In this document: positions 1 to 35,245 of the stretch, in pieces
How positions within the stretch are numbered: position 1 is the stretch's first letter
How the letters are laid out: the number at the start of each line of letters is the position of its first letter
Source: Sphingomonadales bacterium
GTDB lineage: Bacteria > Pseudomonadota > Alphaproteobacteria > Sphingomonadales > Sphingomonadaceae
Direction of reading: 5' to 3'
Assembly (NCBI GenBank): GCA_028870315.1
Contig: JAGWPW010000034.1
Span: 1 to 35,245 of the forward strand
DNA length: 35,245 nt
The notes under the pieces: model-generated
Told to the model about the DNA's origin: nothing
What the model saw: only the letters and a program-made list of their open reading frames with translations
The model's database searches: none
Program-made: the position numbers and the translations under genes

Positions 1-223
1 CCCAGCTTCTGCCCAGATCGGTCGAGCGAAAGATGGTCGGCCCGAGATGTCCGGTCCTCGCCGCCGCGAGCAGGGTCTGCCTGTCGCGCGGGTCGAGGAC
101 CAGATGATGAATGACGTGCCCGAGAAAATGCGGCCCGTCCGTGCGCCAACTTCGCCGCGCCGCATCGCCGCGATAGATCCATGCACCCTTTCTGGTGCCG
201 ACGAACAAGGCAAGGTCGGACAT
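1..223 (-). CDS. BNR/sialidase-like repeat protein, 5' part only
   Basis: Only the first 74 codons are in the window; the gene runs off the left edge. The start is ATG at 223, with a clear ribosome binding site (GGGGAGG) about seven bases before it. The N-terminus carries FVGTRKGAW, then a stretch ending GPTIFRSTDLGRSW. This is typical of beta-propeller proteins annotated as exo-alpha-sialidase, BNR-repeat or VPS10-like glycosyl hydrolase, where RSTDLGRSW is an Asp-box-like repeat unit (S-x-D-x-G-x-x-W). No signal peptide is visible, so a cytoplasmic location is likely. Real sialidase activity cannot be inferred: in bacteria this family is mostly of unknown function. The family call rests on the motif pattern only. 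Confidence 0.7.
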   Translation of the reverse strand, partial: MSDLALFVGTRKGAWIYRGDAARRSWRTDGPHFLGHVIHHLVLDPRDRQTLLAAARTGHLGPTIFRSTDLGRSW

Positions 224-422
224 GGATGCGCCTCCCCTGGCAGATGCGCGGCAGGGTAGGTTGAATCGGCGCCGCCTTCAACGCTTGAGAATGCGGCGCC
301 ATCGACCCTCATCGCGCCGCTGGCCGACACCCGATGGTCGTTACCGCTCCAGATGGTCGAGAAGCTCGGTCACGATCTCGAAAACTTCCCGATGCCCGAA
401 CCCGGCGGTCCCATGCGCCGAT

Positions 423-439
423 CGGAACCGCGGGTTCCG
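423..439. repeat. 17-bp perfect palindrome
   Basis: The sequence CGGAACC GCG GGTTCCG has seven-base arms around three bases and is exactly symmetrical. It lies about 200 bases upstream of the BNR gene start and about 100 bases downstream of the tRNA-Arg 3' end. Short two-fold symmetric sites of this kind are typical operators, but no adjacent regulator gene is present. It is not an alphaproteobacterial SOS box, because it lacks GTTC-N7-GTTC or GAAC-N7-GAAC. Confidence 0.45.
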
Positions 440-479
440 GTCGTCATTCCGCCAAGACGATCCTCGCCCGAACCGCCGC

Positions 480-495
480 AAAAGGGGAGAACCCC
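480..495 (-). terminator. possible intrinsic terminator after tRNA-Arg
   Basis: Read on the minus strand, GGGG TTCT CCCC is followed at once by TTTT. It lies about 45 bases beyond the 3' end of tRNA-Arg, where a terminator is expected. The four-pair stem and four-T tract make it a weak example. A second short hairpin (GCGGA/TCCGC) lies just before it. Confidence 0.4.
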
Positions 496-540
496 GACGC
501 GGAAACCTCCGCGCCGCAAGTTCTCTCTATTGTTCGGCAG

Positions 541-617
541 TGGTGCGCCCGACAGGATTCGAACCTGTGGCCCCCAGATTAGGAATCTGGTGCTCTATCC
601 TGCTGAGCTACGGGCGC
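541..617 (-). tRNA. tRNA-Arg, anticodon CCU (reads AGG)
   Basis: On the minus strand the 77 bases fold as a standard cloverleaf. The acceptor stem GCGCCCG pairs with CGGGCGC, the anticodon stem CCAGA pairs with TCTGG around loop TTCCTAA, and the T arm is ACAGG TTCGAAT CCTGT. The anticodon is CCU, so it reads the Arg codon AGG. The 3' CCA is encoded. It lies 53 bases after the DUF1178 gene on the same strand with no obvious terminator between them, so it may be co-transcribed with the grxC operon and then processed. Confidence 0.97.
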
Positions 618-670
618 CCCCTTCACCCCTTAGAAGCGCCGGCGGCGGCAGGCAACGATGCTCGTCGCGG

Positions 671-1153
671 TCAGTTCACCTGTCGCGGCGGCGCCATTGG
701 AAACAGGACCGGGGCGATGCCGATCCCCTCGTCCAGAAGGTCGCGCGCCTCGGCAAGGCTGGCCTCGCCGTGGATCGGCGCTTCGCCCTGTTCACCGTAA
801 TGCATCGCGCGCGCGGTCTCGGCGAATTTGTCGCCGACCCACAGCGACCGCTTCAGCGCCTCGGCCTGCATCCGTGCCAGTGCGCGGATCATCGCTGCCG
901 CTTCGGCGGGAACGACGCCGGCCGCGCCCCTGGACTCAGGCGAGGCGGGCTTCGGCGCGGGCTCCTGCGGAGTGTTGCTGTTGTGCTTGCGCGCGAGGCG
1001 CGGCGCCATCGGTGCCTTGCGGATATCGCTCGATCCGCAATGCGGACAGGTGACAAGACCCCGCTCGTGCTGGCGGACGAAATCCCCGGAAGACCCGAAC
1101 CATCCTTCGAAACGATGGCCGAGCGGGTGGCATTCGAGTTCATAGACGATCAT
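671..1153 (-). CDS. DUF1178 family protein, zinc-ribbon-like
   Basis: A protein of 160 residues, starting MIVYELECHPLGHRFEGWF. The N-terminus has Cys8 and then CPHC (about residues 36-39), the short zinc-ribbon-like segment that marks the DUF1178 family. Its usual pattern is an N-terminal GHRFEGWF followed by a CPxCGS motif. The middle is Ala/Pro-rich and variable; the C-terminal half is helical with conserved-looking WVGDKFAETARAMHYGE and EARDLLDEGI segments. Function is unknown; related zinc-ribbon proteins bind metal or nucleic acid, but nothing here proves that. The ATG at 1153 overlaps the nitrilase stop codon (ATGA), so translation is probably coupled. This short start is preferred because it begins right at the conserved family N-terminus. 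Confidence 0.9.
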   Translation of the reverse strand: MIVYELECHPLGHRFEGWFGSSGDFVRQHERGLVTCPHCGSSDIRKAPMAPRLARKHNSNTPQEPAPKPASPESRGAAGVVPAEAAAMIRALARMQAEALKRSLWVGDKFAETARAMHYGEQGEAPIHGEASLAEARDLLDEGIGIAPVLFPMAPPRQVN

Positions 1154-2013
1154 GGCGCCGCCCGTTCCCGGCTGTCCGCGGCGGCCGGCAGGTGCCGGCG
1201 ATTGGCAAGGCTCGGCAGCTGGCGGCGAACCTCGGCGATCCGCGCGTGATCGATCGTCGCAAAGCCCAGCCCCGCGCGTTCGCCGCCGAGATCGAGCCGC
1301 ACCTCGCCCCAGGGATCGACCACCAGCGAATGGCCATAGGTCTCGCGCCCGTCCTCGTGCCGGCCGACCTGCGCGGCGGCGACGACATAGGCGCTCGCCT
1401 CGATCGCGCGCGCGCGTTGCAGCACATGCCAATGCGCCGCGCCGGTCGGCACGGTGAAGGCCGCGGGAATGGCGATGACATCGCAGCGTGCCGCGCCCAG
1501 CGCCTCGAACAGCGCCGGAAACCGCAGATCATAGCAGATCGCCAGACCAAGGCGGCCGAGCGGGGTCATCGCCGTCACCACCGCATCGCCCGCGGCATAG
1601 GCGGCGGATTCGCGCCAGCTTTCGCCGCTGGCCAGATCGACGTCGAACATATGGAGCTTGTCATAGCGAGCGATGATCGCCCCCGAGCCATCGATGACGA
1701 AGCCGCGATTGACCCAGCGCCCGTCGGGCCGCGCCAGCGCAAGCGAGCCGAGCGCCACCCACACGCCAGCCCGCGCCGCCGCCTCGCGCACCACGCCCAG
1801 CACCCGATCGGCCTCCTCGGCGGCGATATGCGGCGCGGCACGCTTGCGCACGCGATCGAGCAGCCCCGACATCTCCGGGGTGAACAACATCACCGCCCCG
1901 TCAGCCGCGGCCGCGCCGATTGCGTCCGCCAGCACCGCGCCGTTGCGCGCGGGATCGATCCCGCTGGTCATCTGGAGCACGGCGATCCGGGCCGCGGCGG
2001 GCGCTTCGGCCAT
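1150..2013 (-). CDS. carbon-nitrogen hydrolase (nitrilase superfamily, Nit1/Nit2-like amidase)
   Basis: A protein of 287 residues. The three catalytic residues of the nitrilase superfamily are visible: Glu47 in FTPEMSG, Lys119 in YDKLHMFD and Cys160 in GLAICYDLRFP. The KLHMFDVD and CYDLRFPALF signatures fit the Nit1/Nit2 branch, whose characterised members hydrolyse deaminated glutathione or omega-amides, rather than true nitrilases. Deaminated-glutathione amidase is a reasonable inference, strengthened by the glutaredoxin gene just upstream. The protein has no signal peptide, so it is cytoplasmic. The start is ATG at 2013, one base after the grxC stop codon. A longer in-frame start would overlap grxC heavily and adds unconserved sequence. 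Confidence 0.9.
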   Translation of the reverse strand: MAEAPAAARIAVLQMTSGIDPARNGAVLADAIGAAAADGAVMLFTPEMSGLLDRVRKRAAPHIAAEEADRVLGVVREAAARAGVWVALGSLALARPDGRWVNRGFVIDGSGAIIARYDKLHMFDVDLASGESWRESAAYAAGDAVVTAMTPLGRLGLAICYDLRFPALFEALGAARCDVIAIPAAFTVPTGAAHWHVLQRARAIEASAYVVAAAQVGRHEDGRETYGHSLVVDPWGEVRLDLGGERAGLGFATIDHARIAEVRRQLPSLANRRHLPAAADSRERAAP

Positions 2014-2014
2014 C

Positions 2015-2275
2015 CTAAAGCCCCAGCAGGGCGTCGAGCTTGCCGGCGCGATCGAGGGCATGAAGCTCGTCGCAGCCGCCGATCGCGGCATCGTCGATGA
2101 AAATCTGCGGCACCGTCACCGCATCGGGGGCGCGTGCCTGCATCCGGTCGCGATCGGCACCGCCGAACGTGACATCGTATTCGGTGAAAGCGACGTGCTT
2201 TTGCTCAAGCAGCGCCTTGGCACGCAGGCAATAGGAGCAGCCCCATTTCGTATAGATTTCAACCCTGGCAACCAT
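2015..2275 (-). CDS. grxC: glutaredoxin 3
   Basis: A small 86-residue dithiol glutaredoxin. The active site is Cys13-Ser-Tyr-Cys16 in KWGCSYCLRAK. The classical motif is CPYC, so this is the CSYC variant, still dithiol. The glutathione-binding loop TVPQIFIDD and the GGCDELHALD segment are both present and in the expected order. The length matches GrxC proteins (80-90 residues). It uses glutathione to reduce protein disulfides and mixed disulfides in the cytoplasm. The start is ATG at 2275, supported by AAAGGA nine bases or so upstream; a longer in-frame start at 2311 adds non-conserved sequence. It is the first gene of the grxC-nitrilase-DUF1178 operon. Confidence 0.93.
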   Translation of the reverse strand: MVARVEIYTKWGCSYCLRAKALLEQKHVAFTEYDVTFGGADRDRMQARAPDAVTVPQIFIDDAAIGGCDELHALDRAGKLDALLGL

Positions 2276-2342
2276 CGCCGTCCTTTCCGCCGCGCCGCAC
2301 CGATGCACCATTTGCGGTTCGCGCCAGTTGGCGAGAGCGCCT

Positions 2343-2372
2343 CTTGAAAAGCGCAGCGGCTATCATATCTCG
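2343..2372 (+). promoter_or_regulatory. candidate RpoH (heat-shock sigma) promoter for the Hsp20 gene
   Basis: CTTG at 2343-2346 is followed after exactly 17 bases by CATATCTCG at 2364-2372. The alphaproteobacterial RpoH consensus is approximately CTTG-N17/18-CYTATNT, so only one core position differs. The site lies about 90 bases before the Hsp20 start codon, a gene usually controlled by RpoH. Start-site mapping would be decisive. Confidence 0.6.
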
Positions 2373-2464
2373 CCTCGCGTGTCATGCGCCGCAAGGGCCT
2401 GACGCAGCCGGAGCGCCATCAGGGCTCCGACTTATCGCAAATTGCTCAGACAGAGGATTTGACC

Positions 2465-2938
2465 ATGACCCGTTTCGATTTCACCCCCTATCGCCGCAGC
2501 ACCGTCGGTTTCGACCGGCTTTTTGACGTGCTGGAGAATGCCGCGCGTGCCAACGCCAGCGACAATTACCCGCCCTTCAACATCGAGCGGCGCGGCGATG
2601 ACGCCTATCGCATCACGCTTGCCGTCGCCGGCTTCAAGGCGAGCGATATCGACATTACCGCGCAGCAGAACCTGCTGGTCGTGCAGGGCCGCAAGCCCGA
2701 TGATACCGCGCAGCCGGGCAGCGAATTTCTCCATGTCGGCATTGCCCAGCGCGGCTTCGAGCGGCGTTTCGAACTCGCCGATTTCGTGCGGGTCGAAAAT
2801 GCCAGCCTCGAGGACGGGCTGCTGCTGATCGATCTGCTGCGCGAGGTTCCCGATGCGATGAAGCCGCGCAAGGTGGCGATCGGCGCGCCCGCGACGCTCA
2901 GCGTCGTCGACGCGGACGCCAGCAGCAAGGCGGCATGA
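2465..2938 (+). CDS. Hsp20 / alpha-crystallin small heat-shock protein (IbpA-like)
   Basis: A 157-residue small heat-shock protein. After a short N-terminus (MTRFDFTPYRRSTVGFDRLFD) the alpha-crystallin domain runs from about residue 36 to 135. It contains YPPFNIERRGDDAYRITLAVAGF and the closing block GLLLIDLLREVPDAMKPRKVAI, both diagnostic of the IbpA/HspA class in alphaproteobacteria. These proteins form oligomers that hold unfolding proteins in a refoldable state without ATP in the cytoplasm. The start at 2465 is chosen because AGAGGA lies at good spacing upstream and the sequence matches the family N-terminus. It is a single-gene unit with a candidate heat-shock promoter and ends before a strong hairpin. 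Confidence 0.92.
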   Translation: MTRFDFTPYRRSTVGFDRLFDVLENAARANASDNYPPFNIERRGDDAYRITLAVAGFKASDIDITAQQNLLVVQGRKPDDTAQPGSEFLHVGIAQRGFERRFELADFVRVENASLEDGLLLIDLLREVPDAMKPRKVAIGAPATLSVVDADASSKAA

Positions 2939-2951
2939 TCGCGGCCTGAAC

Positions 2952-2993
2952 GCTTGCGGTCGGCCGCTTGTCCACAACCGGCCGACCGCAAGC
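2952..2993. terminator. 14-bp perfect hairpin between convergent hsp20 and pyrG
   Basis: GCTTGCGGTCGGCC at 2952-2965 is the exact reverse complement of 2980-2993, with a 14-base loop. It sits just after the Hsp20 stop codon (2938) and before the pyrG stop (3031), so it faces two converging genes. There is no T-tract on either side, so it is not a textbook intrinsic terminator. A bidirectional stop or an mRNA 3'-end stabiliser is the likely role. Confidence 0.55.
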
Positions 2994-3030
2994 ATGACGG
3001 CAGCCAGGGCGCTGCCGGCCGCGCCTTTCC

Positions 3031-4662
3031 TCAGACGAGGCGCGCCTGGCGCAGGGCTGCGGCGATGAACCCGGAAAACAACGGATGCGGGTCGAACGGC
3101 CGGCTTTTCAGCTCGGGATGGAACTGGACGCCAACGAACCAGGGGTGATCGGGACGCTCGACGATTTCGGGGAGCAGGCCATCGGGCGACATGCCCGAGA
3201 ACACGAGACCGCCGGCTTCGAGCACCTCGCGATAATGAAGATTGACCTCATAGCGGTGACGGTGGCGCTCGGTGATCCGCGTGCCGCCATACAGCGCGGC
3301 GGCATGGCTGTTGTGCGCCAGCACCGCCGGATAGGCGCCCAGCCGCATCGTTCCGCCCAGATCGCCGCCCGCGGCGCGGGTCTGGAGCCCCTCCTCGCTC
3401 ATCCAATCGGTGATGATGCCGACCACCGGCTCCTCGGTCGCGCCGAATTCGCTCGAAGAGGCGGCGGCGATGCCGCCGAGGTTTCGCGCGCCCTCGATAC
3501 AGGCCATCTGCATGCCGAGGCAGATGCCGAGGAACGGCACGCCGCGCTCGCGCGCGAAGCGCACGCTGGCGATCTTGCCCTCGGTCCCGCGCTCGCCGAA
3601 GCCGCCGGGAACCAGGATGCCGTGCAGCGGTTCGAGCCGGGCGACGATTTCCTCGTCGTTGGCCTCGAACAACTGGGCATCGATCCAGCGCACGGTGACC
3701 TTGACGCGATGGGCAAGGCCGCCATGGACCAGCGCCTCGTTCAGCGATTTATAGGCGTCGGGCAGGCCGACATATTTGCCGACGACGCCGATCGTCACCT
3801 CGCCCTCGGGGCGCTGGTAGCGATCGACGATATCGGCCCACACCGAAAGGTCGGGCGCCGGCGCATCGAGGCCGAAATGGCGCAGAACCTCGCTGTCGAG
3901 CCCCTCGGCATGATATTGCTGGGGCACCGCATAGATGTTCGCCGCATCGAGCGCGGGGATCACCGCTTCGGCGCGGACATTGCAGAACAGCGCGATCTTG
4001 GCGCGATCGCTTGCCGGAAGTGGCTTTTCACAGCGGCACAGCAGGATGTCGGGCTGCACGCCGAGCGCGGTCAGCTCGCGCACCGAATGCTGGGTGGGCT
4101 TGGTCTTCATCTCGCCCGCGGCGGCGATATAGGGCACCAGCGTGACATGGACCGAGCAGGTCGCCTCGCGGCCCAGTTCGTTCCGCAGCTGGCGGATCGC
4201 CTCGATGAAGGGCAGGCCCTCGATGTCGCCGACCGTGCCACCGATCTCGCAGAGCACGAAATCGACCTCGCCGACATCGGCACGGGCGAAATCCTTGATC
4301 GCGTCGGTGACGTGCGGGATCACCTGGACCGTGGCGCCGAGGTAATCGCCGCGCCGCTCGCGCGCGATGATGCCCTGATAGATGCGGCCCGAGGTGATAT
4401 TGTCCGACTGGCGCGCCGAAACCCCGGTGAAACGCTCATAATGGCCAAGGTCGAGATCGGTCTCGGCGCCATCGTCGGTGACGAAGACCTCGCCGTGCTG
4501 ATAGGGGCTCATCGTCCCCGGATCGACGTTGAGATAGGGGTCGAACTTGCGGATCCGGACCCGGAAGCCGCGCGCCTGGAGAAGCGCGGCGAGCGAGGCC
4601 GCCATCAGCCCCTTGCCGAGCGAGGATACCACGCCGCCGGTGATAAAAATGTACCGCGCCAT
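3031..4662 (-). CDS. pyrG: CTP synthase
   Basis: A full-length 543-residue CTP synthase, which makes CTP from UTP, ATP and glutamine. The N-terminal amidoligase domain (about 1-270) begins with the family signature [15 protein letters not shown] and has the P-loop lysine and the [13 protein letters not shown] block. The C-terminal class I glutamine amidotransferase domain (about 290-543) has the triad Cys381 (GICLGMQ), His515 and Glu517 (QFHPELKS), plus the oxyanion glycines in VPGGFGERG. Nothing is missing. It follows secG by 115 bases; a candidate promoter sits just before the ATG. In many alphaproteobacteria pyrG follows secG in this order. Confidence 0.98.
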
Positions 4663-4672
4663 GGGAAACGAG

Positions 4673-4701
4673 CCTTAGCTTGCCGGAATTGCTGGACACA
4701 A
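4673..4701 (-). promoter_or_regulatory. candidate pyrG promoter
   Basis: On the minus strand TTGTGT (4701-4696) is followed after 17 bases by CTAAGG (4678-4673). The second element ends only ten bases before the pyrG ATG at 4662, so a transcript from here would have almost no leader. Similar TTG...CTA/TTA pairs lie before other genes in this window. The call rests on spacing and a partial consensus match only. Confidence 0.35.
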
Positions 4702-4777
4702 GCCGCCCCCGCGACGCAGCAGGCGCAATCCACATTTTTCTGCAGGGGTCCACAGCGACCCGCGGCAGGCCTCGCGC

Positions 4778-5158
4778 CTATCGGCCGGGTGTGCCGCCGA
4801 GCGGAGCGCCGGGTGCGGCGGGCGATACAGGCGATGCGCCCGTCACCGGCGCTGCGGGCGCGCTCTGCGCCGCGCCGGCGAGCGGATCGGCAGGCGCGCT
4901 GCGCGCAAGCGAGGTGTCGATCTTCTCGGCACTGCTGGCATGAACCGCCATCGCCGCGAGCACGATCGACAGCGCGACGAACAGGCTGGCCAGCACCGTG
5001 GTCGCGCGGGTGAGGAAATTGGCCGCGCCGCGCGCCGACATCAGCCCGGTAGGGCTGCCGCCCATGCCAAGGCCCCCGCCTTCGGACTTCTGCACGAGGA
5101 CAACGCCCACCAGCGCGGCGGCGATCAGCGCCTGGATGACCGTGAGAAAGATGAACAT
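4778..5158 (-). CDS. secG: preprotein translocase subunit SecG
   Basis: A 126-residue SecG, the small accessory subunit of the SecYEG channel in the inner membrane. Two hydrophobic helices are visible (about residues 3-22 and 50-70). They flank the hallmark cytoplasmic loop VQKSEGGGLGMGGSPTGLM, which contains the Gly-rich SEGGGLG signature. The C-terminal tail of about 50 residues is rich in Ala, Pro and Gly and low in complexity, as is common in alphaproteobacterial SecG. The start is ATG at 5158, with GAGG seven bases upstream; a longer in-frame start at 5224 adds a non-hydrophobic leader and is less likely. It lies between tpiA and pyrG on the same strand. Confidence 0.93.
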   Translation of the reverse strand: MFIFLTVIQALIAAALVGVVLVQKSEGGGLGMGGSPTGLMSARGAANFLTRATTVLASLFVALSIVLAAMAVHASSAEKIDTSLARSAPADPLAGAAQSAPAAPVTGASPVSPAAPGAPLGGTPGR

Positions 5159-5240
5159 GAAACCTCGGGAGGATGGGAGCAGATCGGCTCGCGCGCATCT
5201 AGGCGCTGCGGCGCCTTCGCGCAAGCGCGGCCGGCGCGCG

Positions 5241-5999
5241 TCACGCCGCGATCAGCCCGTTTGCCGCGCCGACGATGGCAAGGAAGCTATCCGCCGAAAG
5301 GCTCGCGCCGCCGACCAGCGCCCCATCGACCTCGTCGGTGGCGAGGAGTTCCGAGGCATTGGCGGGATTGACCGAGCCGCCATAAAGAATGCGAATCGCC
5401 GCCCCGCCTTCGCCATGAAGCGCGACCAGCCTCGCGCGGATCGCGCGATGCATCGCAGTGATCTCGGCGCCCGAAGGCACCCGGCCGGTGCCGATCGCCC
5501 AGATCGGCTCGTAAGCGATAGCGAGCCGGGCGGCCGCGCCTTCGCTGCGCGGCAGCGATCCGTCGAGCTGGGCCGCGACCCTCGCTTCGGCCGCGCCCGC
5601 GTCGCGCTCGGCCCCGGTTTCGCCGACGCACAGGATCACGCCAAGCCCGGCGGCAAGCGCCGCCTCGGCCTTGCGCCGCACCATCGCGTCGTCCTCGCCA
5701 TGGAACTCGCGCCGCTCGGAATGGCCGACGATGCAGAAGCGGGCGCCGGCATCGACGAGCATCGGCGCCGAGACATCGCCGGTGAAGGCGCCGCCGGCGC
5801 TCGCGTGGCAATCCTGTCCGCCGACCACGATTTCGGGCACCTCGTCCGCCATCGCGTGGAGCAGCGTGAAGGGCGGTGCGAGCCCGACGTCGATCCCGGG
5901 AAAGCGCGCCGCCGCGCGGCCGATCGCCCGCGCCTCGGCGAGCATCGCCCGGGTTCCGTTCATTTTCCAATTGCCCACGATATACGGCCGTGCCGTCAT
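5241..5999 (-). CDS. tpiA: triosephosphate isomerase
   Basis: A full-length 252-residue TIM-barrel enzyme interconverting glyceraldehyde-3-phosphate and dihydroxyacetone phosphate. The catalytic residues are all present: Asn10 and Lys12 in VGNWKMNG, His93 in VGHSERR and Glu164 in AYEPIWAIGTG, the family signature with the mobile loop 6. The phosphate-binding LYGGSVNPAN and VGGASL segments close the barrel. The start is ATG at 5999. The gene is the first of the tpiA-secG-pyrG group, and a promoter-like sequence with a perfect TTGACA lies upstream. It diverges from the ppiD-trp operon. Confidence 0.97.
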   Translation of the reverse strand: MTARPYIVGNWKMNGTRAMLAEARAIGRAAARFPGIDVGLAPPFTLLHAMADEVPEIVVGGQDCHASAGGAFTGDVSAPMLVDAGARFCIVGHSERREFHGEDDAMVRRKAEAALAAGLGVILCVGETGAERDAGAAEARVAAQLDGSLPRSEGAAARLAIAYEPIWAIGTGRVPSGAEITAMHRAIRARLVALHGEGGAAIRILYGGSVNPANASELLATDEVDGALVGGASLSADSFLAIVGAANGLIAA

Positions 6000-6055
6000 T
6001 GCTGTTCCCCGTTGCCCGCGGTCCCGGCCGAAATCGGCGGACCGCTCTCGCCCGC

Positions 6056-6084
6056 CGCTAAAGGACGCCTGGCGGGCTTGTCAA
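6056..6084 (-). promoter_or_regulatory. candidate tpiA promoter
   Basis: On the minus strand a perfect TTGACA (6084-6079) is followed after 17 bases by TTAGCG (6061-6056). The -35 match is exact and the -10 is weak, which is normal in alphaproteobacteria. A start about 50 bases upstream of the tpiA ATG would result. Confidence 0.5.
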
Positions 6085-6116
6085 AACCGCGATGAAAGAC
6101 CCGGGCCCGCGGCAAA

Positions 6117-6149
6117 CGAAACCCCGGCAAAACCCCGGTGAAACCGCGG
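6117..6149. repeat. three tandem 11-base repeats in the tpiA/ppiD divergent region
   Basis: Three near-identical 11-base units follow one another: cGAAACCCCGG, cAAAACCCCGG and tGAAACCGCGG. A partial fourth copy (AAAACCGCG) lies about 30 bases to the left, next to the tpiA -35 element. Helically phased short repeats between divergent promoters suggest a protein-binding site, but no regulator can be named. Confidence 0.4.
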
Positions 6150-6172
6150 CGCCGAAGTGATCCGCCTCTGCC

Positions 6173-6201
6173 TTGCAGCGCCGGGGATTGCCGCCTAAAG
6201 C
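6173..6201 (+). promoter_or_regulatory. candidate promoter of the ppiD-trp operon
   Basis: TTGCAG (6173-6178) and TAAAGC (6196-6201) are separated by 17 bases. They lie 36 bases before the first gene of the eight-gene operon, with no other obvious candidate nearby. No trp leader peptide or attenuator-like structure is seen between this site and trpE. Confidence 0.35.
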
Positions 6202-6237
6202 GAGGCGCGATGCCCGATCGGGCCACACGGACGGACC

Positions 6238-8175
6238 ATGCTGCAATTTTTCCGCAATTTCTTCGGCTCGCGCCTTGGCGTCACGGTCACGCTCGGGCTT
6301 CTCGTGCTGATCGCGCTCGCCTTTGCCGCGGGCAGCGTCGCGACCAGTGGCGGTCTTGGCAGCTTGGGCCACAGCGACCGGGTCGCCAGGGTCGGCGATG
6401 AATCGATCTCGGTGACCGACCTGTCGCGCGCGGTGACCCGCGATCTCGACCAGGCCCGCCAGCAATCGCCGGGCCTTACCATGAAGGATTTCGTCGCGGC
6501 GGGCGGAATCGGGCTGTCGCTCGACCAGATGATCGAGCGCGCGGCGATCATGGCCTTCGGCGAGAAGAACGGCATCATCGCCGGCAAGCGGCTGATCGAC
6601 AGCGAACTCGCGAAGATTCCCGGCCTTCAGGGCCTCGACGGCAAATTCAGCGAAGCGGTCTATCGCGCGATGCTGGCGCAGCGCCAGTTGACCGATGCCG
6701 AGGTGCGCCAGAACATCGCCCAGACGCTGGTCGCGCGCGAGGTGCTGCGCCCGGCGCAATATGGCGCGGTGGTCCCCGTGGAGGTCGCGCAGCGCTATGC
6801 CCAAATCCTGAAGGAGAATCGCAGCGGCGCAATCGCCTTCCTGCCCGCCACCGCCTTCGCGCCGCGCACCGCGCCATCGGATGCCGAGCTGAGCGCCTTC
6901 TACAACCGCAATCTCGCGCAATTCATCCGTCCCGAACGCCGGGTGCTGCGCTATGCGATCTTCGGTGCCGACGCGGTGAAAGGCCTCGCCGCGCCCACCG
7001 ATGCCGAGATCGCCGCCTGGTACCAGACCAACAAGGCGCAATATGCCGCGGTCGAAAGCCGCCGCATCACCCAGCTCGTCGCGCCGACCGAAGCAGCGGC
7101 GCAGGCCATCGCGCAAGAGGTCGCCGGCGGCAGGACGCTCGATGCCGCGGCGCGTGAAAAGGGGCTGAGCACCGCCGCGCTGGGCGTGGTGACGCAAGGC
7201 GCGCTCGCCGATCAGACCGCGCCCGAGGTGGCCGCGGCGGCCTTTGCCGGACGCGCGGGCGCGCTCGTCGGCCCGGTCAAGGGTCCGCTTGGCTGGCACC
7301 TGCTGCGGATCGAGGCGATCACCGACAAGCCCGCCCGCTCTCTCGCGCAAGCGCATGCCGAGATCGCCGCCAGGCTCACAGCCGACAGGCAGCGCGCCGC
7401 GCTTGCCGATCTCACCTCGCGGCTCGATGACCGGCTGGGACAGGGCTATGCGCTGACCGATGCCGCGAGAGACGTCGGCGTGGCGCTGCAATCGACCCCG
7501 GCGATCACCGCGGACGGCCATGTCCCCGACCAGCCGCAGGCGAGCCTGCCCAAGCCGCTGCTCCCCGTCCTCAAGACCGCCTTCGCGATGGACAAGACCA
7601 GCCAGCCGCAACTCGCCGAGATCGAGCCCGGCAAGACCTATGTGATCTATGATGTCAGCCAGATCATCCCCGCCGCGCCGCCCGCGCTCGCCGAAGTGCG
7701 CGCGGCGGTAAGCGCCGCGCTCGCCGCCGGGCAAGGCGCCGCCAATGCCCGGATCGCCGCGCGCAGGCTGATGCTCGCGGTGCGCGCCGGCACCGATCTT
7801 GCCGCCGCCGAAAAGACGCTGGGCGTCGCCTTGCCGGCACCTGCGGCGGTGGCGATCGGACGCGAGCAACTGGCCGCGCTGGGGCAGAAGGCGCCGCCGC
7901 AACTGATGCTGATGTTCGCGATGGCGCCGGGCACGGTGAAGCTGATGCCCGCGGCGCAGAACCAGGGCTGGTATGTGGTCGTGCTGAAAACGATCACTCC
8001 CGGCGCGGTCAGCCCCGGCGATCCGCTGGTGCAGAATGTCGCAACCGAGCTCGGCCAGCTCGCCGGCAATGAATATGCCGATCAGATGGTCGCCGCGATC
8101 CGCGAGGACGTCGGTGTTACCCGCTATCCGGCGGCGCTGAAAACCGTCGCCACCCAGGTGGTGGGCGGCAATTGA
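6238..8175 (+). CDS. ppiD: peptidyl-prolyl isomerase / periplasmic foldase, PpiD-SurA family
   Basis: A 645-residue membrane-anchored foldase. Residues 1-13 are a short basic cytoplasmic stub (MLQFFRNFFGSRLG). One transmembrane helix follows at about 14-33, and the rest is periplasmic. The SurA-N-like chaperone part runs from about 45 to 200 and starts with the typical VARVGDESISVTDLSRAV. A parvulin-type rotamase-like region lies at about 255-365, with GPVKGPLGWHLLRIEAI as the clearest block. It is weakly conserved, so isomerase activity may be low or absent, as in E. coli PpiD. The expected role is folding of exported and outer-membrane proteins near the Sec exit. It stands first in the operon, 13 bases before trpE, as often seen in alphaproteobacteria. 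Confidence 0.88.
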   Translation: MLQFFRNFFGSRLGVTVTLGLLVLIALAFAAGSVATSGGLGSLGHSDRVARVGDESISVTDLSRAVTRDLDQARQQSPGLTMKDFVAAGGIGLSLDQMIERAAIMAFGEKNGIIAGKRLIDSELAKIPGLQGLDGKFSEAVYRAMLAQRQLTDAEVRQNIAQTLVAREVLRPAQYGAVVPVEVAQRYAQILKENRSGAIAFLPATAFAPRTAPSDAELSAFYNRNLAQFIRPERRVLRYAIFGADAVKGLAAPTDAEIAAWYQTNKAQYAAVESRRITQLVAPTEAAAQAIAQEVAGGRTLDAAAREKGLSTAALGVVTQGALADQTAPEVAAAAFAGRAGALVGPVKGPLGWHLLRIEAITDKPARSLAQAHAEIAARLTADRQRAALADLTSRLDDRLGQGYALTDAARDVGVALQSTPAITADGHVPDQPQASLPKPLLPVLKTAFAMDKTSQPQLAEIEPGKTYVIYDVSQIIPAAPPALAEVRAAVSAALAAGQGAANARIAARRLMLAVRAGTDLAAAEKTLGVALPAPAAVAIGREQLAALGQKAPPQLMLMFAMAPGTVKLMPAAQNQGWYVVVLKTITPGAVSPGDPLVQNVATELGQLAGNEYADQMVAAIREDVGVTRYPAALKTVATQVVGGN

Positions 8176-8188
8176 CCGCGCCACGCCC

Positions 8189-9715
8189 GTGACCGGCACT
8201 TCGGGCGCGGCCCCCGAAAACGCCGAAGCGGCCATCGCGCAGCTCGCCACGGGCCGCGCCGCGCTGGTGTGGCGCCGGCTTGTCGCCGATACCGAAACCC
8301 CGGTCGGCGCGGCGCTCAAGCTGATCGAGCCGGGACGGGGCGACTTCCTCCTCGAATCGGTCGAGGGCGGCGAGGTGCGCGGGCGCTACAGCCTGCTCGG
8401 CCTCGATCCCGACCTCGTGTTTCGTGCAGACGGCCATGCCGCGCGGATCAACCGCAACTGGCGCCGCGCGCGCGAGGATTTCGTGCCGCTGGCGGGTGAC
8501 GCGCTCGCCGAACTGCGCGCGCTGGTCGCGTCCTGCCGGATCGAGGTGCCCGCCGCGCTGCCGCGCGCGCTCGCCTGCCTCGTCGGCTATTTCGGCTATG
8601 AGACGATCGGTCTGGTCGAACAGCTGCCGCGCGCGCCGCAAAGCCCGCTCGCGCTGCCCGACATGCTGTTCGTGCGGCCGACGCTGATCCTGGTGTTCGA
8701 CCGGCTGGGCGAGGAACTCTTCGCGGTCGCGCCGTTGTGGCCGGGCACCGCAAGCCCGGAGCGCGCGGTTGCCGCAGCGGGCGAGCGCATCGACGAGGCG
8801 CTGCGCCGGCTGGCGCGCCCCGTGGCGGTGCCCGCACCTGTCGTGCCCGCCCCCGAACCGCACGCCACGCCAGTGCTCGGCGCCGAAGTCTATCGCTCCA
8901 TGGTGCTGAAGGCGAAGGATTATATCGCCGCCGGCGACATCTTCCAGGTGGTGCTCGCGCAGCGCTTCACCACTCCCTTCGCGCTGCCGCCGCTCGCGCT
9001 GTATCGCGCGCTGCGGCGGGTCAACCCTTCGCCCTTCCTCTATTTCCTCGATCTGCCGGGCTTCGCGCTGATCGGCTCATCGCCCGAAATCCTGGTGCGC
9101 GTGCGCGACGGCGAGGTGACGATCCGGCCGATCGCCGGCACCCGGCCGCGCGGCAGGACGCCGGCCGAGGACGAGGCGAACCGCGCCAGCCTGCTCGCCG
9201 ATCCCAAGGAGCGCGCCGAGCATCTCATGCTGCTCGACCTTGGGCGCAACGACGTCGGCCGCGTCGCCGCGACCGGCAGCGTCCGCGTCACCGAAAGCTA
9301 TACCGTCGAACGCTACAGCCATGTCATGCACATCGTCAGCAATGTCACGGGCCGGCTCGACGATGCGCGCCACGATGCACTCGATGCCGTGCTCGCCGGC
9401 TTTCCCGCCGGAACGGTGAGCGGCGCGCCGAAAGTACGCGCCTGCGAGATCATCGCCGAACTCGAACCCGAGACGCGCGGCGCCTACGCCGGCGGGGTCG
9501 GCTATTTCGCCCCCGACGGCTCGGTCGACAGCTGCATCGTCCTCAGAACCGCGGTGATCAAGGACGGGGTGATGCATGTCCAGGCAGGCGCGGGCATCGT
9601 TGCCGATTCGGACCCCGCCTATGAGCAGCGCGAATGCGAGGCCAAGGCCGGCGCGCTTTTCGCCGCCGCGCGCGAGGCGGTGCGGGTGGCGAGCGAGCCG
9701 GGATTCGGGCAATAG
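8189..9715 (+). CDS. trpE: anthranilate synthase component I
   Basis: A 508-residue chorismate-utilising enzyme that, with TrpG, makes anthranilate in the first step of tryptophan synthesis. The tryptophan feedback site LLES is at residues 54-57. The catalytic C-terminal half shows [52 protein letters not shown] and [11 protein letters not shown] in normal order, including the residues that bind Mg and chorismate. The start is taken as GTG at 8189, 13 bases after ppiD, because the N-terminal sequence before the first conserved block has usual length from there; no strong ribosome binding site is seen. No attenuator precedes it, so control is probably by feedback inhibition or at the operon promoter. 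Confidence 0.96.
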
Positions 9716-9720
9716 GCGCC

Positions 9721-10314
9721 ATGATCCTCGTCATCGACAATTACGACAGCTTCACCTGGAACCTCGTCCATTATCTCATGGAACTGGGTGCCGAGGTGGA
9801 GGTGGTGCGCAATGACGCGCTCTCCGCCGGCGAGGCGCTGGGCTCGGGTGCGCAGGGCTTTCTCATCTCGCCCGGCCCCTGCACCCCGAACGAGGCGGGG
9901 ATCAGCCTCGATCTCGTCGCCGCCGCCGCCGATGCCGGCAAGCCGCTGCTCGGCGTGTGCCTTGGCCACCAGGCGATCGGCCAGCACTTCGGCGGGCGCG
10001 TCGTGCGCGGCGGGCTGATGCACGGCAAGACCTCGGCGGTGACGCATGACGGCAGCGGTGTCTTTGCGGGCCTGCCCTCGCCGTTCACCGCGACGCGCTA
10101 TCATTCGCTGGTGGTCGAGGACGTGCCCGCAAGCCTGATCGTCAATGCGCGCAGCGACGATGGCCCAAATGGCGGATATATCATGGGCTTTCGCCACCGC
10201 GCGCTGCCGATCCACGGCGTCCAGTTCCACCCCGAAAGCATCGCCACCGAGCATGGTCACGATCTCCTCGCCAATTTCCTGCGGGCCTGCGCGATGAGCC
10301 CGCGCCAGCGATGA
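9721..10314 (+). CDS. trpG: anthranilate synthase component II, glutamine amidotransferase
   Basis: A 197-residue class I glutamine amidotransferase that delivers ammonia to TrpE. The N-terminus [19 protein letters not shown] is the family hallmark. The catalytic triad is Cys80 in [10 protein letters not shown], with His170 and Glu172 in VQFHPESI. The same fold can serve 4-amino-4-deoxychorismate synthase (PabA). Position directly between trpE (five-base gap) and trpD argues for TrpG, perhaps shared with folate synthesis. The start is ATG at 9721. The stop overlaps the trpD start as ATGA. Confidence 0.96.
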
Positions 10315-11306
10315 TCCGCCTGCCCGAGGTTTCGGCGGCCGGCTTCGCCGAGGACGAGAGCGAGGCGATCTTCGCCGCGATCGTCGACGGGACGGTCGCC
10401 GACGAGGACATCATCGGCTTCCTCGGCGCGCTTTCCGATCGCGGCGAGACCGCGTCCGAGATCGCCGGCGCGGCGCGGGCACTGCGCGCGCGGATGATCC
10501 CGGTGGCAGCGCCGCCCGGGGCGATCGACGTGTGCGGCACCGGCGGCGACGGGTACCACACGCTCAACGTCTCGACCGCGGTCAGCCTTGTCGTCGCCGC
10601 CTGCGATGTGCCGGTCGCCAAGCACGGCAATCGCGCCGCATCCTCGCGCGCGGGCGCCGCCGATACGCTGGAAGCGCTCGGGCTCGACCTTTCCCGCGCC
10701 GGCGCGCTGGGCGAAATGACGCTGCGCGAGATCGGCATCGCCTTCCTCTTCGCGCAGACGCATCACCCCGCGCTCGCGCGGATCGCGCCGATCCGCCGGG
10801 CGATCGGCCGGCGCACGATCTTCAACCTCATCGGCCCGCTCGCCAACCCCGCGCGGGTCGAACGCCAGCTGATCGGCATCGCCCGCCCGGCCTATGTCCC
10901 GATCTTCGCCGATGCGGTGATGCGCCTCGGCACCGTGCGCAGCCACATCGTCTCGGGCGACGAGGGGCTCGACGAGCTCAGCCTCGAAGGCGGAAACGAG
11001 CTGGCCGAGGTGACAGGCCAAAGCCTGCGGATGCACCGCCTCACCGCCGCCGATGCCGGGCTGCCGCATCATCCGGTGACCGCGATTCACGGCGGCGATG
11101 CCGCGTATAATGCAAGGGCGCTGCATCGCCTGCTCGAAGGCGAGCGCGGCGCCTATCGCGATGCGGTGCTGTTCAACGCCGCCGCGGCGCTGATGGTCGC
11201 GGGCGCCGCCGACAGCCTCGTCGCCGCGGTCGAGGAGGCGGGCGAGGCGATCGACAAGGGGCTCGCCAGGGCGCTGCTCGCCTGCTGGATCGCCACGGTT
11301 CGCTGA
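10311..11306 (+). CDS. trpD: anthranilate phosphoribosyltransferase
   Basis: A 331-residue enzyme joining anthranilate to PRPP, the second step of tryptophan synthesis. It begins with a helical N-terminal domain typical of the glycosyltransferase 3 family. The PRPP-binding block follows: [18 protein letters not shown] (about residues 74-91) and [22 protein letters not shown], the family signature. The [20 protein letters not shown] block and the Mg-binding [10 protein letters not shown] stretch are also present. Translation is probably coupled to trpG through the ATGA overlap. A 60-base gap, larger than others in this operon, separates it from trpC. Confidence 0.97.
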
Positions 11307-11331
11307 CCTGACAGGCGATCGCACCCCCGGC

Positions 11332-11360
11332 TTGCCCTTTTCCACCTTCCGCCGTTAAAG
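11332..11360 (+). promoter_or_regulatory. candidate internal promoter before trpC
   Basis: TTGCCC (11332-11337) and TTAAAG (11355-11360) are 17 bases apart and fill the only sizeable gap in the trp cluster. The downstream element ends six bases before the trpC ATG, so a transcript would be leaderless or nearly so. It could give the trpC-moaC-moeA-lexA part independent expression. Confidence 0.35.
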
Positions 11361-11366
11361 CGCGGC

Positions 11367-12164
11367 ATGGCCGACCGACTGAGCGAAATCTGCAAGACCA
11401 AGCGCGACGAGGTCGCCGACCGCAAGACGCGCTGCCCGCTCGACGCGCTCGATCGCCGCGCCAGCGAAGCAGGCCCGCCGCGCGGCTTTCGCCGCGCGCT
11501 CGCCGCAAAGGCCGTGACGGGCTTCGGGCTGATCGCCGAAATCAAGAAAGCTTCTCCGTCCAAAGGATTGATCCGCAAAGATTTCCATCCCGAAGCACAT
11601 GCCCGCGCCTATGCCGCGGCGGGGGCAGCCTGCCTTTCGGTGCTGACCGACGCGCCCTGGTTCCAGGGTCATGAGGACGATCTGCTGGCGGCGCGCGGCG
11701 CCTGCAACCTGCCGGTGCTGCGCAAGGATTTCATGATCGATCCCTGGCAGGTCGCCGAGGCGCGGGCGATCGGCGCCGATGCCATACTCATCATCGTCGC
11801 CGCGCTCGCGGACACGCAGATGGCCGAGATCGAGGCGGCGGCGATCGAGCGCGGCATGGACGTGCTGGTCGAGGTCCACAACCCCGCGGAAATGGCACGC
11901 GCGGCCCGGCTGCACTCGCGGCTCATCGGCATAAACAACCGTGATCTCAAGCGGTTCGTCACCGATCTTGCGATCAGCGAGAGCCTCGCGCACCAAGCGC
12001 CCGAAGACGCGCTGCTGGTCAGCGAAAGCGGGATCAACAGCCATGGCGATTGCCTGCGCCTCGCTGTCGCCGGCTTTCGCTGCTTCCTCGTCGGCGAAAG
12101 CCTGATGCGCGCCGGCGATGTCGAAGCCGCGACCCGCGCGCTGCTGACCGGCACCGGCGGATGA
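11367..12164 (+). CDS. trpC: indole-3-glycerol phosphate synthase
   Basis: A 265-residue (beta/alpha)8 barrel closing the indole ring of CdRP, the fourth step of tryptophan synthesis. Visible landmarks are [14 protein letters not shown] with Glu58 and Lys60, [13 protein letters not shown] with catalytic Lys120, [20 protein letters not shown] and the phosphate-binding end LLVSESGIN. It is monofunctional: no TrpF domain is fused. Codons for the conserved segment after Glu58 are richer in A/T than the rest of the gene (about 45 % G+C over 11541-11600). The stop overlaps the moaC start (ATGA). trpF, trpB and trpA are not in the window; in alphaproteobacteria they usually sit in a second cluster. 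Confidence 0.97.
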
Positions 12165-12643
12165 GCACCCTCACCCATCTCGACGACAGCGGCGCGGCGC
12201 GCATGGTCGATGTCGGCGGCAAGCCGGCGACCGCGCGCGTCGCGCTGGCCGGCGGGCGTATCCGCATGAGCGACGAGGCGTTGCAAGCGATCCGCGCCGG
12301 CGCGGTCGCGAAAGGCGATGTCCTGGCCGCCGCCCGGATCGCCGGGATCATGGCGGCGAAGCGCACCTCCGAATTGATTCCGCTGTGCCATCCGCTCGGG
12401 CTCGATGCGGTGACGATCGACTTCACTTTCGAGACCGACGCGATCGCCGCTACCGCGACGGCCTCTGTCACCGCGCGCACCGGGGTCGAAATGGAGTCTA
12501 TAACAGCAGTTTGCATAGCACTTCTTACAATCTACGACATGGCCAAGTCGCTCGACAAGGCGATGGTGATCGAGGCGGTGCGCCTGCTCGAAAAGCGCGG
12601 CGGCAAATCGGGCGACTGGCGCGCGACGCAAGGCGCCGGCTGA
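12161..12643 (+). CDS. moaC: cyclic pyranopterin monophosphate synthase (molybdenum cofactor)
   Basis: A 160-residue MoaC, which converts the MoaA product 3',8-cyclo-GTP to cyclic pyranopterin monophosphate. Family blocks are all present: [58 protein letters not shown] and DKAMVI. Lys51 corresponds to a catalytic lysine known in the family. Translation begins at an ATGA overlap with trpC. A marked oddity is that residues 113-124 are encoded by A/T-rich rare codons (ATA twice, CTT twice, ACA twice) at 36 % G+C over 36 bases, although flanking codons are normal. The protein sequence itself looks intact. Confidence 0.96.
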
Positions 12644-13839
12644 TGCCGCAACCGCTGGAGCTGGCAGAAGCGCAGGCGCGGCTGTTCGCGCTGGCAGCGC
12701 CGCTGTCCACCGAAACGCTTGCGATCGACGAGGCTTGCGGACGCTATCTCGCCGCGCCGCTGCGCGCCCGCCGTCGCCAGCCCGCGGCGGATCTTTCGGC
12801 GATGGACGGCTATGCGGTGGCCGGGCACGAGGGGCCGTGGCGGGTGATCGGCGAAAGCGCCGCCGGCCATCCCTTTGCCGGCGCAACCGGCGCCGGCGAG
12901 GCGGTGCGGATTTCAACCGGGGCGCTGCTTCCCGAAGGCGCGAGCGCGGTGCTGCTCCAGGAGGATTGCGCGCGCGAGGGCGGCCTTGTCCGCCTCACCG
13001 GCACGCCGCCGCAACCGTTCGAACGCCATATCCGCCGCGCGGGCCGCGACTTCGACGTCGATGACGCGGTGCTCGCCCAAGGCGTGCGGATCGGCCCGGC
13101 GCAGCTCGCGCTCGCGATTGCCGCGGGCCATGCGACGCTTGCCGTGCGGCCCCGGCCACGGCTGGCGATCATCGACTGCGGCGATGAACTCGCCCGCCCC
13201 GGCGAGCCCTGTCCGCCGCACCGTCTTCCCGCGAGCAACGGGCCGATGCTCGCCGCGCTGGCGCGCACCGAGCCGTGCATCGTGACGCGGATCGGCCCGG
13301 TCGCCGACGATCGCGCCGCGCTCGTCGCCGCCTTCGAGGCTACGGGCGCGACCGACATCATCGTCACCAGCGGCGGCGCCTCGGTCGGCGATCACGATCT
13401 GTTGCGCCCGGCGCTCGCCGATTGGGGCGCGGCGATCGACTGGTGGAAGGTCGCGATCAAGCCCGGCAAGCCGCTGCTCGTCGCGCGGCGCGGCGCGACG
13501 ATCGTGCTCGGGCTGCCGGGCAATCCTGCTTCGAGCTTCGTCACCGCGCATCTTTTCCTGCTGCCGCTGCTGCGCGCCTTCGCCGGCGCGGCACGGCTGC
13601 ATCCGGGCCGGCTGACCGCGCGGCTCGCCGCCCCGCTTGCGGCGACGGGCGGGCGGCGCGAATTCCTGCGCGCGCATTGGGACGGCGCGCGCATCGCGCC
13701 GGTCGGCAATCAGGACAGCGGCACGCTCTCCTCGCTGGCGCTGGCGAACAGCTTCATCGATCGGCCTGCCCGCGCCGCGGCCCTCGCCGCAGGCGAGGAA
13801 GTCGAGGCGTTTCTCACCGAAGGTGGCACTATCGCTTGA
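12643..13839 (+). CDS. moeA: molybdopterin molybdotransferase
   Basis: A 398-residue MoeA, which inserts molybdate into adenylylated molybdopterin. Domain order is normal: the N-terminal region with [10 protein letters not shown] (about residues 47-56), the [15 protein letters not shown] block, the central MoCF-biosynthesis domain with [14 protein letters not shown] and IKPGKPL, then [10 protein letters not shown], and a C-terminal beta-rich domain. The ATG shares one base with the moaC stop (TGATG), so translation is probably coupled. No other moa/mob genes are nearby. Pairing of moaC-moeA with trpC upstream and lexA downstream is a conserved alphaproteobacterial arrangement. Confidence 0.95.
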
Positions 13840-13863
13840 CGGCGGCGCAACAGTTGCTTAATT

Positions 13864-13878
13864 GTTCCTTATTCGTTC
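13864..13878 (+). promoter_or_regulatory. SOS box (LexA operator) upstream of lexA
   Basis: GTTC at 13864-13867 and GTTC at 13875-13878 are separated by exactly seven bases. This is a perfect match to the alphaproteobacterial LexA-binding site GTTC-N7-GTTC, a direct repeat rather than the E. coli palindrome. It lies 24 bases after the moeA stop codon and 29 bases before the lexA ATG, so LexA autorepression is the expected role. It implies a lexA-specific promoter inside the longer operon. Confidence 0.85.
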
Positions 13879-13907
13879 GGCATACGTCGCCTTCGGAGAA
13901 GGACAAG

Positions 13908-14600
13908 ATGCTCACCCGCAAGCAGCACGAACTCATCCGCTTCATCCAGACCAGGCTGGAGGAAACCGGCGTCTCGCCCTCATTCGAGGAGATGAAGGAG
14001 GCACTCGACCTCAAGTCGAAGTCGGGCGTCCACCGGCTGATCTCGGCGCTGGAGGAGCGCGGCTTCATTCGCCGCCTGCCCAACCGCGCGCGCGCGCTCG
14101 AAGTGCTGCGCCAGCCCGAGGATGCGACCGGCCCCATGGCCCGGCCGCGCGCTGCCGCCACCCCCGCCGCGCTGCAACGCGCAGCCGCGCCCCGCCCCGC
14201 CCCGGTCGCGGCGAATGACGTGGTCGAGGTGCCGCTGCACGGGCGAATCGCCGCCGGCGCCCCGATCGAGGCGCTGGAAAGTTACGCAACGCTGCCGGTT
14301 CCCGCCGCGCTGCTCGGCGCGGGCGAACATTACGCGCTCGAAGTCTCGGGCGATTCGATGGTCGAGGCGGGGATTCTCGATGGCGATTTCGCGCTGATCC
14401 GGCGGACCGACGTCGCGCGCGATGGCGATATCGTCGTCGCGCTCGTCCGGGGCGAGGAAGCGACGCTGAAATATCTGCATCGCGAAAACGGCCTGATCCG
14501 GCTCGATCCCGCCAATGCCGCCTACGATCCGCAATTCTACCGCGCGGGCGAGGTGCAGGTGCAGGGCAAGCTCGCGGGCCTTCTGCGCCGCTATCACTGA
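13908..14600 (+). CDS. lexA: LexA repressor of the SOS response
   Basis: A 230-residue LexA. The N-terminal winged-helix domain (about 1-65) is typical, with [14 protein letters not shown] and [24 protein letters not shown] Pro/Ala-rich linker follows (about 70-105). The S24 self-cleavage domain has cleavage site Ala116-Gly117 in [10 protein letters not shown], catalytic Ser150 in GDSMVEAG and Lys188 in EATLKYLHR. All functional residues are present, so RecA-stimulated autocleavage is expected. AGAAGGA lies just before the ATG at 13908. A perfect SOS box upstream points to autoregulation. The stop codon lies inside the tail of the converging comEC gene, with seven bases of overlap. Confidence 0.97.
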
Positions 14601-16855
14601 GCGCCCGCCCGGGGCGCGGCATCGCTGTCATCTCCCGGCGCATCGTCGGCATATTCGGTCTGGGCACGGTGCGGCGCGCGCCACCAGGGATGATCGCCCT
14701 CGCTGTCAACGACCGCGCTGACACGACGATCGACGAGATCGAGCGCGAGCCCGCCGCTGCGCATCAACAGGCTGCGGTCGGCCCTGATCAGCGCGGGCTG
14801 GCACGGCCCGAAGAGCTTGTCGGAAGCAATGACGATGTCCGCGCCCGCGCAGGCGCGCGCTAGCTGCGCATCGGCGATATGCGGGGTGCCGCGCAGGACC
14901 AGCACCCGCCACAGCCGGCCGCCGCGGCTGACCTCGACCACGCAGGCGGCGCGGTTGCAGCTCGTCCCCGGCCAGCTTTCGAGCAAATCGAGCCGTTCCG
15001 GCCCGCCGGCGGCATCGAGCAGCGCGGCGCGGGCAAAGGCGCTCTTCGGCTCGTGGAGCACGAGGAGGCGGCGCGCGTCATCGGCGACCAGCGCGAGATT
15101 GCGGCCATCGCCCGGGATCAACAGATCGGGCGGCCGCGCGGTGGCGAAGGACAGCGTTGCAAGCACCGCCGGCGGCAGCCCGAGCAGCCGGATCGATCCG
15201 CGCCACAACCCCAGCCACAGCATGCCCGCGACATAGGCGAGATACAGCCCCGGTGCCGGCGCGGGCCGGATCGCAACCGCGCCCGGAAGGTCCACGGTCA
15301 TATGCGCGATCGCGATCAGCGCGGCAAAGGCCTTGCCGGCAAGCCACCAGACCGGTGCCCCGCAGCCGATGCCATCGAACAGCAGCGCGGCCGCTTCGAG
15401 CGGGATCGCGAAAAAGGCGGTCAGCGGAATGGCAAGCAGGTTGGCGAGCGCGCCATAAAGCCCCGCCCGGTGGAAATGAAAAAGCGCCACCGGCAGCAGC
15501 GCGAGATCGATGACGAGGCCGACAAGGACGAGCATCACCAGCTTGCGTCCGATTCGCCGCAGCCACGATTCCTCGCGCCAGGCGAGGAAATCGCGCACCG
15601 GCCGCGCCTCGTGCAGCGCGACGATCGCCAGCACCGAGCCGAAGCTCATCTGGAAGCTCGGCCCGACCACCGCCTCGGGCCACGCCAGCATCACCCCGAT
15701 CGCCGCGACGCCCAGCATCCGCGGGCCGAACGGCTGGCGGCCCAGCGCCAGCGCCGCCAGCACGAGCAGCGCGCCGATGCAGGCGCGCACGGTGGAAAGT
15801 TCACCGCCGGTCAGCAGCATATAGCCGATCCCGACGAGCGCGCCGAGGCTCGCTGCGACCAGCGGCAGCCTCACCCGCAAGGCAAGCGCGGGAACCAGCG
15901 GCAGGAGGCGGATCACCAGCATATAGGCGAGCGCCACCACCGCGCCGAGATGCAGCCCGCCGATGACCAGCAGATGCGCAAGCCCCGCATCGCGCATCGC
16001 CTGCGCATCGGCGGGGGCGATCCCGCCCCTTTCGCCGCTGACGAACAGCGCCGCGATGCCGCCCGCCGATCCCGGAAGCCGCGCCCGCACCCGCGCGGCC
16101 ATGGCATGGCGCGCCCGCGCCAGCCACGAGCCCTGGGGCGCGGGGGTGATCACCGTCGGCGCGGCGAGCGCGCTACCGGTCGCGGCAAGCCCGGAAAACC
16201 AGGCGGCGCGGGCAAAATCATGGCCGCCCGGCAACAGCGGCGGCGATGGCGGCATCATCCGCGCCCGCACGCGGATGACCGCGCCTTCGGCCAGCCCGGG
16301 CCGGTCGAAGGCCACCGGCAGCCACAGCCGCAGCCGGATCGGCCGGCCGCTGCGTGGCACGCGGGTGGCGAGCAGCAGGCCGATGCGGCCCTGTCCCGGT
16401 TCGTCCTCGCGCGCGAGGACGCGGGCCAGAAGGTCACCGGCGGTTGCCTGCGCGATCGGCGGCGTCCCGGTCAGCGCAGATTTGCCCCACACCGTCGCGC
16501 AGCCGGCAGCGACGGCCAGCGCCATAGCCGCGATCGCGATCCGCAGCAGGGGATAGCGGCCGTCGCGCGCCATCAGCGCCAGCGCCGCGCCCGCGCTGCC
16601 GACCGCCAGTGCCAGCAGCGCCAGCCATTGCCAGCGATTCGCAAGACCGAACCACGCGGCGATCCCCGTGGCAAACCCCACAGCGAGCCAGGGCGCCCGC
16701 GCAAGCCCCGCCTTTTCCAGAAATTTCTCCGCCGCGCCGGGCACACTGGACAAGCCCGCCAAGCTGCGCCAAGAACCATGTTGCAGTGCAGCGTTCCCGG
16801 CCGCGCGCGCGGCGCGGGCACGACCGAAACCAAGGCGTTCGGCAAGGGTGGCCAT
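14594..16855 (-). CDS. comEC: ComEC/Rec2 family competence-type DNA channel
   Basis: A polytopic inner-membrane protein of 753 residues. An N-terminal membrane part with a soluble DUF4131-like segment is followed by the competence domain. That domain has [18 protein letters not shown], the family's GLH motif, and about eight further hydrophobic helices. The C-terminal soluble part begins [15 protein letters not shown]. It corresponds to the beta-lactamase-like domain but lacks the HxHxDH metal motif, as usual in alphaproteobacterial homologues. The family moves single-stranded DNA into the cytoplasm; competence of this strain is not shown. The start is ATG at 16855, because the in-frame upstream extension lies over gltX and is not conserved. 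The gene diverges from gltX and its stop overlaps the lexA stop. Confidence 0.9.
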
Positions 16856-16860
16856 GGCGG

Positions 16861-16890
16861 CATAGGACAGGAAGGGCGACGGCGTGGCAA
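16861..16890 (-). promoter_or_regulatory. candidate comEC promoter overlapping the gltX start
   Basis: On the minus strand TTGCCA (16890-16885) is followed after 18 bases by CCTATG (16866-16861). The second element ends five bases before the comEC ATG, so a leaderless or nearly leaderless transcript is predicted. The upstream element lies within the first codons of gltX, so the divergent genes may compete for polymerase. Confidence 0.3.
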
Positions 16891-18329
16891 GCGGGAACAG
16901 CGAGGATGGCAGCGTGGCGGGCCGCCGCCCGGTCGTCACGCGATTCGCGCCTTCGCCTACCGGCTTCCTGCACATCGGCGGGGCGCGCACCGCGCTGTTC
17001 AACTGGCTGTTTGCCCGCCACCACGGCGGCAGATATCTGCTGCGCATCGAGGATACCGACCGCGCCCGTTCGACCGAACCGGCGATCGCGGCGATTTTCG
17101 ACGGACTCGCCTGGCTGGGGCTCGAAGGCGACGAGCCCGCGGTGTTCCAGTTCGCGCGCTCCTCACGCCATGCCGAGGTGGCCGAGACGCTGCTGGAGGC
17201 GGGCCATGCCTATCGCTGCTACCTGACCCCCGAGGACCTTGCCGCGCGGCGCGAGGCGGCGCGGGCCGAGCGGCGCAGCTTCCGGCTGGACAGCGAATGG
17301 CGCGATGCCGATCCGGCAAGCGCGCCCGCCGGGCAGCCCTCGGTCGTGCGGATCAAGGCGCCGCGCGGCGGCGAGACGGTGATCGAGGATCTCGTCCAGG
17401 GCCGCGTCACCGTCGCCAATGACGAGCTCGACGATTTCGTGCTGCTACGCTCGGACGGCACCCCGACCTATATGCTGAGCGTGGTGGTCGATGATCACGA
17501 CATGGCGGTGACGCATGTCATCCGCGGCGATGACCACCTCAACAACGCCTTTCGCCAGCTCGCGATCATCCGCGCCATGGGCTGGAGCGAGCCTTGCTAT
17601 GCGCATGTCCCGCTGATCCATGGCGCCGATGGCGCCAAGCTCTCGAAGCGGCACGGCGCGCTCGGCGTCGATGCCTATCGCGATGAGTTGGGCATCCTGC
17701 CCGAGGCCATGGCCAATTACCTGCTGCGACTCGGCTGGGGGCATGGCGACGAGGAAATCATCGGCCGCGAGCAGGCGGTCGGCTGGTTCGACATCGCCGA
17801 TGTCGGTCGCGCGCCCTCGCGCTTCGACATGGCGCGGCTGCACAGCCTCAACGGCCATTATCTGCGCGAGGCGCAGGATGCGCGGCTCGCCGCGCTGGTC
17901 GCGCCGCGGATCGCCGGCATGGCCGATGAAGCGCTGCTCGCCCGGGCGATGCCGGTGCTCAAGCCGCGTGCGAAAGACCTCAACGAACTGGCTCAGAGCG
18001 CGCAATTTCTTTTCGCCCGCCGCCCGCTGAGCCTCGATGCGAAGGCCGAGGCGCTGCTCGATGCCCCCGCGCGCGAACTGCTCGGCGCAATCCACCAGCG
18101 CCTGTCCGCCGAAACCGACTGGACAAGCGAGGGCCTTGAAGCCAGTCTCAAATCCATGGCCGGCGAAATCGGGCTGGGGCTCGGCAAGCTGGCGCAACCG
18201 CTACGTGCCAGCCTGACGGGGCAGACGACCTCGCCGGGCATTTTTGATGTTCTGGTTCTGCTCGGCAAGCACGAAAGCCTGGCGCGGATCGCCGCCCAGG
18301 CCCGGGTGACCGAAGCCGGGCCTGCGTAA
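16884..18329 (+). CDS. gltX: glutamyl-tRNA synthetase
   Basis: A full-length 481-residue class I synthetase. The HIGH-equivalent motif is in [23 protein letters not shown] and the KMSKS-equivalent is GAKLSKRHG, both with normal spacing. The Glu-binding [11 protein letters not shown] block is also present. The C-terminal helical anticodon-binding domain ends near residue 475. Alphaproteobacteria often carry two GltX paralogues, one charging tRNA-Gln for GatCAB; which this is cannot be told here. The start is taken as GTG at 16884, with AGGAAGGG upstream; another GTG at 16914 is possible. The gene diverges from comEC across 28 bases and is followed closely by gltA. Confidence 0.96.
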
Positions 18330-18341
18330 GGGAGAATGAAG

Positions 18342-19625
18342 GTGGCTGAGCAGTCGAAACTGAGCCTTGGCGGCAAGGATTATGACTATCCGATCATCAA
18401 GGGCTCGGTCGGCCCCGACGTCATCGACATCCGCAAGCTCTACGGGCAGACCGGGGCCTTCACCTTCGACCCCGGCTTCACCTCGACCGCGGCTTGCGAA
18501 AGCGCGCTCACCTATATCGACGGCGACGAGGGCGTGCTGCTCCATCGCGGCTACCCGATCGGCCAGCTTGCCGAGCAATCCTCGTTCATGGAGGTGAGCT
18601 ATCTCCTGCTGAACGGCGAACTGCCGTCCGGGCGGGAGTTGGAGGAATTCTCCCGCACGATCAGCCGTCACACCATGCTGCACGAGCAACTGATGAGCTT
18701 TTACAGCGGGTTCCGCCGCGATGCCCATCCGATGGCGATCATGTGCGGGGTGGTTGGCGCGCTGTCGGCCTTCTACCATGATTCGACCGACATCGCCGAT
18801 CCCAAGCACCGCAAGATCAGTTCGCACCGTCTCATCGCCAAGATGCCGACGATCGCCGCCGCGGCCTATAAATATTCGGTCGGTCAGCCGTTCATGTATC
18901 CCGACAACCGCCTGTCCTACACCGGCAATTTCCTGCGCATGACCTTCGGCGTGCCGGCCGAGGACTATGAGGTGATCCCGGAGATCGAGCGGGCGATGGA
19001 CCGTATCTTCATCCTCCACGCCGATCACGAGCAGAATGCCTCGACCTCGACGGTGCGGCTGGCGGGCTCCTCGGGCGCGAACCCCTTCGCTTGTATCGCC
19101 GCGGGCATCGCCTGCCTGTGGGGCCCGGCGCATGGCGGCGCCAACGAGGCGGCGCTCAACATGCTGCGCGAGATCGGCACCCCCGACCGCATTCCGCATT
19201 ACATCGAACGCGCCAAGGACAAGAACGACCCGTTCCGGCTGATGGGCTTCGGCCACCGCGTCTACAAGAACTACGACCCGCGCGCGACGGTGATGCAAAA
19301 AACCGTGCGCGAGGTGTTCGACGCGATGAAGGTCAGCGACCCGGTGTTCGAAACCGCGCTGCGGCTGGAGGAGATCGCGCTTCACGATCCCTATTTCGTC
19401 GAGAAGAAGCTGTTCCCCAACGTCGATTTCTATTCGGGCATCATCCTCAGCGCGATCGGCTTCCCGACCACCATGTTCACCGTGCTGTTCGCGCTCGCGC
19501 GCACCGTCGGCTGGGTGGCGCAGTGGAACGAGATGATCTCCGATCCCAACCAGAAGATCGGCCGCCCGCGCCAGCTCTATACCGGGCCGACCGAGCGCGA
19601 CTATGTGCCGATCGGAAAAAGATAG
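18342..19625 (+). CDS. gltA: citrate synthase (type II)
   Basis: A citrate synthase condensing oxaloacetate with acetyl-CoA at the entry to the TCA cycle. Catalytic residues are His264 ([10 protein letters not shown]), His305 ([14 protein letters not shown]) and Asp362 (VDFYSGI). The length of 427 residues and the N-terminal extension with [20 protein letters not shown] fit the hexameric, NADH-sensitive type II enzymes of Gram-negative bacteria. I prefer GTG at 18342 as the start, because the GGAG of AAGGGAG lies seven bases before it; an ATG at 18336 (429 residues) has the same motif almost touching it. The gene begins 12 bases after gltX, so at least some transcription is shared. Confidence 0.95.
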
Positions 19626-19646
19626 CTAGGCGCCATGCCCGCCGAT

Positions 19647-19661
19647 CCGCCGTTCAGGCGG
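19647..19661. terminator. short G+C-rich hairpin between gltA and the kinase-like gene
   Basis: CCGCC at 19647-19651 pairs with GGCGG at 19657-19661 around a five-base loop. It lies in the 28-base gap between two converging genes and covers the stop codon of the minus-strand gene. There is no T-tract. It may help end both transcripts, but such hairpins occur by chance in G+C-rich DNA. Confidence 0.25.
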
Positions 19662-21012
19662 CGGCGGGGATTTCCAGGGTGAAGCGCGCGCCCTCGCCCG
19701 GTGTGCTCGCGACGGAAATGTCGCCACCCATCGCCTGCGCAAGGCGGCGCGATATATAAAGACCGAGCCCCGAACCGCCGTCGCCGGCGCGCCCCAGCCG
19801 TTCGAATTTCGTAAACAGCTTCACCTGCTGCTCGGCGCTCAGCCCCGGCCCCTCGTCGGCAACCGTGACGCAGGCGCGCTCCCCCTGCCGCGCCAGCGAC
19901 AGCGTGATGGTGCTGTGGTCGGGCGCATATTGGATCGCATTGCCGACAAGGTTCAAAAGCACCTGGAGAACCCGGCGGAATTCGGCATGCGCCGGACATT
20001 GCACGCTATCGGGCGGGACCAGCAGCGTGATCGCGCGGGCGCGCGCCCGGCCCCCGAGGATGCCGGCGGCGCGCCGGGCCAGATCGCCAAGATCGATCGT
20101 CTCGGCGACGGTGGTGAAGCCCGCCGCCTCGATCACCTCGAGATCGGCAAGATCGGTGACCAGCGACATGAGATGCTCGCCGGCGGCGGCGATGTCGGCT
20201 GCATAGCGCACATAATCCTCGTCGAGCGGGCCGGCGAGCCGGGCACGGATGGTCTCGGCCCGGGCGATGATCCGGGCGATCGGGCCGCCAAGCGCCGACG
20301 CGAGTTCGCGGCCGAACAGACGCTCCGCGCCGGGCACCGAAGGGAGCGCGGGTTCCTGCGGGGTCTGCGCGCAGAGGAAAAGCTCGAATCCGGCGGGCGT
20401 CGCATGCGGGCGCGGCAGCGGCAGCAGCCGCGCCGTCCACTGCCGCGGCGAGCCGTCGATGCCGACGCTCGCGCCATCGAGCAGCCGCCAATGCATCGGC
20501 AGGCGGTGGTGCTCGCCGCGAATGTGCAGGAAATCGGTCCATGGCCGGCCAAGCCCGCCGCGCATCGCGGCAAGCAGCGGTGCGAGTTCGGGGCTCGCGC
20601 TCTCCACCGCGAGCAGATGCTGGCGCGCATCGAGCCGGGCGGTAAGTTCGGCAAGCGCGCGGTCGATCTCGAAGCGCCGGTCATGACCGGTCGCGCCGTC
20701 CTCGGCGGCAAGCGGCGTGCCGTGCCATTGCCGCACCGCGATCGCGCAGCCGGGCTCGCCATCGGCACGCGGACCGATCTCGACCCAGGCGCGGATCGCC
20801 TCGGCGCCATCCTGCGCCGCGATCGCGCGCGCGAAGCGCAGGCCAAGCCGCCGCGCCCGCACGACCAGCGCCGCAAGCGCGGGAATGGCGATCGCTCCGG
20901 GAAGCGTGCCGCCGCAGCGCAGCTGCAAGCCGGCGAGCGGCTCGTCCGCGCGCAGCAGGCGATCGTCACCATCGGTTTCGGCATGGGCGAGGGCGTCCGC
21001 CGAAGGCGTCAT
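19654..21012 (-). CDS. histidine-kinase homologue, cytoplasmic, apparently lacking the phospho-His
   Basis: A 452-residue protein with no membrane helix. The first half (to about 225) is soluble and PAS-like in pattern. A dimerisation-type segment follows at about 230-292, then a complete HATPase_c domain at about 340-450. That domain has the N box NLVGNAIQYAP (354-364), G1 box DEGPGL (386-391) and G2 box GSGLGLYISRRLAQAMGG. In the H-box position, LFGRELASALGGPIARI aligns with the usual SHELRTPLNAI form, which puts Arg235 where the phospho-accepting His should be. ATP binding looks possible but autophosphorylation at the normal site does not. The ATG overlaps the upstream stop codon (ATGA). 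No response regulator gene is adjacent. It could act as an allosteric or scaffold protein; that is inference. Confidence 0.8.
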   Translation of the reverse strand: MTPSADALAHAETDGDDRLLRADEPLAGLQLRCGGTLPGAIAIPALAALVVRARRLGLRFARAIAAQDGAEAIRAWVEIGPRADGEPGCAIAVRQWHGTPLAAEDGATGHDRRFEIDRALAELTARLDARQHLLAVESASPELAPLLAAMRGGLGRPWTDFLHIRGEHHRLPMHWRLLDGASVGIDGSPRQWTARLLPLPRPHATPAGFELFLCAQTPQEPALPSVPGAERLFGRELASALGGPIARIIARAETIRARLAGPLDEDYVRYAADIAAAGEHLMSLVTDLADLEVIEAAGFTTVAETIDLGDLARRAAGILGGRARARAITLLVPPDSVQCPAHAEFRRVLQVLLNLVGNAIQYAPDHSTITLSLARQGERACVTVADEGPGLSAEQQVKLFTKFERLGRAGDGGSGLGLYISRRLAQAMGGDISVASTPGEGARFTLEIPAAA

Positions 21013-21965
21013 CGCGCCGGCTCGCGCACGGTGGTGCTTCCCGCCAGCATCGCGGCGGCGGCGGCGGGCGAAATTCCGGCGATCGCCTCGACCAGCGCCG
21101 GCGGCGCATCGACGAGCAGGAGACTTGCCTGCACGACCTCGCGCTTGACCCCGGCCTTGCGCAGCAGCAGCGCCAGCCGTGCGCCCTGCCCCGGCTGGAG
21201 CGCAAGCACGCAGACGCCCCGCGCCTCGCCGGTTGCCGCCGACAGCGCGGCGAGGAACAGCGGCACCCCTGCGTGCGCGAGCGAGCCCGCCGCCACCGCG
21301 CCTGCGCCCATCGCCACGACCAGCCGATCGGCAAGCGCGATCCGGGTCGCGGCCTCGTCATAGGCGGCGCGAATGCCCGGCAAATGCGCCACCGCCTGCG
21401 CATCGTCAGGCACATCCGCCGCGCCGCGCGCCGCATCGAGCACGGCATCGAACAATTCGGCGGGCAATTCCGCCACCGGCAGCCGCATTTGCTGCTGCTG
21501 GCGCAAAAAGCGCGCCTCGGCGGCGAGCAGATGCATCGCTGCCGCCGCGGTTTCGGGCTCGGGCGCGGCGATCAGCGCCTGAAGCAGCGGCGAGACCACC
21601 GGATCGAGCCGCAGCCGGGCTTGCAGACGCTCCGCAGCGCGCGCCTCCAGCGCCAGCGCGTGCAGATGATCGAGCAGCCCCGGCCGCGCCGACAACAGCC
21701 GTTCGAGCGCATCGAGCGCCGGCTCGCGCGGGGCATCGCCCGCATCAGCCAGCAATTGCTCGGCAAGATCACGCAGCATGCCGCGGATGCCGGCGATCAC
21801 CGCCTCGTCGAACAGGCCGGTTTCGGCATGGCCGAGCCGCAGCCGCAGCATCGGCGCGATCGCCTGCGCCGCCGCCTCGCCTTCGGCCAGCCCATCGAGC
21901 AGCCGTTCGGCGGCGCCCGCGCGCACAGTCGGTTCACCAACGCCCATCACCGGATCATAGGCCAT
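21009..21965 (-). CDS. helical protein, DUF2336-like, function unknown
   Basis: A 318-residue soluble protein, almost entirely predicted helix, rich in Ala and Leu, with no signal peptide, membrane segment or recognisable catalytic motif. Repeating helical pairs through the middle and C-terminal half (for example HLPGIRAAYDEAATRIALADRLVVAMG and AALVEAIAGISPAAAAAML-like segments) give it the look of the HEAT-like DUF2336 family of alphaproteobacteria. The identification is by overall pattern only. It is the third gene of a four-gene minus-strand cluster: 17 bases after the membrane protein gene, and its stop overlaps the start of the kinase homologue. Coupled translation suggests the two proteins act together. 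Confidence 0.6.
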   Translation of the reverse strand: MAYDPVMGVGEPTVRAGAAERLLDGLAEGEAAAQAIAPMLRLRLGHAETGLFDEAVIAGIRGMLRDLAEQLLADAGDAPREPALDALERLLSARPGLLDHLHALALEARAAERLQARLRLDPVVSPLLQALIAAPEPETAAAAMHLLAAEARFLRQQQQMRLPVAELPAELFDAVLDAARGAADVPDDAQAVAHLPGIRAAYDEAATRIALADRLVVAMGAGAVAAGSLAHAGVPLFLAALSAATGEARGVCVLALQPGQGARLALLLRKAGVKREVVQASLLLVDAPPALVEAIAGISPAAAAAMLAGSTTVREPAR

Positions 21966-21982
21966 GCGGGGTTAACTCGCGG

Positions 21983-23158
21983 TTAGCCCTGTTTGGCGAG
22001 GCGCAGCACGAACAGCCCGCGCGCAAGGATCATCAGCGCCAGCACCGGCACCCCGCCGCCGAGCAGCCCCGCGAGCGCGAGCGCGGCGAGCGCGAGCGCG
22101 ATCAGCCCCCGGTCCTCGAGCCAGCGGGCCGCGCCAGGGGGCTCGATCCGCGCGACGAGCCGCGCCAGCCCGAGCAGCACCAGCGGCGCGAAGCCGCGTT
22201 CGAGCAGGTCCTGCCCGACGGGAGTGGGGCGGCATTGCACCACCAGCAACGCGAGCAGCGCGTCCATCAGCCAGCCATAGACGACGAGACGCAGCAGGCG
22301 CGGCGCCGGCAATTGCAGGCTGTCGCGTTCGACCCGCGCCAGCATGACCGCCGCACACAGCAACAGCCAGGCAAGCGCTGCCATCGCGAAAGCGGGCGTC
22401 GCCCACTGGAACCGGCCCGCGACCAGCGCGATCATCGCGGTGACGACGGCCGCGGCGAAGACCACACGGTTGCCACTGCCGGCGTGGAGCAGCGCCGGTC
22501 CCAGCCGCCGCACCGCGAGCCGCGCCGCCGATTGGGTAGCATTGGCCTGCCCCGAATCCCCGGTTTCGAACTCGATCCAGCGCGCCTCGCCGGCATGGGC
22601 TTCGGCGTCGCTGCGCACCAGCCGCCAGGCACCGCTCGCAAGCGTCGCTTCGGGCAGGATGCGCTGCGCAACCGCGGCCTGGAGCGCAATGCGCTGCAAG
22701 GACGAAAAGGCGTCGCAATCCGCCGGCAATTCGCCCAGCCGCTCGACCAGCCGGCCGGGGATGCGGATGGCGCCGGCATCGGCGTGATTGAGATCGAGCC
22801 GCTCGAAGCCCGCCGCCAGCCCCGCCTCGATCGGCTGCGCCACGACCGCCGGTCCGTGTTCCAACAGCGCCATCATCGCCTGCGGCCGGGCGAGCAGGCC
22901 GTCCGCAAAGGCGATCAGCTCGTCGGTGGCGGTGACCAGCGCAATAAGCCCGCGCGGCTCGGCAATCGCATAGAGCCGGGCACCGACCGCCTCGGCCGCC
23001 GCGCGCAGCGGTGCGGTCGCGGCATCGCCGCCGCCGGTCAGGCAGACGATGCGCTCGCAGCCCAGCGCCAGCGCCAGCGCCAGCTGGTACCGGACGAGTG
23101 TCGCGGACCCGAGACGAAGATGCGCGCGCAGGCCGCCATCCTCGGCCGGTGCCTCCAT
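21983..23158 (-). CDS. membrane protein with NTP-transferase-like N-terminal domain, unassigned
   Basis: A 391-residue two-part protein. Residues 1 to about 200 are soluble. HLRLGSATLVRYQLALALALGCERIVCL, split here by its two elements RLGSATLVRYQ and LGCERIVCL, recalls the start of MobA/RfbA-type nucleotidyltransferases, but the Gly-rich nucleotide loop (GxGxR) is not seen. The second part (about 230-385) has five or six hydrophobic helices. It resembles sphingomonad proteins annotated as CDP-alcohol phosphatidyltransferase, yet I find no DxxDGxxAR catalytic motif. Activity is therefore doubtful. The start is ATG at 23158; a TTG nine bases upstream is possible and neither has a strong ribosome binding site. 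It lies between the Hpt-like and DUF2336-like genes. Confidence 0.6.
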   Translation of the reverse strand: MEAPAEDGGLRAHLRLGSATLVRYQLALALALGCERIVCLTGGGDAATAPLRAAAEAVGARLYAIAEPRGLIALVTATDELIAFADGLLARPQAMMALLEHGPAVVAQPIEAGLAAGFERLDLNHADAGAIRIPGRLVERLGELPADCDAFSSLQRIALQAAVAQRILPEATLASGAWRLVRSDAEAHAGEARWIEFETGDSGQANATQSAARLAVRRLGPALLHAGSGNRVVFAAAVVTAMIALVAGRFQWATPAFAMAALAWLLLCAAVMLARVERDSLQLPAPRLLRLVVYGWLMDALLALLVVQCRPTPVGQDLLERGFAPLVLLGLARLVARIEPPGAARWLEDRGLIALALAALALAGLLGGGVPVLALMILARGLFVLRLAKQG

Positions 23159-23224
23159 GCTCAGCAATGCGACGCGCAGAGGAAATCTCCCGGCTCCGAC
23201 CCTGCGCCTAGCTAGTGAGGCTTG

Positions 23225-23283
23225 CCGCCCGTCGCAATGCCGGAGGTTGGCGGGCGGTGGTGTCCGAGCCCTGCCTGGCAGGG
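23225..23283 (-). repeat. two hairpin-forming repeats after the Hpt-like gene
   Basis: CCGCCCG at 23225-23231 pairs with CGGGCGG at 23251-23257. CCCTGCC at 23269-23275 pairs with GGCAGGG at 23277-23283. Both lie in the 140-base gap between the Hpt-like gene and the next gene of the cluster. They could attenuate or process the transcript here, leaving the small first gene more abundant; no T-tract is present. Confidence 0.3.
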
Positions 23284-23298
23284 TTTGGGAACGGACGG

Positions 23299-23604
23299 TC
23301 AGTCGGTGCGGGTGAAATCCGCGTGGAAGCGGTGCAGCCGGCGCAGCACCACCGGGTCGCCGGGCGCGCCTTCGAGCGCCTGCTCGGCGAGCGCGAGCAG
23401 CGGCTCGGCGTGGAAGCTCCCCGCGAGCCCCTTCAGACGCATCGCGCTGACCTGCCAGTTGGCATCGCAGCGCGCGCGCTGCATGAAGTCGATCTGCCGC
23501 GCGAGGCTTTCGGCAAAGGCAGCACGAAGCTCACGGAACAGGGCCGGATCGCTGCCGGCGGCGGCGGCAAGGGTTGTGTCGAGATCGCCACAGACGAAGG
23601 CCAT
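23299..23604 (-). CDS. Hpt-like protein, apparently lacking the phospho-His
   Basis: A small helical protein of 101 residues. The segment SAMRLKGLAGSFHAEPLLALAEQALE (residues 53-78, read in two parts as SAMRLKGLAGSF and AEPLLALAEQALE) matches the core of histidine phosphotransfer (Hpt) domains, whose signature is AHxLKGxAxxxGA followed by a helix LAxxLE. The Lys and Gly of LKG are present, but the position of the phospho-accepting His is Met55. Phosphotransfer through this site is therefore not expected. Start: ATG at 23604, with a GTG immediately before it as an alternative. It is the first gene of the minus-strand cluster and diverges from the TipN-like gene. The fold assignment rests on one motif and is moderately secure. 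Confidence 0.65.
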   Translation of the reverse strand: MAFVCGDLDTTLAAAAGSDPALFRELRAAFAESLARQIDFMQRARCDANWQVSAMRLKGLAGSFHAEPLLALAEQALEGAPGDPVVLRRLHRFHADFTRTD

Positions 23605-23619
23605 CACCCGCTTTTGTCA

Positions 23620-23656
23620 GCAAAATCTTAAAGGGGTGTTTATCCCCCGATTTTGC
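23620..23656. promoter_or_regulatory. nested inverted repeat between the Hpt-like and TipN-like genes
   Basis: GCAAAATC at 23620-23627 and its exact complement GATTTTGC at 23649-23656 enclose a second pair, GGGG (23633-23636) and CCCC (23644-23647). The whole element occupies the centre of the 68-base gap between two divergent start codons (23604 and 23673). It is A/T-richer than its surroundings. A site shared by both promoters, bound by a dimeric regulator, is the simplest reading. TTGTCA at 23614-23619 just beside it could be a plus-strand -35 element. Confidence 0.5.
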
Positions 23657-23672
23657 ATGCTAGATTCGCGCC

Positions 23673-26288
23673 ATGGCAGCAGAACCCAGATTCAGCACGA
23701 TCGATCCCAAGGATCCTCCCGTCGATCCGTTGATCGGCACGCCCTTCGGCGGCGCGCCGGTGGACGACTGGCAGCCGGTCTCGCTTGGCCGCGAAGAACC
23801 CGCGGCCGGGACGCGCCTGCGCGACTGGGTCATTCCGGTGCTGGCGCTGGCCGCGCTTGCCGGGTGGACCGGCTTTTTCATCTGGGCGAATTTCGCGGCG
23901 ATGCGCGCGATCAGCGACCCTGGCATCTGGACCGGCTGGGCAAGCAACTGGGCAGCGCCGGCGGTGGTGATCGGCATCGCCTGGCTGATCGCCATGCGCT
24001 CCAGCCGGCGCGAGGCGGGGCGCTTCCTCAATGCCGCGCGGCGGCTCGCCGATGAGAACGAGCGGCTCGAAACGCGGATCACCGCGATCAATCGCGAACT
24101 CAGCCTCGCGCGCGAATTCGTGACGGCGCAGGCGCGCGATCTCGATGCGGTCGGCCGGATCACGGTGGAACGGCTGTCGCAGCATGGCGAGCGCATGCAG
24201 GCGCTGATCAGGGAAAACGGCGAGGAGGTCGAGACGATCGCCGCGGTCAGTGCCCGCGCGCTCGACAATATGGAACGGCTGCGCGGGCAATTGCCGGTGC
24301 TGACCACCGCCGCCAAGGATGTCGCCAATAATTTCGGCCTCGCCGGGCGCACCGCGCAGGCGCAGCTCACCGAACTCGAACAGGGCTTCGCCCGCCTGAC
24401 CGCCAGCGCGGAGCGCAGCCAGGAGCAGGTGAGCGAGCTTCACGGCACGATCGACCGCGGGCTCGATACGCTCGCGGCGCGCAGCGACACGCTCGGTTCC
24501 GACATGGCGGCCCGCCTCGCCGCGATCGAGTCCGAGGCACAGCGCCTCGATGCGCGGCTGCAAGACGAGCGAACCACCTTCTACGGCGGGCTTCGCGCCC
24601 GCACGAGCGCGCTCGACGCCGAAATCGCCGCCACCCGCGAGCGTTTCGAGCGCGACGAGGCCGAGAGCCTGGCGGCGTTGCGCACCCGGCTGCTCGCGCT
24701 GCGCGAGGAGTGCGGCGCGCTGGCGCATGCGCTCGCCGAGGGCGAAGCCGCCGCGCAGGCGCGCTGGCACGACGCGGTCGGGCGGATCGATGCCGATTTG
24801 CGGCGCTTGTCCGAACTCGCCGAAAGTACCGGCGACAAGGCCGCCGCAACCAGCCGCGGACGCATGGCCGCACTCGCCGAGGAAGCCGCCGCGCTCGAAC
24901 GCGTGCTGAGCGAGACCGCGGCGCGCTTCGATATCGAAACCACGCGGCGACGCCACGGCAGCGAGGCGGCCGACCGGGCGATGATCGAACGGCTTGAAGG
25001 CGAGTTCGCGCGGATCGATCAGACGCTGGCGGCGAGCGAGGCGCGGCATGGCGCACATTTCGACCAGCTTGCCGATCGCGGTCAGGCCATGCTTGGCGAG
25101 CTTGGCGCGATCGAGACCCGCATCGCCGGGATCGCCAGTACCAGCGCCGCCGCCGATGGCGCGATGCGCCAGCAGCTGGGCGCGCTCGCCGCGCGGCTCG
25201 GCGAAAGCCGCGGCGAGCTCGATGCGACCGAAATCGCGCTCGCGGGGCTGACCGACAATGCGGTGCGTCTGCTCGAAATCATCCAGGCGGGCTCGGCGCA
25301 CAGCCGTGGCGATCTTGCCCGGGCGATCGACACCGGCGCAGCGCGGCTCGGCGAGATCGAGACGCGGGTGCAGGCACTGCGCGATGGCCTCGGCGCGATC
25401 GATCGCAGCGGCGCGGCGCTCTCGACGCTGGTCGGCGACGTCCAGGAGCGGATGCGCGCGGCGAGCGACGGGCTGCACCGCTGGCATGCCGAGTTCGATC
25501 GCACCACCGAGGGCCATGGCCGCAAGCTCGATGAACTCGCGCAGGCGCTCGCCGATCTCGACCGGGCCAATGGCGCGGCGGCAGCGCGCGCCGAAACCGT
25601 GCTGGCGAACGCGATCCGGCAGCTGCGCGAGCAGGCGGGCGCAGCGATCGTCGCGATCGAGCAGCGCGGCGCGGGCGCGATCGCCGGGCTCACGGCGCAG
25701 CTGGGCGAAGCAAGCGGCGAGGCGATCGAGCGGGCGATGCGCTTGCAGGTCACCGAGATCACCGGCAAGCTCGAACAGGCGGCCACGCACGCCGCAGGCG
25801 TCGGCCGCAAGGCGACCGGCGAGCTGCGCGGCGAGCTGGCGCGGGTCGAGGAACTGCTCGGCGCGCTTGAAACGCGCGTCGATGCGGCCCGCAACCGCGC
25901 CGAGGAGCAGGTCGACAACGGCTTCGGGCGGCGCGTCGCGCTGATCACCGAAGCGCTCAATTCGAACGCGATCGACATTGCCAAGGCGCTCAACGCCGAG
26001 GTCAGCGATACCGCCTGGGCGGCCTATCTGCGCGGCGACCGCGGGATCTTCACCCGCCGCGCGGTGCGGCTGCTCGATGCGCCAGAGGCGCGCGGCATCG
26101 CCCAGCTTTACGAGGCCGATCCCGGATTTCGTGATCACACATCGCGCTACATCCACGATTTCGAGGCGATGCTGCGGCAATTGCTCTCCACGCGCGATGG
26201 CCATGCGCTGGGGGTGACGCTGCTGTCCTCGGACATGGGCAAGCTCTATGTCGCGCTGGCGCAGGGGATCGAGCGGCTGCGCAACTGA
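23673..26288 (+). CDS. large two-TM coiled-coil protein, TipN-like polarity factor (tentative)
   Basis: An 871-residue protein. An acidic, Pro-rich N-terminus (1-48) leads to two membrane helices at about 52-73 and 91-109, separated by a short loop. A very long region of Ala/Glu/Arg/Leu-rich heptads follows from about 115 to 750, clearly coiled coil. The last 115 residues are different and look conserved, with SNAIDIAKALNAEVSDTAW, FTRRAVRLLD, HDFEAMLRQLLSTRDG and VTLLSSDMGKLYVALAQ. This architecture and length match Caulobacter TipN, a new-pole marker that positions division and flagellar proteins. I recall the C-terminal block as shared with TipN homologues but cannot check it. ATG 23673 has no clear ribosome binding site; CTAGAT lies 8-13 bases upstream. 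Confidence 0.6.
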   Translation: MAAEPRFSTIDPKDPPVDPLIGTPFGGAPVDDWQPVSLGREEPAAGTRLRDWVIPVLALAALAGWTGFFIWANFAAMRAISDPGIWTGWASNWAAPAVVIGIAWLIAMRSSRREAGRFLNAARRLADENERLETRITAINRELSLAREFVTAQARDLDAVGRITVERLSQHGERMQALIRENGEEVETIAAVSARALDNMERLRGQLPVLTTAAKDVANNFGLAGRTAQAQLTELEQGFARLTASAERSQEQVSELHGTIDRGLDTLAARSDTLGSDMAARLAAIESEAQRLDARLQDERTTFYGGLRARTSALDAEIAATRERFERDEAESLAALRTRLLALREECGALAHALAEGEAAAQARWHDAVGRIDADLRRLSELAESTGDKAAATSRGRMAALAEEAAALERVLSETAARFDIETTRRRHGSEAADRAMIERLEGEFARIDQTLAASEARHGAHFDQLADRGQAMLGELGAIETRIAGIASTSAAADGAMRQQLGALAARLGESRGELDATEIALAGLTDNAVRLLEIIQAGSAHSRGDLARAIDTGAARLGEIETRVQALRDGLGAIDRSGAALSTLVGDVQERMRAASDGLHRWHAEFDRTTEGHGRKLDELAQALADLDRANGAAAARAETVLANAIRQLREQAGAAIVAIEQRGAGAIAGLTAQLGEASGEAIERAMRLQVTEITGKLEQAATHAAGVGRKATGELRGELARVEELLGALETRVDAARNRAEEQVDNGFGRRVALITEALNSNAIDIAKALNAEVSDTAWAAYLRGDRGIFTRRAVRLLDAPEARGIAQLYEADPGFRDHTSRYIHDFEAMLRQLLSTRDGHALGVTLLSSDMGKLYVALAQGIERLRN

Positions 26289-26291
26289 GCG

Positions 26292-26311
26292 GCGGCGCGT
26301 CGTCGCGCCGC
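26292..26311. terminator. 8-bp hairpin between two converging genes
   Basis: GGCGGCGC-type arms at 26292-26299 and 26304-26311 are perfect complements (eight pairs) around a TCGT loop. The element fits exactly into the 25-base space between the TipN-like stop codon and the DUF1467 stop codon. TCGT-like tetraloops on a G+C stem are very stable. There is no T-tract, so the call is a probable bidirectional terminator or 3'-end stabiliser. Confidence 0.5.
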
Positions 26312-26313
26312 GG

Positions 26314-26592
26314 TCAGAGCACCCTGGGCGCGGGAAACAGCCAGGCAATGCGCGCATGCGTGATCCAGTGGCGGCTCACCGCGAACCAGAACAGCAGCAT
26401 CACCAGCGCCGAGAGCAGCGAAGTGATCAGCGCGACCTTGCGCGGGCGGTAATTGCCCGGCGCGCCCTCCGATTGACCGGGGACGAGATCGTGTCCCAGT
26501 TCACCATGCGTGCGGATGCCGAAGGGCAGCACGCAGAAGACCATCACCGACCAGATCAGGAAATAGATCGCCAGAACCGAGGTCCATCTCAT
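26314..26592 (-). CDS. DUF1467 family small membrane protein
   Basis: A 92-residue inner-membrane protein with two hydrophobic helices, at about residues 4-23 (VLAIYFLIWSVMVFCVLPFG) and 55-76. Between them is the conserved stretch IRTHGELGHDLVPGQSEGAP. The pattern YFLIWW/S...LPFGIRTHGE...GxxxGAPxxP is the DUF1467 signature. Function is unknown. In alphaproteobacteria the gene regularly follows the RNase J gene at the end of the nuo-birA-coaX-rnj operon, as here. The ATG at 26592 overlaps the rnj stop (ATGA), so translation is coupled. A longer in-frame start at 26649 would add unconserved residues. Confidence 0.88.
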   Translation of the reverse strand: MRWTSVLAIYFLIWSVMVFCVLPFGIRTHGELGHDLVPGQSEGAPGNYRPRKVALITSLLSALVMLLFWFAVSRHWITHARIAWLFPAPRVL

Positions 26593-28256
26593 GGTGCGAA
26601 TTCCTGCGCCACAAGCAGCACCCGCACCTGCGGCTTCTTGCCGCACCATCTTGTCGCCGCACGCCGCGCCGCGAGCCGCGCCGCCTCGCTGATTTCGCCG
26701 GCATCGCGCGCGGCACCGCCGCGCAATTTCGCAAGTGCCGCGCCGACATCCGCCTCGGCCTCGGCGATGAAGGCGCCATAATCCTCGATCAGCGGCAGCC
26801 CAAGCCCGGAGACGACCGCGCGCCGCCCCTCGCCGATCGCCACCACCACGAGCCCGTTCGCCGCCAGCCGCCGGCGCATGACCATCGCCTCGCCGTCGGC
26901 GGGCGCGATGATCTCGCCGTCGAGCACCAGCCGCCCGTTCTCGACTTCGGTGAGCCTGGCCGGCGCCCCCGGCGCGAGCCGCACGAGATCGCCGTTCTTC
27001 TGCACCAGTTGCCGCGCGATGCCGCAGGCCTTGCCCAGCGCCGCCTGCTCGCGCATGTGGCGCATCTCGCCATGCACCGGCATCAGGATTTCGGGCCGGA
27101 GCCAGCCGTAGAGCGCTTCAAGCTCGGGCCTTCCGGGATGGCCCGAGACATGGATCAGCGCCTGGCGATCGGTGACGAGCGTGATGCCGCGTCCGGCAAG
27201 CTGGTTCTGGATGCGGCCGATAGCCAGCTCGTTGCCCGGGATCTGACGGCTGGAGAACAGCACGACATCGCCCTGCTCCAGCGCGATCGGATGGTTGCCC
27301 TCGGCGATCCGCGCCAGCGCCGCGCGCGGCTCGCCCTGCCCGCCGGTGGCGAGCACCAGCACGTCGCCGCGCGGCAGGCTCATCGCGTGATCGAAATTGA
27401 CGATTTCCGGCAGCTTCTTGAGATAGTTCGACGCTTTCGCGGCGGCGATGATGCGATCGAGCGAACGTCCGGCAATGCACAACGCGCGCCCCGTGCGCCG
27501 CGCCACCTCGCCCAGCGTCTGGAGCCGCGCGACATTGGAGGCAAAGGTGGTGACGACGACGCGCCGCCCCTTGTGCCGGCGCACCTCCTCGACAAGCCCG
27601 CGCGCCACCGCGCCTTCCGAACCCGAGGCTTGCGCGTTGAACACATTGGTCGAATCGCAGACCAGCGCCAGCACCCCTTCATCGCCGATCGCGCGAAGCT
27701 GCGCGGCGGTGGCGGGGGTGCCGATCTGCGGTTCCTCGTCGAGCTTCCAGTCGCCGGTGTGGAAGACGCGACCATAGGGGGTGTCGATCACCAGCGCATT
27801 GCCTTCGGCGATCGAATGCGCCAGCGGCACATAGCGGATCGCGAAAGGCCCGAGGCGGAAGCTGTCGAGATGGTCGATAACGATCACTTCCACCTCGTCG
27901 GCGACGCCGGCCTCCTCCAGCTTGGCCGCGACCAGCCGCGCGGTGAACGGGGTTGCATACAGCGGCACGCCGAGATCGGGCGCGAAATAGGGCACCGCGC
28001 CGATATGGTCCTCATGCGCATGGGTCAGCACCACGCCCAGCAGATGCTCGCGCCGCGCCTCGATGAAAGCGAGATCGGCGAAGACCAGTTCGGTTCCGGG
28101 ATATTCATTGGCGCCGAAGGTCATGCCGAGATCGACCATCAGCCATTTGCCGTCGCAACCATAGAGGTTGACGTTCATGCCGATCTCGCCCGAACCGCCG
28201 AGCGCGCAGAACAGCAGTTCCGCACCCGGGTTGAGCGTGCCGCCCCCGTCTTTCAC
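26589..28256 (-). CDS. rnj: ribonuclease J
   Basis: A 555-residue metallo-beta-lactamase / beta-CASP ribonuclease with endo- and 5'-3' exonuclease activity in RNA processing and decay. The N-terminus [20 protein letters not shown] is diagnostic. The zinc motif HAHEDH occupies residues 79-84. The beta-CASP part has [22 protein letters not shown] and [17 protein letters not shown], and [13 protein letters not shown] is the late metal-binding block with its conserved His. The start is GTG at 28256, which overlaps the coaX stop (GTGA); AAAGGGCGG lies upstream. The protein is cytoplasmic. Co-operonic placement with coaX and birA behind complex I genes is common in alphaproteobacteria. Confidence 0.96.
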
Positions 28257-29032
28257 AGCGCGGCCGCCCTTTCGGCGAGGATGGCGAGGCCTTCGAGCGT
28301 CAGATCGGGTTCGACCGCGTCGAAAATCGCGGTGTGGCTGTCGAACAGCACCGCAAGACCGCCGGTGGCGATCACCCGCGCCGGGCGGCCGATCTCGGCG
28401 CGAATCCGGCCGATCAGCCCCTCGATCATCGCGACATAGCCCCAGAAGACGCCGATCAGCATCTGGTCCTCGGTATTGGTGCCGATCACGCTTGCCGACT
28501 TGGGCGCCTCGATGGCGATGCGCGGCAGCTTGGCGGTGTTGCCGACCAGCGCATCGAGCGACAGGTTGATGCCGGGGGCGATGATCCCGCCCTTGTAGGC
28601 GCCATGGAAGTCGATCACATCAAGAGTGGTCGCGGTGCCGAAATCGACGATGATGACATCGCCGGGGAAGCGTGCATGCGCGGCGATGGCATTGACCGCG
28701 CGATCGGCGCCGAGCGAGGAAGGCTGATCGACATCGACGTCGATGCCATAGCCCACCGGCGGCCGGCCGGCGACCAGCGGCTCGATGCCGAAATAATTGC
28801 GTCCCAGAACCTCGATATTATGGAGCGCGCGCGGCACCACGGTCGCGACGATGATCGCGGTGATCGCCTTGCGGGTGATGTTGCGGATTGAGAGAAGCTG
28901 CATCAGCCACACCGCATATTCATCGGCGGTGCGCCGGGGATCGGTGGCGATTCGCCAGCGCGCCTTGACCTTGCGCCCGTCGAACAGCGCAAAGACGACG
29001 TTGGTGTTGCCGATGTCGATGGCGAGCAGCAT
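28253..29032 (-). CDS. coaX: type III pantothenate kinase
   Basis: A 259-residue CoaX, phosphorylating pantothenate in the first step of CoA synthesis. The three signature blocks are present: [16 protein letters not shown] with the phosphate-1 DxGNT motif, [12 protein letters not shown] with the conserved GADR, and [16 protein letters not shown] with the phosphate-2 motif, followed by [11 protein letters not shown]. Such enzymes need a monovalent cation and are not feedback-inhibited by CoA. The start is ATG at 29032, exactly at the family N-terminus, 17 bases after birA. Longer in-frame starts would lie inside birA. Its stop overlaps rnj. Confidence 0.96.
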
Positions 29033-29049
29033 GCGGGAGAGTTGATCCT

Positions 29050-29751
29050 TCAGCGCGCCAGCGTCACATCGCCGGCGTGGATGGCACGGGTGGTGCCGTC
29101 CGCGAGCGTCAAGCGCAAGGCCCCATCGCTGTCGAGCCCGGCAAAGCGCCCTGCAAGCGCCCCGCCATCGATCACCAGCCGCGTGCCCGGGGGATGCGCC
29201 GCCGCTTCCCAGCGCGGCAGCAGCCCGCCAAGCCCCGCGCCGCGCCAGCGCCTGACTTCCTGACAAAAATGCGCGGCCAGCGCCTCGGCGAAATCCTCAG
29301 GCGCGGGTGGCGGGCCGAAGGCAGACAGCGCGACGGTCTCGCGATCGGCGAGCGCGGGCGCCGAGGCGAGATTGACCCCGATACCGACGATGACGTGATC
29401 GCCCACCCGTTCGAGCAGGATGCCGGCAAGCTTCGCGCTTCCGACCATCAGGTCGTTGGGCCATTTCAGCAGCGCGCGCGGTTCGCCGGGCGCGGCATTG
29501 ACCGCCGCCTGCACCGCAAGCCCGGCGGCAAGCGCGAGCGTCGGCGCCGGCGGATCATCCGGTGCCATCCGCAGCGCGGTCGAGCCCATGAAATTGCCCG
29601 CGCCATCCTGCCATGCGCGCCCCAGCCGCCCGCGTCCCGCGTGCTGGCGCCGGGCAACGAGCCAGTCGCCCTCGGCCGGCGCATTGCCCGCACGGATGCG
29701 CGCCGCGAGATCGGCGCTGGTCGAGCCGGTTTCGGAAAGGATCTCGATCAG
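29050..29751 (-). CDS. birA: biotin--[acetyl-CoA-carboxylase] ligase, with an apparent CTG start
   Basis: A monofunctional biotin protein ligase of about 233 residues that makes biotinyl-AMP and biotinylates the BCCP subunit of acetyl-CoA carboxylase. It has no DNA-binding domain, so it is not a repressor. Essential blocks are [10 protein letters not shown], the biotin-AMP loop GRGRLGR (residues 39-45) after [15 protein letters not shown] with catalytic-site Lys96, and KLAGILLE. A small SH3-like C-terminal domain follows. The first ATG in frame is at 29589, after the GRGRLGR loop, and no ATG, GTG or TTG exists between the nuoN stop and that point. The most sensible start is therefore CTG at 29751, one codon after the in-frame nuoN TAG. 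Confidence 0.85.
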
Positions 29752-29754
29752 GCT

Positions 29755-31221
29755 CTAGCCAACCGCGAACAGCCCGGTCGCCGCGGCATAGCTGACCCCT
29801 GCGAGCCATTTCGTCGCAAGATAGCCGAGCGGCGAAATCGCGACCGCCGAGAGCAGCAGGATTGCCTGGTGCAGCGCATCGCTCTTGCCGGTGATCCGCA
29901 TCGCCGGCTCGTCGAAATACATGATCTTGACGATCTTGAGATAATAGAAGGCGCCAATCACGCTCGCGGCGATGCCGATCGCGGCGAGCGGGACGAGGCC
30001 CGCCGAAACCGCCGCCTGGAACACCACGAACTTGCCCCAGAAACCGAACAACGGCGGGATGCCGGCAAGCGCGAACATCACCATGGCAAAGCACAGCGCC
30101 AGCACCTTGCGGTGCCGCGACAGGCCGGCAAGGTCGGCGATCGACTCGACCGGCTCGCCGGTCTCGTCCTTCATCATCAGCACGACGAGGAAGCTGCCTA
30201 CCGACATCGCGACATAGATCGCCATATAGGTCAGCATCGCCGCCGCCCCGCCCGGGGTCGCGCAGGCGAGGCCAATGAGGATGAAGCCGACATTGTTGAT
30301 CGACGAATAGGCCAGAAGCCGCTTGATGTTGGTCTGACCGATCGCGCCCAGCGCACCGACGATGATCGAGGCGAGCGCGGCAAAGATCACCACCTGCTGC
30401 CAGGCGTGGACCTCGCGCCCGAAGGCCATCAGCGCGACGCGCATGGTCATGGCCAGCGCCGCGGTCTTGGCGGCGGTGGCGAAGAAGGTGGTGACCGGCG
30501 TCGGCGCGCCTTCATAGACGTCGGGGGTCCACATGTGGAAGGGCACGGCGCTGATCTTGAAGGCAAGCCCGGCGAACATGAAGGTGATACCGAAGATCGC
30601 CCCCACCGCCACCGGCCCGTGCAGCGCGGCGCGCAGGCCAAGGAAATCGACGCTGCCGGCAAAGCCATAGACAAGGCTCATCCCGAACAGCAGGATGCCG
30701 CTGGCGAGCGCGCCCAGCACGAAATATTTGAGCCCCGCCTCGGCCGAGCGCTCATCGCTCCTGAGCATCGCGGCGAGCACATAGGAGGCAAGCGAATTGA
30801 GCTCCAGGCCGATGTACAGCGTGATGAGATTGGTCGCCGAGACCATCAGCCCCATGCCGAGCACCGCGAGCAGCAGCAGCAGCGGATATTCGGGCCGCAT
30901 CCCGCCGGCGACGCGCGCGAAAAAGGCAGGCGCGACCAGCAGCGAGGCGATCGCCGAGATATCGATGAGGATCTTGGCGAAGCTGGCAAAGGCATCGGCG
31001 CTGTATTGGCCGTAGAAGCCCGAGACCCCCGGCCCCATCGCCCCCGAGGTCAGATCGGGGATGACGAACAGCGCCGATCCGGCGATGGCGAGCACCGCGA
31101 GCCAGGTCATCGCCCGTGCCGAACGGTCCCCCAGCCAGGCGATGAGCAGGATCATCACCAGCGCGGCAAGGCTCAGCACATCCTCGGCGGCCATCAGCCG
31201 CAGCGAAAAGGCCCAGCCCAT
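29755..31221 (-). CDS. nuoN: NADH-quinone oxidoreductase subunit N
   Basis: A 488-residue antiporter-like membrane subunit of respiratory complex I, with about 14 hydrophobic helices. The key features are the discontinuous-helix block FKISAVPFHMWTPDVYEGAPTPVT with its pumping-channel Lys, LLAYSSINNVGF, and the Glu in ITLYIGLELNSLASYVL (TM5-like). The ATG at 31221 shares one base with the nuoM stop (TGATG). It is the last nuo gene; birA starts a few bases later in the same reading frame. The sequence appears intact from start to stop. Confidence 0.96.
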   Translation of the reverse strand: MGWAFSLRLMAAEDVLSLAALVMILLIAWLGDRSARAMTWLAVLAIAGSALFVIPDLTSGAMGPGVSGFYGQYSADAFASFAKILIDISAIASLLVAPAFFARVAGGMRPEYPLLLLLAVLGMGLMVSATNLITLYIGLELNSLASYVLAAMLRSDERSAEAGLKYFVLGALASGILLFGMSLVYGFAGSVDFLGLRAALHGPVAVGAIFGITFMFAGLAFKISAVPFHMWTPDVYEGAPTPVTTFFATAAKTAALAMTMRVALMAFGREVHAWQQVVIFAALASIIVGALGAIGQTNIKRLLAYSSINNVGFILIGLACATPGGAAAMLTYMAIYVAMSVGSFLVVLMMKDETGEPVESIADLAGLSRHRKVLALCFAMVMFALAGIPPLFGFWGKFVVFQAAVSAGLVPLAAIGIAASVIGAFYYLKIVKIMYFDEPAMRITGKSDALHQAILLLSAVAISPLGYLATKWLAGVSYAAATGLFAVG

Positions 31222-32734
31222 CAGCGTGCCTCCGCCTGGACGAGGCCCGCCGCGGGCGGGGTCAGCCCGGCATCGCTCGCGGGCCTTGCCTGCGCCACGC
31301 GGGCGTCGAGCGCGGCGACATCGGCGCGGAACGGGGCGATGAAGCTTTCGGGATGGACTCCCATCCACAGCACGACCAGCGCGATCGGCGCCAGCATCGC
31401 CCATTCGCGCACCGAAAGATCGGGCATGCGCGCGGCATCGGAATGTGTCTGGTCGCCGAAGGCGACGCGGCGGTAGAGGTAGAGCATATAGGCAGCGCCA
31501 AGGATGATGCCGGTGGTCGAGACCGCCGCAACCCAGCTCGACAGCTGGTAGATGCCGGCGAGCGAAAGGAATTCGCCGATGAAACCGCTGGTGCCGGGCA
31601 GGCCGATCGAGGCCATGGTGAACAGCATGAACAGCAGCGCATAGGCGGGCATGTTGATCGACAGCCCGCCATAGCGGTCGATCTCGCGCGTGTGCAGCCG
31701 GTCGTAGATCACGCCGACGCACAGGAACAGCGCGCCCGAGACCAGCCCGTGGCTCAGCATCACCACCATCGCGCCCTCGATCCCCTGGCGGTCGAAGGCG
31801 AAGAGCCCGACGGTGACAATCGCCATATGCGCCACCGAGGAATAGGCGATCAGCTTCTTCATGTCGTGCTGCACCAGCGCAACGAGGCTGGTATAGACCA
31901 CCGCCACCATCGACAGCGCGAAGATCAGCGGCGCGAAATGCGCCGAAGCCTCGGGGAACATCGGCAGCGAGAAGCGGATGAAGCCATAGCCACCCATCTT
32001 GAGGAGCACGCCGGCAAGGATCACCGAACCCGCGGTCGGCGCCTGGACGTGGGCATCGGGCAGCCAGGTATGCACCGGCCACATCGGCATCTTGACTGCG
32101 AAGCTCGCGAAGAAGGCAAGCCACAGCCAGTTCTGCGCGCCGGGCGGGAAATCGTAATGCATCAGCGTCGGGATGTCGGTTGTCCCCGCCTCGTTCGCCA
32201 TCCACAGCATGGCGATCAGCATCAGCACCGAGCCGAGCAGCGTGTAGAGGAAGAATTTATAGCTCGCGTAGATGCGGTCGGCGCCGCCCCAGATGCCGAT
32301 GATGAGATACATCGGGATGAGGCCGGCCTCGAAGAAGATGTAGAACAGGAACAGGTCCTGCGCCGCGAAGACGCCGATCATCAGCGTTTCCATCAGCAGG
32401 AAGGCGGCCATGTATTCGCCGACGCGCTTCTCGATCGCATCCCAGCTGGCAAGGATGCAGATCGGCATCAGGAACACCGACAGCAGGATGAGAACGAGCG
32501 CGATGCCGTCGATGCCGAGCGCCCATTGAAAGCCCGAAAACAGCGGCAGCCGCTCGGTGAACTGCCATTGCGCACCGCCGACTTGGAAATCGGCCCACAG
32601 GACGAGGCCGAGCGCGAAATCGACCAGCGTCGCGACAAGCGCGATCATCCGTGCGCGCGGCGCATCGCTCGCGAGGCAGCCGAGTGCGCCGAGCAGCGGC
32701 ACCGCCAGCATCAGCGTGAGGATGGGAAAGCCGC

Positions 32735-32738
<4 letters not shown>
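31221..32738 (-). CDS. nuoM: NADH-quinone oxidoreductase subunit M
   Basis: A 505-residue antiporter-like subunit of complex I with about 14 membrane helices. Signature stretches include [20 protein letters not shown] with the essential TM5 Glu, [20 protein letters not shown] with the TM7 Lys, [15 protein letters not shown] and [13 protein letters not shown] 30-residue Ala/Pro-rich tail at the C-terminus is less conserved. The start is GTG at 32738, which overlaps the nuoL stop (GTGA); it begins the hydrophobic N-terminal helix [19 protein letters not shown] without extra sequence. Its stop overlaps the nuoN start. The subunit takes part in proton pumping. Confidence 0.96.
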
Positions 32739-34783
<2,045 letters not shown>

Positions 34784-34790
34784 GTCTGGT

Positions 34791-35099
34791 TCAGCCCTTC
34801 AGCGCATTGATGTCTTCAACCGCGATCGAGCCGCGGTTGCGATAATAGGCGACCAGTATGGCGAGCCCGATCGCCGCCTCCGCCGCCGCGACGGTCAGGA
34901 TCAGCAGCGCGAACACCTGCCCCGTCAGATCGCCGGCGAAGGTCGAAAACGCCACCAGATTGATGTTGACCGAGAGCAGGATCAGCTCGACCGACATCAG
35001 GATGATGATGATGTTCTTGTGGTTGAGGATGATGCCCGCCACCCCGATGGTGAACAAGATCGCCGCCAGCGACAGGTAATGCGCCAAACCGATGTCCAT
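34791..35099 (-). CDS. nuoK: NADH-quinone oxidoreductase subunit K
   Basis: A 102-residue membrane subunit of complex I with three helices. The two acidic residues important for proton transfer are Glu38 in [17 protein letters not shown] and Glu74 in [14 protein letters not shown]. The length is normal (about 100). The ATG at 35099 lies ten bases after the nuoJ stop, with GGGGGA as a ribosome binding site overlapping the space. The C-terminal stretch [16 protein letters not shown] is typical of alphaproteobacterial NuoK. It is co-transcribed with nuoJ and nuoL. Confidence 0.97.
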
Positions 35100-35109
35100 G
35101 GCGTCCCCC

Positions 35110-35245
35110 TCAAATCCCCGCCCGCGAGGCGACCTTGCGTACTTCGACCGCCGTCTCCGGCGTGCGCGCGACCTGGGCTGCGATGCTCTGCCGCTTCACC
35201 CCCGCCTTATGGCGCAGCGTCAGCACGATCGCCCCGATCATCGCC
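35110..35245 (-). CDS. nuoJ: NADH-quinone oxidoreductase subunit J, 3' part only
   Basis: Only the last 44 codons are in the window; the gene continues past the right edge. The readable part is [19 protein letters not shown], the end of the last membrane helix and the start of the cytoplasmic tail, followed by about 25 residues ending [21 protein letters not shown] is a recognisable NuoJ C-terminus, and its position before nuoK confirms it. The stop is TGA at 35112-35110. Confidence 0.93.

Follow-up and report, generated by a model that had tools for sequence, protein, structure and literature searches.

The new cell pole of Caulobacter is marked by TipN (PMC10127582), and cell-pole development in the same organism involves SpbR, as a 2019 publication by Wang and Bowman indicates in its title (cited in PMC12700997). 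The polarity and cell-cycle network of Caulobacter also includes the histidine pseudokinase DivL, which is described in PMC5361649 as a scaffold-type protein that retains the kinase fold and binds partners instead of passing phosphate. A search of the open-licence PMC literature on sphingomonad TipN, DUF2336, SpbR, pseudo-Hpt and pseudokinase proteins returned nothing relevant.

The sphingomonad locus analysed here lies within a stretch of 35,245 nucleotides (the window) and comprises a TipN-like gene and four divergently oriented genes (Table 1), which were originally predicted to form a phosphorylation-free signalling module. The coordinates and strands of all five open reading frames were found to be correct, as was the overlap between the kinase and DUF2336-like genes, which amounts to 4 bp (ATGA), while the divergent HptL and TipN-like genes are separated by an intergenic gap of 65 bp. 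The ATG at position 23604 is the likelier start of HptL, and NTPT may in fact begin at a CTG lying a few codons further upstream.

Table 1. Features of the TipN-like locus in the window
Feature	Position	Strand	Description
pHK, His-less histidine-kinase homologue	19654..21012	-	452 aa: divergent N-terminal part, DHp, intact HATPase_c
DUF2336L, divergent DUF2336-family protein	21009..21965	-	318 aa; overlaps pHK start by 4 bp
NTPT	21983..23167	-	Predicted IPCT-DIPPS-like fold: NTP-transferase and CDP-alcohol phosphotransferase membrane domain, catalytic motifs apparently absent
HptL, His-less protein of predicted Hpt fold	23299..23607	-	About 101 aa
TipN-like gene	23673..26288	+	871 aa; hydrophobic segments at the N-terminus (two, by eye), then a long coiled coil and a highly conserved C-terminal part
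Codon Ser239 of pHK	20296..20298	-	H-box phospho-His position; aligned to MSHELRTPL of related kinases
Codon Met56 of HptL	23440..23442	-	Hpt phospho-His position
TTAA-N7-TTTA element	23628..23642	+	Conserved, in divergent promoter region of HptL and the TipN-like gene

Conservation of the locus and its promoter

In locus sets which share species, and whose counts are thus not independent, a single order of the five genes was observed in 72 of the 80 named loci, these being the best 80 of 535 matches retrieved with a single peptide pattern; the other eight were cut by contig ends. The pHK gene was present in 58 of 64 family genomes (counted by hand from tables). The expectation that the five genes stay together across sphingomonads was borne out well beyond close relatives, but not as a universal rule, since at least 12 genomes of the family have a divided block, in which the kinase and NTPT genes (and DUF2336L where detected) lie apart from the TipN-like gene, and since HptL was not found at 4 of 32 loci and NTPT at 1 of 32. 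A 13th genome (G097) carries the kinase and NTPT genes and the TipN-like gene on different contigs. The flanks are also conserved (gltA at 30 of 31 loci, DUF1467 and RNase J at 28 of 31), and among the 12 split genomes gltA shares the stretch of the kinase in 10 and is its immediate neighbor in 8, so that the tie of the block to gltA is no looser than that to TipN.

The evolutionary rates of the kinase, DUF2336L, NTPT and TipN-like proteins co-vary across 22 loci (partial r of 0.46 to 0.83, 0 of 500 permutations), over and above the neighboring housekeeping genes (gltA, gltX, RNase J and coaX); DUF1467 does so only weakly, and HptL displayed no clear rate co-variation with the other four (r of 0.04, -0.01, 0.19 and 0.19). 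Median dN/dS values over six close pairs were 0.073 for the kinase, 0.076 for HptL, 0.123 for DUF2336L and 0.134 for NTPT, and both the kinase and HptL are under purifying selection. Gene conservation, the trees described below and these dN/dS values together make the pattern more than chance.

In the divergent promoter region, TTAA-N7-TTAA is matched with at most one mismatch in 84 of 107 intergenic regions, including 16 exact copies, compared with 1.5% and 0.1%, respectively, for single-letter shuffles. The strict form of the element occurs 11 times in eight genomes, seven times at the HptL/TipN-like promoter, while a reversed control pattern gave three matches on the reverse strand and none on the forward strand; beside the four remaining strict sites no cell-cycle gene was recognised by eye. 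Upstream of the TipN-like gene in 60 other loci, no exact copy and 12 within one mismatch were present (shuffles, 9.8%). On these counts, the element looks private to this promoter, and control of the promoter by CtrA, which was considered, is unproven.

Phosphate-site residues and folds of the encoded proteins

The kinase homologue pHK scores 95.9 bits against the Pfam HATPase_c model and 18.2 bits against HisKA, below the cut-off of 26.9 bits. The phospho-accepting His of the H-box is absent, its position being occupied by Ser239 in the window and by Pro in most close relatives. With the family profile, 54 family rows score above 300 bits, and histidine was found at this position in none of them (P 32, R 9, G 5, E 2, Q 2 and S, T, A and D once each), the rows below 300 bits that were left out being four His-containing relatives and otherwise low-scoring other kinases or fragments. 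It was likewise found in none of the 73 rows of the named set (P 71, R 1, K 1), from which rows below 250 bits were dropped and which has some species in common with the 54. Neighbouring H-box residues are also replaced, namely, the Glu after the His and, in most rows, the Thr of HELRT. The residues of the ATP-binding N, G1, F and G2 boxes are invariant in 32 of 32 rows. Mean pairwise identity is 0.70 in the DHp region, the most conserved part of the protein, 0.68 across the CA boxes and 0.41 in the N-terminal part.

The corresponding phosphate-carrying position of HptL, surrounded by an LKGLA motif, is Met56 in the window, and no His occupies it in any of 28 rows (M 13, L 5, Q 4, E 3, G 2, T 1) or in any of 14 additional family loci, a fragment (L103) not spanning the site. 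Among the named loci, 79 of the best 80 of 535 lack it, the sole His-bearing HptL being that of Pontixanthobacter rizhaonensis (L163). HptL is predicted to form a helical bundle, which structurally resembles Hpt proteins best, including Pseudomonas aeruginosa HptB (7c1i; Z 11.8, rmsd 2.8, 99 aligned) and Caulobacter ShpA (2ooc; Z 9.4, rmsd 2.8, 94 aligned), although four-helix bundles with no relationship to them score up to Z 9.7 in that list. Because Z values below about 13 are weak for helical bundles, the case for HptL depends chiefly on intermediate sequences from the same locus, and 4 of the 4 His-containing intermediates tested exceed the Pfam Hpt cut-off. The window HptL did not reach the gathering score of PF01627 (12.7 versus 24.6 bits), while across the 28 rows this model gave E values of up to 0.1 in 11, the best being 1.5e-4; a PDB sequence search with HptL returned weak matches only, which were taken for chance. 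The predicted loss of the phosphate-carrying residue is upheld for both signalling proteins across the family, while their folds and sequences remain constrained.

Of the remaining products, NTPT yielded a model (pLDDT 95.4) that aligns over its whole length with the Archaeoglobus IPCT-DIPPS (PDB 4mnd; Z 24.3, rmsd 4.2, 357 aligned), and a sequence-profile comparison gave an E value of 1.1e-6. In the alignment, as read by eye, the family consensus carries no Asp at any of the four Asp positions of the CDP-alcohol phosphotransferase motif; Asp302, just past the motif, is kept in 98% of 53 rows. NTP transferases carry a GxGxR loop, and none was seen in NTPT. By this model, NTPT has the fold of an IPCT-DIPPS lipid enzyme, whose catalytic motif it apparently lacks. 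No NTPT paralogue was detected in its own genome at E values up to 1.

DUF2336L of the window matched neither Pfam PF10098 nor NCBIfam NF052659, and a PDB sequence search with it gave no match at E values up to 1. Pfam DUF2336 detects 1 of 32 DUF2336L rows (E 1.1e-6), and its E values fall as low as 1.2e-16 in further genomes of the family if the deep-branching G053 is set aside; synteny and intermediate sequences place DUF2336L in the DUF2336 family. The TipN-like protein displays N-terminal membrane segments (by eye), a long coiled coil (coiled-coil matches) and a highly conserved C-terminal stretch of approximately 120 aa. TipN itself has a membrane-anchored, long coiled-coil architecture.

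Relatives outside the clade

Outside the derived clade (labelled f1, with Novosphingobium, Erythrobacter and other sphingomonads as named members), all 17 of the 17 TipN-linked Hpt genes keep the His, as do 4 of the 4 DUF2336-linked kinases examined elsewhere in outgroup genomes. These His-bearing homologues at the TipN locus qualify the original prediction. In the kinase tree, 16 pHK rows (100/100) join the four DUF2336-linked, His-containing kinases (100/99) via a long pHK stem; these closest relatives of pHK are normal PAS histidine kinases which are likewise paired with a DUF2336 gene. Reciprocity is imperfect, in that another kinase of G050 scores 155.3 bits against the DUF2336-linked kinase and pHK scores 150.2 bits. 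The possibility that pHK is DivL itself, by orthology and with Tyr at the H-box, was rejected, as the window genome harbors a separate Tyr kinase (MSYEFRTPL, L296), presumably DivL-type from its motif, on another branch of the tree, and pHK groups with the DUF2336-linked PAS kinases.

The DUF2336-kinase pairing was present on 4 of 4 outgroup stretches, and other families also have the TipN-Hpt pairing; no gltA was found adjacent to either. Of 20 loci from outgroups within the order, 13 have DUF2336 and 12 have Hpt on the 13- to 16-kb stretch of TipN, the latter identified with a profile built from the order's own matches and falling to 9 of 17 without three loci chosen with an Hpt match known. 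The SpbR cut-off was passed by 2 of 3 TipN-side DUF2336 homologues tested from other families, while the kinase-linked outgroup DUF2336 scores 171 to 172 of the 400 bits set for SpbR. In the derived clade, the kinase, DUF2336L and NTPT genes adjoin the TipN-Hpt pair. The retention of His at outgroup TipN loci and in DUF2336-linked kinases indicates that the module is derived from parts of a His-containing relay, and the sequences show that the kinase and Hpt descend from His-containing relatives and have both lost the His. The TipN tree fits a single loss, the exact branch of which is unsure, as both genes are absent from the locus in the earliest clade rows (L107, L112).

Interpretation and comparison with known systems

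Given that the His is lost in the clade and kept in its relatives and that selection is strong, a TipN-linked phosphorelay appears to have lost its chemistry and been retained. We consider it probable that, in one clade, this relay was deprived of the residues that carry phosphate and persisted as a non-phosphorylating assembly, for which a scaffold or ATP-gated switch is the likeliest form; complex formation and polar action are what we infer. In such an assembly, pHK would be both a docking protein and a conformational switch gated by ATP, working via its conserved DHp surface, with DUF2336L as its ancient partner, NTPT would tether the assembly to the membrane, HptL may serve as a docking or decoy module, and the TipN-like coiled coil would place the whole at the cell pole or division site. 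A more far-reaching version is put forward tentatively, namely, that a complete TipN-linked relay of kinase and Hpt lost both phosphate residues in one clade and is now an ATP-gated, non-phosphorylating polarity complex with a pseudo IPCT-DIPPS as membrane anchor, such that three of the four operon products would be pseudoenzymes or pseudo-carriers.

It is unlikely, though the best placed of the rival readings, that pHK still works as a different kind of kinase or phosphotransferase, with its intact GHKL ATPase domain phosphorylating another residue of a partner in trans. Kinases of the PDK/BCKDK and SpoIIAB types do so, pure scaffolds often lose their ATP-binding boxes, and those of pHK are all invariant across 32 rows; yet the neighboring H-box residues are replaced as well, the linked Hpt has no His, and DivL, as portrayed in the source cited above, also keeps the kinase fold, so that a conserved CA domain is no proof of catalysis. 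Somewhat less probable still is a decoy role, in which HptL and pHK would inhibit working relays (CckA-ChpT-CtrA or others) by binding to their receiver domains or kinases. The plant pseudo-Hpt AHP6 is such a decoy, and a retained Hpt fold without His, together with kinases bearing an intact His motif in the window genome, would suit the idea, which nevertheless leaves the link to TipN, NTPT and DUF2336L and the conserved ATP boxes unexplained. The term pseudo-Hpt is in use for plant proteins, and theirs is a case independent of HptL. Lowest in probability we place mere housekeeping synteny, whereby the genes were inherited between gltA and the DUF1467-RNase J block with no joint function: the conserved flanks and the persistence of gltA beside the kinase in split genomes favor it, but both pairings recur in other families, where no gltA was found next to them, and four of the five proteins co-vary beyond gltA, gltX, RNase J and coaX.

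While single histidine pseudokinases such as DivL are already known, a relay whose phospho-site is lost in both kinase and carrier, with His-containing relatives in sister families (traceable, for the Hpt, at the same locus), represents a natural experiment for asking directly how much of two-component signalling is protein docking and not phosphate chemistry. As DUF2336/SpbR, Hpt and kinase genes are tied to TipN-like genes in other alphaproteobacteria, their products are candidate TipN partners.

Compared with the described systems, NTPT has a fold in common with IPCT-DIPPS (4mnd) but apparently not its catalytic Asp motif, and HptL shares the predicted fold of HptB and ShpA but not their phospho-His. 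Two of the three TipN-side DUF2336 homologues tested elsewhere match SpbR, whereas DUF2336L of the window is recognised by neither model. The likeness of the TipN-like protein to Caulobacter TipN is drawn from architecture and neighbors, and outside this clade TipN-like genes have polarity-type neighbors (SpbR family, Hpt). Like DivL, pHK combines a kinase fold with replacement of the phospho-His, by Tyr in DivL and by Pro, Arg, Gly, Ser or others in pHK.

Loss of the phospho-accepting residues

The five ORFs named in the original prediction were present in the window as described, in both coordinates and strands (see table), within a draft genome of 3.13 Mb. In a sample of 147 genomes of the order (64 from the window's own family, here f1, and 83 from other families), the family of the kinase homologue, pHK, was found in 58 of the 64 f1 genomes (counted by hand) and the TipN-like gene in 129 of the 147, while HptL matches occurred in 56 of the 147 (E up to 0.01, which includes weak matches). 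Among the best 80 of 535 named matches, f1 relatives comprised Novosphingobium, Erythrobacter, Pontixanthobacter, Tsuneonella, Aurantiacibacter, Blastomonas and some Sphingomonas, among others.

Features of the TipN-like locus and its divergent promoter
Feature	Position	Strand	Remark
pHK	19654-21012	-	kinase homologue; Ser239 at His position
DUF2336L	21009-21965	-	DUF2336-like
NTPT	21983-23167	-	NTP-transferase-like membrane protein
NTPT upstream frame	23167-23190	-	LRVA-type reading
HptL	23299-23607	-	Hpt-like; Met56 at His position
GTTAA-N5-GGTTTA-type element	23628-23642	+	divergent promoter; conserved (intergenic regions of 107 loci compared)
TipN-like	23673-26288	+	coiled-coil

HELRT is the His-containing H-box motif of histidine kinases. 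Where the canonical H-box has MSHELRTPL, the window's pHK aligns as LASALGGPI, and its close relatives mostly read x-x-P-V/A-L-R-Q-P-I. The predicted loss of the phosphate-carrying residue from the kinase was borne out, His being found in 0 of 54 family rows (P 32, R 9, G 5, E 2, Q 2, S 1, T 1, A 1, D 1) and in 0 of 73 named rows drawn from the best 80 of 535 (P 71, R 1, K 1). The Glu following His is also substituted, as is the Thr of HELRT in most rows, and the ATP-binding boxes are invariant. The window's genome encodes a second His-less kinase (contig C62, locus L296), DivL-like and distinct from pHK, with Tyr in its H-box (MSYEFRTPL).

The corresponding claim for HptL holds with one exception. 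At the His position, 28 of 28 rows have M, L, Q, E, G or T, and all 14 additional f1 loci have one of W, L, A, S and R. Of the 80 best among 535 named loci, 79 carry a residue other than His there (M 52, L 18, Q 6, S 2, R 1); the one with H is Pontixanthobacter rizhaonensis (L163), whose neighboring kinase, among the 73 rows, lacks His. We read this His as a stray change; it nevertheless counts against a strict rule of His loss.

Gene order and probable descent from a His-containing relay

The kinase, DUF2336L and TipN-like genes lie together on 31 of the 31 homologous loci fetched first; gltA was detected on the kinase side in 30, and at the TipN end 28 have DUF1467 and RNase J. Across 32 loci, window included, NTPT was not found at one (L053) and HptL at four (L047, L050, L056 and L060). 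Among 535 named loci, the 80 best include 72 with the complete five-gene set; the remaining 8 are cut near HptL by contig ends. Gene order follows a single arrangement in 72 of 72 complete loci, but not throughout f1, as kinase and NTPT lie apart from TipN-like in 12 fetched genomes (G005, G035, G044, G047, G056, G062, G080, G088, G116, G119, G140 and G144). There, DUF2336L, detected in 6 of the 12, accompanies kinase and NTPT, gltA shares the kinase's stretch in 10 (directly adjoining it in 8), and an HptL match remains by TipN-like in 10. In G097, beyond these 12, kinase and TipN-like are on separate contigs.

Homologues retaining the phospho-His at this locus, which would speak against the original prediction, are absent from the derived-clade rows compared save for the one HptL, but outside that clade 17 of 17 TipN-side Hpt proteins keep His. 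Of 20 outgroup loci within the order, 3 of which had been chosen with an Hpt match already known, 12 have an Hpt gene upstream of TipN in the opposite orientation, as do 4 of 20 loci from other orders; His is kept in all 16 and in the Hpt of the deep f1 branch G053 (L100), and 4 of 4 TipN-side Hpt proteins tested passed the Pfam cut-off. A DUF2336 gene shares TipN's stretch in 13 of these 20 outgroup loci within the order and in 2 of the 20 from other orders; 2 of 3 such proteins passed the cut-off of SpbR, the NCBIfam model of DUF2336 type, the third, a partial ORF, reaching 216 of 400 bits. Pfam DUF2336 has (hand counts) no match in 46 of 64 f1 genomes, one weak match in 17 and three in G053, and 1 to 10 matches in 78 of 83 genomes from other families. 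At the order outgroup loci L117 to L136, which belong to other families, the occurrence of SpbR/DUF2336 and of His-containing Hpt close to TipN-like gives a polarity-type neighborhood.

In the TipN-like tree every His-less case falls in one clade (94/94; 98/93 without L107 and L112). Because L107 and L112 lack such an Hpt or kinase at the locus, and because G053 falls beyond the clade on a long branch, the branch of loss is placed only approximately.

In three other-family genomes and in G053, pHK finds its best match in a PAS histidine kinase whose H-box is intact and whose gene lies directly downstream of a DUF2336 gene (L154, L155, L156, L149); other out-family genomes gave one similar kinase match each at 173 to 206 bits, a comparison at score level only. 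A tree of 43 rows joined 16 pHK rows with these four kinases at 100/99, the pHK clade (100/100) having a long stem. Within the window's genome, the canonical kinase best matches pHK (131 bits; next 79), although in G050 another kinase scores slightly above it (155.3 versus 150.2 bits). From these data on kinase, Hpt and DUF2336, the parts look like those of a former working relay tied to TipN, with f1 as where the chemistry was lost; kinase and Hpt may once have been direct partners.

Constraint, NTPT and the divergent promoter

Neither gene is decaying. Over 6 close pairs the kinase has a median dN/dS of 0.073 and HptL one of 0.076, and the DHp, site of the lost His, is the best-conserved kinase part (mean identity 0.70 versus 0.41 for the N-terminal part). 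Rate covariation was assessed from distances over 22 loci, controlled for gltA, gltX, RNase J and coaX and tested by 500 permutations. Kinase, DUF2336L, NTPT and TipN-like correlate with one another (partial r 0.46 to 0.83; 0 of 500 permutations), the neighbor DUF1467 correlates weakly with them (0.15 to 0.30), and HptL has no clear correlation with these four over the same loci (r -0.01 to 0.19; at least 6.6% of permutations).

The predicted structure of NTPT (pLDDT 95.4) matches an archaeal IPCT-DIPPS enzyme along its length (Z 24.3, 357 residues; E 1.1e-6 by sequence). A catalytic Asp motif characterizes this enzyme type, and since it is lost from NTPT's aligned stretch, judged by eye, NTPT is likely a third inactive enzyme; one Asp just past the motif is conserved in 98% of 53 rows. 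The protein might serve as a membrane anchor. Upstream of the start used, its frame reads LRVA(L/V)LS or LRVALLT in the window and at L157, L167, L171, L208 and L221, which suggests that several relatives, and perhaps the window too, may use CTG or TTG initiation.

The GTTAA-N5-GGTTTA-type element, followed downstream by a GTGGTAT-like box, is nearly private to the divergent promoter (7 of 11 matches, 8 genomes). In the intergenic regions of L031, L032, L040 and L208 it continues into TTATCCACA, a DnaA-box-like word.

Proposed mechanism and precedent

The best-supported reading is a putative assembly kept close to TipN, which would not phosphorylate and whose kinase fold would respond to ATP. 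Phospho-sites were lost from proteins with His-containing ancestry; the kinase fold would be gated by ATP, the proteins would form a complex, and the assembly would be placed at the pole. Loss, descent, constraint and linkage are the steps which the sequence comparisons document, the later ones being proposed. No published description of such a module was found in the open-licence PMC literature. The closest precedent is the His-less kinase DivL (PMC5361649); in the present case both kinase and carrier are without the phospho-site.
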